DNA from: Cyrtodaria siliqua
Taxonomy: Eukaryota; Mollusca; Bivalvia; Adapedonta; Hiatellidae
Reading direction: 5' to 3'
Length of the DNA: 64,000 nucleotides
Assembly: GCA_037043455.1 (NCBI GenBank)
Contig: JAWPHD010003087.1
Coordinates: 124,001-188,000 of the forward strand
This document shows, piece after piece, positions 1 through 64,000 of the stretch; position 1 is the stretch's first letter; each line of letters starts with the position of its first letter. Below the pieces are notes generated by a model. That model made no database searches and was not told the DNA's origin. It worked only from the letters and a program-made list of their open reading frames with translations. The position numbers and the translations under genes were made by a program.

Positions 1-2190
1 CCCCTCAATAGTTCAGGTGTTGGGTCCCCCTCAATAGTTCAGGTGTTGGGTCCCCTCAATAGGTCAGGTGTTAGTCCCCTAAATAGTTAAGGTGTTAGGT
101 TCTGTCAATAGTTCAGGTGTTGGGTCCCCTCAATAGGTCAGGTGTTGATCCCCTAAATAGTTCAAATGTTAGGTTCCCACTCAATAGTTCAGGTGTTGGG
201 TCACCCTCAATAGTTCAGATGTTAGGTTCCCACTCAATAGTTCAGATGTTAGGTTCCCGTCAATAGTGAGGTGTTTGGTCCCCTCAATAGTTCAGGTGTT
301 AGGTCCCTTTAATAATTCAGGTGTTGGGTCCCCCTCAATAGTTCAGGTGTTGGGTCCCCTCAGTAGTTCAGGTGTTAGGTCCCCCTCAATAGTTCAGGTG
401 TTGGGTCCCCCTCAATAGATCAGGTGTTGGGTCCCCCTCAATAGGTCAGGTGTGGTCCCCTAAATAGTTCAGGTGTTAGGTTCCCTCAAAAGGTCATGTG
501 TTAGTCCCCTCAATAGTTCAGGTGTTATGTTCCCTCAATAGATCAGGTGTTAGGTCCCCCTCAATAGTTCAGATGTTGGGCCCCCTCAGTAGTTTAGGTG
601 TTGGGTCCCCTCAATAGTTTAGGTGTTTGGTCCCCCTCAATAGTTCAGGTGTTGGGTCCCCTCAATAGGTCAGGTGTTGGTCCCCTAAATAGTTAAGGTG
701 TTAGGTTCTGTCAATAGTTCAGGTGTTGGGTCCCCTCAATAGGTCAGGTGTTGGTCCCCTAAATAGTTCACGTGTTAGGTCCCCCCTCAATAGTGCAGGT
801 GTTGGTTCACCCTCAATATTTCAGGTTTTAGGCTCTCTCAATAGTTAGGTGTTGGGTCCCCTCAATAGGTCATGTATTAGTCCCCTCAATAGTTCAGGTG
901 TTATGTCCCCTCAATAGATCAGGTATTAGGTCCCCCCTCAATAGTTCAGGTGTAAGGTCCCCTCAATAGTTCAGGCATGCGGTCCCTCAGTAGTTCGAAT
1001 GTTAGGTCCCCTCAATACTTCAGATGTGAGGTCCCCTCAATAGTTAGGTGTTAGGTCTCCTCACTATTTCAGGTGTTAGGTCCCCTCAGTAGTTCAGGCG
1101 TTGGGTACCCTCGGTAGTTTGAGTGTTAGGTCCCCTAAATAATTCAGATGTGAGGTCCCCTCAATAGTTAGTTTTACGGTCCCCTCAATAGTTCAGGTGT
1201 TAGGTCCCCCTCAATAGTTCAGGTGTTGGGTCCCCTCAATAGTTTAGATGTTAGGTCCCCCTCAGTAGTTCAGGTGTTGGGTCCTCCTCAATAGTTCATG
1301 AGTTAGGTCCCCCTCAATAGTTCAGGTGTTGGGTCCCCTCAGTAGTTCAGGTGTTAGGTCCCCCTCAATAGTTAGGTGTTAGGTGCCCCTCAATAGTTCA
1401 GGTGTTGGGTCCCCTCAATAGGTCAGGTGTTGTTCCCCTAAATAGTTCAGGTGTTAGGTTCTGTCAATAGTTCAGGTGTTGGGTCACCCTCAATAGTTCA
1501 GGTGTTAGGTTCCCGTCAATAGTGAGGTGTTGGGTCCCTCAATAGTTCAGGTGTTAGGTCCCTTTAATAGTTCAGGTGTTAGGTTCTCTCAATAGTTCAT
1601 GTGTTAGGTGCCCCTCAATAGTTCAGGTGTTGGGTCCCCTCAGTAGTTCAGGTGTTGGTTCTCCTAAATACTTCAGATGTGATGTCCCGTCAATAGTTCA
1701 GGTGTTTAGGTCCCCTCAGTAGTTCGAATACTTCAGATGTGAGTTCCCTCAATAGTTCAGGTGTTAGGTCCCCTCAATAGTTCAGGTGTTAGGTTGTTAG
1801 GTTCCCTCAGTAGTTCAGATAAGTTAAGGTGTTAGGTCCCCCTAAATAGTTCAGGCGTTGGTCCCCCTCAGTAGTTCAGGTGTTAGGCCCTTCTCGATAG
1901 TTCAGGTGTTTGGTCCCCTAAATAGTTCAGGCCTTGGGTCCCTCCTCAATAGTTCAGGTGCCAGGTCTCCCTCAATAGTTCAGGCGTTGGGTCCCCTCAA
2001 TAGTTCAGGTGTTAGGTCTCCCTAAATAGTTCAGGCGTTGGGGTCCCATCAATAGGTCAGGTGTTAGATTCCCCTCAATAGTTCAGGTGTCAGGTGTCTC
2101 CCTCAATAGTTCAGGCGTTGGGTCCCCTCAATAGATCAGGTGTTTGGTCCCCTCACTCGTTCATGTGGTGCATCCCCCTCAATATTCAAG
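1..2190. repeat. 25/26-bp minisatellite array, runs off the left edge
   Basis: About 85 head-to-tail copies of a 25-26 bp unit built around CAATAGTTCAGGTGTTGGGT plus a run of 4-5 C. Copies vary by point changes (ggt/gat/agt before CAGGTG, TTGGG or TTAGG) and C-run length. No open frame is maintained. The array begins before base 1, so its true length is unknown. Confidence 0.97.
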
Positions 2191-2625
2191 ACGCTTATAT
2201 GACATTACAATTTGCAGTGCATTATCAGAGGGGGTTTCTCATAACAAGATAACAGCAAATTGAATTTGCTGATAAAAATTAACTTTTAACAGTACATCTA
2301 ATAAAAAACAAACATTTAACAGTACATCTAATAACAGATAACAGTTAATATTTGTTCAACCCCCCCCCCCCCCCCCCGTTGGGTCCCCCTCAATAGATCA
2401 GGTGTTTGGTCCCCTCACTCGTTCATGTGGTGCATCCCCCTCAATATTCAAGACGCTTATATGACATTACAATTTGCAGTGCATTATCAGAGGGGGGTTT
2501 CTCATAACAAGATAACAGCAAATTGAATTTGCTGATAAAAATTAAACGATTTAAACAGTACATCTAATAAAAAAAACAACATTTAACAGTACATCTAATA
2601 ACAGATAACAGTTAATATTTGTTCA

Positions 2626-2668
<43 letters not shown>
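2130..2668. repeat. Duplicated 240-bp block, each copy ending in poly-C
   Basis: The segment from the last minisatellite units through ATTCAAGACGCTTATATGAC to a poly-C run occurs twice (about 2130-2377 and 2383-2668) with only small indels. The first copy ends in about 18 C (2360-2377) and the second in about 41 C (2628-2668). It is either a real tandem duplication or an assembly duplication anchored on the homopolymer. Confidence 0.9.
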
Positions 2669-2670
2669 AC

Positions 2671-2700
<30 letters not shown>
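2628..2700. repeat. Poly-C run followed by (AC)n microsatellite
   Basis: About 41 consecutive C residues, then an AC dinucleotide repeat to 2700. Long poly-C is hard to sequence, so the length is unreliable. Confidence 0.95.
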
Positions 2701-2702
<2 letters not shown>

Positions 2703-2969
2703 TATTGTGAAATATTTCATATTTTACTCTAACTTGTCATTTACCTGTTTTTAAAATACACCTTTACTTTTAGATCTCTATTTACAATAAAAGTTACTTT
2801 AAATTTCAAATTGATTTGTTTATTATCCTACATACCAGATAAAATAAGACCAATTAAAGGTACTGGTGGCAATTGCATATCAAGCATTGGTTGATTGTTT
2901 CAACATTTTCAACACGTGAAATGCTATATATGGCAGTCGATGTTATCGTGGCGGACAGACTACCTAATA
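2701..2969. other. AT-rich spacer, nothing recognised
   Basis: I see no coding potential, repeat periodicity or RNA-like structure here. Confidence 0.5.
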
Positions 2970-3215
2970 TTTCCTGGGTAGAACCAGTACTGTATACCTC
3001 CTGCCATCCGTAAGAATAGACACGTTCTCACTACCCTGGTAGAACCAGTACTGTATACATAGACTAGTTCTTACTACCCTGGGTAGAACCAGTACTGTAT
3101 ACCTCCTGCCATCCGTAAGAATAGACGCGTTCTCACCAGTTCCCGTGGAATACTGGAATTCGAACCCGCAGCGGTGAGAGACGAGAAGGTTTCAAACGCA
3201 GAATATATACCATCC
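2970..3215 (-). mobile_element. tRNA-derived SINE with internally reiterated body
   Basis: On the minus strand a degenerate tRNA-like head with B box (GCGGGTTCGAATTCC, near 3160-3175) is followed by a body ending in TACTGGTTCTACCCAGG. The body segment GTAGAACCAGTACTGTATAC appears three times (about 2978, 3040 and 3086), so the 3' half was tandemly reiterated. The same family occurs at 62724-62870 (minus), and the tail motif also occurs in the SINE at 4573-4762 (plus). Confidence 0.75.
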
Positions 3216-4572
3216 TGGCCCCGGATGCCACTCTGCACAAATAAGAAGCCGGATATATTCCATTATATCGGCATCACGACGTGCAAAACACTGCATCGAT
3301 GCGTGTTACTTGTGTAAATGTGGAAAAGTCAACACCACGACTTCTATCATTGTAATTGTAAAAAACTTCAGATTCATCAAGCACTGACATCAGCACCTTG
3401 ATTTAAGGTAGCTATCCCGCCAACAACACTGTTTCTAAACCCTTTGACGACGAGGTGTATTTGATAATCCAAACTATGGACACCATACATACGTATACAT
3501 TTTACAACATTATAAATTCAACAAACAAGGTATCATTTAGAATAAGCGTGTGAATTATAAAGCAAATATTGAATAGATCAAGCAAGCATGTATATACGTA
3601 TATGTTACTATGAGATTTGAAAAGACTGAGTCATATGAGAGTGTGGTTGTAAATTACTTCTTCGACCGACCGTGTTGTGAACATGAGCTATATATAAATG
3701 ATACAGGTAGTTTAAAATCACGAATAGAATTTAGCTCCTCCAATAAATACAGTAAAGTTAATTCGCTTGATATTCAATATGTCTAATAATATATTGTTAA
3801 TACTAAATAACCCATGTATAGAGCGTTGTACATGCATTACCTCATCATGATATGAATATGTATGAATTGAGTGAATAAAAGATTTCTATTGTATTGTATT
3901 TGTAGAAAGTCTAGCGCATATATATCGTCACGCTGTTTCAGTCATTTGTATCACCCTTTCGAGAGTAACTAAACCTCATCCAGACCCTCAATAATCACGT
4001 ACTTTAATCACGTCTGTTTGAACTTTGGTCACGTGTCTGAACTATGGTCGTGACAGTCACGTCTGTTTAATCAGTCATCAAGCCGATAATCAAACTAAAA
4101 GCTAGAACGACGTGACACAAACTATGATCACGCGAGCGACAGCGGTTTATAATCTAGAACAACTCGTGATGTACGCTCCTAGTTAGCGGACGACTTCTCC
4201 GTTTACTTACGCATTACTCGTGATACTGAGTCAGAGTTTCAAGTTACTTTAAATTAATTTGCGCGTATCGGATTTCCGTGTGGTGATGGAAGATTCATCT
4301 TTTGCAAACACAATGTTAAAACATTTAGACATAATAACAAAATAGACAGAAAACTGAATATTACGTGGCATAGTGTGGAAAATTCATAAAATATTGCCGA
4401 TTTCAAACACACATATCCTGAAGAGTTTTAATGCTTACACATTTGGGAATAACTACTCTTTCTCATATTTCTTTCTCTATCATTCCGCTTGTTTTTCTCT
4501 ATCATTCGGCTTGTGTCTCTCTATCATTCAGCTTGTTTCTCTCCCAATGTATTTGAAAACAACTCAGTCATT
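3216..4572. other. Gene-free AT-rich stretch
   Basis: Short open frames only, none with recognisable protein content. The 96-codon frame at 4373 runs into the SINE and is not credible as a gene. No tandem repeat was seen. Confidence 0.5.
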
Positions 4573-4762
4573 ATGGAGTGCGTGGTTCAGTGGTAGAGCG
4601 CCGAACTTCAGATCGAAAGGTCGTGGGTTCGATCCTCGCCATGGCCATGTTATTTATCCTTGAGCAAGATAATTGATCCACATTGCTTAGTACTGGTTCT
4701 ACCCAGGAAACCTGCACATAATCTTCGAAAGGGGGTGTTGCAGTATCAATAGATAGATAGAT
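4573..4762 (+). mobile_element. tRNA-derived SINE
   Basis: A tRNA-like head carries an A box (TGGTTCAGTGGTAGAGC, about 4583-4599) and a B box (GGGTTCGATCC, about 4625-4635). The D stem pairs, but the acceptor stem and anticodon stem do not, so it is not a functional tRNA. A body follows with CTTGAGCAAGATAATTGATC and TACTGGTTCTACCCAGG, and a short TAGA tail near 4750. This head-body-tail order is typical of molluscan tRNA-SINEs. Confidence 0.82.
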
Positions 4763-5249
4763 TATCTTGGATGATAATATAAAGCCCTGGCCATTTCAAA
4801 ATGTTAACTGGGAAGGGTTTTTTCAAATCCTGTCCAAGCATTATTTGACATATAGTTTACCACAATTATTGAATACATATTGTTTAAACCAAACTTAATG
4901 AATGTTTTAGAGAGGTGTATTATTTGACGTATCAGAGTTCACCACATTTCTTGAATAAATAGTGTTTAAACCAAAACTTAATGAATGTTTGACAGATGAG
5001 TTAGAATTGCCACATGATTGTTGGCTACTTCACTGGTTCATATATAACTTTTCCTAACTGGTTACGACTTTGTCTTTGATTGCAGAGATTGCATAAGGGA
5101 CCAGTCAGATTCTTTATGTACATGTATCCTGGTCTAAAGTAGAACCCGCTTTCACGTAGTATGTAAATCATTAAATCATGTGAAATCTATTTATTTTTTT
5201 AGCTGTACTGGCCAAGGGCCGGCAGAGCTTATGGGATGGCGAGTTGTCC
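4763..5249. other. No feature recognised
   Basis: An AT-rich spacer. An imperfect local duplication (TTGAATA-AATGTTTAAACCAAA-type segment near 4870 and 4955) is visible but has no assignable function. Confidence 0.5.
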
Positions 5250-5890
5250 GTCGTCCGTCAAACTTTAACAGATTGTTAATATCAATAAAAGCTCGGACAC
5301 GTTCGAAAACCAGCCAGAACTGACAATCAACAGCGGAGTTATGGCCCTTGATTTAGTTAAAAATGCTATATTTTGCCTCGTTAAGACGATAGGGCCTTCA
5401 TTTTTCATTTTATCTTTACCAAACTTTAATAGATTGTTAATATCAATGAAAGCTCGGATAAGTTCGAAAACCAGCCATATCGGACTAGTAACAGCGGAGT
5501 TATGGCCCTTGATTTAGTTAAAGATGCTATGTTTTTCCTCGCTAAGACGATAGGGCCTTCATTTTTCATCCGATCTTTACCAAACTCTACAGGTTGCTAA
5601 TGTCGATAAAAGCTCAGACAAGTTCGAAAACCAGACCAGCCAAATCGGACCAATAACAGCGGAGTTATGGCCCTTGATTTAGTTAAAAATGCTATATTTT
5701 GCCTCGTTAAGACGATAGGGCCTTCATTTCTCATCCGATATTTACCAAACTTTACCAGATTATTAATATAAATGAAAGCTCGGCCATAATTTTTCATCCG
5801 ATCTTTACCAAACTTTACCAGATTGTTAATATCAATGAAAGCTCGGACAAGTTCGAAAACCAGCCAAATCGGACCAGTAACAGCGGAGTA
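5250..5890. repeat. About 160-bp tandem repeat, roughly four units
   Basis: The block AAAGCTCGGACAAGTTCGAA followed by a CAGCGGAGTTATGGCC-containing segment recurs near 5287, 5449, 5609 and 5836, a period of about 160 bp, with a truncated unit near 5773. Related, more diverged copies lie at 18000-18470 and, reversed, at 36100-36320. Antisense open frames here (for example 5597-5899) are by-products of the repeat. Confidence 0.88.
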
Positions 5891-6380
5891 CTTGTACAAG
5901 TAGGCGTATATGATGCCTATAGCTTTGATATATATTCCAGTTTGTGTATGTAAGCATGGGTGTGGCCCTATATATAGTAGAGAAACAAGTTATTCTCGAA
6001 TAAAGAAAACAGGCTACTGTACATGCAATCTTTCTAATTTCTGGTCTGTAAATGCATATGGCTTCTGGTCTGTAATTATTGGAATAAGGAACACTAAGGT
6101 TTGCTCCGTGTTCTGTTTCCATAAACTAGAGGTAATAGCTTAAAATTTAATTCCCTGTCAAAATAAAAGCGGACTGAACAAAATCATCCACTTGATGTGA
6201 TGCTAGTGATCGCTAGTTAATTGTTTATCAAGCCTGTGCAACTCATAATATCAAACTCACAAAGAGGAGGGCCACCATAAGCCATAGGCTTCGGACAGTA
6301 AGTTAATTTAAAGTTCACGATTTTTTTTGAAAACCACATGATGGGCCTCTTAATTGTTTTGTAACAACCGACCTGCGAGC
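5891..6380. other. Upstream flank of ferritin
   Basis: No repeat or coding sequence recognised. The segment leads directly into the ferritin promoter and may hold distal regulatory sites that cannot be named from sequence alone. Confidence 0.45.
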
Positions 6381-6382
6381 CG

Positions 6383-6425
6383 ATTGGCGGACATAATGAC
6401 GTCATCGTACATACGTCTATATAAA
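6383..6425 (+). promoter_or_regulatory. Ferritin core promoter: inverted CCAAT, CRE, TATA
   Basis: ATTGG (inverted CCAAT) lies at 6383-6387, the perfect cAMP-response palindrome TGACGTCA at 6397-6404, and TATATAAA at 6418-6425. Transcription would be expected to start about 25-30 bases downstream, near 6450, which puts the IRE close to the cap. That position is what efficient IRP repression needs. The motifs are visible; their use is inferred. Confidence 0.8.
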
Positions 6426-6457
6426 CACCGACAACAGTTTTTCCAACCATTCGGAAA

Positions 6458-6497
6458 CATTTTGTCTTGCTGCGTCAGTGCACGTACGGGCAAATTT
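6458..6497 (+). promoter_or_regulatory. Iron-responsive element (IRE) in ferritin 5' UTR
   Basis: A hairpin with the canonical parts: bulged C at 6470, five-base upper stem TGCGT (6471-6475) pairing with ACGTA (6482-6486, one G-T wobble), and apical loop CAGTGC (6476-6481). The lower stem TTTTG..CTTG pairs with CGGGCAAA with one unpaired base. In animals, iron regulatory protein binds this structure when iron is scarce and blocks ribosome loading on ferritin mRNA. It sits 84-120 bases before the ATG with no intron needed between. Confidence 0.95.
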
Positions 6498-6580
6498 TCC
6501 TAAGCTTTCTGCGTTTACCAAACGATTGTTTGTTTTAAGATCTTACAAACTTATTGTAAAACCATCAACAACTAAGAAAC

Positions 6581-6685
6581 ATGGCTGATTCAAGACCTCG
6601 CCAGAACTTCCACCAGGAAAGTGAAGCTGGGATAAACAAACAGATCAACATGGAGCTGTACGCCAGCTATGTTTATCAGTCACTG
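6581..6685 (+). CDS. Ferritin coding exon 1
   Basis: 35 codons from ATG (context AAACATGG) to donor CTG|GTAAG. It encodes the N-terminus and most of helix A, including the conserved [12 protein letters not shown] with the ferroxidase Glu and Tyr. Intron 1 (6686-8610, phase 0) is 1.9 kb, AT-rich, with no recognisable gene inside; the small open frame at 7698-7895 has no recognisable content. Confidence 0.95.
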
Positions 6686-9600
6686 GTAAGTCACCTTATT
6701 CATAATAAATCAGTTTGCTTGTCATCCTATTGAAACAACCAAATGTATGAGGGAATGCTTGTCAAGTGGCATACTTGTGTACAATTAGCAGTTGTTTTTT
6801 TCCAGATTATGACGCCATTTTTTTATTGGTCATGTGATAATCATAGTACTGGCGGTACTTCTCTGAAACAATCGAGCCACCCTATTGAATTCGTGCTCTT
6901 ATAATTGACATACATGTAATAACACCACTTGTGTACTTTTGCTCTTGTCCAAATTCTAATCAATTATTGCCAATGTTTTCTTCCTGTCTACAAAACTTGT
7001 TAAAACCACCCGAAATGAGGGTAAAACTGGTAAAACACCTGTGGTCAATATACTGCAATTAAACGTTTTTATACAACAAAATCTTACCAGCATGTGGTTA
7101 CTTTTTGTTTGCCTCTTTTTTTATAAGAAAATAAACTGGGCAAGTCTATTTCTCACTCGCTTCCATTTTAATAAAATATTAAAGCCAAATGCGTGATCAG
7201 ATTTACACATTTCCCGCTGGGGACCTCTTTTTTGGATAAGCCAATCGGAAAGCACGAATTCAATAGGAAACTTCTGGCCGATTTAGATCAGTTGACATGA
7301 CCTACTTTAAGTCAGCTTTTTCACATTCTCTTTGGCATTTGAAGGTTATTGATGATAGTTTATAGTTATTGAAATATTTATCTAGTTATAAAAGTATTTT
7401 TTTTAATACCTATAAAAGTATTTTTTTTAATACCTTCAACATATAACGCGCATGCGCAGATCGATCTGTTAAGGGGCAGGAATTTACAGGAGAAGGACAT
7501 ACTTTTTATTTATCGCCTTCGCGAAAGCGGAGCAAACAATGAGGTGCAGTAAGCATCACAGGTACAACAGACGAAATGAATGAAGTTATTACTTTTTTTG
7601 AATCAATTTGCATGAAATATGCAGGGTTTTAAAAGACTCGCACTGTACATACCTTAATTTTAACAGTAAACTTGGTTGAACATTTATCTTTTTACAGATG
7701 CATTATGTTGTGTCATCATTGTCTGACCGTTATAAAGGCCCATGGCTGTTTTTGTCCTTTCTTTTTTATTATTTCCCTTATAAAAGTTTAACCTGTGATC
7801 TTGCCAAATTGATGACAGGCGTATATACCCGCATGGTGGCTAGGCTCCTGCTAAGCATTTGCCGTAGGCGAAAGGAAAATGGAATTGTAGAATAAAAATC
7901 TCAAAAAATCATAACAAATTCACCAAACACCACTGAGCCGTGTGGCAAATTCGAATTCTCATCAGATGATACTGAACATGATCCGGTTGAAAAACCACAT
8001 AAAAAATGATCCGGTTGAGAAAAAAAACACATACAAAATCGTATGTAACATGCTTCTTTAAATGATAAAGCCAAGCTTTTCATTTCAAGTATTAATACCA
8101 GATATCGATATTCTGGATACATGTCCATTTTGGGACATTCTGAAAGGCGGCTCACGTTGCTCGTCTAGTTTCGGTAATAATTTAAAGAAAAGTTATTAAC
8201 TATATGTTAAGTTTATTTACTCATTTAGAACAAAATAATTTGTACTTGAATTTAATAAATTATATAAAAAAAATGATTGTAGAACCATTCATCTCTTAAC
8301 TATAAGCAGAATGCAACATGCATATTGATACCCAAAACATACAGAAATAAAGCATACCCTTTACTGTTACTGAAATGTATGAAAACGCAGAATTATGCTC
8401 TTTTTTTTACGCCTTCAGTTTTTCCATAATATCTGCGCTAAATTTTGGTTAAAGATAATATAGGAAATTTTAGGTGTTTAGCCAGATTGGATTAAGGATT
8501 TTGTTAATTTGAAAATCCTACTAGGGTTGTGCTCTTGTTATTGAAGCTTTATTACTTCAATATTCCTTCCTATCTGGTAGTCCTGTATTCATGCTGTGTT
8601 TTTACTGCAGGCCTACTACTTTGACCGTGATGATGTTGCCCTGAAGGGGTTCTCCAAGTTCTTCAAGGACTCGTCGGAGGAAGAACGCGAGCACGCTGAA
8701 AAGTTCATGAAATACCAGAACAAGAGAGGTGGTCGTGTTGTTCTTCAGCCCATCCAGGTAAGCTTCAATTGAGAAAACCCTTCAAGTCTATTTCTGTGTT
8801 GGGTGATGAATGGTTACTCATATCAAAAGGAACGTTGGAATTTCTTTTAAGGTTAAGTCGAGTTCACTAAAATACCAAAGTTTTAAGGATAGATTCATCA
8901 TATCAAAACACTGGTATCATTTTTAGCTTGCTCTAGTTGAGGTCACTGTTATTATTATAGGATTATATATTTTTTTTATGGAATTCATGCATGTATAAAT
9001 TCGTTGAATAAAAGTTGACACAATGCATACATGATTTTAATTAACCCCGTTACCACAAATGTAATTCTTGCAAGTCCAATCTTGTATTAAAAAAATAAAA
9101 CATTTTGAGATAAGATTTGTCATGCAAGAAAAGTGGTTCCCTCAAGTAGAGTTAATGCATACATGTGTTAACTTTTTGAAAGCTGTCACATGCTAGGTTG
9201 CTTGGAGGAGTTGGACAGAGCAAACCAAGGGAAACAACTTGCACTTGATTTATGTTGATTATCCAGTACTGAGTTATTTCCCTTGTATGGCCAAGTTTGT
9301 TGAATTATGACAAAGAGACGTCTTACAGAAAAGTACAGCAAACATCAAGATAGTTTGCCTTGGCACTGTTTTTTGAAAACTTCTCGGGTGCTTCGTTATA
9401 GCCGGTTTGTAGAGATACGCTCGTAGGTGCAGCATTGTTTTTGAAAAAAGTATGGTTGTGTTTCAAAGGGATTTAATTATTACATTTGTCATCATAGTCG
9501 TGTGTTTTCAACAAATATAAAATTATACTCCCTATTATTTGATAACATTACATTCTCAAAATAAGTGGCTTATCTGTTCTTACTATTTTTAAATATAGAA

Positions 9601-10292
9601 GCCTGACCGGGATGAGTGGGGATCAGGCCTAGATGCCATGAAGGCCGCCCTGGCCCTGGAGAAGACAGTCAACCAGGCTCTGCTAGATCTGCACAAGATT
9701 GGCGACTCCCCACGGTGATGCCCAGGTAGGTCCTTAAGCACACGTACACGTTTGAGAAGTTATAACAACCTCGATTTTAAATCCTAACGAAACATGTTTT
9801 TTTCATCATAATTTTGAACATGTTCTTTTAATAAAGTATGTAGTCTGATTTGATAATTTATTTTCAATATTTTTTTTGCTGAATCTTAAAATTTACTGGT
9901 GAGTTTTCATCGATTTTTTGTCATAATTGTACATTTCATTTAAAAGATGTCAGAAATAAATGTAAGTGTCCTCTTGTGTAGATTGCAAATTGACTTTGGA
10001 CAGTATTAAGTTTGAACACTTGAGACGGTGTAAATCATTACATTTCTCCATAAACTGTGTACCAATTATTTATCTGTCCAAGCTGTTCTATATAGTTTTC
10101 CAATATTGTCACTAACAGTCCTACTGTACATTACATGATCTCTCTCTACCCACAGATGATGGACTTTATCGAGGAGAATTCCTTGAGGAGCAGGTCGACA
10201 GCATCAAGGAGCTCAGTGACCACATCACCAACCTGACCAGGGTTGGTACCGGCCTGGGCGAGTGGCACTATGATCAGAAACTCCATAGCTAG
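6581..10292 (+). CDS. Ferritin, H-type (ferroxidase-competent), four coding exons, two frame-disrupting indels
   Basis: Cytosolic iron-storage subunit that forms 24-mers, oxidises Fe(II) at a di-iron site and stores it as mineral. Coding exons are 6581-6685, 8611-8757, 9599-9725 and 10156-10292, all with GT-AG introns. The start ATG lies downstream of the IRE, and there is no signal peptide, so this is the soma-type cytosolic form. Ferroxidase ligands visible are Glu25 and Tyr32 (exon 1, MELYASYVY), the EREHAEK helix (exon 2), Glu in [10 protein letters not shown] (exon 3) and Gln in EEQV (exon 4). Exon lengths total 516 nt, exactly a 171-residue ferritin, but exon 3 has an extra C in the CCCC run at 9708-9711 and exon 4 lacks one base near 10177-10182. 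As written, the frame stops at TGA 9716-9718 after 123 residues. Either two homopolymer consensus errors or a recent pseudogene; the intact promoter and IRE favour error. Confidence 0.95.
8611..8757 (+). CDS. Ferritin coding exon 2
   Basis: 49 codons, acceptor TTTTTACTGCAG and donor CAG|GTAAGC. It encodes [14 protein letters not shown] and the [10 protein letters not shown] helix that supplies two metal ligands (Glu and His), then the RGGR turn. Intron 2 (8758-9598, phase 0) is AT-rich and without features. Confidence 0.95.
9599..9725 (+). CDS. Ferritin coding exon 3, one extra base
   Basis: 127 nt; a multiple of three (126) is expected. Acceptor AAATATAG, donor CAG|GTAGGT. It reads [14 protein letters not shown] through [10 protein letters not shown], then loses frame at the CCCC run 9708-9711 and meets TGA at 9716. 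With three C the family-typical DSHGDAQ follows directly. Intron 3 (9726-10155) is featureless. Confidence 0.93.
10156..10292 (+). CDS. Ferritin coding exon 4, one base missing
   Basis: 137 nt; 138 is expected. Acceptor CCACAG. It begins MMDFIEE, loses frame at GAATTCC (about 10177-10183), then continues in the family frame with [12 protein letters not shown] and [11 protein letters not shown] to the TAG at 10290-10292. It carries the last ferroxidase Gln and helix E, both absent from the product as written. Confidence 0.93.
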
Positions 10293-10515
10293 ACGGCCAG
10301 CTTCACTACGCCAGATCCATGGCGCCACATTTCTGTTTAGTGAACAAATATGTTTAGACTTTTATTTAAAAAAAATAGTGTTATTGTCTAATGGAAGTGA
10401 ACAATACCTTTTCTTCTTACACTGATTATTTGTGTCTGAGCGTTTACATGTTGATAAAGAATTCTTAGAAATAATAAAAAAAAAGTAAAATATTTTTGTG
10501 TTTGTGTTGCTGATT
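10293..10515 (+). terminator. Ferritin 3' UTR and poly(A) signal
   Basis: AATAAA at 10473-10478, followed by a GT-rich downstream element (GTGTTTGTGTTGCTG, about 10497-10512). Cleavage would fall near 10490, giving a 3' UTR of about 200 nt. Confidence 0.82.
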
Positions 10516-10829
10516 TTACAAATTTGCAGTGGATAATTAAAAATTTATTATTGAATAACTTTTTTGCATGATGGTTAGGAATCTGTGTTTCCAGTGGCCT
10601 GACCGACCCTATTTTTAAGGGGCCGACCTAAAACTTTTTATAAAAAAAATTAATAAACAAATAAAATTGTTCTGAACAATGATTTATCACAATATATCGA
10701 GGTAAACTGACATCAGTCACAGAGAAACTTTCAGCTGTATCGTCAACTTGTATGGGGTTTATGAGATAAATACATGTAGACTCTCACAATATCTTGCACC
10801 ATCATAGAGCATGCAATAGGAAACGCACC
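10516..10829. other. Intergenic spacer
   Basis: No gene. A CCGACCCTATTTTTAAGGGG segment near 10605 looks like part of a dispersed repeat but is too short to classify. Confidence 0.4.
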
Positions 10830-12200
10830 TAATTTTAGCTCTACTGATCAGAGATAGCAGAGCTTATGTTATGGTGCGGTGTCTGTCGTCCGTCTGTCCG
10901 TCCGTAAACTTTTTTTGTAACGACTACTCATCTGAAACTACTAAATGAATTTCCATGAAACTTTATTGATCCTAGCAAAAATTCATGTTGATGTGAAATC
11001 CAAGATGGCCACCATATCTAAAAATAGATTTTTAAAAAACAAGTTTGTAGCGACTACTTCTTGAAAACTTCTCAAAAATCTTTTTGATTCGACGTTAAAC
11101 ATGGCTGCCAACGGCCATCTTTGTTTATATAGAGTTATTTAGTAAAAACCTGTAGCGACTACTCCTCTGAAACTACTCGACGGATTTCCATGAAACTTCA
11201 CAGGAATGTTGCTCTTGATGTCTAAATGATCCTAGCAACGTTTCAGGTTGGTCGGAAATTCAAGATGGCCGCCACAGCAAAAAATAGATTTTCAAAAAAC
11301 AAGTTTGTAGTGACTACTACTTGACAACTGTAAGTGATATTATATGGGACTTTTTCTGAAATGATAAGTAAGGAATGATGTTGATCCTTGTAGAAAATTA
11401 TTTTGAGGCGACATTAAATATGGCCGCCAGCAGCCATCATAGAGTTATATAAAGAAAACTTGTAGCGACTACTCCTCTGGAACTACTAGATGGATTTTCA
11501 TGAACCTTCAAAGGAATGTTGCTCTAGATGTCTTAATTGATCCTAGCGAAACTTCAGGTCGGCCGGAAATTCAAGATGGTCGACATGGCAAAAAATAGAT
11601 TTTCAAAAAACAAGTTTGTAGCAACTACTTCTTGAAAACTATAAGTGATATTGATATGGGACATTACTAAAATGATCAGCATGACATGATGTTGGTCCTT
11701 GTTGAAAATTCCTTGTCGAAAATCGTTTTGATTCGATTTAAACATGGCTGTCAGTGGCCATCTTGTTGTCTTTTTACATAGTGTTATCTAGAAAAAACTT
11801 GTAGCGACTACTCCTCTGTAGCTACTGGACGGATTTTCATGAAACTTCACAGGAATGTTGCTCTTGATGACTTGTTGATCCTAGCAAAATTTCAGGACGG
11901 ACGGAAATTCAAGATGGCCACCATGGTTAAAAATAGATTTTCAAAATACAAGTTTGTAGCGACTACTTCTTGAAAACTATAAGAGATATTGATATGGGAC
12001 TTTTTCTAAAATGATCAGTATGACATGATGTTGATCCTTGTCAAAAATTATTTTGATTTGACTTTAAACATGGCCGCCAGCGGCCATCTTTGTTTACATA
12101 GAGTTATATAATGAAAACTTGTAGCGACCACTCCTCCGAAACTAATTGACGGATTTTCATGAAACTTACAGAAATGCTGATCTAGCTATCAAAAAACCTA
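10830..12200. repeat. About 320-bp degenerate tandem repeat, 4-5 units
   Basis: Units are marked by GTAGCGACTACTCCTCTG then GATTTTCATGAAACTTCA, CAAGATGGCCGCCA and AAAATAGATTTTCAAAA. Unit starts lie near 10926, 11155, 11464, 11803 and 12122. The same family forms a second, more decayed cluster at 39670-41230. It does not encode a protein. Confidence 0.9.
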
Positions 12201-13429
12201 TTTGTAAAGCTTCAAGGTCATTGAACTCTTGTGTTTTTTTTTGCCTTAGTACAGTTACGCTTCTGATTTTCGTCAAATTTGTGTCTTACTTGGTTTGTAT
12301 TCCATACGATCTCTCAAAGAAAAAAAGAAGAGCGAAAGCCGATGCATATAACTTAATCTAATATATGTAGATACTTCTGGCTAACAAAATTTCAATGTTT
12401 TGAACATACCGATCTGTCGAAATACACAGGCATTATCCCGAAGAATGACCGGATTGGCTGTGTTTTCACAAATGGATACATGCGAGATATAATGGGAAAG
12501 TTTAGTGTTGTCTTTGATCTATCGGTCGATATCTCAGTCCAGAGATCATCGTCGTTGAGTTCCAGAATTATTGATTTACATTAAAATGCATCTTACGTGT
12601 TGACAGAGCAGATTTACTATTCCAATGACTGTTGAGCAGCCCTGATCCACTGATCTAGGTTTATACTGTCTTCAAATGCTGTTGTAGTCTCCCTTAGCAG
12701 GTTAAGAGTTAATGTAGCAAGTGATCTTCCGGAAAACTTTTGTTTGAAATTCATAAAATGTACATAATATTCTACTCCGATGCTGTTAAATGCAAATCCA
12801 GTCTTCAGAACGTTATTTTAATCATCGTACACGGCATCAGCTGTTCTGATACAACATTCAGCTGTTATAATGGTACAACATAGGATGGAAAGAGTCGCTA
12901 CATCCTCACACTTGCTATTTCAATTAGGTTGACCAATTAAAGAAGCCCAGATATAGTGCTGCTATTGTACATGTTATGTCATTGAAGAAACTAGAATTGT
13001 AAATTGTATATTCAATCCATGACCCCATTGACTTGAACTTGACTCCTTTGCATTGCTGACTAGGCAGCGTAACCGGACCAATGCATGAAAGGCTGAATGA
13101 TAAACTGAAAATACAGAGCTCTGTTAAATGATGAGAAAAAAAAAGATTTAATAGAAAATCCGAATATTGTGCACTTAGATCCGGAGAGCAAATGAAAATT
13201 CGCGAGAATCTGGATTTTATCCAGATTTGGAAGGCCTGTTGAAAAATACACCTCAGTCTGATTAAAGTCGGACATCCACTTGTACGAGGTCCGTGTGCGA
13301 TTTGTCGCGGACACGGAACTGATCAATGGATTCTTCCCAACATTTTCTATATAACCGATTTTTCACGGACACTGAGCACGTGCAAATGGATGCCCGGCTT
13401 AATGCAGCCACAGGAAATTGCATCGTTTG
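12201..13429. other. Gene-free stretch
   Basis: Only short open frames (for example 13060-13326 minus) without recognisable content. No tandem structure seen. Confidence 0.5.
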
Positions 13430-13755
13430 ATTTTTACCTTCTATTAGTATAATTGTCTATACCTCTATACCTTCTATTATTATAATTGTCTATACCTTCT
13501 ATTATTATAATTCTCTATACCTCTATACCTTCTATTATTATAATTGTCTATACATTCTATTATTATAATTGTCTATACCTTATATTATTATAATTGTCTA
13601 TACCTTATACTATACCTTCTATTATTATAATTGTCTATACCTTCTGTTATTATAATTGTCTATACCTTCTATTAATATAATTGTCTATACCTTATATTAT
13701 TATAATTGTCTATACCTTATATTATAATAATTATCTATATAGACAATTATAATGA
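13430..13755. repeat. 25-bp AT-rich minisatellite
   Basis: About 12 copies of a unit containing TATTATTATAATTGTCTATA and ACCTTC, with two shorter CTATACCTCT interruptions near 13460 and 13520. The last unit runs into an inverted segment (ATAATTATCTATATAGACAA), giving a local hairpin at 13725-13752. Confidence 0.93.
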
Positions 13756-13756
13756 C

Positions 13757-13880
13757 AGAATTGAATTGAATTGGGGTTTTAAGGCGCACCAACACATGAA
13801 AGGTTATATGGCGCCAAACAGGAATGAACATTCCAGGCTCATCCTCTATGATAACAGAAGGTAAGAATCAAACGATGAAA
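13757..13880 (-). mobile_element. SINE 3'-end fragment
   Basis: Minus-strand reading gives GGCGCCATATAACC then GTTGGTGCGCCTTAAAA and an AATTCAATTCAA tail. The same 3' end is seen in the SINEs at 47405-47580 (minus) and 59958-60213 (plus). The 5' part is missing here. Confidence 0.7.
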
Positions 13881-14340
13881 TTTCCTATGAATACAGCAGG
13901 AACAGTGGGTTATGTTTCACCTTGGATCTGTTAATCTGACCAGGGAGTAATAAACAGCTTCTTAAATCGCAGATCTGACCGAAGTTTTAACTATCTTGCC
14001 AGATCAAAGGCAACGCAAAACTCACAGGTGTTGTATTAGTGATATTAGTGTAGACCTGAGAATCATGACTCTTATGGTATTATGTGCCTCCCATAGAAAC
14101 ATTATGGTAGTATGTGCCTACCATAAAGACATGAATGAATGCAATGCTTTGACAGGTTGGTAGGACACACACTTTGCAGGCGAGGTTTCAGAAGACGTAC
14201 GCAATGTCTGAATAAACAACCGCCGTAATTCAATAGAGCAAACATAATACAACAACTGCATTCATACAACTCACCAAAGAGAACAATATCACGTCGATCA
14301 AGTATTTTTGTGTAACTCACCCTAAAATTTCAGACCTTTT
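13881..14340 (-). repeat. Dispersed repeat, copy 1 of 3
   Basis: Its reverse complement resembles 37380-37600 (GTTGTTTATxCAGxxATTGCG, then a CTTCAGAAAC-like segment) and 35640-36010. Stretches of similarity are interrupted, so boundaries are approximate. No coding content. Confidence 0.6.
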
Positions 14341-14439
14341 TGGTATTTACATTGCCGCACGTGTGCACGCCTGCTAAACGCACTCCTCATGCTTTTAAAA
14401 TGTATAAAATCACAATGCCACGCCTCACTATATTTACAA

Positions 14440-14700
14440 AAAAAAACGTAGATACTACTCAAAATTTGCTAAGGATCACTTTTATTCTTCCATATAATTT
14501 TATTAGAAATTAATTCACAATAACGATATTAATTTCACTGATACTCAACAATTCCACAATTTGAATCAAGTCATGAGATCACTTGACCATACACTGCCCT
14601 AAATAATTACATGTAAAATGGAAATAATGCTATTTATTTCAGCAAGGATTTAGACTGAGCAAAAAAAAGTGATCCTTGGCAAATTTTGAGTAGTATATTA
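14440..14700. repeat. Inverted repeat, about 45-bp arms
   Basis: ACTACTCAAAATTTGCTAAG with GATCACTTTT (about 14453-14484) is mirrored by AAAAGTGATCCTTGGC and AAATTTTGAGTAGT (about 14664-14697). The arms are nearly perfect complements around a roughly 180-bp AT-rich spacer. It resembles a foldback element; no protein is encoded. Confidence 0.75.
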
Positions 14701-15476
14701 AATGCCATAGACACCACTCTCTACTTATTGGAAAACTTAACCCCGCCAAATTCACACACGCGTGCATGACTATTGCGACTGTCTTGTAGGCGTATTTACA
14801 CCATTGCGTTTGTGCTTCTGTGGAGTCAAATAGTTTCAAATAAAAACCGTTTCCCTGCCTTACTAGTGATACAAAATGCACACTTTTTGTTATGCACACT
14901 TTTTGTTATAATTACCTATAATTCATCCGAATGATGTATTGGAAACATTTATTAGTGTTTGTTTGGGATATTTAATTATAATTGACATAGACAGTAAAGC
15001 GAAAGTAGAAATGGGGTAAATCTATCTGTGACGTGTCAAAATAGAACGTGACGTCAGTCAACAGATTGACTTTTTCTTTAATACATGATACATTATCCCC
15101 TGTTTTTATTGCGTTTATATATTGGCGGACGCTCGATCGTTTGAGATGTTTGAAAAAAAATTACGGAGAAAAATGCGCATTTTTTCTCTCTTGAGATACA
15201 TTCGTCCTATATAAAACGAAGAAGGAAAATCAATGGTGCAATGTAACCTGTATGGCGGTTTTGTTTGTGTTGGTATTCGCATCGTTGTGTGTGTGTTGAA
15301 ATAAAACATTTTGCCATGATGGTCTACAAAATTACGTGTAACTCTGAGCTAGTGGGTTATTTCCCTTTGTCCACATCTGAGAGACATGTGCACTTTGATA
15401 TGGTTAACCCATAGCAAATCGATGGATATATTCAGTATAAACTAATCGAAGTTTGCTAAGCACCAAACCTTTTTCG
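14701..15476. other. Gene-free stretch
   Basis: AT-rich, short open frames only. No repeat structure recognised. Confidence 0.45.
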
Positions 15477-15478
15477 TA

Positions 15479-15817
15479 TGGTGGCTGATTTCTGTCATTG
15501 TCGTCTTTTCGTTATTTCGCCCCCGAAAGGACGACAGGACGAAAAGACGACAAAATGTAGCGCGCAAAGACGAAAAGACGACAAAACGACAGAAACGAAC
15601 AGTCGCCATTTCAAGGGCGAAAAGACGACAATATCAAATGGTGTCTTTTCGCGCTGAAGTTTCGTCTTTTCGCGTGGCGTTCTGTCGTCTTTTCGTTCTG
15701 TCGTCTTTTCATTCCATCGTCTTTTCGCGCTGCATTTGTCGTTTTATCCGTCCTGTCGTCTTTTCGTTCTGTCGTTATAATAACGAAAAGACGACAAATG
15801 GCAGAAATCAGCCACCA
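15479..15817. mobile_element. MITE with about 38-bp TIRs and TA target duplication
   Basis: Left end TGGTGGCTGATTTCTGTC and onward to about 15515; right end (about 15780-15817) is its reverse complement with one or two mismatches. TA flanks both sides (15477-15478 and 15818-15819). The interior is almost entirely forward and reversed copies of GTCGTCTTTTCG, so either strand can fold extensively. It has no transposase. The TA duplication fits the Tc1/mariner group, but the family is not established. Confidence 0.85.
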
Positions 15818-16835
15818 TATTTTCGGCTTATTTTTTAACTTAGTTTATATGGTCATATACTGAGTATAGAATGATAAAATGTAATCATCGTAAAACAAAA
15901 TTAATTGTCGAGTTGTATGATGTTGGTAAAACCAGCCACCGTAACATGTAGAATTGAAATCTTGCAGCTTAGCAAACGTTGAATTGTATAATATGGATCG
16001 CGACATCATAATGTAAGCTCTACTGGTCAAAGATAATCAGTAGACCATTTGACCGTAAACCTGATAGCTTTTCTTTCCTAAAACTAAACGCAACATTATT
16101 CTGACTTAAAGCTACACAGTCTCTATTTTAACTGGTAATAATTCATGAATATGAATGAGTCACGTAGGAAGTAGTTTCAAATCGACGATCACCAAATCGA
16201 CGATCACCCCAAAAGTCCGTATATAAGGCAGAAATCGATGCGTAAAATTTCACATTTTTATTTAGAGTCGGTATATGTAACATCGATAAATATACGGTTT
16301 CGGAATATATGTGATAAAAAAATAAGTAGACGAACACTTCCTCGCCTTTAAGTGACAATTTACGTCAGAAATAACCACGGAGCACTAAAATGTTAATAAC
16401 ATATTAAAGAATAGTAAAATTTAATAAAACAAAAGGTTTAATGCACAAATGAAATACAAAAAACATAACATTTTAAAATCTTACGTAATATTGTCTTCAA
16501 AATATATATGTTAATAAATTAAGAATACCGATATATGTTGAATAAACATGTATTTTGGAATGACTATGCTATTTGTTTTCGAAATATTTACAATATTTAT
16601 TTAATGCAAACCATGAATAATCTAATTAAATAACAGTTATGTCTGTTATTTCTAGCATTTTTCATAATTTATAACGTTAGGTTGTTATTGGTTTTCACGG
16701 CCACAAATGACGTGCTCCGTGGCGGCTACAGTGGGGTTGTAAAAACTCGTATTTCTGCACAATCAAGCGTCGAAGATGATCAAGCCTATAATATTTCCGG
16801 GATCTTTACGTCCGGGATTTTTTACGGAGCATAAT
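15818..16835. other. Gene-free AT-rich stretch
   Basis: No coding sequence recognised. An isolated 11-bp inverted match (CCACGGAGCAC at 16375 and its complement at 16712) is the only structure seen. Confidence 0.45.
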
Positions 16836-16837
16836 GA

Positions 16838-17522
16838 AAGTCTAACTGAGGGGGCACTCCTCAGTTTCGCACGAATTCATGTCCATGGTAAATCAGAAAG
16901 AAATCAACTAAGCATCTTTTAGGTCCATGGATGGTATTTATAATAATTATGAAGCACATGTTTGGTGTGTTTTTTTCAGTTTTGAGTACTTCTAAGTTTA
17001 TTTCGGTGTATTGGAATATGCATTCTTTGGGGTTTTTGGAGGCTATAAATAGAAAAATGCGACACTATCAAAAACTTCCAAAAAAATAGGTAAAATGGCT
17101 GATTTTGACTCACGGGGTGATCAGCATGGAATAACTTTTTAAAAAGCCGAATAAGGCATGTACACTTTAGCATTTCATGATATGCAAGGGCATGATGAAT
17201 GCAGAAATGACCCTGATATGCTCAGGAAAATTCTTTTTTTTTGTTTATTGACATTTGAAATATTGCTAAAATTGCTTTTTCAGCATGTTTTGAGGGGTGT
17301 GGGTAATCTTAAAGAAATGGGACTAAAGTTGTACAGAAAATGCTTTTTGATTCTTTTATTTTGTATGAAAACATGTGTAATTGCATTGCAGCTAAGAAAT
17401 GTATGACACAATGTTGATGTGATTTATTTTTGCTCAAGGATTCAGATTCAGAATTAAGTGCTTGTCATGGGTTGATTATTGAGAAATGTACATTACTGTG
17501 AAGTGCCCCCTGAAACTGTATT
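16838..17522 (+). mobile_element. Nonautonomous inverted-repeat element, about 680 bp, copy 1
   Basis: The left end AACTGAGGGGGCACTCCTCA and right end AGTGCCCCCTGAAACTG are near-complements (core GGGGGCACT), forming short TIRs. A reversed, clearly homologous copy lies at 62890-63540, collinear throughout (shared segments include ATATGCAAGGGCATGATGA and GGAGGCTATAAATAGAAAAA). Open frames inside (for example 17158-17406) are not conserved in the other copy. Superfamily unknown. Confidence 0.78.
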
Positions 17523-17999
17523 CGAATGAAACGCATGCATTATTCATTATAAGACCACAACTTAATAAAAAAGTAACAGTTTCACCTTGCCCAGTAAAAA
17601 ATTATTTCTAATTCGTATCGATTTTCATTTGAAGGATTATATCAATAAAACCTTGGCCAGGTTTCAAAATAAACAATATTGACACATTCATTGTGTAGTT
17701 AACATTCATTGTGTAGTTAACATTCATTGTGTAGTTATTACTTTTGATAATTAACAACACTTATTTCAGCTTGATAACTACCATAATTTCAATAATTATT
17801 TCAAAGTACAGCAAAACAATTGTTTGCATTCCTATCAGTTCTCAGACCAAAAATTATATTTACTAGTATTTCGTTATCGACAGCTTTTTTACCTTGTTTG
17901 TTAGGTCTGTGGTTAACCCTGGAGAATCTGCGACGCGTCGGCGTGATCGACACCTATTAGTTAGTCCTAGCGTATCATTACAGCGATCAGTAACTCTAA
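17523..17999. other. Spacer with a short triple repeat
   Basis: ACATTCATTGTGTAGTTA occurs three times in tandem at about 17683-17737. Nothing else recognised. Confidence 0.5.
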
Positions 18000-18475
18000 A
18001 CAGGCTGGTAGAGATCGGATGGAAAAAGAAAGTGTTAGAGTGCTGACAAGACAATCTCCCACATTAATAAGAGGGCAATACCGATCTTTATTATCTGATA
18101 AAGGCCGTTTTAAACTTGTTTTAAACTTGTCCGAGCTTTCATCGATATTTAGATTCTATCCCAGTTTGTTAAAGACCGGATGCAAAATGAAGGTGCTCGA
18201 GTGTTGACAAGGCAACATAAAGCATTGTTTTCATTAAAGCTCGCCAAAAGGCCTAGTGCCATAGGGCGAGCAAAAATAAAAACTATTACTCACTCACTCA
18301 TTTTTCGAAATTGTCCCAGCTCCAATCGACTGGCCAAGTTTGATAAATATTGGATGCAAAACGAAGGTTCTAGAGCGTGGACAAGAGAAAATATTGCAGT
18401 TTCAATGGCCATAACTCTGATGTTTATTATCTGATTATTATTTGTCCGAAATCGGACAAACTTTTGACGATATAT
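18000..18475. repeat. Diverged tandem repeat related to 5250-5890
   Basis: Two to three units of about 170 bp carry GATGCAAAATGAAGGT, GAGTGxTGACAAGxCAA and TTGTCCGAGCTTTCAT. A small hairpin (GCTCGCC with GGGCGAGC) lies at 18239-18272. Open frames here reflect the repeat, not genes. Confidence 0.7.
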
Positions 18476-19194
18476 AGATAGTCATTATCTGATCCAAAAT
18501 AAAGGCATTAAAAAGTTAGCGGTCGACGAACGGACGGTCGATGGACATCTGACCAATGCATAAGTCATATAATTATGCACTCCAAAAACAGCTCAGTTTT
18601 CCCAACACCACATGACATGTCTTTTGGAATTGAAATTAATTCTGTACAAGGAAGACATTTTCTTTTTCATTTGAGAGTTGAGGGTTAGCACTAACGGCAA
18701 CTTTTGTAGGTTAAATTCCATCTTCATTTATATATTGTTCATATATATATATATATATACTAACGCTAAACGGAACTACTACTTAAATGGAATTTTACTG
18801 CAAAAAAAACTCTACTGTAAATAGGTTATAACAAAATGCACATGTACTCGTATGCAGTCACTTTTTATGACTACGGCATGTTGGCACAAACTGACCACAT
18901 ATTATGTAGTATTTATAACGTAAACTATCCGGGTACGGAGATTAGCGAAACTTATAGCGTATTCCAATACTTTACATACGATACGATGTAAAATAATGCA
19001 AAACACTTGTTACATATTACAGATGTAATAATGGTAATATAATAAAATAGTATAGGTAATATAAACAATGTTTTGGTAATACAATCCGCCCATTATCGTG
19101 CCGTACCGTACTTTCCGATATCATTTAGTATAACTTTACAAATTGATGGAGAGATAATTATTATACTTATTGTTATAATAAATGATGTTCTGAA
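18476..19194. other. Gene-free flank of the LTR element
   Basis: Contains a (TA)n run at about 18743-18760. Otherwise AT-rich and unremarkable. Confidence 0.5.
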
Positions 19195-19530
19195 TGTCAC
19201 CGTTCGGGTTCTATCTCATTCTATTCCATATCACCCTGGGTTCGATATATCAGGACAGAGTTGGTTTTCAATATAATCTTTATTTATACGGATCGATGCG
19301 TCAAACAACGCCAAACTCCATCTGTGAATATATAAATATCCAGATATAAATATTATATAAATATTTATCGTCCAGTACAAAGTATAACAACGTGTACTCT
19401 ATTGAAGCCTCGGCAAAATGCAATGACGCATAGCGGTGAACGCATGCACGTGTACCATTAGTATGTTAGTAAAAGATGGTCAAAGGGAGACTATAAACAT
19501 AACCCATTACTTATAAGGACCCGATGTTAA
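19195..19530 (-). repeat. 3' LTR (336 bp)
   Basis: Shares its full length with the 5' LTR. On the plus strand it starts TGTCACCGTTCGGG and ends CCCGATGTTAA; one or two more bases at each side also match, so the ends are uncertain by about 2 bp. On the minus strand it contains TATAAATAAAG (19278-19288), which could serve as both TATA box and poly(A) signal. Confidence 0.95.
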
Positions 19531-19974
19531 GGATTTATTTGATATATTGTGGCGTAAGGAACAACATACAATTGTCTTTTGTAAATATATTTATTTCGAC
19601 CCACATCGAAAACATAGCATAATGAAGGGCTTATTGAGCCGGTCACATATTCGGCCACTCCGGAAAAGTCGTCCTCGACTTTAATCAACTTGCCTGGATA
19701 AAAACAAAATATGAATTAATATGTTTATGTCGTCTATACAATATTGGCACTCCAAATCAGCATGCCAGAAACGACTCCTGCTTAAGAAAACAGAAATAGT
19801 AAAATATCTTTGAAGAAAACATATCCTACAAAGCAAACACAAAGAAACAAAATAAGTATTCACTGATATACATCACTCAATCAGTTACCTATTATAGAAA
19901 TACAAAACATGAATACAAATACAGACACTGACTTTATATATACAATAACAGTTAATTGTAATTCTACCATTTAC
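19531..19974 (-). other. LTR element 3' untranslated region
   Basis: 444 bp between the pol stop and the 3' LTR. A purine-rich polypurine tract is expected next to the LTR, but none is obvious; the sequence there is AT-rich. Confidence 0.6.
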
Positions 19975-22900
19975 TTACTTTCTCCAATCGGTCTGATGAA
20001 GTCTTTGTGGTGGGTTTCTGGGTCGCTGACCCCTCTGCAATGGTGGTGTTTCAGGCGACTTGGGTTCCGTCTGATGAAGTCGTTGTGGTGATTTTCTGGG
20101 TCGCTGACCCCTCTGCAATGGTAGCGTATCACCTGACTTGGGTTCCGCCCTTTTGTTACGCCTCATGGGGATAACATACTTCCTGGACGTTTCTTCCAAT
20201 GATGGATGAACTACAGATGGTTCTGTCATCGTATCGTCTTCCGAACTGCTGTCAGAACTGTCCAAATAACCATCATCTTGGCTTTCGTCTAGACTCTGGA
20301 GTGGAGCTGACCTTGTCTTTGGTCTGGTCCTTCTTGCAGGCATATATTCTGTCTCAGGACAAGGCAAGCCAATGAACGGAAGAAGCATATTCCGATGAAG
20401 AAGCTTTAACTTCGAATGAGGAGCATTTTCGGCTTGTACCTCAAACACAGGAATGTCAAGGATCGGTTGCCGGCGGACAACATATGGCTGGACGTCCCAA
20501 GTATCGGCCAGCTTTTGTTTTCCCTTAAGGCCAACCTTTCGTATAAGTACACGATCACCGGGTTGCAAAACGGCCTCTCTAACCTTCTGATCGTAGTACT
20601 TCTTTTGCTTTTGACCCGCTTTCATGGCTTCTTGAGATGCTTTGTCGTATGCATATGCCAGCCTTGACTTAAGTTTGTCGCAGTAGTCTAGATGACTGGT
20701 ACGCGTCCCCATGTCCGATGGTAAACCAAGGTATGCATCGATAGCAAGTCGTGGATGTCTACCAAACATGAGATAAAATGGAGAGTAGTTGGTACTCTCG
20801 TGCTTAGCAGCATTGTATGCATGTGTCAGGGTTGAAACGTGCGACTTCCAATCTGCTTTCTGCTGATCATCCATTGTACCCATCATGTTTAGAAGTGTCT
20901 GGTTGAAACGTTCAACCATTCCGTTTCCCTGTGGATGGTAAGGGGTTGTTCTGCTTTTCTTTATGCCTGTTATATCGCACAGTTTCTTTATGACTTTCCC
21001 TTCAAAGCACTGTCCCTTATCGCTATGAAGTCTTGCCGGGAAACCGTAATGCACAAAAAAGTTTTCATACAATACGCGGGCAGTAGTAGCTGCTGTTTGG
21101 TTTCTTGTTGGAATGGCTTGTGCATACCTTGAAAAGTGGTCCGTTATTACGAGGATGTTTTCGTACCCGCCTTTTGAGCGTTCCAAAGAGAGGTAATCGA
21201 TACACACAAGTTCCATTGGCGCACTGGATGTAATATTTATCAGCTCTGTAGCTTTTGATGGAGTAACCTTTCTCCGAATGCATCTTCCACACATCTGTAC
21301 CTTGGTCTTGATAAACTTGTCCATACCAGGCCAGTAAAAGCGTTGCTTTATGAGAAATAAGCTGCGATCCCTTCCCTGGTGGCCAAGGTCATTATGATAT
21401 GCGTTGAATATGATATCTCTAAGAGATTCTGGTAACATAAGTTGTTGGTATTCCTCACCATTAACTATGCCATGGTGGTAGAGTACCCCTTTCTGAATAG
21501 ACAACTTGTCCCAAATTCCGAGATATCTAGCATCAATAGCATGTGCATCAAGTTGCGTCTTTGTCGGTTTCTGGCTGTCTACGACACCATTGACAATGTA
21601 ACCAATGTCATGATCAATGGATTGTGCTTTGATCCAGTCTTGTAACGTCAACGATGTCCCACTCACGATGTCCTCTGATAGCGGATCCTCCTGAGCTGCT
21701 ACTATATCATCCGACCCGGTACTAACCAGATTCTCTACAAATGAGAACTCTTCTGAGGTTGCATTAATGGCCTGAGAAATAGCCTTCAGTACCTCTGGAA
21801 ATATGCACTGTTCAGAAGAATCAGAAGAAGGCGACTTTCGTCTCGATAGTCCATCTGCATCGCCATTACTTGTCCCGCATCTGTACTTTATGCTGAAGTT
21901 GTAACTGCAGAGGTCTGATACCCACCGTTGTCTCGTTGCATCGAGCTTAGCCGTAGTCAGTACATAGGTAAGGGGGTTATTATCGGTAACCACCTCAAAT
22001 GTAGCCCCATACAAATAGTCGTGAAACCTGTCGGCCACAGCCCACTTTAAGGCTAAAAATTCCAACTTGTGTGCTGGGTAATTCTTCTCCGCCGGTTTCA
22101 AACTTCGACTTGCGTAAGCAACTACACGACTGATACCATCTTGCTCCTGGTATAGGACTGCTCCGAGTCCGGTACTCGAAGCGTCCGTATGTAGCTTGAA
22201 AGGTCGATCATAGTCTGCATATGCCAACACAGGTGGGTGCGTCAAATTGTAGATTAGTGTTTCAAACGCCTTCTGTTGAGCTTCTGTCCAAACAAACTTT
22301 GTTGGCTTCTTCTTGTTCTTATTCTTTAATGTTTTCTTTCCGGAGTTGCCGATAAGAAGATCGTTTAAAGGCCTGGCAATGCTCGCATATCCTTTTATGA
22401 AGCGGCGATAATACCCCGTGAATCCCAAGAAAGCCCGAACATCCTTTATAGACGTAGGAATAGGCCAGGTTCTGACAGATTCTATCTTCTCTGGATCTGT
22501 CTCAATGCCGTCTTCTGATACCACGTGACCCAGGTAGGTAACTCTGGCCTTAAAGAATTCGCACTTTGATGCCTTTAACTTCAGTCTATGTTGCTGTAAC
22601 CGTTGGAACACAGCCTCTAACCGAGTCAAATGATCCTCAAAGGTTGCGGAGAATATGATGATGTCATCAAGGTAGATTAAACAATCACGGAGATTGAGGT
22701 CACCCATACATCTTTCCATCACCCTTTGGAAGGTCGCAGGCGCATTACATAGACCAAATGGCATACGATTGAACTCGTAAAAGCCAAGAGTTCCTACCTG
22801 GAACGCTGTCTTAGGCTTGTCTTTTTCTTCAATCTCAACCTGCCAATACCCACTGCGCAAATCGAGTTTCGAGAAGTATTTAGCCTTGGCGAGAAGGTGT

Positions 22901-24174
22901 AACGTGTCTTCGACTCTTGGGATGGCATACGCATCTTTCACTGTCCGGTTGTTGAGTTTGCGATAGTCGACGCAAAATCGTATTGTACCGTCTTTCTTTC
23001 GCACAACAACTACGTTTGAAGAAAATGGGCTCTGACTTGGTCGTATGGCATCTGCTTCAATCATCTCATTGAGATGTTCACGGATCTCTTGGAATAACGC
23101 TGGTGGTATGCGACGATGGGCTTCTTTGAATGGCTGTTCGTTATCCAGTTTAATTGTGTGTTTAGTGAGGTCGCACGTTCCTAAATCGGTAAAACTGTTC
23201 GAAAAAATTGATGTCCATTTAGATAGAAAATTTAAAGCTTGTGTTTTCTGATCAGGTGTTAACTTGGAGTCCTCCAACGAGACGTCCTTTGGTAATCCTG
23301 ATGCTTTGTCGCGATGCTCCGTATCTGTTGATGCTAAATGTTGAGACATCGTTGCGCTCGTGCCAGCGTCTATCGGATCAATATTCCTAAGAATTTTAAC
23401 CTCCCGGAGCTCGCATAGGTCTGATCTCGGTTTAATTTCAAGAACCTTCGCTGACATGTTGAAAATCCGAACCGGGACTCGTTGACTATTTCCGGGCTTG
23501 TCTAAAGACACAACACGTGGACAAACACCGATCCGAGTAGATGCTGCTTCTGTCTGCTCGGTTACCGCTGTGTCACTGTCAGTCTTCTTTCGCACAAAGC
23601 CGGAAACAGTGATAACTTCCATTGGTTGAACTCTGATACTGGTATGATTTGTTGACTTGACAACTCCAACGAAATCATTTTGTACAGACACAAAGGCATC
23701 ATTCCATTCCTGGGGAACGTTCTTATCATGCTGGCATATCTCTTTATATGGTCTGATGACGTTCGTTCCTATAACCATTGGAACCGCCAAATTATAATCC
23801 GTAGACGGAACGACCAGTACAGGTACTTCAATATGCATAATGTTTAAGGCGGGAACCTGTATATATCCTTCAATATACCCCAAATATGGAAGTCTATTCC
23901 CATCGGCTCCTTGAAGATTTAACCGTAAATCATCCAATGATGTTAAAGGTGGTAATGGACAAATGGATCGATACAAATCCTCCGACACTGTCGAAACCAT
24001 CGATCCACTGTCAATAAGGGCTGGTGTTTCTATGCCACAGAAAACTACAGAAGACTCATTGGCATGGCCAATTAATCTACTGAAGAGTGCTTTGGGGTTG
24101 GGGCGTGTGTTTTGGTTGTCTCCATGTTGCCCTGGAATGGAGACATCTACATGTTTAACGGTCCCTTTGCCCTT
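19975..24174 (-). CDS. pol: Pol polyprotein of the LTR element (PR-RT-RH-IN)
   Basis: Open from 24174 to 19975, about 1,400 codons; the first ATG is at 24000 but the protease starts before it. The protease active site ALIDSGS straddles that ATG, so translation must enter by frameshift from gag. Counting from 24000: reverse transcriptase with YLDD near residue 445; RNase H with HTDASSTGLG near 610-625; integrase zinc finger (H-H-C-C, HDLGHQGR...CGRC) near 870-905; integrase catalytic acidic residues in CIDYL (about 934), HSDKGQ (about 993) and the Glu of GMVERFN (about 1030); and a GPY/F-like module after that. There is no chromodomain. The C-terminus has a short imperfect repeat rich in PLQRGQRPR. 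No internal stop, so possibly active. Confidence 0.96.
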   Translation of the reverse strand, partial: KGKGTVKHVDVSIPGQHGDNQNTRPNPKALFSRLIGHANESSVVFCGIETPALIDSGSMVSTVSEDLYRSICPLPPLTSLDDLRLNLQGADGNRLPYLGYIEGYIQVPALNIMHIEVPVLVVPSTDYNLAVPMVIGTNVIRPYKEICQHDKNVPQEWNDAFVSVQNDFVGVVKSTNHTSIRVQPMEVITVSGFVRKKTDSDTAVTEQTEAASTRIGVCPRVVSLDKPGNSQRVPVRIFNMSAKVLEIKPRSDLCELREVKILRNIDPIDAGTSATMSQHLASTDTEHRDKASGLPKDVSLEDSKLTPDQKTQALNFLSKWTSIFSNSFTDLGTCDLTKHTIKLDNEQPFKEAHRRIPPALFQEIREHLNEMIEADAIRPSQSPFSSNVVVVRKKDGTIRFCVDYRKLNNRTVKDAYAIPRVEDTLHLLAKAKYFSKLDLRSGYWQVEIEEKDKPKTAFQVGTLGFYEFNRMPFGLCNAPATFQRVMERCMGDLNLRDCLIYLDDIIIFSATFEDHLTRLEAVFQRLQQHRLKLKASKCEFFKARVTYLGHVVSEDGIETDPEKIESVRTWPIPTSIKDVRAFLGFTGYYRRFIKGYASIARPLNDLLIGNSGKKTLKNKNKKKPTKFVWTEAQQKAFETLIYNLTHPPVLAYADYDRPFKLHTDASSTGLGAVLYQEQDGISRVVAYASRSLKPAEKNYPAHKLEFLALKWAVADRFHDYLYGATFEVVTDNNPLTYVLTTAKLDATRQRWVSDLCSYNFSIKYRCGTSNGDADGLSRRKSPSSDSSEQCIFPEVLKAISQAINATSEEFSFVENLVSTGSDDIVAAQEDPLSEDIVSGTSLTLQDWIKAQSIDHDIGYIVNGVVDSQKPTKTQLDAHAIDARYLGIWDKLSIQKGVLYHHGIVNGEEYQQLMLPESLRDIIFNAYHNDLGHQGRDRSLFLIKQRFYWPGMDKFIKTKVQMCGRCIRRKVTPSKATELINITSSAPMELVCIDYLSLERSKGGYENILVITDHFSRYAQAIPTRNQTAATTARVLYENFFVHYGFPARLHSDKGQCFEGKVIKKLCDITGIKKSRTTPYHPQGNGMVERFNQTLLNMMGTMDDQQKADWKSHVSTLTHAYNAAKHESTNYSPFYLMFGRHPRLAIDAYLGLPSDMGTRTSHLDYCDKLKSRLAYAYDKASQEAMKAGQKQKKYYDQKVREAVLQPGDRVLIRKVGLKGKQKLADTWDVQPYVVRRQPILDIPVFEVQAENAPHSKLKLLHRNMLLPFIGLPCPETEYMPARRTRPKTRSAPLQSLDESQDDGYLDSSDSSSEDDTMTEPSVVHPSLEETSRKYVIPMRRNKRAEPKSGDTLPLQRGQRPRKSPQRLHQTEPKSPETPPLQRGQRPRNPPQRLHQTDWRK

Positions 24175-27155
24175 TCAGTTGTTGCTTTTGTTGTAGTAAG
24201 GTTTTCTTTTCTGTCTTGTGTTGTGTCCACTGATTTCTTATTAGCATTATTATTGGCATTCTTTTCTTTCCAACTGGTTGGTGATGGAGATCTTCTGTCT
24301 CTGCCATCTCTAGCCCAGTTCCTTCTTAATGCATTCTCTTTCTTCAACTGTTCCATTTGATTTTCTAAAGATGATAATTTTTTCATTAGTGCATCAAATT
24401 TTGACTCGTCTTTTATGTCGAATGAGACCGTTTTAAGATGTATTCCTGCATTTGCATTTAAATTCATCTCATGTTCTTCCTTTCTGACCTCTCTCCGCAG
24501 CGAATCAAAATCTATGTTCTTTTCAAATTGTATTCGTGTAGCATTCTTTAGCCTATCGTTTATGAGGAACTTCCAAAACTTTGTTCTTAACATATCATTC
24601 TTTGCTTCTTCTTTAACATGACCTTTCTCTATTGCTCTCTGTATAATTTCTTCTAAGCGCAGAGCCCATGCAGTTACATTTTCTCCCTGTTTTTGACGTT
24701 CCGTATAAAATTCTTGCAATACACTTTCTCCAGTTGCAACATTTCCAAATACTCCTTCCAACTTGGCCACCATCGTTTCCATACCCGCAGTGGGTCCAAG
24801 TGGTAAGAGTACCCGCTTAGCCTGTCCTTTTAATGATCGTCTTATTCCTTGTGCAATCATATATTCTGGATACATCTTGCCTTCTCTTACGCAGCTCACT
24901 TCGTATTTCCATTCCTCGAACGTCACTTCGTTTTTCGGCTTGGGCTCTTCGCCCGAGAAAATGGAAAATTTTGTCATGAATGGCTTATCCTTAAAAGATG
25001 TATTGTCTTTGGCATTATCTTCTACACTTTGTTCCTTCCTTTCCGTTGTTATGTCTTGTGCACCACTTAAGTGTTCCTTGGCTTGGTTTACACTGTCAGA
25101 TCGTGGTGACTCCAGAATTAGTTTCTCCTTCTTACACAGCTCAATTTCTTTTTGAAGTAATTGTTCTTCTTTCAACTTCAGTTCATGTTCTTGTTTTTCA
25201 GCTACGGTATGTTTTGTATCTTCAAATTCTTGTTTCACTTTTATTGATATACTCGCATCCTCTCTTCGTCTTAATTCATGCTCACGTTTAACTAAGTTCT
25301 CCTCTCTAATGTTAAGTTCACGCTCTCTATCACTAATTGTTTGTTCCTTGTCTCGGTTTACAATGTCACATCGTGGTGACTCCAGAATTAGTTTCTCCTT
25401 CTTACACAGATCTATATCCTTTTGGACCAATTGTTCTTCTTTCAACTTCAGTTCATGTTCTGTTTGTTCAGCTACGGTTTGTTTTGTGTCCTCTAATTCT
25501 TGTTTTACTTTTACTGCCATACTCGCGTCCTCTCCTCGTCTCAATTCATACCCACGTTTAACTAAGTGTTCCTCTCTAATATTCTGCTCACGGTCTCTAT
25601 CACTAATTGTGTCTCTCATATATTGATCCCTCTCCAGCATCTGTGTATTTCTTCTTTCGCATTCTCCTATAACTCGCCCTATCTCACTATCTCCTGTGCT
25701 GTCGATATGCTTTAATTCACCTCTCTGGGAACTAAAACTGTATCTAAGCCTCTCCTCCTCTTTTGCTAACTGCTTTAATCGTTCTCTAAAATTCTCTTCC
25801 TCTTTAACTTTAAACAAAATACTAGCTTCCAGTCTTGTTTCTTCAGCTAAGATCTCCTTAAATCTTTCCTTTCTTTTTCTCTCCTCTTCTAGAAGGATGT
25901 TTTGCTTCTTCATCCGTTCTATTCTTTCCTTTAGCTCTCGTTCTGCCTCATTGTGTTTTTGTCTATCATGCTCCATTCTCTGTTCTTGTATCCTCAAGTA
26001 TTCAATTCTTTTGAGTTTCTTTACTTCTTCTTCATCTATCAATATGTCTTGCTCTGAATGACTCTCGCGTATGTTACTTGTTATTCTACTTTTGTTCTGA
26101 CGTGTCATAGTTTCCTTTCTTCTTTTACTGTGGTTGGTCTCATCTATTAGTGCTTCAGATTCCGCTCTGCTACCAACTCCCCTATTCATATCTTGTTCAT
26201 ATGTCGTCATTCTGTTTCTCTCTTCTTTATCTAGCCGTAGTTGATCAGTGTATTCTCTATCTAATATACTATCTGTCACACTATTTCGTTTCGTAGATTT
26301 TCTTTCCATACGCTCTCCTTCATCTGCCAGATTACCCTTATATGTTTCATAGTATTCCCGATCTAACTCCCTGCCTAGCATATTCTCTTCATCTAGGTCA
26401 GTACAATCTTTCATCGTTCTACTTCTTCTTGTATCGTATCTATCAAAAGGTTCATTATATCCTCTATACTGCCTTTTCTGTAAGTCTCTACTTATAGGGC
26501 TCCTATCTATGAAGTTATCTCTTACTGGAGACTCCATTGGTCCATTCCTATATATCCTTTCTGAACCCTGGATTCCAAGCCTCCGTTCAATATTACTGAT
26601 ACTTTTACTTAATATCCTCTGTGTATGTTCGGTATCTGTCTCTTTCTGCTTATGACTGCCTTCAATGCCATCTAATTCTAATGACTTTCTAGCTGGTATA
26701 CTATCCGCAATAGTGGTACATTCAGCTGAGCCTCGTGTTGGATTTGCCTCAGTTCCCGTTGTATGTATTTTTCCTCTCGACTCCTTGTAGGCACTACCAT
26801 ATCCTAAGTTCCTTAATTCCAACTCTAATTCCTTTAATTCCTTCAATAAAGGTTCACTAGACAAACCACTTATGCTCTTAGGACTGTTGTGATCCTTTTC
26901 GTGTTCTCCTATTACATGAGTACTACTTAAAGGATCCAAATTCATACTCTTTCTGCTCATTGCACTTCCGGGAACATCTTGATTTTCATCCATATCGATT
27001 TCAGAATTATCAAACGATGTGTTACACTCTAACTGTAGTCTTTCTTCTCGATTCTTATTTCTTTCCTTTAGAACTTCTTCCCGTTGCTGTTTTATTTCAT
27101 ATATCTCCTTCTCTATCCCCTCTCTGTATTTCCCATATTTCTTTGGTCTAGCCAT
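24147..27155 (-). CDS. gag: Gag of the LTR element: long coiled coil plus PNMA-like capsid region
   Basis: About 1,002 residues from ATG 27153-27155 (context GCCATGG). An in-frame TTG-started extension to 27200 is unlikely. Residues 1-740 are highly charged and Glu/Arg/Lys-rich with long predicted coiled coils. They include two tandem copies of a 90-residue unit (about 515-604 and 605-694; DNA period 270 bp), each ending in KKEKLILESPR. Residues about 745-895 (FEEWKYEV to RKEEHEM) resemble the capsid region of PNMA/Gypsy Gag. No CCHC zinc knuckle is visible; the tail is Lys/Asn-rich and basic, which may bind RNA instead. Most Gypsy Gags are 300-500 residues, so this is unusually long. Role: particle assembly and RNA packaging. 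Antisense open frames in this span are shadows. Confidence 0.92.
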   Translation of the reverse strand: MARPKKYGKYREGIEKEIYEIKQQREEVLKERNKNREERLQLECNTSFDNSEIDMDENQDVPGSAMSRKSMNLDPLSSTHVIGEHEKDHNSPKSISGLSSEPLLKELKELELELRNLGYGSAYKESRGKIHTTGTEANPTRGSAECTTIADSIPARKSLELDGIEGSHKQKETDTEHTQRILSKSISNIERRLGIQGSERIYRNGPMESPVRDNFIDRSPISRDLQKRQYRGYNEPFDRYDTRRSRTMKDCTDLDEENMLGRELDREYYETYKGNLADEGERMERKSTKRNSVTDSILDREYTDQLRLDKEERNRMTTYEQDMNRGVGSRAESEALIDETNHSKRRKETMTRQNKSRITSNIRESHSEQDILIDEEEVKKLKRIEYLRIQEQRMEHDRQKHNEAERELKERIERMKKQNILLEEERKRKERFKEILAEETRLEASILFKVKEEENFRERLKQLAKEEERLRYSFSSQRGELKHIDSTGDSEIGRVIGECERRNTQMLERDQYMRDTISDRDREQNIREEHLVKRGYELRRGEDASMAVKVKQELEDTKQTVAEQTEHELKLKEEQLVQKDIDLCKKEKLILESPRCDIVNRDKEQTISDRERELNIREENLVKREHELRRREDASISIKVKQEFEDTKHTVAEKQEHELKLKEEQLLQKEIELCKKEKLILESPRSDSVNQAKEHLSGAQDITTERKEQSVEDNAKDNTSFKDKPFMTKFSIFSGEEPKPKNEVTFEEWKYEVSCVREGKMYPEYMIAQGIRRSLKGQAKRVLLPLGPTAGMETMVAKLEGVFGNVATGESVLQEFYTERQKQGENVTAWALRLEEIIQRAIEKGHVKEEAKNDMLRTKFWKFLINDRLKNATRIQFEKNIDFDSLRREVRKEEHEMNLNANAGIHLKTVSFDIKDESKFDALMKKLSSLENQMEQLKKENALRRNWARDGRDRRSPSPTSWKEKNANNNANKKSVDTTQDRKENLTTTKATTERAKGPLNM
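24153..24159 (-). promoter_or_regulatory. Candidate -1 ribosomal frameshift site GTTAAAC
   Basis: Minus strand reads CCG TTA AAC ATG TAG at the end of gag. G TTA AAC is a known -1 slippery heptamer type (used in arteriviruses). A -1 slip gives AAA CAT GTA GAT, entering the pol frame one codon before the gag stop. The pol frame is closed upstream by TGA at 24175-24177, so the overlap is only about 28 bases and this is its only good slippery site. Any downstream stimulatory structure was not folded. Confidence 0.75.
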
Positions 27156-28895
27156 GGCACTAGGTTCCTTTAAATCAATTTCAGAGCAACACAACCACAA
27201 TACAACCCCAAACCGATCAAACCGAAATAACTCAACACAAACACCACTTCGAAAAACACCGTAACATAAAACAACACTATGAAATCACAACACAATATAC
27301 CACAAACGAGTTGGAACAACGACAAAAAAAAATAAAAAATAAAAATTCTACCATCGAGGTTTGAACTCACAACACTCCACAAAACTCTCTACAATCCAGA
27401 AAACTATCAGCTGAAAAGACGACCGCTTAACCGACTGCGCTAATGACGCGAGTTACTTATATCTCACCTGTAGACGTATACATTACCAATACGTATACTA
27501 CAGGTCTATATATAAGGTATAACGGTGTTTTCCTTTAATAGTTTCCAGAAAAATAGAACAAGTTCATGTTTAGAACACAAAATGCTCAAGAATGGGATTT
27601 TGGGAACTAGTTCTCGTTGAAATACTAAAATTCCGCGATGGTCGACTACAAAAATACCGTAAAAAAACAAACAAATGCCGCGAAGTATCAACAGTAATTT
27701 CTTTGGAATGCCTACTTCAAAGATAATTACGTTTCTTTACTATGTTACGACCGAGATAACCGTAAACAAATTTACTCAAACACAACAGGAGAACTTATTT
27801 TCCTAGTGTGTTTGTGTTGTCAGTACCTATAAATTATAAACATGCATACTCAATGCACGTTTATCTTTTATATATTCAAATACGAAAACTTCTAATATAA
27901 ATTTAACGTCTCAATATTACTGAGAGGTGAATTTTATATACTGCCGATGACTGGGTTTGAACCGGGGGCCCTCGGTTACAAATCCAATGCTCTATTCACT
28001 GCGCTACGCCGCTTTTACAATTTGTATGGTCAAATTTTAACTCTTATCGGCTTTACCAGTAAGATTAGGAAATTGGCTATTTGTTTACCCCTATATGGAC
28101 CATAAAAGGAGTTGTCAGTTAATAAGTATTAGTAGCATGCAATAATGAGCGTGAGCTACCGCGCAGGGAAGAACATGTATTCTAGGCTATCACTTTAACG
28201 GCAATGGTTTACCTCTTACAATATGTCACTATATCAACGGTGTATAACTACTACTATAATATAAGTACACACAACATAACTGACAGAATGTACGTCGTAT
28301 AGATAGCTATTCCTCGTGGTTTTGCACGACGCGCTGTGTACCAAATAACCCGATCGCACGTAGATCGTCACTTATATTGTGTACTACTTATTTAAGACAA
28401 TATATGCAAAAACATACAAAAACAATTATTACATATACTTTGGAGACTACAAGATAACAAATGAAGGTCTTACCCCGATAATCCTAATAATCCAACATAA
28501 TAACACATAAATAATAAACACATCCATGTCACTGTCACTTAAAATTTATACACACATCCTTGTCACTGTCATTTAAACATAATACACACGATCATATAAA
28601 TGATCCAAGTCACTGATCATAAAAATGATCTAGTTCTCTCAACTTCTGAAGTCCGCGAAACTTCGTAAAGTCCTGTCTGTTTCCTCTATCCACGTGTCCG
28701 TACGGTTCTTGTTTCTGTGTGCACAGTTGTCATCTCCGTCTAAATGTTGTTTGTAAACACCGATCGGCCATAACTCCCGTGACGTCATCATTCCAAAACT
28801 TCCATATCATACATAAGGCAAAGACACATGATCCATCCTTTCAAATCACTATATGAGGTCCAACTCGAAATGCCCGATACCACAATGGCCACCAA
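27156..28895 (-). other. Long 5' leader of the LTR element
   Basis: 1.74 kb between the 5' LTR and gag, long for a Gypsy leader and without an ORF. It contains two tRNA-like segments (27350-27450 and 27941-28015) that look like captured SINE or tRNA fragments. A primer-binding site is expected just inside the LTR: TGGTGGCCATTGTGG (minus strand, about 28880-28894) begins with the usual TGG, but I could not match it confidently to a tRNA. Confidence 0.65.
27941..28015 (-). other. tRNA-like segment inside the LTR-element leader
   Basis: Minus strand has an A-box-like TAGCGCAGTGAATAGAGC and B-box-like CGGTTCAAACCC with a TTTGTAA putative anticodon loop (Thr-like). The anticodon and acceptor stems do not pair properly, so it is a tRNA relic or SINE head, not a working tRNA. 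A second weaker one, with A box TAGCGCAGTCGGTTAAGCGG and B box GAGTTCAAACC, lies at about 27350-27450. Confidence 0.55.
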
Positions 28896-29360
28896 TGTCA
28901 CCGTTCGGGTTCTATCTCATTCTATTCCATATCACCCTGGGTTCGATATATCAGGACAGAGTTGGTTTTCAATATAATCTTTATTTATACGGATCGATGC
29001 GTCAAACAACGCCAAACTCCATCTGTGAATATATAAATATCCAGATATAAATATTACATATCACCCTGGGTTCGATATATCAGGACAGAGTTGGTTTTCA
29101 ATATAATCTTTATTTATACGGATCGATGCGTCAAACAACGCCAAACTCCATCTGTGAATATATAAATATCCAGATATAAATATTATATAAATATTTATCG
29201 TCCAGTACAAAGTATAACAACGTGTACTCTATTGAAGCCTCGGCAAAATGCAATGACGCATAGCGGTGAACGCATGCACGTGTACCATTAGTATGTTAGT
29301 AAAAGATGGTCAAAGGGAGACTATAAACATAACCCATTACTTATAAGGACCCGATGTTAA
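28896..29360 (-). repeat. 5' LTR (465 bp) with internal 129-bp tandem duplication
   Basis: Same sequence as the 3' LTR plus a direct duplication: 28928-29056 is repeated at 29057-29185 (465 = 336 + 129 exactly). The duplicated part includes the TATAAATAAAG motif. Since both LTRs are copied from one template at insertion, the duplication arose afterwards or is an assembly artefact. Confidence 0.93.
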
Positions 29361-29362
29361 GG

Positions 29363-29938
29363 TTTGATTGATTGATTCTTTATTTTCCTCCCAGTTGGAG
29401 AGCATACAATATAAGTTTACATATAAGCATTCAAACAATTCAATAATAATATATACATGACAATCAGTAATTTAGGGACAAATATACGCAGTAACACAGA
29501 AGTACTACTACAATAGACAATGAGAGAAATTTTGACATAGAGTAAAGTATAAGAATAAGTTAATATATATACATTCATGTTGGAGTCTTTTAATATAATT
29601 AAACTGATTCCATGACTGTACTCGTATGTTCTTGGAACATATTTGCTTACCCTTATAATAAATACTTTTCATATTCAATATGTACAACAGATTACAAAGT
29701 GTTAAAAAATTGTTATGTTTAAAGATAAACTAGTAATCGAGTCCATACCCAGCCTTTATGAAACGAAATAAAAGATCAGGTATGGAATCACACATAGTTT
29801 ACTTCATCTTACCAGTTTAGCAAATACATTCTTGAAAAATAAACATCATAACATCACTCTCCCTTACGGAAGCGAAATATAAGGGAGAGTCAATGACATT
29901 ATATTTTAATTACACACATGGCTATTAATACATTATTT
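29363..29938 (-). other. LINE 3' UTR and microsatellite tail
   Basis: AT-rich, no ORF. It ends on the minus strand with AATAAAG followed by three ATCA units, the likely recognition end for target-primed reverse transcription. Confidence 0.8.
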
Positions 29939-32900
29939 TCAATTTACCGCTTGTCCAACACTCCATATTAAATGGAAAGCGTTAATAACAACTTTTAAAC
30001 AAGTCAAATTGCATTTATCGCTAAGTGGTCTCATACCATTTAGCATGACAATTATTTGTTCCCGCGGACTTAAGTTTATGAATATGTTAAATACATTTGA
30101 ACCAACAATGGTAAAAATTGACTGCCACAATTTAACTGAAATATGTTTAGTACGAACACAATAAAAAATATAGTGTTCTGAGATAGATGAAACTTGTCTT
30201 TCACACCGGGGGCAACTTTTGGTATAAGAGTCACTAAATAATTTACATAATAGACATATTGCACTTTTGCATTTAGTCGTGTATTTTGGTTGCGCTTTAG
30301 AAAATTCCCATAACTCACAAGCATGACTAAGCATTGGTTTTATGCACAAAAAGTCTCTTAAAGAGCAATCATTATTTACTCTGAATGACCACTCAGTTTC
30401 TGCCATTGTACACACACTGTTTTTTATCATGCGCTTCCAAGTAAATTTCGAAGGAAATACACCAGAAATTCTGAATTCATTTAAAACATTGAGAAGTGAA
30501 TACTTCCTTAAAATACGATAGATTTCTGGTATGTATCCTCTCTGATGCGATGGATTTTCGATAAAATGTAATAGTCTATAAATAAAGACCTCTCTTACTA
30601 CATGTGGACATATTGAACGGCATAATTGTCCTAAAAATAGAAGCTTACGAGTGTCAATTTCGCTCTCAATTGATTTAGCACCTATCAAACTAAGACATAT
30701 ATCAGTTCTCGTCTGAGTAGGAATTGATTGCATATATTTTATGCAGAATCGATGCGATCGTTCCAACATTAACATATCACTTTTTGTCATGTCATACCAC
30801 TGTTCGCAACCATACAGGGCTTTTGGAATTACAACGGACTTATATATTTTCATTGATGTTATAGGGTGAAGACCATCTTCATGTAGACCAGCATTTATCA
30901 AACCTAAAAATGCACCTCTTAATTTACGGCAGGATTCTTTGATACTGCCCTGTATATCCATGTATTTATTACAAATAACGCCTAGATGTGTATAATTTAT
31001 AGTTTCGACGACAGGTTCATTACCAATTTTCCATGTTCTATTTTTGTTTTCGAATTCAAACTTTGTCTCATTAAACACTATCACGGAACATTTACTTGCA
31101 TTATATTTAAATCTCCATTTAGTTGCATAGTCATTACATATGGACATCATTTTGTCCAGGCCTAGTTTTGAAAATGACACGAGAACCATATCATCCGCAA
31201 CAGTTAAACAACTAAAATTAATGTTGACAAGACAAAAGCCAAGACCCGAGTCTTCAATTTCTGATATTAAGCCATTAATATATGCAAGATAGAGGAAAGG
31301 GCTACTGACTCCTCCCTGTCTTGTTCCCTGCCGTACACGAAGCGTTTCAGATACATTGCCATTACATCGAACACGACTTGTTACATTATTATACATATCA
31401 ATTATGGCTTTGTAAGTTGTAGGATCTATGTTAAATTCATTCAGTTTAAAGAAAAGGCCATTATGCCATAATCTATCAAACGCCTGTCTTGAGTCATTTA
31501 ATCCGACATACAATTTGCTTTTATTTTCCTTAGCAAAATAAATGCTTTCACGAAATGTAAAAGATGTCATTAAGCATCCCAAGTCTTTTTGAAAACCCCC
31601 TTGAAGATGGTTAATATGTATTTTGTTTTCATTTGCTAAGCGGGACAATAACACCCTTTCATATAATTTCATGAATGGTGATGACAGAGTTATCGCCCTG
31701 TAGTTATTAGGATCCCTATGATCTTTTTTCCCACCTTTAAATAGTGTTATGATTATACCGCATTTCATCTTTTCGGGAGCGTGCGCTAATTTCAACATTG
31801 CCGTGAGCAAGTTTGCTATCAGCTGTTTAACTATTACACCGGCATGAATAATATGTTCATAGTATATTTTGTCCTCGCCACAAGCTTTGTTTCGTTTCGC
31901 CAGCCTTAGAAAATAATTAATATCCGCTACTGAGATTGGTATTAAATCGCATACATTATAATTACTTAATTCTACGTTCTTTGAGTGTACTGTCTCATTA
32001 ACATGTTGAAAAAATGCACTATCGAAATTGGAATCGTCATCGACAGAGTACAAATCACTAAAGTAATTACGCCAACCCGACAATATGTCTATTGGATTTC
32101 TAGATAGTATTTCATTAAAGTTCATTTCAGTACCGGGGGCAGTACATGATTTTTTCCGTCTAGCGTTTACTAAGTTCCAAAATAAATCTTGGTCAATCTC
32201 AGCAGCTTCGTCTATTTCAAGATTTAGCTTAACCATATACTGATCAACAGCATATCTATGTTGACATCTAAACTCGCGTTTTGCTTCTTTATAATTAAAG
32301 TATGATAAACCGTTTCTCGGTTTTCCATTACTCAGCCATATCATTCTTTTATTTTTCATGTTATTATGATAACAATTCAGTTGTTTATTCCAATAAGGCT
32401 TTAAGTGACGCCTGAATTTAGCTTTTGGCAAACATACAGTGGATGCATTTAAAATCCTTGTGACCAATAAGTCATACAATTGATATATGTCTGATTTAGA
32501 AGTCAAAGCCAAGTCCTTAGCGTTTTTAAGGATTGGGTCATTTTCAAGGAATATTTCATACTCTTTTAAAATGTCCACTGGTACTTTGGACCATTTAATA
32601 CGCTGACCACTCTCAGTGCTAGGGGTGATTCTTTCATAACTCGGAAATAAGAGAGTACATAAAATAGGACGATGATTGGAGAAACTTAAAGAACCGTCGT
32701 CTAATATTTGACAGTCAGAAGCATAATCTATTTTATCTGTTGGTAGTAAAATATGGTCTATAAGGCTCTCACCATTTTTAGATACAAAACTTGAAATTGC
32801 ACCACTGCATAATGGCAAAGTATTTATAGATGTAAATCTGTTTTCGAGCATAAACTCATTAAACACATACCCTCTATCGTCAAGACGCTTATTATATTTA

Positions 32901-33388
32901 TAGGAATTGAGGTGTACATTTAGATCACCCATGAAAACTACAAAGCCTCTTTCTGAATAAGCATGTATCAAATCTGAAAGTTTATCTACATATTCCCTAA
33001 ATATGGCACTACAGTGGTTCTTACTTGGTAAATACACTTGAAATATGAACACGTACACGTTGGTACTTACTTCTAATTGTATACCGATAATCCTATCATC
33101 GTCAATTGGTAATGTGGATATTCTACTCGTATACTTAATATTCCACAAAATGGCTACACCCCCCTTTCCTACTTTACGATTACTTGGAAGTTTTAGATCG
33201 TTATCACATACAGAATGACATACATACATATTATCATTTTTGCTCAAAAAATGAAGATCTTTCTGATAAAGCCAGTGCTCCGATACTCCACATATGTCAA
33301 CTGAGTACTTGTTTAAAGTATCACTGAGATATGTACAACTTGACATAATACCAGTAACATTCCATGACATTAGTCTTAGCATTGCCAT
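29939..33388 (-). CDS. LINE ORF2: apurinic endonuclease plus reverse transcriptase
   Basis: 1,149 residues, no internal stop, ATG at 33386-33388. The N-terminus is an APE-type endonuclease: SWNVTG near residue 8, SEHWL (catalytic Glu), GDLNVH and the terminal SNHRPI (His). The reverse transcriptase follows: PNNYRAITLSS, RQGTRQGGVSSPFLY, and the catalytic ADD at about residues 730-732 (TVADDMVL). The C-terminal region has a CCHC finger, C-x2-C-x9-H-x4-C (CPRCERQ...EHYIFYC), near residue 1065. It nicks target DNA and copies its own RNA there. The endonuclease type and microsatellite tail point to the CR1/Jockey side of the LINE tree; the exact clade needs a tree. The ORF is intact although the element is 5'-truncated. 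Confidence 0.95.
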   Translation of the reverse strand: MAMLRLMSWNVTGIMSSCTYLSDTLNKYSVDICGVSEHWLYQKDLHFLSKNDNMYVCHSVCDNDLKLPSNRKVGKGGVAILWNIKYTSRISTLPIDDDRIIGIQLEVSTNVYVFIFQVYLPSKNHCSAIFREYVDKLSDLIHAYSERGFVVFMGDLNVHLNSYKYNKRLDDRGYVFNEFMLENRFTSINTLPLCSGAISSFVSKNGESLIDHILLPTDKIDYASDCQILDDGSLSFSNHRPILCTLLFPSYERITPSTESGQRIKWSKVPVDILKEYEIFLENDPILKNAKDLALTSKSDIYQLYDLLVTRILNASTVCLPKAKFRRHLKPYWNKQLNCYHNNMKNKRMIWLSNGKPRNGLSYFNYKEAKREFRCQHRYAVDQYMVKLNLEIDEAAEIDQDLFWNLVNARRKKSCTAPGTEMNFNEILSRNPIDILSGWRNYFSDLYSVDDDSNFDSAFFQHVNETVHSKNVELSNYNVCDLIPISVADINYFLRLAKRNKACGEDKIYYEHIIHAGVIVKQLIANLLTAMLKLAHAPEKMKCGIIITLFKGGKKDHRDPNNYRAITLSSPFMKLYERVLLSRLANENKIHINHLQGGFQKDLGCLMTSFTFRESIYFAKENKSKLYVGLNDSRQAFDRLWHNGLFFKLNEFNIDPTTYKAIIDMYNNVTSRVRCNGNVSETLRVRQGTRQGGVSSPFLYLAYINGLISEIEDSGLGFCLVNINFSCLTVADDMVLVSFSKLGLDKMMSICNDYATKWRFKYNASKCSVIVFNETKFEFENKNRTWKIGNEPVVETINYTHLGVICNKYMDIQGSIKESCRKLRGAFLGLINAGLHEDGLHPITSMKIYKSVVIPKALYGCEQWYDMTKSDMLMLERSHRFCIKYMQSIPTQTRTDICLSLIGAKSIESEIDTRKLLFLGQLCRSICPHVVREVFIYRLLHFIENPSHQRGYIPEIYRILRKYSLLNVLNEFRISGVFPSKFTWKRMIKNSVCTMAETEWSFRVNNDCSLRDFLCIKPMLSHACELWEFSKAQPKYTTKCKSAICLLCKLFSDSYTKSCPRCERQVSSISEHYIFYCVRTKHISVKLWQSIFTIVGSNVFNIFINLSPREQIIVMLNGMRPLSDKCNLTCLKVVINAFHLIWSVGQAVN

Positions 33389-33430
33389 TTTAACTAGTTA
33401 TAAATGGTACTTTTTATGAGTAGACACTGC

Positions 33431-33940
33431 TTACTCATCAAGGCAAAGATATGGATTATAATCCGACCAGTCAGATCGATGTACAGTCTCGTTCCAGTAA
33501 CTAGCATGTTCAGGGCCATGACCCTTATGGTAATCACTGTATCGAGATGGACAGTGTCGATTTTCACTGTGCCTTTTAGTATACATCGAGCGCGAGACCC
33601 ACGGTCTGCATGTAACACCTTTAGCCCAGAAGAACCGATCTTCCAGCAAGCTTGCATCACAATCATCTTCTACATTCAGACGAATTACAACTGGTTTAAG
33701 CTTATTTCTAAAGATTGTTACCTTGGTTACCTTTGGTCCCCTTCTGTTCACATATTGTGCAATTTTACTTTCTGTTATAGTTGGCTTGAACCCACCCAAA
33801 TAAAACCGCTTAGTCCGCTTCCTAATATAATCAGATTTATGAAACGAGTTATGAATTATTTTAATTTTAACGAGCCTTTTGGCGAAATACTCGATACAAA
33901 AATAAGCTGTTTTACCGAAAGTGTACACAATTTGTAACAC
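33431..33940 (-). pseudogene. LINE ORF1, C-terminal fragment
   Basis: Open frame of about 170 codons ending 42 bases before ORF2. The part FYLGGFKPTITESKIAQYV to FFWAKGVTCRPWV resembles the RRM/alpha-beta domain found near the end of ORF1 in many animal LINEs (nucleic-acid chaperone role). The frame begins with GTG rather than ATG, and no domain precedes it. I read it as an ORF1 cut off by 5' truncation rather than a full protein. Confidence 0.7.
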
Positions 33941-35368
33941 TCCTCTTATAGTATTAAATCAGCATTTATATTCCAAACCGTGACAAATTTATTATCATTT
34001 CAGTTCATTTGCTCAGATTAGTAAAGAAGGAAAATAAAAATGGTTCTCCATTAATTACTTCTCCTTCCAGTGGCACATATCAAACAAATATATCCGACGA
34101 ATAATAACTGTAACCTGATATCTCATGTTACACTAGTCATTCGCCTATCGCCAGTCCCAGTGTTTTAGAACTATTCAAAAGAAAAAACAACTGATAACTT
34201 ATGATTTTAATTTTTTTATGTTGATTGCAAAATATTAAAAGAAACTATAAAACCTGAAACGAGATCGAGTCTAATACATTGTATACGCCCATCGTTAGAC
34301 TTGGCGTATCATGTCATGGCGTTGTCCGCCTACCTGAATGTTCGTCTGTCCGTTAAACATTAGCTGACACGTTGTACACGTCCTCATCATGATCCAATAA
34401 ATTCATCTGAAAAAGGCCCTTAACTCTCTGATTCATATACTTAACTCTCTGATTCATATACATGTATTTGAATTATTTTCCTTTGAAAAATGTTTAACCT
34501 GGAACTTAACCTTGCATTTTGCAAGTGAATATGGGACTAATGATTTTCAAAGTCCAGGTCTACAACAAATGAAACTGTACACATATATTCAACATGATCC
34601 AGTAGATACAACTAAATAAGGTCCTTAACTCTCTGTATCATATTCTTTACATTATTATCCTTTCAAAAAGGTTTTACATTGAACATAACCGTGCATTTTT
34701 TGCTCCCCGCTGCAATGTTAACAGAATAGTATACCAAAAATTGAAGGCTGGCCAGATTTCTGAGCGGAAAATAGCACAAGTGGCAGCCAAACAGCGTTCA
34801 AATTATATGCCTCCGCGTAGATAAATAGTGCCTCCGGGTTTACAAGAACTGAATGTAATGAGAAGAACTGACTTAAATTATGTATGCAATAAAAAGATTC
34901 CAAATAACAATATATCAATTGTGTCTACAGAATTTGCCTTGTTAAACGTAATAAAATAGTTGATCATATTGGGGGAAAACGTTCTGGTTACGGCATTGTT
35001 TTATTTGATTTTACTTCAGATAGAACGTGAAAACAACATGATTATTGCTTTATTCACAAAATAGCTCTAAAATGGCTATGTTGAGTCATGTCCCTTAGAT
35101 ACATGTTAAATCAGGAACCTATCCTCAGTTCCAAAGTAAGGGACTGTTAAAGTACTGAAACTGCAACAAACAAATGTTCTTCCGTATTCTAACAAAACGG
35201 TTATACAGGCCCATAGCTGTGATGTCAATTTTCTTCACTCATTTCTCTTTATAAAAAGTTATACATTTGTCCAGAGTTCCTTTTCCTTCATTTAAACAGT
35301 TAACTGTGAGAACAGTACTATTCTTTAGTAAACATTCGTGAGTCATTTTTTCAAATGTCTGATACTGA
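33941..35368. other. Gene-free stretch
   Basis: AT-rich with no recognisable coding sequence. CCTTAACTCTCTGATTCATA-type segments recur near 34418, 34440 and 34621, suggesting a decayed tandem repeat. Confidence 0.5.
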
Positions 35369-35632
35369 CCAGGCCTAATATTCATCAAACTTTTGAGCAC
35401 AAGCATCGGACTCGACTCAAAATCTCAATATTTTTAATTTCAAATAAAAAAAATTTACAAGCAAATTACTATATTTTCTTATAGAAACGAGTAATTGTAA
35501 AGGTAATTTAACAGAAAATGTCTAAAAATCACAAATCTTACGCATACTTTTGTGTTGATAGGTTTGCAAAGAATGAGATTTTGATTCTGATTCTGATTCT
35601 TGTGCTCAAAAAGTTGATGAATTTAGGCCAGG
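35369..35632. mobile_element. MITE with about 60-bp TIRs
   Basis: Left end CCAGGCCTAATATTCATC and onward through TTTTGAGCACAAG; right end (about 35575-35632) is the reverse complement with a few mismatches and an extra GATTCT reiteration. 264 bp, no transposase. A second, right-truncated copy lies at 60214-60455 in the same orientation. Target duplication not clear. Confidence 0.83.
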
Positions 35633-35639
35633 TATGTAA

Positions 35640-36010
35640 TACGACGGGCGTGTATGTCCCCACTAGGCGGTGCTCTTGTTCGTGGAACTTCGCATATGTT
35701 CACAGCAGAGGGCTTCGAGGTAGTTGGCCTCTTGTTTTAGAGCTGTATCCACGGTATAGTTGTTATTTTCGTGTATATTCTATGTTAGCTGCGATAATCG
35801 TACCTCTTATGGTATGTACCTACCACAGAGCTACGATGCGATCCTGTATAGAAGAAAGGTTTTTGAAGACAAGAAAAGCCTGCATGAACAGCCACCGTAT
35901 TTTAATAGCCTAAGCCTTAAATACCACGCGTGCATGCATACAACTCACAAAATAGAAGATATCTCCGTAACCCGCCCACAGCTGACACAAATCGACAACG
36001 TTAACAGGAA
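35640..36010. repeat. Dispersed repeat, copy 2 of 3
   Basis: Shares CCTGCATGAACAGCCACCG with the reverse complement of 37400-37440, and related text with 13881-14340. The open frames here (35518-35913, 35760-36026) span the MITE edge and the repeat, and I do not consider them genes. Confidence 0.55.
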
Positions 36011-36059
36011 AGCGTCCGGTGTGTGAATAGGCCGGGGTTAAGTTTCAACAAGAGGCCCA

Positions 36060-36325
36060 AGAGGGCCTGTGGACGCTCTACTGGCTAATATGGCTCGTAT
36101 AACATCAATGAAGCGAGTGACTATCGTCTTAAAGAGGCAGAATATAGCATTTTTAACTAAATCAAGAGCTATAACTCCGCCGTTACTGGTCCGATCTGGC
36201 TGGTTTTCGAACTTGGCCAGTAGAGATAATAAAAAAAAACATTAAAAAAAAAAAGACTTTACCGAGCTGTTATTAATCTGGTAAAGTTTGGTAAAGATCG
36301 AATGAAAAAAATATGGCGTCTAGAG
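36060..36325 (-). repeat. Copy of the 160-bp repeat family, reversed
   Basis: Contains the reverse complement of the CAGCGGAGTTATGGCC / TTAGTTAAAAATGCTATATT block found at 5250-5890, then leads into the next array. Confidence 0.75.
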
Positions 36326-37205
36326 TGTACACAAGGTTTTTCAAGTATTTGACCTAGTGACCTAGTTTTTGACTCCATGGGACCCATTTTCGAACTTGAC
36401 CAAAATATAATTAAGACAACATTTCGACAAAGTTTCATCTAGATCATGTCAGAAATATGGCCTCTAGAGTGTACCCAAGGTTTTTCAAGTATTTGACCTA
36501 GTGACCTAGTTTTTGACCCTGTGTGACCCATTTTCGAACTTTAGCAAGCTATAATTGAAACAAATATTCTGACAAAATTGCATCAAGATCGGGTCAAAAA
36601 TATGGCCTCTAGAGTGTACACACGGTTTTTCCAAAGTTTGACCTAGTGACCTAGTTTTTAACACCATGTGACCCATTTTTGAACTTGACTAAGATATAAT
36701 TAAGACAAACATTTTGACAAAGTTTCATCAAGATTGGGTCAAACATACGGCTTCTAGAGTGTACACAAGGTTTTTCAAGTATTTGACCTAGTGACCTAGT
36801 TTTTAACCCCATGTGACCCATTTTCAAACTTGACCAAGATATAATTAAGACAAACATTCTGACAAAGTTGCATTAAGCTCGGGTCAAAAATATGGCCTCT
36901 AGAGTGTACACAAGGTTTTTCCAATATTTGACCTAGTGACCTAGTTTTTAACTTCATGTGACCCATTTCCGAACTTGATCAAGATATAATTAAGATAAAC
37001 AATTTGACAAAGTTTCATCAAGATTGGGTAACAAGTATGAGCTCTAGAGTGTACACAAGTTTTTTCAAGTATTTGACCTAGTGACCTAGTTTTTGATGCC
37101 ACATGACCCATTTTTGAACTTGACCGAGATTTCATTGAGACAAACATTCTGACAAAGTTTCATGATGATTGCATCAGAAATGTGGCCTCTAGAGTGTACA
37201 CAAGA
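36310..37205. repeat. About 145-bp tandem repeat, six units
   Basis: TCTAGAGTGTACACAAGG recurs near 36317, 36465, 36608, 36754, 36897, 37042 and 37188. Each unit continues TTTGACCTAGTGACCTAGTT and later AATTAAGACAAACATTCTGA. Antisense 68-codon frames at 36651 and 36941 are the same repeat read twice, not genes. Confidence 0.93.
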
Positions 37206-37379
37206 AAAGTTAACGGACGACGGCCAGTAGAGCTAAAAATACGAAAACAGACGTCAAACGAGAACAAGATTATTTCGAACAATGAAAATGTCGGAAATTA
37301 ACAGTCCTCTATCAGTGACTTTCGAACACTGACAATATCGGCGTGTCTTTCCTCTCGTTGGTGTGTCTTCTGCATGCAG

Positions 37380-37600
37380 TTGTGGTATTTAAGGTTTGTT
37401 CTATTGAAATACGGTGGTTGTTTATGCAGGTATTGCGTGATGCCTTCAGAAACATCGCTGGAAAAGTGCGAACGGTGGTCGGTACGGGATCCTGCTGATT
37501 CCTAATGGCACAAGAATCGTGGCTCTATGGTGAGTACATACTACCGTAAGAGCCATGATTCTCACGTCTAACACTATGTTTGATGTCCTTTCTTTTCCTT
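37380..37600 (+). repeat. Dispersed repeat, copy 3 of 3
   Basis: GGTGGTTGTTTATGCAGGTA followed by GCCTTCAGAAACATCGC matches the reverse complement of part of 13881-14340. No coding content. Confidence 0.6.
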
Positions 37601-38385
37601 TTATATAATGGCGGCCTTTATAATCCAGTCATTTATCTGCCACGGCAATAGCCTTTCAAGACACTTCGTTTCCCACCGAAAGCAACAGCTAATCTCTAAG
37701 TTACTTTAATAATAAATGTCCATATGTGGAATTTATCTCTTTAAATGTATCTATGTAATAGGTAGACCTACATGACGAGTGGCTTGTATAACCCTTTATG
37801 TTGCAGGTTAAGTAAGTGTCTCTACATTTGATAAATGCAAATTAGAAACGATGAAGTTCAATTGATGAAAATTAGCTGAGTTTCATAAATCACTATGCTA
37901 AGCTCGCCTGTCCAGTTCATGGAGCGGGGTCAATGCCGTTTATAATTGAATATGTACGTGTAAATATTCAGGGACGGTAACCCACATAAATTAAATGAAA
38001 TAAATGATGAATAATAATTTTAGCCTAATACATTATTTATTTAACAGTACTTCTGAGTGTTCCCTTTCTTGATGACAAACATGAAAAAGGTCACCATTTC
38101 CATAGTGATTCAGTGCAGAAACAAGTCCCATTTAGACTGCTACACGAAACGGGACATGCGCAGTGAAGCAGTCTAAGTTCCATTTTCCTCCCCACCCCAC
38201 GCTCCCGGTTAGGTATAATTTATAATAGGGTGTAGCTCCCATTCATGGTATAAGCATTACATATTTGAATGATAAGCAAATACTATATTGTTTGTTGATC
38301 TGATACAATTTATAGAAACGCATTGTGGCTGAAACTTTATAGAAATCCAGGTTAATTTGTTAAGAATATTTCCAGAATTTGAGCT
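37601..38385. other. Gene-free stretch
   Basis: No coding, RNA or repeat signal recognised. Confidence 0.5.
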
Positions 38386-38600
38386 TTATTCAGACAATTT
38401 CGAATAGGCGATTATACTAAGACAATGGGAGATAAATTCAGCCTTGCACTATATTTAAAAAAATTAGAGATTATTTAACTGTTGGGGTCGATTATAGGGA
38501 AATCCTTCACGAGACGGTAAGCATGTGGTTCTTTTCACGAACGAGATGATGCGAGTGAGAGGGGAAAAAACACACCCACCACCTTGTGAAAGGTTTCCAC
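38386..38600 (+). repeat. Dispersed repeat shared with 55180-55345
   Basis: TCGATTATAGGGAAATCCTT and the flanking AGAGATTATTTAACTG and ACGAACGAGATGATGCGAG segments reappear in reverse complement at 55240-55345, inside the long-TIR element. Confidence 0.7.
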
Positions 38601-38729
38601 ACAATCGAATGAAGCAGTTCAATAATTGAGTTATTACATTTTATAAATATATAAATTGTATTACATTTTAAATCAGTTTGTCCCAATCCCAATCTTTCAC
38701 CCATAGAAATGTAATAACATATATTGAGG

Positions 38730-38835
38730 CCATCCCAAGGGTTTTATGGATCTGGGAAACATGGCCAATTACTTTTAGGGATCTGGGGAATATTGACAAT
38801 TACTTTAAGGGATCCAGGGATCAAAGGCCTACTGA
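38730..38835. repeat. Short tandem repeat, about 38 bp, three units
   Basis: ATTACTTTTAGGGATCTGGG-like units. The same kind of unit recurs at 41450-41620 and, reversed, at 48520-48670. Confidence 0.7.
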
Positions 38836-38889
38836 AAAATTACTTTAAGTTTTACGTATAATCACTATGCTTTACTTTTAAAACGACAT

Positions 38890-39640
38890 TTGGACTGCTG
38901 ATCACTGTTGACTGCTTTTGACGGCTTTCAGTATTACTTTTTATGATGGTTTTTAATTGTGCCCATCGCTAAACTGGACGCTCTAACTTCCCAGAATACC
39001 AAACGCACTGCATGCTTGGTGGTGGACCCATTGACAGGTCGCCACTATGCTTTCCTCTTTAATTGAGCGATGACCGGACAGGCTGTGGATCCTATGATGG
39101 CGTCTACCTAAAGCCCAAAAGGACGGTGACGTTTGATGTTTGTCTGTATTCTTGTCTTGTGCCCTCAATGGCTTATACTCTTGTTGCTCTGGCTTCTGCC
39201 AAGTCATTGAGTACCTTTGTGGCTTTCTATGCTATTGTTTTTATTTTATTTATATATACACGAGCATATTTGTGTTTTACTTATATTGCCTATTAATGCT
39301 GCCTTGTTGGTTAGAGAATAGTTCATGGCGGGGATTTCTTTATTTACACTTTCCCATTTTATTGGGTTGACAGTAGGATAAGTGTGAGGTTTGGTGCACC
39401 CTAGAACCTGGTTTAAACCCCCAGCGGCCTTTTTAACCACTGACCGTTCCAAGGCGGTAGCCCTATTGTCAACCCTTTTGTGTTTGTGATGTCTTGTTTG
39501 GCCTTTTATTCATCTTTAAATTTGTTCTTTGTTTCTGTGTGTGTTTATGGTTGACTGTCGTCCTTGAATGCTGCTTTCCCTGTTCGATTTTTTTATCTAT
39601 ATTTCCCGTTCAACTGAAAGCGTCTGCACGGCGATGAACA
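38890..39640. repeat. Probable dispersed repeat, no second copy here
   Basis: Contains GGTGCACCCTAGAACCTGG and AACCACTGACCGTTCCAAGG, which look like bivalve interspersed-repeat text, and several overlapping open frames without recognisable domains (39063-39296, 39140-39370). Classification is from general impression only. Confidence 0.35.
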
Positions 39641-39669
39641 TTTCCCATGTGTTTCCATTTTAGTGCAAC

Positions 39670-41230
39670 TAATCACGGATCAGCAGAGCTTATGCCGCGG
39701 TGCGTCGTTCGTCTGTCCATAAAATGTTTGTGGCGACTACTCCTCTAAATTAAATGCATTTTCATGAAACTTTACAAAAACGTTGCCCATAAGGTCTAGT
39801 TGATAGCAAAACTTCAGGTTGATGTGAAATCCAAGATGGCTATCAAAGCTAAAAATAGATTTAAAAAACATAATTTTGTGGAGACTACTTCCCAAAAACC
39901 CTAAGAGGTATTGATTTGGAACCTTTACCAAATTGACTGGCATGACATAGTGTTGGTCCTAAACAAAACGAATTTTGATTCGATATTAAACATGGCCGCC
40001 AGTGAACACGTTTTTGATGAACTTTCATGAAACTTTACATGAATGTTGCTTTTGATATATAGTTTGAAATGCTAAGTATCTTTGTTTGCATAAAGTTATA
40101 TAGGAAAAACTATTGGGACATGAATGTTGCTCTTGGTGTCTAGTTGATCCTAAGTAAAAACAAAATCAGGTCTGCCAGAAATTCAGGATGGCCACCATAG
40201 GTAAAAATAGATTTTAAAAATAAAAGTTTTGGCGACTTCTCAAAAAACACAAGTGGTATTGATTTTGAACCTATACCAAAATGACTGTAGTTGGATCTAA
40301 ACAAAATTAATTTAGATTCGATGTCAAACATGGCCGCCAATGGCCATCTTTGATTACATATAATTGTATAGGAAAAACCTGTGGCGACTGCTCCTCTAAC
40401 ACTATTTGATGGATTGTCATGAAACTTTACAGGAATTTGCTCTTGATGTCTAGTTGGTTCTAAGTAGAAATCAGGTAAGCCAAAATTTCAAGATGGTCGC
40501 CATAGCTAAACATATATTTTAAAATACAGTTGTGTGGTGACTAATTCTCAAAAAAACAAGGGTTATTTATTTGAAACCTTTACCAAATTGATTGGTATGA
40601 CACGTAGTTGGTCCTAAACAAAACTCATTTTGATTCAGTATCAAACATGGTCGCCAGCAGACATCTTTGTTTGCATAGAGTTATATATAGGAACAACTAG
40701 GTTTGCATATAGTTATATATAGGAACAAAGTGGCGACTACTCTTCTGAAACTACTTGATATATTTCATGAAACTGTATAGGAATGTTGCCCTTGATGTCT
40801 AGCTGGTCCTAGTTGGCCGAAACTTTAAAATGACCACCAAAGGTAAAAGAAGATTTTAACAAGAAATGTCACTGTAAGTGACAAATGGCCCCGAAGAGGT
40901 TTTGACCTTTGACCTCTAAGTTTGACCTTGACCTTGGAGTCACGGACCTGGATTTTGCACGCGACATGTCGTCTTGTTGTGGTGAGCACTTGTTCTAAGT
41001 TATTTAAAATCCGTCCGGGAATGTCGGAGTTATTTACCGGATACGATTAGACCGACGGACGGACGGACTGACAGACTACTATATGCCACCCTTCGGGGGC
41101 ATACTATATGCCGCCCGTCGGGGCATAAATATACAAAAAAAAATATTTGACGTCAAACATGGCCTAAACATGGTAGCCATCTTTGATTATACAGAGTTAC
41201 ATAGGGAAAACTTGTGGCAACTACTCCTCT
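39670..41230. repeat. Decayed 320-bp tandem repeat with a nested repeat
   Basis: Same family as 10830-12200 (GGCGACTACTCCTCT, ATGGCCGCCA, AAAATAGATTTTAAAA). At about 40860-41130 it is interrupted by a different repeat: TTTGACCTTTGACC motifs, GGACGGACGGACTGA, and a palindromic end with CATACTATATGCC twice. Confidence 0.8.
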
Positions 41231-41449
41231 CACACTATGTGGAAATGTAAAAATGGAGCCAAATACGTTCAATACGAAGAATCTGAACGTTATAACTGTA
41301 TCTGTTACTGTGGCTATATAAAAAATGGCCAAGAAAAACCCACAGAATGCTGTTTTTTTTTATTATGATGTGTAAATGGTAAAAGCAGTCCAGAGAAGAC
41401 TACAGAATGTTTTTTATATAAGGGTTATTAAGCGAACAATATTTGTTAC
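41231..41449. other. Spacer
   Basis: Nothing recognised. Confidence 0.4.
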
Positions 41450-41620
41450 TTTTAGGGAACTATAATTAACACTTTTGGGGATCTCGGGAACAGTGTAAAT
41501 ACTTTTAGGGATCTAGGGAACATGGACAAAATACCTTTGGGGAACTTGGCAAATACGTTGGGGATCTGGGGAACATAGGCTATTACTTTAAGGGATCTGG
41601 GGAACAAGAACCCCGAAACC
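41450..41620. repeat. Short tandem repeat, about 38 bp, four to five units
   Basis: Units of TTTTAGGGATCTAGGGAACA type, related to 38730-38835 and, reversed, 48520-48670. Confidence 0.8.
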
Positions 41621-41683
41621 CCCACCGTTCTAGATGGGTCTCGATATTGTAGCATGGCCGCTGAAAATTCTCTTTGTAATTTG

Positions 41684-41790
41684 TTTGTATGGTGTTTGTA
41701 TGGTGTTTGTATGGTGTGGTGTGTATGGTGTTTGTATGGTGTGTGTATGGTGTTTGTATGGTGTGTGTATGGTGTTTGTATGGTGTTTTA
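41684..41790. repeat. GTGTTTGTATG microsatellite
   Basis: Alternating GTGTTTGTATG and GTGTGTATG units. Two overlapping Tyr/Cys/Val-rich frames here are artefacts of the repeat. Confidence 0.92.
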
Positions 41791-41956
41791 CGTCACTTTC
41801 AACACATGTAAGTTAATACGGTCGATTTTTGTAATAGCACAGGCGTAAATAGTTTAGTTGAAAATAACACCTGTCAGAATAAATGGTGTATGACAACTAC
41901 CAGTTATTGGAAGTTAGAGTTAGGCAGGGAGCTGAAATGGACATGCTACAAAACGA

Positions 41957-42055
41957 ATAGAGTATGGTTTCATCTCGTTGGTTAATTTAAACACCTCGAT
42001 GGGCGTAGCCCATCTCGATGTTTAAATTAACCAACGAGATGAAACCATACTCTAT
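41957..42055. repeat. 99-bp near-perfect palindrome (hairpin)
   Basis: The left arm begins ATAGAGTATGGTTTCATCTC and the right arm ends with its exact complement. About 36 bp pair perfectly, then a short mismatch (ACCTCG against ATCGAG), then GATGGGC pairs with GCCCATC around a GTA turn. It is unlike the other repeats in the window. Possible foldback element, hairpin RNA source or DNA cruciform. Confidence 0.93.
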
Positions 42056-42319
42056 CTATTACATACATTATTGAGTCACCAATGCCTCCAATATTTTTTA
42101 ATGTTATTTCCTCATCTCCTTTTCTTGTCACTTCAATAGATCCATTGTGCAATGCCGAAGACATTATCGACCTGCTTAGATTTCTGAATAGATTTCCCCA
42201 GATAAACAGAAAATAAGTTCATTCATGTGAAATTGCAAAATTTTATCTACATGTTCGATTTATATGAATAAAAAATGCACCCAGTCCTCCTGTTCTAGAC
42301 TAAATCACACATACACCTT

Positions 42320-42850
42320 CTCTTGTTAGTCTTTGTGTGTTCTTGGGCAAGACATGTTCCTTTTAATATCCTCGTCTCAGGCCCGTATCTACGCTGAGGC
42401 AGTTGCGTCGGTAGACTTTTGGGAATGTACATACTTTACATATAAATAAATAATCAGTATCAAGCATTATCACAAATGTCTTGCTTTAAACTGAAATCTT
42501 GTCAGGGACACACTAAAACCTAGGAATCACATGAAGAAATCACAAAACAAAATCGAATTGTGGGTGTGGTGGAGATACCATCGGACATCCATAGAAAGAG
42601 ATTTGCCTCGGTTAAATTTCAGGGCTGGCTACAGGACTGCGTCCGTCGGATGGGGACGTTAACCGGGCGGTCTCGTACATCGGAGTCTTATCTTCCGAGC
42701 ACGTTAAAGAGCCACGTGCTTCTATTCGTCAGTGAAAGTTTTTCAGGCTCATGTATTCCTATTTGTCCTTCCCCTCTCTCTGGTGCGGCTCTAAATAACA
42801 TATACTGTGTTGATGAGCCGTTAAACAACATTCATTTCAATTTTCTGGTG
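42320..42850 (+). mobile_element. SINE (CAACATTCAATT-tail family), broken copy
   Basis: GTGTGTTCTTGGGCAAGACA at 42336-42355 and then, after a 250-bp unrelated insertion, GCGTCCGTCGGATGGGGACG and the body to CCGTTAAACAACATTCATTT near 42840. The same family is present at 54434-54905 and 58857-59174. The 217-codon frame from 42560 runs through this SINE and the next array and is not a gene. Confidence 0.78.
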
Positions 42851-42908
42851 AAAATGCTGATTTTGTGTTTTAAAACTTATATATATATTGTAAAAAGGCC
42901 AGTTAAAC

Positions 42909-43054
42909 ACACTGTACTGTGTGTGACCTACGTTAACCACGCTGTACTGTGTGTGACCTACGTTAACCACGCTGTACTGTGTGTGACCTACGTTAACCAT
43001 GCTGTACTGTGTGTGACCTACGTTAACCACGCTGTACTGTGTGTGACCTACGTT
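42909..43054. repeat. 30-bp minisatellite, five copies
   Basis: Unit CTGTACTGTGTGTGACCTAC followed by GTTAACCACG. Copies differ at one or two bases. Because 30 is divisible by three it keeps frames open on both strands. Confidence 0.95.
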
Positions 43055-43329
43055 CCTTACTTTGTTGAGTCATACGCTCACGCTCCATACCAGTTTAAAA
43101 AGGTTCTAGATCTATTAGATTCAAACTGCTTTAATATTGATGAGCACACCGCATCATATGCAAAGGTAGGCCGACGTACGCCTGACCAGCATCGACTTAC
43201 GTTTAATTCCTAGCACGCTATTTCAATATTGTTTTATTACACATGGTATGATACTCCACCAAGTCACACTATACTGACACCGGACCGACCAGTCCTAGCA
43301 CTACTCTTTATATGGTGAACGCCAAACAA

Positions 43330-46300
43330 GGGAACAGCTAGTTCCATTTGTATGAAGTTGTTGGTTTGACCCGGCTAGGGATCAGCAACGGAACTTCTAG
43401 TATCATCTGTATGAAGTTGTTGGTTTGACCCGGCCGGGGACAAGCAAGAAAACTTCTAGTACCATTTGTATGAAGTTGCTGGTTTGACACGGCCGGGGAC
43501 AAGCAAGAAAACTTCTAGTACCATTTGTATGAAGTTGCTGGTTTGACACGGCCAGGGATCAGCAAGAGAACTTCTAGTACCATTTCATCCATTTGTATGA
43601 AGTTGCTGGTTTGACACGGCCGGGGACAAGCAAGAAAACTTTTAGTACCATTTGTATGAAGTTGTTGGTTTGACCCGGCCATGGACGAGCAACGGAACTT
43701 CTAGTACCATTTGTATGAAGTTGTTGGTTTGACCCGGCCAGGGATCAGCAACGGAACTTCTAGTAACATGTGTGTGAAGATGTTGGATTGACCCGGCCAG
43801 GGTCCAGCAAGGGAACTTCTAGTACTATGTGTGTGACGTTATTGGATTGACCCGGCCAGGGATCAGCAAGGTAACTTCTAATATCATGCGTGTGAAGTTG
43901 TTGGTTTGACCCGGCCAGGGATCAGCAGCGGAACTTCTAGTACCATTTGTATGAAGTTGTTGGTTTGACCCGGCCAAGGATCAGCAAGAGAACTTCTAGT
44001 ACCATTTCATCCATTTGTATGAAGTTGTTGGTTTGACCCGGCCAGGGATCAGCAACGGAACTTCTAGTACCATTTGTATGAAGTTGTTGGTTTGACCTGG
44101 CCAGGGATCAGTAACGGAACTTCTAGTACCATTTGTATGAAGTTGTTGGTTTGACCCAGCCAGGGATCAGCAGCGGAACTTCTAGTACCATTTGTATGAA
44201 GTTGTTGGTTTGACCCGGCCAGGGATCAGCAAGAGAACTTCTAGTACCATTTGTATGAAGTTGTTGGTTTGACCCAGCCAGGGATCAGCAGCGGAACTTC
44301 TAGTACCATTTGTATGAAGTTGTTGGTTTGACCCGGCCAGGGATCAGCAACGGATCTTCTAGTACCATTAATATGTGTATGAAGTTGTTGGTTTTACCTG
44401 GCCGAGGGCAAGCAAGGAAACGTCTAGTACCATTTGTGTGAAGCTGTTGGTTTGACCCGGCCAGGGATCAGCATGGAAACTTCTAATACCATTTGTATGA
44501 AGTTGTTGGTTTGACCCGGCCAGGGATCAGCAACGGAACTTCTAGTAACATGTGTGTGAAGATGTTGGATTGACCCGGCCAGGGTCCAGCAAGGGAACTT
44601 CTAGTACTATGTGTGTAACGTTATTGGATTGACCCGGCCAGGGATCAGCAAGGTAACTTCTAATATCATGTGTGTGAAGTTGTTGGTTTGACCCGGCCAG
44701 GGATCAGCAACGGAACTTCTGGTATCATTTGTGTGAAGTTGTTGGTTTGACCCGGCCAGGGATCAGCAACGGAACTTCTAGTACCATTTGTGTAAAGTTG
44801 TTGGTTTGACCCGGCCAGGGATCAGCATAGGAACGTCTAGTACCATTTGTATGAAGTTGTTGGTTTCACCCGGCCAGGGACCAGCAACGGAACTTCTAGT
44901 ACAATTAATATTTGTATGAAGTTGTTGATCTGACCCGGCCAGGGATCAGCAAGGGAACTTCTAGTACCATTTGTATGAAGTTGTTGGTTTGACCCGGCCA
45001 GGGATCAGCAAGGGAATTTCTAATACCATTTGTATGAAGTTGTTGGTTTGACCCGGCCAGGGATCAGCAACGGAACTTCTGATATCATTTGTGTGAAGAT
45101 GTTGGTTTGACCTGGCCAGGGATCAGCAACGGAACTTCTAGTACCATTTGTGTGAAGTTGTTGGTTTGACCCGGCCAGGGATCAGCAACGGAACGTCTAG
45201 TACCATTTGTATGAAGTTGTTGGTTTCACCCGGCCAGGGACCAGCAACGGAACTTCTAGTACAATTAATATTTGTATGAAGTTGTTGATCTGACCCGGCC
45301 AGGGATCAGCAAGGGAACTACTAGTACCATTTGAATGAAGTTGTTGGTTTGACCCGGCCAGGGATCAGCAACGGAATTTATAATACCATTTGTATGAAGT
45401 TGCTGGTTTGACCCGACCAGGGATCAGCAAGAGAACTTCTAGTACCATTTGTATGAAGTTGCTGGTTTGACCCGGCCAGGGATCAGCAGCGGAACTTCTA
45501 GTACCATGTGTATGAAGTTGTTGGTTTGACCCGGCCAGGGATCAGCAAGAGAACTTCTAGTACCATTTCATCCATTTGTATGAAGTTGTTGGTTTGACCC
45601 GGCCAGGGATCAGCAACGGAGCTTCTAGTACCATTTGTATGAATTTGTTGGTTTGACCTGGCCAGGGATCAGCAACGGAACTTCTAGTACCATTTGTATG
45701 AAGTTGTTGGTTTGACCCAGCCAGGGATCAGCAAGATAACATCAGTACCATTTGTATGAATTTGTTGGTTTGACCCGGCCAGGGATCAGCATAGGAACTT
45801 CTAGTACCATTTGTATGAAGTTGTTGGTTTGACCCGGCCAGGGATCAGCAGCGGAACTTCTAGTACCATTTGTATGACGTTGTTGGTTTGACCCGGCCAG
45901 GGATCAGCAACGGAACTTCTAGTACCATTTGTATGAAGTTGTTGGGTTGACCCGACCAGGGATCAGCAGCGGAACTTCTAGTACCATTTGTATGAAGTTG
46001 TTGGTTTGACCCGGCCAGGGATCAGCAACGGAACTTCTAGTACCATTTGTATGAAGTTGTTGGTTTGACCCGGCCAGGGATCAGCAGTGGAACTTCTTGT
46101 ACCTTTTGTATGAAGTTGTTGGTTTGACCTGGCCAGGGATCAGCAGCGGAACTTATAGTACTATGTGTATGACGTTGTTGGTTTGACCCGGCTAAGGATC
46201 AGCAAGGGAACTTCTAGTATCATTTGTGAAGTTGTTGGTTTGACCCGGCCAGGGATCAGCAGCGGAACTTCTAGTACCATTTGTATGAAGTTGTTGGTTT

Positions 46301-46794
46301 GACCTGGCCAGGGATCAGCAAGGGAACTTCTAGTACTATGTGTATGACGTTGTTGGTTTGACCCGGCTAAGGATCAGCAAGGGAACTTCTAGTATCATTT
46401 GTGATGTTATTGGTTTGACCCGGCCAGGGATCAGCAACGGAACTTATAGTACCATTTGTGTGAATTTGTTGGTTTGACCCGGCCAGGGATCAGCAAGGGA
46501 ACGTCTAATACCATTTGTGTGAAGTTGTTGGTTTGACTCATCCAGGGATCAGCACCGGAACTTCTAGTACCATTAATATTTGTATGAAGTTGTTGGTCTG
46601 ACCCGGCCAGGGATCAGTAAGGGAACTTCTAGTACCATTTGTATGAATTTGTTGGTTTAACCCGGCCAGGGATCAGCAAGGGAACTTCTAATACCATTTG
46701 TATGAAGTTGCTGGTTTGACCCGGCCAGGGATCAGCAACGGAACTTCTAGTACCATTTGTATGAAGTTGTTAGTTTGACTCGGCCAGGGATCAA
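43330..46794. repeat. 59-bp minisatellite, about 58 units
   Basis: Unit (plus strand) contains TTTGTATGAAGTTGTTGGTT then TGACCCGGCCAGGGATCAGC. A few units carry insertions (CCATTTCATCCATTTG or CCATTAATATTTG). Multi-unit blocks recur: 43764-43900 again near 44546-44690 (about 780 bp, 13 units), and 44830-44940 again near 45195-45300 (about 360 bp, 6 units). So the array also grew by larger duplications. Confidence 0.95.
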
Positions 46795-46850
46795 GCCCGC
46801 GACATTCCGCATCCGAGCTGGAAGCTCTACCAATACGCCACCGTCGCGGA
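46785..46850 (-). other. tRNA-like head of the expanded SINE
   Basis: Minus strand GCGACGGTGGCGTATTGGTA, GAGCTTCC..GGAA stem, and GGGCTTGATCCC. It is the internal polymerase III promoter type used by SINEs. Not a functional tRNA, because its stems are incomplete. Confidence 0.75.
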
Positions 46851-47404
46851 TCAAGACAAAACTGTTTATTGTGTGGTATTCAAATTCCATATGCGGCTGC
46901 ACATTCAGAAGAGAATGTCCCTTTAAACTTTAAATAATATTTGTCTACAAGGTAAGACTGGCACTTTGCTTAGGGTAGAACTCAAATTTTGAAGTATTTG
47001 TTTAGCGATAAGCACTCGTATGAAAATGCAAATTAACCAGACGGTGTGCGTCAACCTGTATGATAACCTATTCAAGTAAGTGTTTGTGGGACTCGGTTTA
47101 ACAACATTACGTTTGTTTTGGCAATTTAAAGCCATGATGATAAATAAGGGTTTACACAAATTACTGATAATAAAACACACTCGAGAGAAATGTGTTTGTA
47201 CAGTATATTTTGTCATGGGGCCATAACTATTATTCGTACTTTTTTAGTAATGTATATGTCTGTATAATAGGTATTATAAATCGAACACAGCCTACATTAT
47301 ATATATATAAGGAATCGACTTGAACTTTTCACCCAATTCACCCAAAGGAAAAGCAATATGGCATTGAATATGCAACGAAATTTAGCGAAAGCCCTTCTCC
47401 TCGT
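46851..47404. other. Gene-free stretch
   Basis: AT-rich with short open frames only (for example 46923-47216 minus, no recognisable content). Confidence 0.5.
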
Positions 47405-47580
47405 CTCAGAGATAATTGAATTCAATTCGATTTTATAGTCGCACCAACACTTAAGGTCATATGGCGACTTTCCAGCTTCCACTGGTGGAGGAAGACCCAA
47501 GGTGCCCCTCCGGACAATTTTCGTGCACGGGCGAGTACTTGGGTAGAACCACCGACGTTCCGCAAGCTGGATGCAAAACT
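47405..47580 (-). mobile_element. SINE, 5'-truncated
   Basis: Minus-strand reading matches the SINE at 59958-60213: GGAACGTCGGTGGTTCTACC, AAGCTGGAAAGTCGCCATAT, TTGGTGCGACTATAAAA, ending in an AATT-rich tail. The tRNA-like head is absent. Confidence 0.82.
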
Positions 47581-47713
47581 CCCCGTGTTCAATGGTCGGT
47601 GATATGGTAAAAGTCGATTTAGGTTGATCAGTGAACGGTATATAGTGAAGCTCGAGATATATGGACCCAGTACTAGATGGAAACTACACTGCTTTCTCCT
47701 ACGGAGTGTTACC

Positions 47714-48250
47714 GACGTCGACTATACCTCAGTCCGACAACCAACAGTAAAACGTTGACTGTACCTCAGTCCGACAACCAACAGTAAAACGTCGACTATA
47801 CCTCAGTCAACCAACAGTAAAACGTTGACTGTACCTCAGTCCGACAACCGACAGTAAAACGTTGACTGTACCTCAGTCCGACAACCAACAGTAAAACGTT
47901 GACTGTACCTCAGTCCGACAACCAACAGTAAAACGTTGACTATACCTCTGCTCGACAACTAACAGTAAAACTGTGCCTATACTTCAGCCCGACAACCAAC
48001 AGTAAAACGTTGACTGTACCTCAGTCCGACAACCAACAGTAAAACGTTGACTGTACCTCAGTCCGACAACCAACAGTAAAATGTTGACTGTACCTCAGTC
48101 CGATAACCAACAGTAAAACGTTGACTGTACCTCAGTCCGGCAACCAACAGTAAAACGTTGACTGTACCCCAGTTCAACAACCAACAGTAAAATGTTGGCT
48201 ATACATTAGTCCTTAGTCCGACAACCAACAGTAAAACTGTGACTATACCT
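47714..48250. repeat. 37-bp minisatellite, about 14 copies
   Basis: Unit GTTGACTGTACCTCAGTCCG followed by ACAACCAACAGTAAAAC. Some copies are shortened or diverged near both ends (47960-47995, 48180-48240). Confidence 0.95.
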
Positions 48251-48680
48251 CATATTTGATGCTATGTTAAACAGCGTTTGAAGGAACAAGTGAATAAAAT
48301 CTTAATTTTATACATATGATTTAGTTTGTATTATGTTAGTTTTAATGAATGCACATTATTTTTCTCTTTTAGTTCCTTATGGAAAGACATGTGTGCATTT
48401 CATCTGTTTATATGATTTGTATTTTATATTGTAATGCCATGTGAAGAGACGTTAATAAACTATGTCCGTCTGTCTGTCTATCTGTCTGTCTGTCTGTCAG
48501 TACTGAGGGCCTCCCATGGGGTCCATGTTCCCTTTTCTCCAAACATATTTTGCTTTGTTCCTCAAAAATAGTTTCCCAATTTTCCCTTCCCCAAACATAT
48601 TACCAATAACAGACAATGTTCCCTTGATCCCAAAAAATAAATGGCCCTGTTCCCTTGTTCCCCAAATCCCTGGGTGAGCC
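48251..48680. repeat. (GTCT)n microsatellite and reversed short tandem repeat
   Basis: TCTGTCTGTCTATCTGTCTG-type repeat at about 48467-48501. Then, at 48520-48670, TGTTCCCTTGATCCC-type units that are the reverse complement of the GGGATCTGGGGAACA units at 38730 and 41450. Confidence 0.8.
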
Positions 48681-50395
48681 TCAGTACTCGTATGCCATTG
48701 TATACATTATCAGTTTTACCCTATATTATATACGGTATCACAGGTTTTTATTCTTTACAAAATATAATCCCAATTTTATCTATACGAAGTAGATTAATAG
48801 GTTTAAGTTTAAATCTTATAATACAGAACGTATTGATTTTCCCACTAGAGAAACCCTAATTGCTAAACCAGAACTGCGTTCAATACACTGTGTGCTAGTA
48901 ATTTAACAGCTGACGTTTTCGGATTAGTGCCAGTAATTCAATTAAACAAGAATTTTACATACGAGTGCATGAATATTGTATGGCCCTTTTAATGAGATTT
49001 CGTTATCTACACGTACAGCAAGTTTACTTATTTGAATTCTTACAAACCCAGTCAGTATAATTTTAAAACTGTAATGCATACGTACGTCATTCCGATCATA
49101 TATACACAAATAAACTTTGCAAAGGGTGCCGGCGTTTTCAAAATAAAATTTATGTATTCGTAATAGCAATACATGCTATGTTAGCATTGTAAATGTTTGT
49201 ATTTTACCATTTATTGGCGCTTTATCCAGTTATAGTGGGCTTATAAAACAGATAATAGGCTTGTGTGCTCGAATAACAAAGATTGCATTTAAGCGGAATA
49301 AACCGTGTGTTACGTTGTGTATTGATTCGGACAGAATTCAATATTGTACTGCAAGCACTTAATACATGTAACTGCAAGCACTTAATACATGTAGTAAGAA
49401 AATGAAAAACGATAAATGTCCTGATATGGGGTTTATTGCAGTTGCAGACGTAACAGCAAAGAATATTATGACAGAAATAACACAAAATGCAGAAACAAAA
49501 TTTAAATAAATATTACAAATTGAATAAACATATTACGAATTTAAGACTTAAATAATTCAAATAAAATATTCTTAATACATTGAAGAATACATTAAAACTG
49601 AAAACCGTAACAATACATATTGTAAATGATATTTCGATAAACCTTTAGAAACATAAGCCATGAAAAAGCAGAAAACTTTAAAACTGTATATAATTGATAA
49701 TATAGTTTAAGGCATATATAAAAGTGTTTATGAATACAACAAGCATAGTATGATATATAAACTTTAATAATAAAAAAAATGAGCAACGTATAACAGTAAA
49801 AACTTAATACTGATATCATGTGAAAAACAACAACAACAGTAGGCAGCAATATAAAAGTCTTCTGAATAAAATAGCAAGCCTTAGTCTGAATTACTTTACT
49901 GAAATCGTTTAACAAGGTAATTGTACATTCAAAAGAATTTCATTTTTCAAATTTCGATCAGAGTTGAAAACAACGAATATAGGAGTCCACCGTGGTCACG
50001 TTTTAATGTATTGTTCCATTTTAAAAGACATCTTTAAAGTTTCTGTTTTCCGTTTTGAAACTGTCGTTTTATTAGACACATCACCCTTTTGTCGAATGAA
50101 GCACCCGCAATATCTAAGTAATACTGTTCTAGGCACATTTGTACAACAACATCCGTAACATTTAAAATAAATTATGTCACTAGCATTCGTCCACCGAGTG
50201 CGATTAATAGTTATATAAACTGTTCAAAATGGGGTTTTGAAATTACTTAACTTGGAGGTTCATGCTCTTTTATCTGTGCTTTATTTGTATCGTAGTTATT
50301 CAAAATGTCAAACCGTTACCTCGCACATGATGTGGTTAATTTGTCCTCCAAAGAGTTGTTTTCAAAATAAAATAAGAATCCAAGAGTTTGTACAT
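48681..50395. other. Gene-free AT-rich stretch
   Basis: A 20-base direct duplication (ACTGCAAGCACTTAATACAT) occurs at 49350 and 49372. Short frames, for example 49592-49915 minus, are low-complexity and not convincing. Confidence 0.5.
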
Positions 50396-50767
50396 TTATT
50401 GAACGAATGACCTCCATTTCACAAGGTTGGTTGGTGGAATTCCGATTTTCTTTTTTTTGTTGTCCGTAACGCGGCTAAAGAAGAACCCACAGGTCGGCTT
50501 TTCGACAGTTGCGAACGGCGCCAGAGAATTTGAAAGTTTGATCTCGCCGTTAGGTCCAATCACGTATCTATTTGTACTAGACAATGGCATACCGTCAAGC
50601 GAACTTCTCTGTTCATTTGGCTGGAATCTTTGAAAATGGCGGGAATATCTTTCCGGTCCCAGGTTTAACTTTTTCAGCCGAAGAAACTCCAATCGCTCCC
50701 AATTGACAGTCCGTGGGTTTGGATTAAACCGCACCTGGTGCTGTACCGTCTCAGTGTTGTCGCTCAT
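50396..50767 (-). CDS. Uncharacterised small protein, paralogue of the ORF at 61920-62375
   Basis: 123 residues from ATG 50765-50767. This start is chosen because it aligns with the start of the second copy; an in-frame ATG at 50803 would add 12 residues. Basic and soluble, no signal peptide or membrane segment. It shares with its paralogue FNPNPRT, LKKLNLG, RFQ, LSN-LAPFAT, a Cys-x2-FF-R-TDNK segment and a WRS near the C-terminus, roughly half the residues over about 110 positions. The poly(A) signal AATAAA (minus, 50395-50400) overlaps the stop. No function recognised. Protein-level conservation between the copies argues that both are, or recently were, real genes. No upstream exon was identified. 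Confidence 0.65.
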   Translation of the reverse strand: MSDNTETVQHQVRFNPNPRTVNWERLEFLRLKKLNLGPERYSRHFQRFQPNEQRSSLDGMPLSSTNRYVIGPNGEIKLSNSLAPFATVEKPTCGFFFSRVTDNKKKKIGIPPTNLVKWRSFVQ

Positions 50768-51005
50768 GGTCCGCGATTTCTCAGACCGATCGGTTAAAGA
50801 CATAGCATAAATCCCTTAAGGGATAACGTAGTTCCCTTTTTGCGTTGCTAACCGAAATAGAGCGACACCCGACTTGTGTAATACACGTATCGTAGTATGT
50901 ATCGGGTTACTAAGAAAAATCGATATGGTCTTCGTGTTGATCAATCGGATAGTGATATTGGATTATCTCCTATTGTTGCGCCCTCTAGTGCCCTGGACTA
51001 GGCAT
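50768..51005 (-). promoter_or_regulatory. Upstream region conserved with the paralogue
   Basis: Blocks shared with 62376-62590: AGTATGTATCGGGTT-CTAAGAAAA (plus strand, from about 50894) and TTGTTGCG-N6-GTGCC-TGGA (about 50973-50998). Order and spacing to the start codon are alike in both, as expected for a duplicated promoter. The second block weakly resembles an RFX X-box half-site pair; that is speculative. Confidence 0.5.
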
Positions 51006-51535
51006 TGTCACAGGATCACAACGACGCCGAAGTGAATAAATCTAAATACGCCCAAAACGGGCCTGTAAATGAATTAAAGGGGGTACATCAGATTTTTTCT
51101 AGAAAAATTATTAAAACAAATTCGTGATACAAAAAGTCATATCGATCAACATAGGGTGTTGTTGTTCAGGTCTAAACGTTTAATTCACCATATAATTATG
51201 TTGAATGAAAACTGGCGTAAATTGCTTAAATTAACCCTGGCGCGTAAACTAGGATAGTATTATTACTGTACAAAATGATTATTCTTGTACAGTCATTCTT
51301 AGGTTCATTTATTGTTAAGGCTCTTAACAATAGAAAAATATCACTATTTGTCAATTTTTAAGTCGGACACCTAGACCCCGAGGAAATACCTGATGTACTC
51401 CCTTTAATATAGTAAAATACCTATATTGTTTAAATTGAATATTCAATTAGAATTACGAATCCGATGTCAAATAATGCAAAGAGAGTCCAGGTGCGTAGCT
51501 GACCTGAAATGCATATATAGGCCCGACATAGCAGT
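51006..51535. other. Gene-free stretch
   Basis: Nothing recognised beyond a small hairpin (TTGTTAAGGCTCTTAACAA, about 51312-51330). Confidence 0.5.
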
Positions 51536-51539
51536 CACT

Positions 51540-52975
51540 TTTCCGGCGGTGGCGGCGGCCACATTTTAAATCAACTATGTCTCAACAACCGCTGCTCGAA
51601 TTTTTCTGAAACTTTGTCAGATGCTTTGTTGGGTCAAGGTGCATCACGTAATGCCAAAATTACCAAAGTCTATGTCATATTTTGCGTTATTTTCCCAAAA
51701 CTTGACCTTGGTTAGGTAACTTAACCTTGGTTAGGTAACTTAACCTCAGTTAACTGTATGTGATTGCCTCATTTTCTTTGTTTGATACTTTGTCATATGT
51801 ATTGTTGGCATTGGTGGACATCACTGAACGACAAAAATGACCAATGTGAAGGTAATATTTTGCTTATTTTCCCCAAACTTAACATTGGTTAGGTAACTTA
51901 ACCTTAGTTAACTTTATGTGATTGCCTAACTTTATGTCCATATGTATGGTTGGCATTGGTGGACATCGCTGAACGACAAAAAATACCAAGGTCAAGGTCA
52001 TGTTTTGCGTTATTTACCCTAAACATCAGTTTGGTTAGGTAAGTTAACCTCAGTTAACTTTTTCTGATAACTTTAATTTCTTTGTTTGATACTTGATCAT
52101 ATGTATTGTTGGCATTGGAGGACATCACTGAATGACAAAAATTACCAAGGTCAAGGTCATATTTTGCGTTATTTCCCCCCAAACCTAACCTAACCTAACC
52201 TCAGTTAACTTTATGCGATTGTCTCACTTTATGTCTTTGGTACTTGGTCATATGTATTGTTATACCCCCGCTAAACGAAGTTTACGGTGGTGTACTAGTT
52301 TCACCTTGTCCGTCTGTCCGTCTGTCTGTCTGTAGACGCAACATTGTCTGCTCCACAACTCCTCTCCTCCTGAAGCAAATCTCACGAAACTTAATTGGTG
52401 GACTGCCTGTGATAAAAAGATGGCCCCTGTTAGTTTTGAGGTCATTAGGTCAAAGGTCAAGGCCACCATTACCTGATCATGAAAATCCCATTCCACTCAA
52501 TATTTACTCAAACAGTAGGGTGGGGAATGGGGTGGGGGTGGGGACTGGTATTGAGGGTATATTTGTGGTCATCGCTGGATGACAAAAAATAGCAAGGTCA
52601 AGGTCATATTTGCGTTATTTCCCCCAAACTCAACCTTAGTTAGGTAACAACATTGGTTAGGTAACTTAACCTCAGCTAACTTTATGACTGACTTTATGTC
52701 TTTGATACTTGGTCATATGTATTGTTGGCATTGGTGGACATCGCTGAACGACAAAAAACACCGAGGTCAAGGTCATATTTTGCATTATTTTCCCACAACT
52801 ACACCCTGGTTAAACCACTTAACCTCATTAACAACTTCTTATGATTACCTCGCTTTTATTCGTTTGATACTTGATCATATGAAGTGTTGTATTTGGTGGA
52901 CATCAGTTACGCACACATTTAATAAAATATTCCATATGCGGTTTGCCGCCGTGGGCGAGACACCCTCAGACAGAG
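51540..52975. repeat. About 160-bp tandem repeat, six to seven units, with nested element
   Basis: Units carry GGTTAGGTAACTTAACCT, ATGTATTGTTGGCATTGG, GGACATCGCTGAACGACAAA and CAAGGTCAAGGTCATATTTT. They are interrupted at 52261-52560 by a distinct repeat that starts ATACCCCCGCTAAACGAAG and contains CCGTCTGTCCGTCTGTCTGT. The 112-codon frame at 52244 belongs to that insert and is not a gene. Confidence 0.9.
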
Positions 52976-53100
52976 GTCTTGTCTGCAATTAGCTATGCTT
53001 GGCGTATATCTGACAGAGCATTTGCGTGGTATTTGAAGAAATATTTGTTTGACAAATTCGGGAATTAACATTTGACAAAGTTGAATTATCTACACTGTAA

Positions 53101-53289
53101 GGGACCAGGCAATATTTATCGGGGGGTTGGGACCGATGCAAATAAAAATGTTATATAAAAAAAATGTACGTCCCATGGCAAGCAAACGAAAAAAAAGGTA
53201 TCGTCCCATGGTTTGTCGCGACAAAAAAAGTACCTGTCCCATGCCATTTTGCACCATTCCCAATGCCCAAATAAACATTGCCTGGTGCA
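53101..53289. mobile_element. MITE with TAA target duplication, copy 1
   Basis: Left end GGGACCAGGCAATATTTATC; the right end is its near-complement (AATAAACATTGCCTGG). TAA flanks both sides (53098-53100 and 53290-53292). The interior has three GTCCCATG motifs. A 3-bp TAA duplication with GGG-starting TIRs fits PIF/Harbinger-type MITEs. Second copy at 59465-59630. Confidence 0.82.
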
Positions 53290-53292
53290 TAA

Positions 53293-53634
53293 GCACCCTC
53301 CTTACCAAATGAGGTTTGCTTCAAGCTTGCAGCGAACAATTTTGTTCACCATAACAATTCTTAATTGTTCGCCAATGTTCGCCACTAGCGGTGATGTTGC
53401 TGCAAACATTATGGTAATCTTTGTCGAATTTGCCGCCAACTCACCAAAAAGCTATACATTCTCCAGAAACATTTATTTATTTGCAACGTACACCATAACA
53501 TCACCACAAACTTACTTGCATGTTTTTTTGTTCGCCACAACATTGCGACAAATTTTACCAATCCGATTTTTTTTATTGCACGCCGTAATTTCACCACAAT
53601 CTTTTAAATTCAGATTTGCCTTTTCTTTATTCAC
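53293..53634. other. Spacer with repeated GCAAAC/TTCGCC motifs
   Basis: Motifs such as TTGCAGCGAACAA, TTCGCCACTAGCGGTGATG and TTGCCGCCAACTCACCA resemble the text at 58745-59400, suggesting a diverged related repeat. No gene. Confidence 0.4.
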
Positions 53635-53639
53635 AGAAC
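53635..53639. other. Left 5-bp target-site duplication AGAAC
   Basis: AGAAC immediately outside the left TIR, matched by AGAAC at 56850-56854 immediately outside the right TIR. Confidence 0.8.
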
Positions 53640-54066
53640 CACCCCCGGTATCCGTATAATATGAACGCGGGTCGGATAAGGCCATACGCGGGTACAGGAA
53701 AGACGCGCCACAGTGTATGTACGCTCAATATTTGTCAATTATATAAATATTATATTCGTTATATAATTAGTTTTTGTTTTGTTATATTCCCTGAATATTT
53801 TTCTTCACATCCATATCTTATGTTTTTCATTTTAGTATTGTTTTAAGCAATTTTATCCGTTTTGAATTGGGCGGATTGGAAAAATCCGTGTCAACAATAG
53901 ACATTTCGTCGATTTTTCAATTATACAGTAATTTTGACACGATAATAAGGGCATGCACATGTAAAACATTCATTATGGTAGTCATTTTGTCTTTATTTGA
54001 TCCCTTAATACTAACTAAGGGTTTTTAATCTGGCGTTTTGTGAAAGTGGATAAGTCTTACGACGGC
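53640..54066 (+). repeat. Left terminal inverted repeat arm
   Basis: Starts CACCCCCGGTATCCG and ends GTCTTACGACGGC. Rich in ACGCGGGT near the tip (ACGCGGGTCGG, ACGCGGGTACA), a possible transposase-binding motif. Confidence 0.92.
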
Positions 54067-54433
54067 TAAACATTTGTTCGGATAAGGTCAAACGAAGACT
54101 ATGGATAAGTATGAGAGCGGGCGTTTATAACAGCACAAACGCATTTGTTTTCTTATTTGATACCCCTGTAAGCTTCTAGCTTCTTAGATACTTACCGATA
54201 GTGTTTTCCCTTACTTGATGGCATACTTTCTTAGTACTTTGCTGGTACTTATAGGGAGTGCGGTTGAAAACCCCGGGACGTGACCCCACCGGGAATAAGT
54301 AATACTAATGCTTTCAGATAGAACATCTGTAATAAAAGGAATTCGGAATTGTAAGCTAAAATCTCGGCATATCCACATATATTCGGTTATATTTTTTCAA
54401 CAAATGTAATTCTGTTAGCGCATCGGGGGCTGG

Positions 54434-54905
54434 CTTGCCCAAGTGAATAGCGCGTTGAACTTGTAACTGGCCCCGGGTTCAAGCCTGGTCGTCTTTCCTC
54501 AGCCTCGAGCATGTTAAATAACCATTGGAAGCTTTGGAATCTATTCGATAGTAAGAGTAGGTCAGGTTCCCGCATTCCTATGTATCCTTCCCCTCTCTCT
54601 GGCAGTCGGTAGCGCGGCGGATTTGTAACCGGAAGTCTCGGGTTCAATCCTCCGTGGTGTCACTGAGTTTCGTCGGTGTGTTCTTGGGCAAGACACTTTT
54701 CCTTAGCCTCGTCCGTCGGATGGGAACGTAAACCAGGCGGTATCGGTCTATCCTCCGAACACGTTAAAGAACCATAGGAATCTATTCGATAATAAGAGTT
54801 GGGCAGGGTTCCCGGATTCCTATGTATCCTTCCCCTCTCTCTGGGGCGGCTTTAAATAAATATACTGTGTCGATGAGCCGTTAAACAACATTCAATTCAA
54901 TCAAT
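54434..54905 (+). mobile_element. SINE tandem dimer inside the long-TIR element
   Basis: The first copy (54434-54601) has a tRNA-like head with TTGTAAC and GGGTTCAAGCC, a deleted middle, and stops at CCCCTCTCTCTGG. It is fused to a second, full copy whose head has GGCGGATTTGTAACCGG and GGGTTCAATCC. The body has GTTCTTGGGCAAGACAC and CGTCCGTCGGATGGGAACG, and the tail ends GTTAAACAACATTCAATTCA. Inserted after the host element formed. Confidence 0.85.
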
Positions 54906-56406
54906 TGTAAGCGCATCAGAACAATGTTATCTTAATTGGCTCCGAGACTATTCGAGCCAAAGATTTATCAATAGGCAGTTGTGCTCGCGCCCAATACATA
55001 ATTGTTATTGAAATAAATAAGGTGCATGAATATTGTTAGGAACTGAGTAGGTTACATATATACTTGTTCGCATAAATTACATGATTACTCCCCTTTGTTA
55101 ATTTTCTCCATCTGCGTCTTTTTGTAAACATTTTAAAAGATTAGTAATTGAGATAAGTAAGTTAATATTTATTTTTTACATTTTTATCGGTGAATGATTG
55201 GGATTTCTCAGTGAAAAAAACGTTACTCATTAAACATTAATCACTCGCATACGCTCGTTCGTGAAAAAAAACCACACGTCTACCATCTCATGAAGGATTT
55301 CCCTATAATCGATCCCAGCAGTTAAGTAATCTCTATTTCTTAGTATGTTCACTGCTAATAATGGATTTTTTTTATCAAACAGAACAAGCAAGGTTTTACG
55401 CAAGCGTAAAATAGCTGCCGAGAGAAAATAGCATTATTTCTGGGTAGGAACTGGGAACAAAGTTTAACATAATAACAGACCAAGCCACGAGTGTTAAAAC
55501 AATATTCAAAAAAAGAGTTGTCACGGAGACGTAAACACGCCATGACCGTTTTTTTTACCAGACACTTTCTTCCCAATGTGTGCTACGCGAATCCTTGACA
55601 TGCCTTACAAAATGATTACATAAATTATTCACCTTTGTAGTACGACGTGCTAAAGTACAAATCAGCACAGAAATAGAATTACTCACATGTATGGGATGCG
55701 TTTGCGTTAGCGTGCATTACAACACAGATAAACTGTTCATTGCTACCATGTGTAATTATAAGAGTGCGTTATCAAAGTGAAAAAACTCAAAGAAACTATT
55801 CATTACTACCTTACCATGTGCAATTACTGGGGGTGCAAGGTTTGGGAGCATTGCAAGTTTGTTGTAATTAACATTTCATTAAAATTACTCTTGAGATTGT
55901 CTTCGTGACGTTTATTTGCCAAGTGACGTCATGTAACGCGGCGCTTTCAACGGATGAAATATACCCGGGGAATTAATGGAACAGCTGTATTTTTATCGTA
56001 GAATAACAAACAGTTGTCTCTCTTCTTTGCGTATATGAAAGGATGCACAGGTCCTGTTATAATATAATATAATGAAAGGATATTATTAAGATTACAAATT
56101 AAAGAGGCTGTTCATATACTCAAGAAAATAACATACGCCAGAAAAATACATTATATACTAGTACTTAATTATAACTAGTTATTTTCGATAAAATATTAAA
56201 TCTATTAGTGCAGAAGTAGTCTCTATATCACTTGTACTGAAAGTATATAATACACTGTATAAAAAACCTAGTTAGACGTGGTTTTGTTGCAAAATTTAGC
56301 TTAAATTCCCTGTTCTGATGAAGTTACAACATAAAAGAGCTATATTTCTGAAATGCGTTGGTACTTGTCCTTCAATTTTACTACATAACGTTGGTACTTA
56401 TCTATG

Positions 56407-56849
56407 GCCGTCGTAAGACTTATCCACTTTCTGGGACCCCACCCTCACAAAACGCTAGATTAAAAACCCTTAGTTAGTATTAAGGGACCAAATAGAGACA
56501 ACATGACTAACAGAATGAATGTTTTACATGTGCATGTCCTTATTATCGTGTCAAAATTACTGTATAATTGAAAAATCGACGAAGTGTCAATTGTTGACAC
56601 GGATTTTTCCGATCCGCCCAGTTCAAAACGGATACAATTTGCCTAAAACACTATTAAAATGAAAACCATAAGATATGGATGCGAAGAAAAATATTCAGGG
56701 AATCTAACAAAGCAAAACCTAATTTTATAACGAATATAATATTTAAATAAATGACAAATATTGAGCGTACATGTAATGTGGCGCGTCTTTCCCGTACCCG
56801 CGTATGGCCTTATCCGACCCGCGTTCATATTATACGGATACCGGGGGTG
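56407..56849 (-). repeat. Right terminal inverted repeat arm
   Basis: Reverse complement of the left arm with scattered substitutions and small indels (16 nt longer). The outer 50 bp are identical to the left arm by eye. Confidence 0.92.
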
Positions 56850-56854
56850 AGAAC
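56850..56854. other. Right 5-bp target-site duplication AGAAC
   Basis: Matches 53635-53639. Confidence 0.8.
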
Positions 56855-56959
56855 ATCACAACAAACTTTTCCATTTCTGAAGACTCTGTTAGCCAAAACA
56901 GCATCGCAAAACTTAGACTTTATACATAATTTTATTATTTCCAGTTACTTACATGTACT

Positions 56960-58345
56960 ACTACTCCATGAAAATGAGAGTAAATGCAGAAATGACAGCG
57001 CTCGACATCTCCATGAAAATGGGAGTAATGCATAAATGACAGCGCTCGACGTCTCCATGAAAATGGGAGTAATGCATAAATGACAGCGCTCGACATCTCC
57101 ATGAAAATGGGAGTAATGCATAAATGACAGCGCTCGACATCTCCATGAAAATGGGAGTAATGCATAAATGACAGCGCTCGACATCTCCATGAAAATGGGA
57201 GTAATGCATAAATGACAGCGCTCGACGTCTCCATGAAAATGGGAGTAATGCATAAATGACAGCGCTCGACATCTCCATGAAAATGGGAGTAATGCATAAA
57301 TGACAGCGCTCGACATCTCCATGAAAATGGGAGTAATGCATAAATGACAGCGCTCGACATCTCCATGAAAATGGGAGTAATGCAAAAATGACAGCGTTCG
57401 ACATCTTCATAAAAATTAAAGTAATGCAGAAATGACTGCACTCGACATCTCCATGAAAATGTGAGTAATACAGAAATGACAGTGCTCGACATCTCCATGA
57501 AAATGATAGTAATGCAGAAATGAAAGCGCTCGACATCTTCATGAAAATGGGAGTAGTGCAAAAATGACAGCATTCGACATCTTCATAAAATGTGAGTAAT
57601 GCAGAAATGACAGTGCTCGACATCTCCATGAAAATGAGAGTAATGCAGAAATGAAAGCGCTCAACATCTCCATGAAAATGAGAGTAGTGCAAAAATGACA
57701 GCATTCGACATCTTCATAAAATTGAAGTAATGCAGAAATGACAGTTCTCGACATCTCAATCAAAATGGGAGTAATGCAAAAATGACAGCGATCGTCATCT
57801 TCATAAAAATGGGAGTAATGCAGAAACGACTGCACTCGACATCTCCATGAAAATGTGAGTAATGCGGAAATGACAACACTCGACAACTCCATGAAAATTA
57901 GAGAATAACAGTACTCAACAGGGCACGAAATGCAGAAATAGTGTTCGACATCTCCATGAAAATGAGAGTAATGCTGAAGTGACAGCGCCGATATCTCAAT
58001 GAAAATGTGAGTAATGCAGAAATTACAGTGCTTGACATCTCCATAAAAATAAAAGTAATGCAGAAATAACAGCGCTCGACATCTCCATGAAAATGTGAGT
58101 ACTGCAGAAATGACAACGCTCGACAACTCCATGAAAATTAGAGTAATGCAGAAGTAGCAGCGCTCAATATTACTCGATATCTCCATGAACAATGGAGTAA
58201 TGCAGAAATGACAGTGCTCGATATCTCCATGAAAATGGGAGTAATGCAAAAATGACAGCGTTCGACATCTTCATAAAAATGGGAGTAATGCAAAACGACA
58301 GCGCTCGACATCTCCATTAAAATGAAAGTAATGCAGAAATGACAG
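56960..58345. repeat. 44-bp minisatellite, about 31 units
   Basis: Unit contains GACAGCGCTCGACATCTCCA and TGAAAATGGGAGTAATGC. Copies at about 57000-57385 are almost identical; those to the right are increasingly diverged. Because 44 is not a multiple of three, every frame cycles through the same peptide. This explains several 140-250-codon antisense frames here, none of which is a gene. Confidence 0.96.
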
Positions 58346-58640
58346 ATTTTATTTAAATAGTGTCAGTTTATTTAAATTGTGTCGATTTATTTAAATATAG
58401 TGAAGTTAATTAAATTGTTGCACATTTAGTAAAACCAGGACCCGTCTGTATATTAGTCCCTGGTAAAACAAAGGTCCATTTATTTAGATTCACAAACAAT
58501 TATTTAAATCAAAACCATTTAGTTAAATCGTGAGGATATAATCTAAATCGTAAGGAAATGCTTTAAATCGAGAGCATTTATTTAAATAGTGTCGATTTAT
58601 TTAAATCGTGACAAAATATTTAAATATGGTGCAGTCCTTG
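58346..58640. repeat. TTTAAAT-rich irregular repeat
   Basis: Motifs of TATTTAAATxGTG type (TCGATTTATTTAAAT and variants) recur about ten times at irregular 18-30 base spacing. Extremely AT-rich, no coding content. Confidence 0.7.
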
Positions 58641-58744
58641 TTAAATAGCGAAAAAAACAAAATGTTTTCAAGCTAAATATTTTTATTTTTTTTACAAACG
58701 GCGCACCATTGTTTTATTTCATAATTTCAGTCCATTATTTATTT

Positions 58745-59405
58745 TGAAAAACATCACCAGAACATTGCAGAGAATATTTTTATGCAAATGAAGTTTGCTG
58801 CAAAATGTTTACAATGTAAATGAGGTCTGCGGCAAAGTAGCAGCAAACTTCGCAAGAATTGAATTGAATTGAACTGAATGTTGTTTAACGGCTCATCAAC
58901 ACCGTATAGGTTATTTAGAGCAGCCCCAGAGAGAGGGGAAGGATACATAGGAATCCGGGAACCGTGCCCTACTCTTATTATCGAATAGATTCCTATGGTT
59001 CTTTAACGTGCTCGGAGATTAGACCGATAAACGGGACCGCCCGGTTTACGTCCCCATCCGACGGACGAGGCTAAGGGAAAGTGTCTTGCCCAAGAACACA
59101 CAGACGAAACTCAGTGGCACCACGGAGGATTGAACCCGGGGCCTCCGCTTACAAATCCACCGCGCTACCGACTGAAACATCGCCAGAAGATTACAGCTAA
59201 AAGTGTTATGCAAATGAAGTGTGCTGAGAAGTTGCCGCACACTTTTACTATGCAAATGAGGTCTGCGGCAAAGTTGCGGTGAACATCACCAGAACCTCAT
59301 TTGCATATGTGTTTGCTGCAACTTTGCTGCATACTTCATTTGCATGGTAAAAGTGTACCGCAACTTCGTCGCAAACTTTGCCGAAGAATTGCAGCAAACA
59401 GTCGC
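58745..59405. repeat. Inverted repeat with five ATGCAAAT octamers, split by a SINE
   Basis: Perfect octamers at 58782-58789, 59208-59215 and 59250-59257 (forward), and 59299-59306 and 59338-59345 (reverse), embedded in repeated TGAGGTCTGCGGCAAAGT / TTTGCTGCAACTTTGCTGC text. Segments 59205-59270 and 59285-59365 are inverted relative to one another. A SINE occupies 58857-59174. Confidence 0.75.
58857..59174 (-). mobile_element. Full-length SINE, same family as 54602-54905
   Basis: Minus strand: tRNA-like head with GGTAGCGCGGTGGATTTGTA and CGGGTTCAATCC; the body includes GTTCTTGGGCAAGACAC and CGTCCGTCGGATGGGGACG; the tail GTTTAAACAACATTC-like sequence ends in AATTCAATTC. It is the cleanest copy of this family in the window. 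Confidence 0.87.
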
Positions 59406-59464
59406 CAGAAGCCTATGTTTTATGGTCTAATATCACTGCTTCAATATTTGTAATTGTTTATAAA

Positions 59465-59630
59465 GTTTTTGTGGGGGTGGGGCAAGAATTTGACTTTAAA
59501 AAAGTGTACGTCCCATGGCAAGCTAGCGGAAAAAAAAGTATCGTCCCATGGTTTGTCGCGACAAAAAAAGTACCTGTCCCATGTCATTTTGCACCGGTCA
59601 AAATCCCCCAATAAATATTGCCTGGTCCCT
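59465..59630. mobile_element. MITE with TAA target duplication, copy 2
   Basis: Shares GTGTACGTCCCATGGCAAGC, TCGTCCCATGGTTTGTCGCG and the right TIR (AATAAATATTGCCTGGTCCC) with 53101-53289, in the same orientation. TAA follows at 59630-59632. The left TIR is eroded. Confidence 0.8.
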
Positions 59631-59632
59631 AA

Positions 59633-59957
59633 TATAAAATAAGAAACACATGTTGACCCTTAACCCCACACACCCTCTGGCTTCAGTTTTTACTGCATTT
59701 TTTTTTTCATTTTTCAAATTGATGTATAGGGACGGGCCTACATGATCTAATAGTAGCTTCGTCGATGAAGACAACACGATTAAAAGACTACACGATTAAA
59801 TCAAAGGTTGTGAACCCCGGGCGTGACTCCAGCGTGTCAATGATATTTGTTTTCTCAAAAGCACTTAATATATAAAACTAAACCTTGCTGATCGGGCAAC
59901 TTTGAAATTAATTAACTTTCGGATTATTAAAGTGTTATGATATTTGTAAATCCAGTC
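59633..59957. other. Spacer
   Basis: Nothing recognised. Confidence 0.45.
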
Positions 59958-60213
59958 CTAGGGGCGTCCGTGGCCGAGTCTCTGACTTCTGATTACTTGC
60001 CCCTCACCGCTGTAGGTTCGATCCCTCTAGGGCCTAGGAATCTGTTTGTGAGGAAGCTATCCAGCTGGTTCGCGGAACGTCGGTGGTTCTACCCAGGTGC
60101 CCGCCCGTCCACGACCTGGTGTCTTCCTCCGCCAATGAAAGCTGGAAAGTCGCCATATGACCTTAGCTGTTGGTGCGACTATAAAATGCAATTCAATTCA
60201 ATTCAATTAACCC
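59958..60213 (+). mobile_element. Full-length SINE with class-II tRNA-like head
   Basis: The head resembles a Leu/Ser-type tRNA (A box GTCCGTGGCCGAGTCTCTG, B box GTAGGTTCGATCCCTC). The body has GAACGTCGGTGGTTCTACCC and AAGCTGGAAAGTCGCCATAT, and the tail is (CAATT)4 at 60191-60210. Truncated relatives lie at 13757-13880 and 47405-47580. The 94-codon frame at 59937-60221 lies within the SINE and is not a gene. Confidence 0.87.
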
Positions 60214-60455
60214 AGGCCTAATATTTATCAAACTTTATCAAACTTTTGAGCACAAGAATCGGACTCGACTCAAAATCAAAATTGTAATTCCATATAAAAA
60301 CAATTTTACAAGCAAATTATTACATTTACTTACGGAAACGAGTAATTTTAAAGTTAATTTAACAGAAAATGTCTGAAAATCACAATTTTTACGCAAACTT
60401 TTGTGTTGATTGGGTTTGCAAAAAAATGAGAATTTGAAACTGAGTTTGATTCTTG
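60214..60455 (+). mobile_element. MITE copy related to 35369-35632, right end lost
   Basis: Begins CCAGGCCTAATATTTATC directly after the SINE tail and follows 35369-35632 through GAGCACAAGAATCGGACTCG and TTAATTTAACAGAAAATGTC to TTGATTCTTG, then diverges before the right TIR. Confidence 0.78.
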
Positions 60456-60640
60456 CTGCATTCACACACTCGTAGAAGCTTGCCACGCTACTTAATCCGC
60501 ATACTCCACCGTGACGCGCCTGAAACCTGATTTCAACCGTCACGGCTCTATTGCATTTGTATTATAGTGTGCGTACGTGCTTGGGTGCGTGCTGCGTGTG
60601 TGCGTGCGTGCGCGTGTTTACCGTCGCTTTTAGCACACTT
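60456..60640. other. Spacer with GTGCGTGC-rich tract
   Basis: A purine/pyrimidine-alternating GTGCGTGCGTGCGCGTGT run at about 60595-60617 could adopt Z-DNA. No gene. Confidence 0.5.
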
Positions 60641-60644
60641 CACA

Positions 60645-61725
60645 CTAGAAGACGGGGAACTATCAAACCTAGAATACAGACGAAGTTGACGGAGAGCTAC
60701 CAACCCTAGAATACAGACGAAGTTGACGGGGAGCTACCAACCCAAGAATACAGACGAAATCGACGGGGAGCTACCAACCCTAGAATACAGACGAATTTGA
60801 CGGGGAGCTACCAACCCTAGATTACAGACGAAGTTGACGGGGAACTACCAACACTAGAATACAGGCGAACTTGACGTGGAGCTATCGACCCTAGAATACA
60901 GACGACGTTGACGGGGAGCTACCAACCCTAGAATACAGACGGAGTTGACGGAGAGCTACCAACCCTAGAATACAGACGGAGTTGACGGGGAGCTATCGAT
61001 CCTAGAATACATACGGAGTTGACGGGGAGCTACCAACCCTAGAATACAGACGATGTTGACGGGGAGCTATCGACCCTAGAATACAGACGGAGTTAACGGG
61101 GAGCTACCAACCCTAGAATACAGACGATGTTGACGGGGAGCTATCGACCCTAGAATACAGACGAAGTTGACGGGGAGCTATCGACCCTAGAATACAGACG
61201 GAGTTGACGGGGAGCTAACAACCCTAGAATACAGACGGAGTTGACGGGGAACTACCAACCCTAGAATATAGACGGAGTTGACGGGGAGCTACCAACCCTA
61301 GTATACGGGCGTGTTGACGGAGAGCTACCAACCCTAGAATACAGACGGAGTTGACGGGGAGCTACATACCCTAGAATACAGGCGTGTTGACGGAGATCTA
61401 TCAACCCTAAAATACAGACGAATTTGACGGGGAGCTACCAACACTAGAATACAGACGGAGTTGACGGGGAGCTACCAACCGTAGAATACAGACGATGTTG
61501 ACGGGGAGCTACCTACCCTAGAATACAGACGATGTTGACGGGGAACAATCAAACCTAGAATACAGACGGAGTTGACGGGGAACTACCAACACTAGAATAC
61601 AGACGAAGTTGACGGGGAACTACCAACACTAGAATACAGGCGATGTTGACGAGGACTTACTAACCATAGAATACAGACGAACATGGCTTGGAGCTACCAA
61701 CCCTAAAATAGGGTTGACGGGGATA
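60645..61725. repeat. 37-bp minisatellite, about 29 copies
   Basis: Unit AGAATACAGACGGAGTTGAC followed by GGGGAGCTACCAACCCT. Two main variants alternate irregularly (CTACCAACC and CTATCGACC). No sequence identity with the other 37-bp array at 47714. Confidence 0.96.
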
Positions 61726-61919
61726 ATGATAAAAATAGTAGCGACAGTATAGAGCTGCTAACGTTAGGGCTCGAACTTGTATTACGGGACCAGCGCAGAC
61801 ATTCAAGATGGCGTCCAATATGGCCACACAGATCCGCCAATCCTGAACGCCAGATTTATATATAATTGCATGGGTATAATAATAACAAATTTAGTCGTAT
61901 TAAAATGACTTCTTCACTT
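61726..61919. other. Spacer downstream of the 61920 ORF
   Basis: Nothing recognised; no clear AATAAA for the minus-strand ORF. Confidence 0.4.
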
Positions 61920-62375
61920 CTACTTGCATTTTTGATCGAAACGAACACATTTTGCATCGCACATTTTGCATTTGTCCTCTAAACGTTTTGTATTTACACC
62001 TCTTGTGTATGTTGATCTCCATCTTGCCAGGTCGACTGCTTCAATGTCGGTTTTCCTTATCTTGTTGTCCGTCTCCCTGTTGAAGAAGGTTCCACAGAAT
62101 GGCCTTATGAGAGTTGCGAATGGCGCCAGGGTATTTGAAAGTTGGTTAAAACCGTCAGGTCGAATTACGTGTTTAGTTCTGCATGGCGATAGCATACCAT
62201 CATGCCAGCTTCTCTGGTCATTTGTTGATTGGAATCTTTGAACATGGCGGATATATCTTTTATGTCCCAGGTTTAACTTTTTCAGCCGCTTAACCTCCAA
62301 TATCTCCCAACTGATAGTCCGTGGGTTCGGATTAAACCCTAACTGGTGCAGGAACACGTCGTTATTGTCGCCCAT
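61920..62375 (-). CDS. Uncharacterised small protein, paralogue of the ORF at 50396-50767
   Basis: 151 residues from ATG 62373-62375. The frame is open further up, but only with non-ATG starts, and this ATG aligns with the paralogue. Shared segments are FNPNPRT, LKKLNLG, RFQS, LSNTLAPFAT, a FF-R-TDNK segment and WRS. It carries about 30 extra C-terminal residues with four Cys (CKMCDAKC...KC) that the other copy lacks. Basic, no signal peptide or membrane helix. Function not recognised. The two genes are 11.6 kb apart in the same orientation, so a local duplication is likely. A plus-strand frame at 61966-62241 is the shadow. Confidence 0.65.
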   Translation of the reverse strand: MGDNNDVFLHQLGFNPNPRTISWEILEVKRLKKLNLGHKRYIRHVQRFQSTNDQRSWHDGMLSPCRTKHVIRPDGFNQLSNTLAPFATLIRPFCGTFFNRETDNKIRKTDIEAVDLARWRSTYTRGVNTKRLEDKCKMCDAKCVRFDQKCK

Positions 62376-62590
62376 TGTCTGTGAAAATTCGCAGAGCAAT
62401 CGGTTAAAGCTATAACAGACAGTTCGTGGGTAACGAACTACCCTTTTTGGGTAGCACCAGAAGCTGAGCGATGCCAAACCCTACTTGCTTAGTATGTATC
62501 GGGTTGCTAAGAAAAGCAATATGGCTTTACTGTCAGACCAACCTAACAATTGTTGCGACGTCACGTGCCATGGATACGGGAAACACGGTG
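62376..62590 (-). promoter_or_regulatory. Upstream region conserved with the paralogue
   Basis: AGTATGTATCGGGTTGCTAA (about 62491) and TTGTTGCG-N5-ACGTGCCATGGA (about 62550-62573) align with the region upstream of 50767 in order and spacing. GACGTCAC within the second block is CRE-like. Confidence 0.5.
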
Positions 62591-62723
62591 ACGTCAGGCA
62601 GTATTCTAATATGCCTCAAAACAGGGATTTTATCTGTTTGTTTGAATGGTGTTTAATGTTAGCACATGTAAGGCCATATATGACGGTCGATTTTTTTTTG
62701 TGGTGGAGGCAGACCACTCTCTT

Positions 62724-62870
62724 ATTCTTGGGTAGAACCAGTACTGTATAACTCCCGCCATCCGTAAGAATCGACACTTTCTCAATTGACAGGTCGAGCT
62801 CCCAGCGGGATTCGAACATGCAGCAGTGACAGGCGAGAAGGATTACAACGCAACGTCGTCAAACCCTCGG
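62724..62870 (-). mobile_element. SINE, same family as 2970-3215
   Basis: GGGTAGAACCAGTACTGTAT, CGCCATCCGTAAGAATCGAC and the reversed B box AGCGGGATTCGAACATG. Here the body is single-copy, unlike the reiterated one at 2970. Confidence 0.78.
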
Positions 62871-62887
62871 TCTCGGATTTTATCTAT

Positions 62888-63540
62888 AACAACTAAGGGG
62901 GCATTCCTCAGTTTAACGACCAGTTCTCAACAATCAAACCCATGACTACCCCTTAGCTTGAATCCTTGAGCAAAATAAATCACACCATCATTGGATCATA
63001 CATTTGTTTGAAGACCATTAAATTACCCATGTTTTCAAGGCAAATACAAGTATCAAGAAGCATTTTCTTTACAATTTTTGCTTCATTTCTTTAAGATTAT
63101 TCCCCCCTCTGAAAACAAGCTTAAAATGCTATTTTACCAATATTTCAAATGTCAATAAATAACAATATAAATAATGTCCTCATCATATCAGGGTCATTTC
63201 TGCACTCATCATGCTCTTGCATATCAGGAAATGCTAAATTTTACATACCTTCACCGGCTTTTTAAGACGTAATTCCAAATGTATGAACCCGTGCCGATTT
63301 TGCTATTTTTTTGGAAGTTTTTGAAAGTTTCGCATTTTTCTATTCATAGCCTCCAAAAAACACAAAGAAGGCACTATATCAAAATAAACTTATAGGTAAC
63401 GTTACTAAAAACTGAAGAAAAACCCCACAGGAAACATGCACTTCATAATCATTATTAATACCATTCATGAACCTAAAAGATGCTTAGTTGATTCCTTTTT
63501 GGTTTACAGGACTGCCCCTAAGGCCCAAGTAGTGACATAC
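62888..63540 (-). mobile_element. Nonautonomous inverted-repeat element, copy 2 (reversed)
   Basis: Collinear with 16838-17522 in reverse complement. The plus-strand left end AACTAAGGGGGCATTCCTCA repeats the TIR motif; the right end near 63520 has GGACTGCCCCTAAGG. Shared internal text includes TGCATATCAGGAAATGCTAA and CATTTTTCTATTCATAGCCTCC-like segments. Confidence 0.78.
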
Positions 63541-63613
63541 GGTCAAATTAATCATAATTCAATTTTGACCCATATGAACTTGCGAGTACTGCTGAGAAAT
63601 AAGTAGATACATA

Positions 63614-63647
<34 letters not shown>

Positions 63648-64000
63648 TAATAAACACAATGAACATAGATGGAATATAATATATCGTACATGCGCTGGAC
63701 GCATTCACCATGTATTAAAAGGGACACACGGAAATCACTCGCGGCATCGTGTTGAGCTTCGTCTTTATCCTTTCGTTAACTTGCTCTGTTGCAGATTAGT
63801 ACTTATGGTTTACCACCACCAATTACATGTAAACCTCCGAGGTGTAGTCGAATGTAGTTCCTATAATAAAAAGTAATCCCTCCTTTTTCGATGGAAATGG
63901 GCATTATAAGTAGGGAAAAACTGCCCATTTCTATTCGATTTTGTGGTTATATGTATAAGAAGCGTATTAATAGGTTTTACTGGATCACTGATGAACATTT
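63541..64000. other. Right-edge stretch with (ATT)n microsatellite
   Basis: (ATT)n at about 63618-63648. The rest has no recognisable gene or repeat. Confidence 0.6.

What the first reader, a model, noticed from the sequence alone, without database searches (positions are those of the whole stretch)
43244..46850. A SINE that turned into a satellite: 59-bp body segment amplified about 58-fold between its own head and tail
The tRNA-like head, the 59-bp unit and the SINE 3' domain lie in the right order and orientation, and the unit's first bases continue the B-box region of the head. This catches a satellite in the act of arising from a transposon, with higher-order duplications (about 780 and 360 bp) on top. 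The head's polymerase III promoter would read straight into the array.
Basis: partly seen in the sequence, partly recalled or inferred. Interest (0 to 1): 0.8.

Follow-up and report, generated by a model that had tools for sequence, protein, structure and literature searches.

The report
SINE segment expanded into tandem array
In a bivalve genome, one old copy of a short mobile element (a SINE) has had a 59-base piece of its middle copied 58 times in a row; it is a clear case of a known process, and some other copies of the same element have been stretched at other places.

Summary
A 59-bp unit repeats 58 times at 43327-46793, between a tRNA-like SINE head (minus strand, 46850-46793) and the SINE's next domain (to about 43240). 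In 68 of 77 sampled copies, head, one copy of the segment and the 3' domain run uninterrupted; none of the 77 has the 59-bp array. The unit is SINE positions 54-111 (50 of 58 bases), starting inside the B box. So the array arose from the SINE body.

Two parts are overstated. It is one locus, not a dispersed satellite: all 32 genome matches to the unit junction at 0-1 mismatch lie here. It is not exceptional: 7 of the 77 copies hold arrays of other segments (units 26-61 bp, up to 52 copies), a rate not clearly above the minisatellite background (7 seen, 3.7 expected, p 0.08). Likely mechanism: tandem duplication in place. Closest precedents: snake sSat3 (PMC10702118) and limpet PcH-sat (PMC11121367). 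Transcription is untested.

The parts
46793..46850 (-). tRNA-like SINE head; A box TGGCGTATTGG (46840-46830); 5' half of the B box at its inner edge
   Evidence: 38 of 46 positions to the SINE consensus; dispersed copies match head plus first unit
43327..46793 (-). array of 58 units of 59 bp; unit = SINE consensus positions 54-111
   Evidence: junction found at 0-1 mismatch only here in the assembly (32 of 32)
43240..43326 (-). SINE 3' part (consensus positions 111-197); the rest of the 3' end is missing
   Evidence: 77 of 87 positions to consensus; genome copies match this stretch joined to one unit
44629..45548 (-). higher-order duplication, shift 360 bp (44629-45188 and 44989-45548)
   Evidence: 94.8% identity; 6-unit lag, 23 of 500 shuffles as strong; 7 of 60 in the cruder test
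43696..44789 (-). higher-order duplication, shift 782 bp (43696-44007 and 44478-44789)
   Evidence: 96.8% identity; 13-unit lag, 15 of 500 shuffles as strong; 38 of 60 in the cruder test

Best explanation
An old copy of a tRNA-derived SINE in a bivalve genome, lacking its 3' end, underwent a tandem duplication of its body segment (consensus positions 54-111, starting inside the B box). The duplicate then grew in place, by unequal exchange and/or replication slippage, including multi-unit block duplications, to 58 units. It is a SINE-internal minisatellite at one locus. The same happens independently to other copies of this SINE at other segments, as part of the genome's general tendency to form minisatellites. 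Shown: identity of unit and SINE segment, single copy in ordinary elements, order and orientation, restriction of this junction to one locus, arrays of other segments at other loci. Inferred: the molecular mechanism and its timing.
For: 68 of 77 sampled loci have head, one segment and 3' domain in one alignment, and none of the 77 has the 59-bp array. The unit matches positions 54-111 at 50 of 58. Seven other loci have arrays whose units map to other contiguous SINE segments: L090 125-173 (x52), L029 151-194, L049/L027 151-203 (x20), L067 169-215 (x27), L034 202-227 (x13), L016 204-260, L021 226-267; in L090 and L034 the SINE head and 3' end flank the array. In L095 a 40-bp x6 array has a unit made of 5' flank plus the first bases of the SINE (7 bp by alignment, about 10 by eye), which suggests amplification of genomic DNA after insertion there. 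All 32 genome matches to the unit junction at 0-1 mismatch are in this array. Collinear blocks of units recur.
Against: No consistent microhomology at the segment borders: 0-3 bp, judged by eye on the consensus printed, so the starting event is not identified. Single-strand folding of the units is unremarkable (8 array units, z from -1.89 to +0.74), though a two-unit stretch as RNA had z -2.81. Block duplications are only moderately beyond shuffles, and not in a cruder test. No reads or second haplotype were available; the search for an allelic copy by flank did not complete.
Confidence: 0.9

Rival explanations
1. A composite mobile element with an internal repeat block (SVA-like) spreads by retrotransposition, and this is one of its copies.
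For: Head and 3' domain frame the array, as in a composite element.
Against: The junction occurs at 0-1 mismatch only at this locus (32 of 32); none of 77 other copies has it; the seven other SINE arrays use other segments. A copy with a more diverged junction would have been missed.
Confidence: 0.04
2. The multimer formed during transcription or reverse transcription (template slippage) and was inserted already repeated.
For: Not excluded directly for this locus; no target-site duplication or empty site could be read.
Against: L095 suggests that a unit can cross from flank into the SINE; arrays outside the SINE are common in this genome (42 in 255 kb); block duplications imply later growth in place.
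Confidence: 0.06
3. The array is an unrelated minisatellite that happens to lie between SINE fragments.
For: The genome is rich in minisatellites.
Against: The unit equals the SINE segment that belongs exactly between these two flanks.
Confidence: 0.01
4. Assembly artefact: the unit number is inflated.
For: No reads were available; the assembly has 26,948 contigs.
Against: Units differ from each other (mean identity 0.86), which over-expansion of identical units would not give; similar arrays occur on other contigs.
Confidence: 0.05

Closest known systems
Snake sSat3 (Squam3-derived satellite), PMC10702118 (read: abstract, Background, Discussion, the section on orthologous loci, part 1 of 3 of Results)
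   Same: Tandem unit covers the box-B part of the tRNA-like head plus part of the body (67 nt there, 59 bp here); terminal units run out into the SINE; locus-specific subvariants of the unit. The paper also reports an uncommon form with both SINE termini around the repeats.
   Different: Another SINE and another phylum; in most snakes sSat3 loci can number in the thousands, here this unit has one locus.
Gecko sSats (same paper, same sections)
   Same: Different segments of one SINE family amplified, as at the seven other loci here.
   Different: Other SINE families; there each variant occupies many loci, here each segment was seen at one locus in the sample.
PcH-sat of the limpet Patella caerulea, linked to a Nin-SINE, PMC11121367 (passages read)
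   Same: Mollusc satellite whose 179-bp unit holds a SINE segment (118 bp).
   Different: Abundant (about 10% of the genome) and mainly pericentromeric; its SINE part lacks boxes A and B; no single-locus form flanked by SINE head and 3' part appears in the passages read.
Helitron-associated repeats of oysters (Cg170/HindIII, CvA), PMC11136912 (passages read)
   Same: Bivalve transposon with an internal tandem array.
   Different: DNA transposon whose central repeats belong to the element; here a retroposon and one locus.
SVA elements (recalled, not searched)
   Same: SINE-related parts around a repeat block.
   Different: SVA is a mobile family; this junction has one locus.

Membership tests
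tRNA-derived SINE | tRNA-like head with A and B boxes | tested here: met
   A box 1 mismatch, B box 3 of 11 mismatched in this copy; head 38 of 46 to the consensus of dispersed copies. ARAGORN and Rfam find no tRNA here
tRNA-derived SINE | dispersed copies with a common body and 3' end | tested here: met
   77 sampled loci and a 321-bp consensus
tRNA-derived SINE | target-site duplication flanking the copy | tested here: not met
   no exact repeat above 7 bp around this copy; the copy lacks its 3' end, so this says little about the family
tRNA-derived SINE | LINE-derived 3' end | not tested
   no partner LINE was compared; the window copy lacks the end of the element
SINE-derived tandem repeat (sSat, as used in PMC10702118) | at least four middle monomers derived from a SINE segment | tested here: met
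   58 units mapping to SINE 54-111
SINE-derived tandem repeat (sSat, as used in PMC10702118) | terminal unit extended into the SINE terminus | tested here: met
   head on one side; on the other the 3' part, only to position 197
Satellite DNA proper | the same unit at many loci or in very long arrays | tested here: not met
   one locus of 3.5 kb
Satellite DNA proper | subtelomeric or centromeric location | not testable with these tools
   contig C3087, no chromosome placement given
SVA-like composite retroposon | several insertions sharing the repeat block | tested here: not met
   0 of 77 loci
MetaSINE / V / Deu superfamilies | named conserved central domain | not testable with these tools
   the papers I looked up were not held; a search of papers for sequence strings returned 0

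The most novel reading that the evidence does not exclude
In this bivalve a single SINE family is being turned into minisatellites copy by copy: about one sampled copy in eleven (7 of 77) has its own internal array, the eight segments seen so far (window included) together cover positions 54-111 and 125-267 of the 321-bp element, and the window array is the longest of those read. That would make this family a series of independent starting points for testing how satellites begin.
Probability: 0.45. Interest if true: 0.55.

Novelty: new member of a known kind. Interest (0 to 1): 0.42.

Why it matters
PMC10702118 calls the earlier SINE-satellite examples it examined inconclusive, describes loci with both SINE ends as uncommon, and leaves open whether the phenomenon is confined to squamates; PMC11121367 then linked a limpet satellite to a SINE. 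[quoted passage not shown] It also bears on mechanism: segments and borders differ each time, and the rate is close to the background of minisatellites, which argues for a general genomic process rather than a property of the SINE.

Tried and rejected
Rejected: a chance minisatellite, and a mobile VNTR-SINE. I considered microhomology at the duplication ends; the borders printed for all eight arrays show 0-3 bp by eye, so I dropped it. Hairpin-driven expansion: a two-unit stretch as RNA had z -2.81, the head -0.38, but single units as DNA did not stand out. SINE as a preferred site: 7 seen against 3.7 expected, p 0.08; first sample alone 5 against 1.7, p 0.03; second alone 2 against 2.0, p 0.60. 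The first sample was found with a query covering SINE positions up to 197, so it may favour arrays of that part. L034 fell outside the SINE by the automatic 50% rule, so it sits both in the 42 background arrays and, by hand, in the 7; L095 is in the background count. L072 has a 23-bp x3.2 repeat inside the SINE and L021 a second one of 39 bp x2.1, both below my four-copy limit and not counted. Rfam gave nothing in 43000-47300 at E up to 1; ARAGORN found no tRNA gene. Scans of viral contigs, prokaryote genomes and plasmids gave no relative (the one hit, in a bacterial contig, I took for a chance match and did not examine). The C3143 array (54-bp unit) shows no SINE head at the edge that I read.

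Full report
What is there. TRF finds a 59-bp unit repeated 58.0 times at 43327-46793, 87% matches. On the minus strand the sequence reads: tRNA-like head (46850 to 46793), 58 units, then a 3' domain (43326 to about 43240). The first unit begins in the middle of the B box. Of the 58 units 47 are exactly 59 bp; mean pairwise identity is 0.86. Two block duplications (360 and 782 bp) are visible, with moderate support: rare shared variants as strong in 23 and 15 of 500 shuffles, identity runs as strong in 7 and 38 of 60 shuffles. No exact flanking repeat longer than 7 bp was found.

The window lies on contig C3087 of a 2.88-Gb assembly with 26,948 contigs. The host is a bivalve, judging by a neighbouring CIMIP3 gene, whose best named match is Mactra antiquata (71% identity). 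Each genome search scores only its best 40 candidates, of 1429 and 116, so the sample is of the copies most like this one. I took all 39 non-home loci listed with the 3' side of the element as query (fetched) and all 39 non-home places listed with head plus first unit (38 loci, two places sharing one). They are not fully independent: L060 and L068 share flanks and L059 and L066 lie on one contig. An alignment of 20 of the 77 with the window gave the consensus (tidied). In 33 of 39 and 35 of 38 loci one alignment runs from the head through a single body segment into the 3' domain; in the other nine (L017, L021, L025, L032, L045, L046, L070, L073, L081) it is truncated, split or interrupted. None of the 77 has a 59-bp body array; L077 has ten body copies because a whole SINE lies in a tandem unit of about 605 bp, and L082 has two separate SINEs. 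The unit corresponds to consensus positions 54-111, 50 of 58 identical. The proposed origin therefore survives the test that could have refuted it.

How widespread. The unit junction (21 bases) was searched in the whole assembly with up to 3 mismatches: 125 matches, 100 of them listed. All 32 at 0-1 mismatch are in this array. At 2 mismatches 15 are here and 12 lie on C3862 (2) and C7487 (10), where the spacing is not 59 bp. Of the 41 listed at 3 mismatches 5 are here; the rest are on C405, C3143, C4993 and C7487. The search recovers 52 of this array's joints in the list, which serves as its positive control; arrays of the same segment with another joint or more divergence would be missed. The C3143 array has a 54-bp unit and no SINE head at the edge that I read. 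So the 59-bp repeat has, as far as tested, one locus, and is better called a minisatellite inside a SINE than a satellite.

Sister loci. Seven of the 77 other copies carry an internal tandem array of at least four units, each of a different stretch: L090 (positions 125-173, 45 bp x 52), L029 (151-194, 44-54 bp x about 9), L049, which contains L027 (151-203, 56 bp x 20), L067 (169-215, 47 bp x 27), L034 (202-227, 26 bp x 13), L016 (204-260, 61 bp, at least 8.6 copies, running off the fetched stretch) and L021 (226-267, 42 bp x 5). L090 and L034 show the SINE head on one side and its 3' end on the other. In L095 a 40-bp x 6 array has a unit of flanking DNA plus the first bases of the SINE (7 by alignment, about 10 by eye). 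If that short overlap is real, the array ignores the element's border and formed in genomic DNA after insertion.

Is the SINE special? Outside SINE sequence I counted 42 arrays (unit at least 20 bp, at least 4 copies) in 255 kb of non-array DNA; at that rate 3.7 would be expected in the 22.6 kb of SINE sequence examined, against 7 seen (Poisson p 0.08). The two samples differ (5 against 1.7; 2 against 2.0). I conclude that the SINE is hit at about the background rate, or up to twice it.

Mechanism. The evidence supports tandem duplication of a segment in an existing copy, followed by growth through unequal exchange or slippage; this last step is inference. The borders show 0-3 bp of microhomology on the consensus (by eye) and the units do not fold unusually as single-stranded DNA, so neither explains the choice of segment. 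The units differ from the family consensus (82.6% identity) at least as much as other copies do (86.3% over 68 body matches; the consensus was made from 20 of those loci, which flatters them), so a recent origin is not shown; homogenisation within the array could blur this either way.

Transcription. The head keeps an A box with 1 mismatch; its B box differs from the consensus used at 3 of 11 positions, and 3-mismatch B boxes occur 46 times on the minus and 44 times on the plus strand of the element, with 2 better ones on the plus strand. The sense strand has no TTTT until 43638. Read-through is possible, but no expression data were available.

Comparison. Snake sSat3 has a 67-nt unit made of the box-B part of the head plus body, and the same paper mentions uncommon loci with both SINE ends around the repeats (PMC10702118; sections read). 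The limpet PcH-sat contains a Nin-SINE segment (PMC11121367, passages). Many oyster satellites are linked with Helitrons (PMC11136912, passages). In the listings of five searches (14 papers; 2; 4; 0; 12 shown of 71) I recognised no earlier report of SINE-derived arrays in bivalves; the library holds only open-licence PMC papers, and the two molluscan SINE papers that I looked up are not held. The case is a new member of a known kind.

Noticed in passing
L077 (C567:416000-422000): A whole SINE lies inside a tandem unit of about 605 bp, ten copies in 6 kb.
   Followed up: partly
L095:2209-2448: Array of 6 units of 40 bp, each made of flank plus the first bases of a SINE head.
   Followed up: partly
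C7487:103636-106200 and C3862:48675-48821: Repeats spaced 42 bp (126 bp on C3862) that resemble the SINE B-box region; the letters could not be fetched.
   Followed up: no
L018, L020, L024: Minisatellites of 33, 39 and 52 bp end within about 35 bp of the SINE 5' end.
   Followed up: no
window 4582-4635, + strand: A second tRNA-head-like stretch followed by a different sequence.
   Followed up: no
window 42902-43054: A 30-bp x 5.1 array lies just beyond the SINE 3' part.
   Followed up: no
window 1-64000: Seven further minisatellite arrays by my criteria; with the 59-bp array they cover 9.9 kb of the window.
   Followed up: partly
window 19975-27284, - strand: Retroelement frames: a 1045-aa frame with a PNMA (gag-like) domain and a 1399-aa frame with reverse transcriptase, RNase H and integrase domains.
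   Followed up: no
window 29939-33397, - strand: Non-LTR-type frame of 1152 aa with endonuclease and reverse transcriptase domains.
   Followed up: no
window 50396-50815 and 61920-62480, - strand: Two CIMIP3-like frames about 11 kb apart.
   Followed up: partly
L060 and L068: Two contigs share the same flanking arrays: a segmental duplication or an uncollapsed haplotype.
   Followed up: no
L032: An insertion of about 150 bp between SINE head and body, with a short repeat of SINE sequence on both sides, looks like another element inserted there.
   Followed up: no
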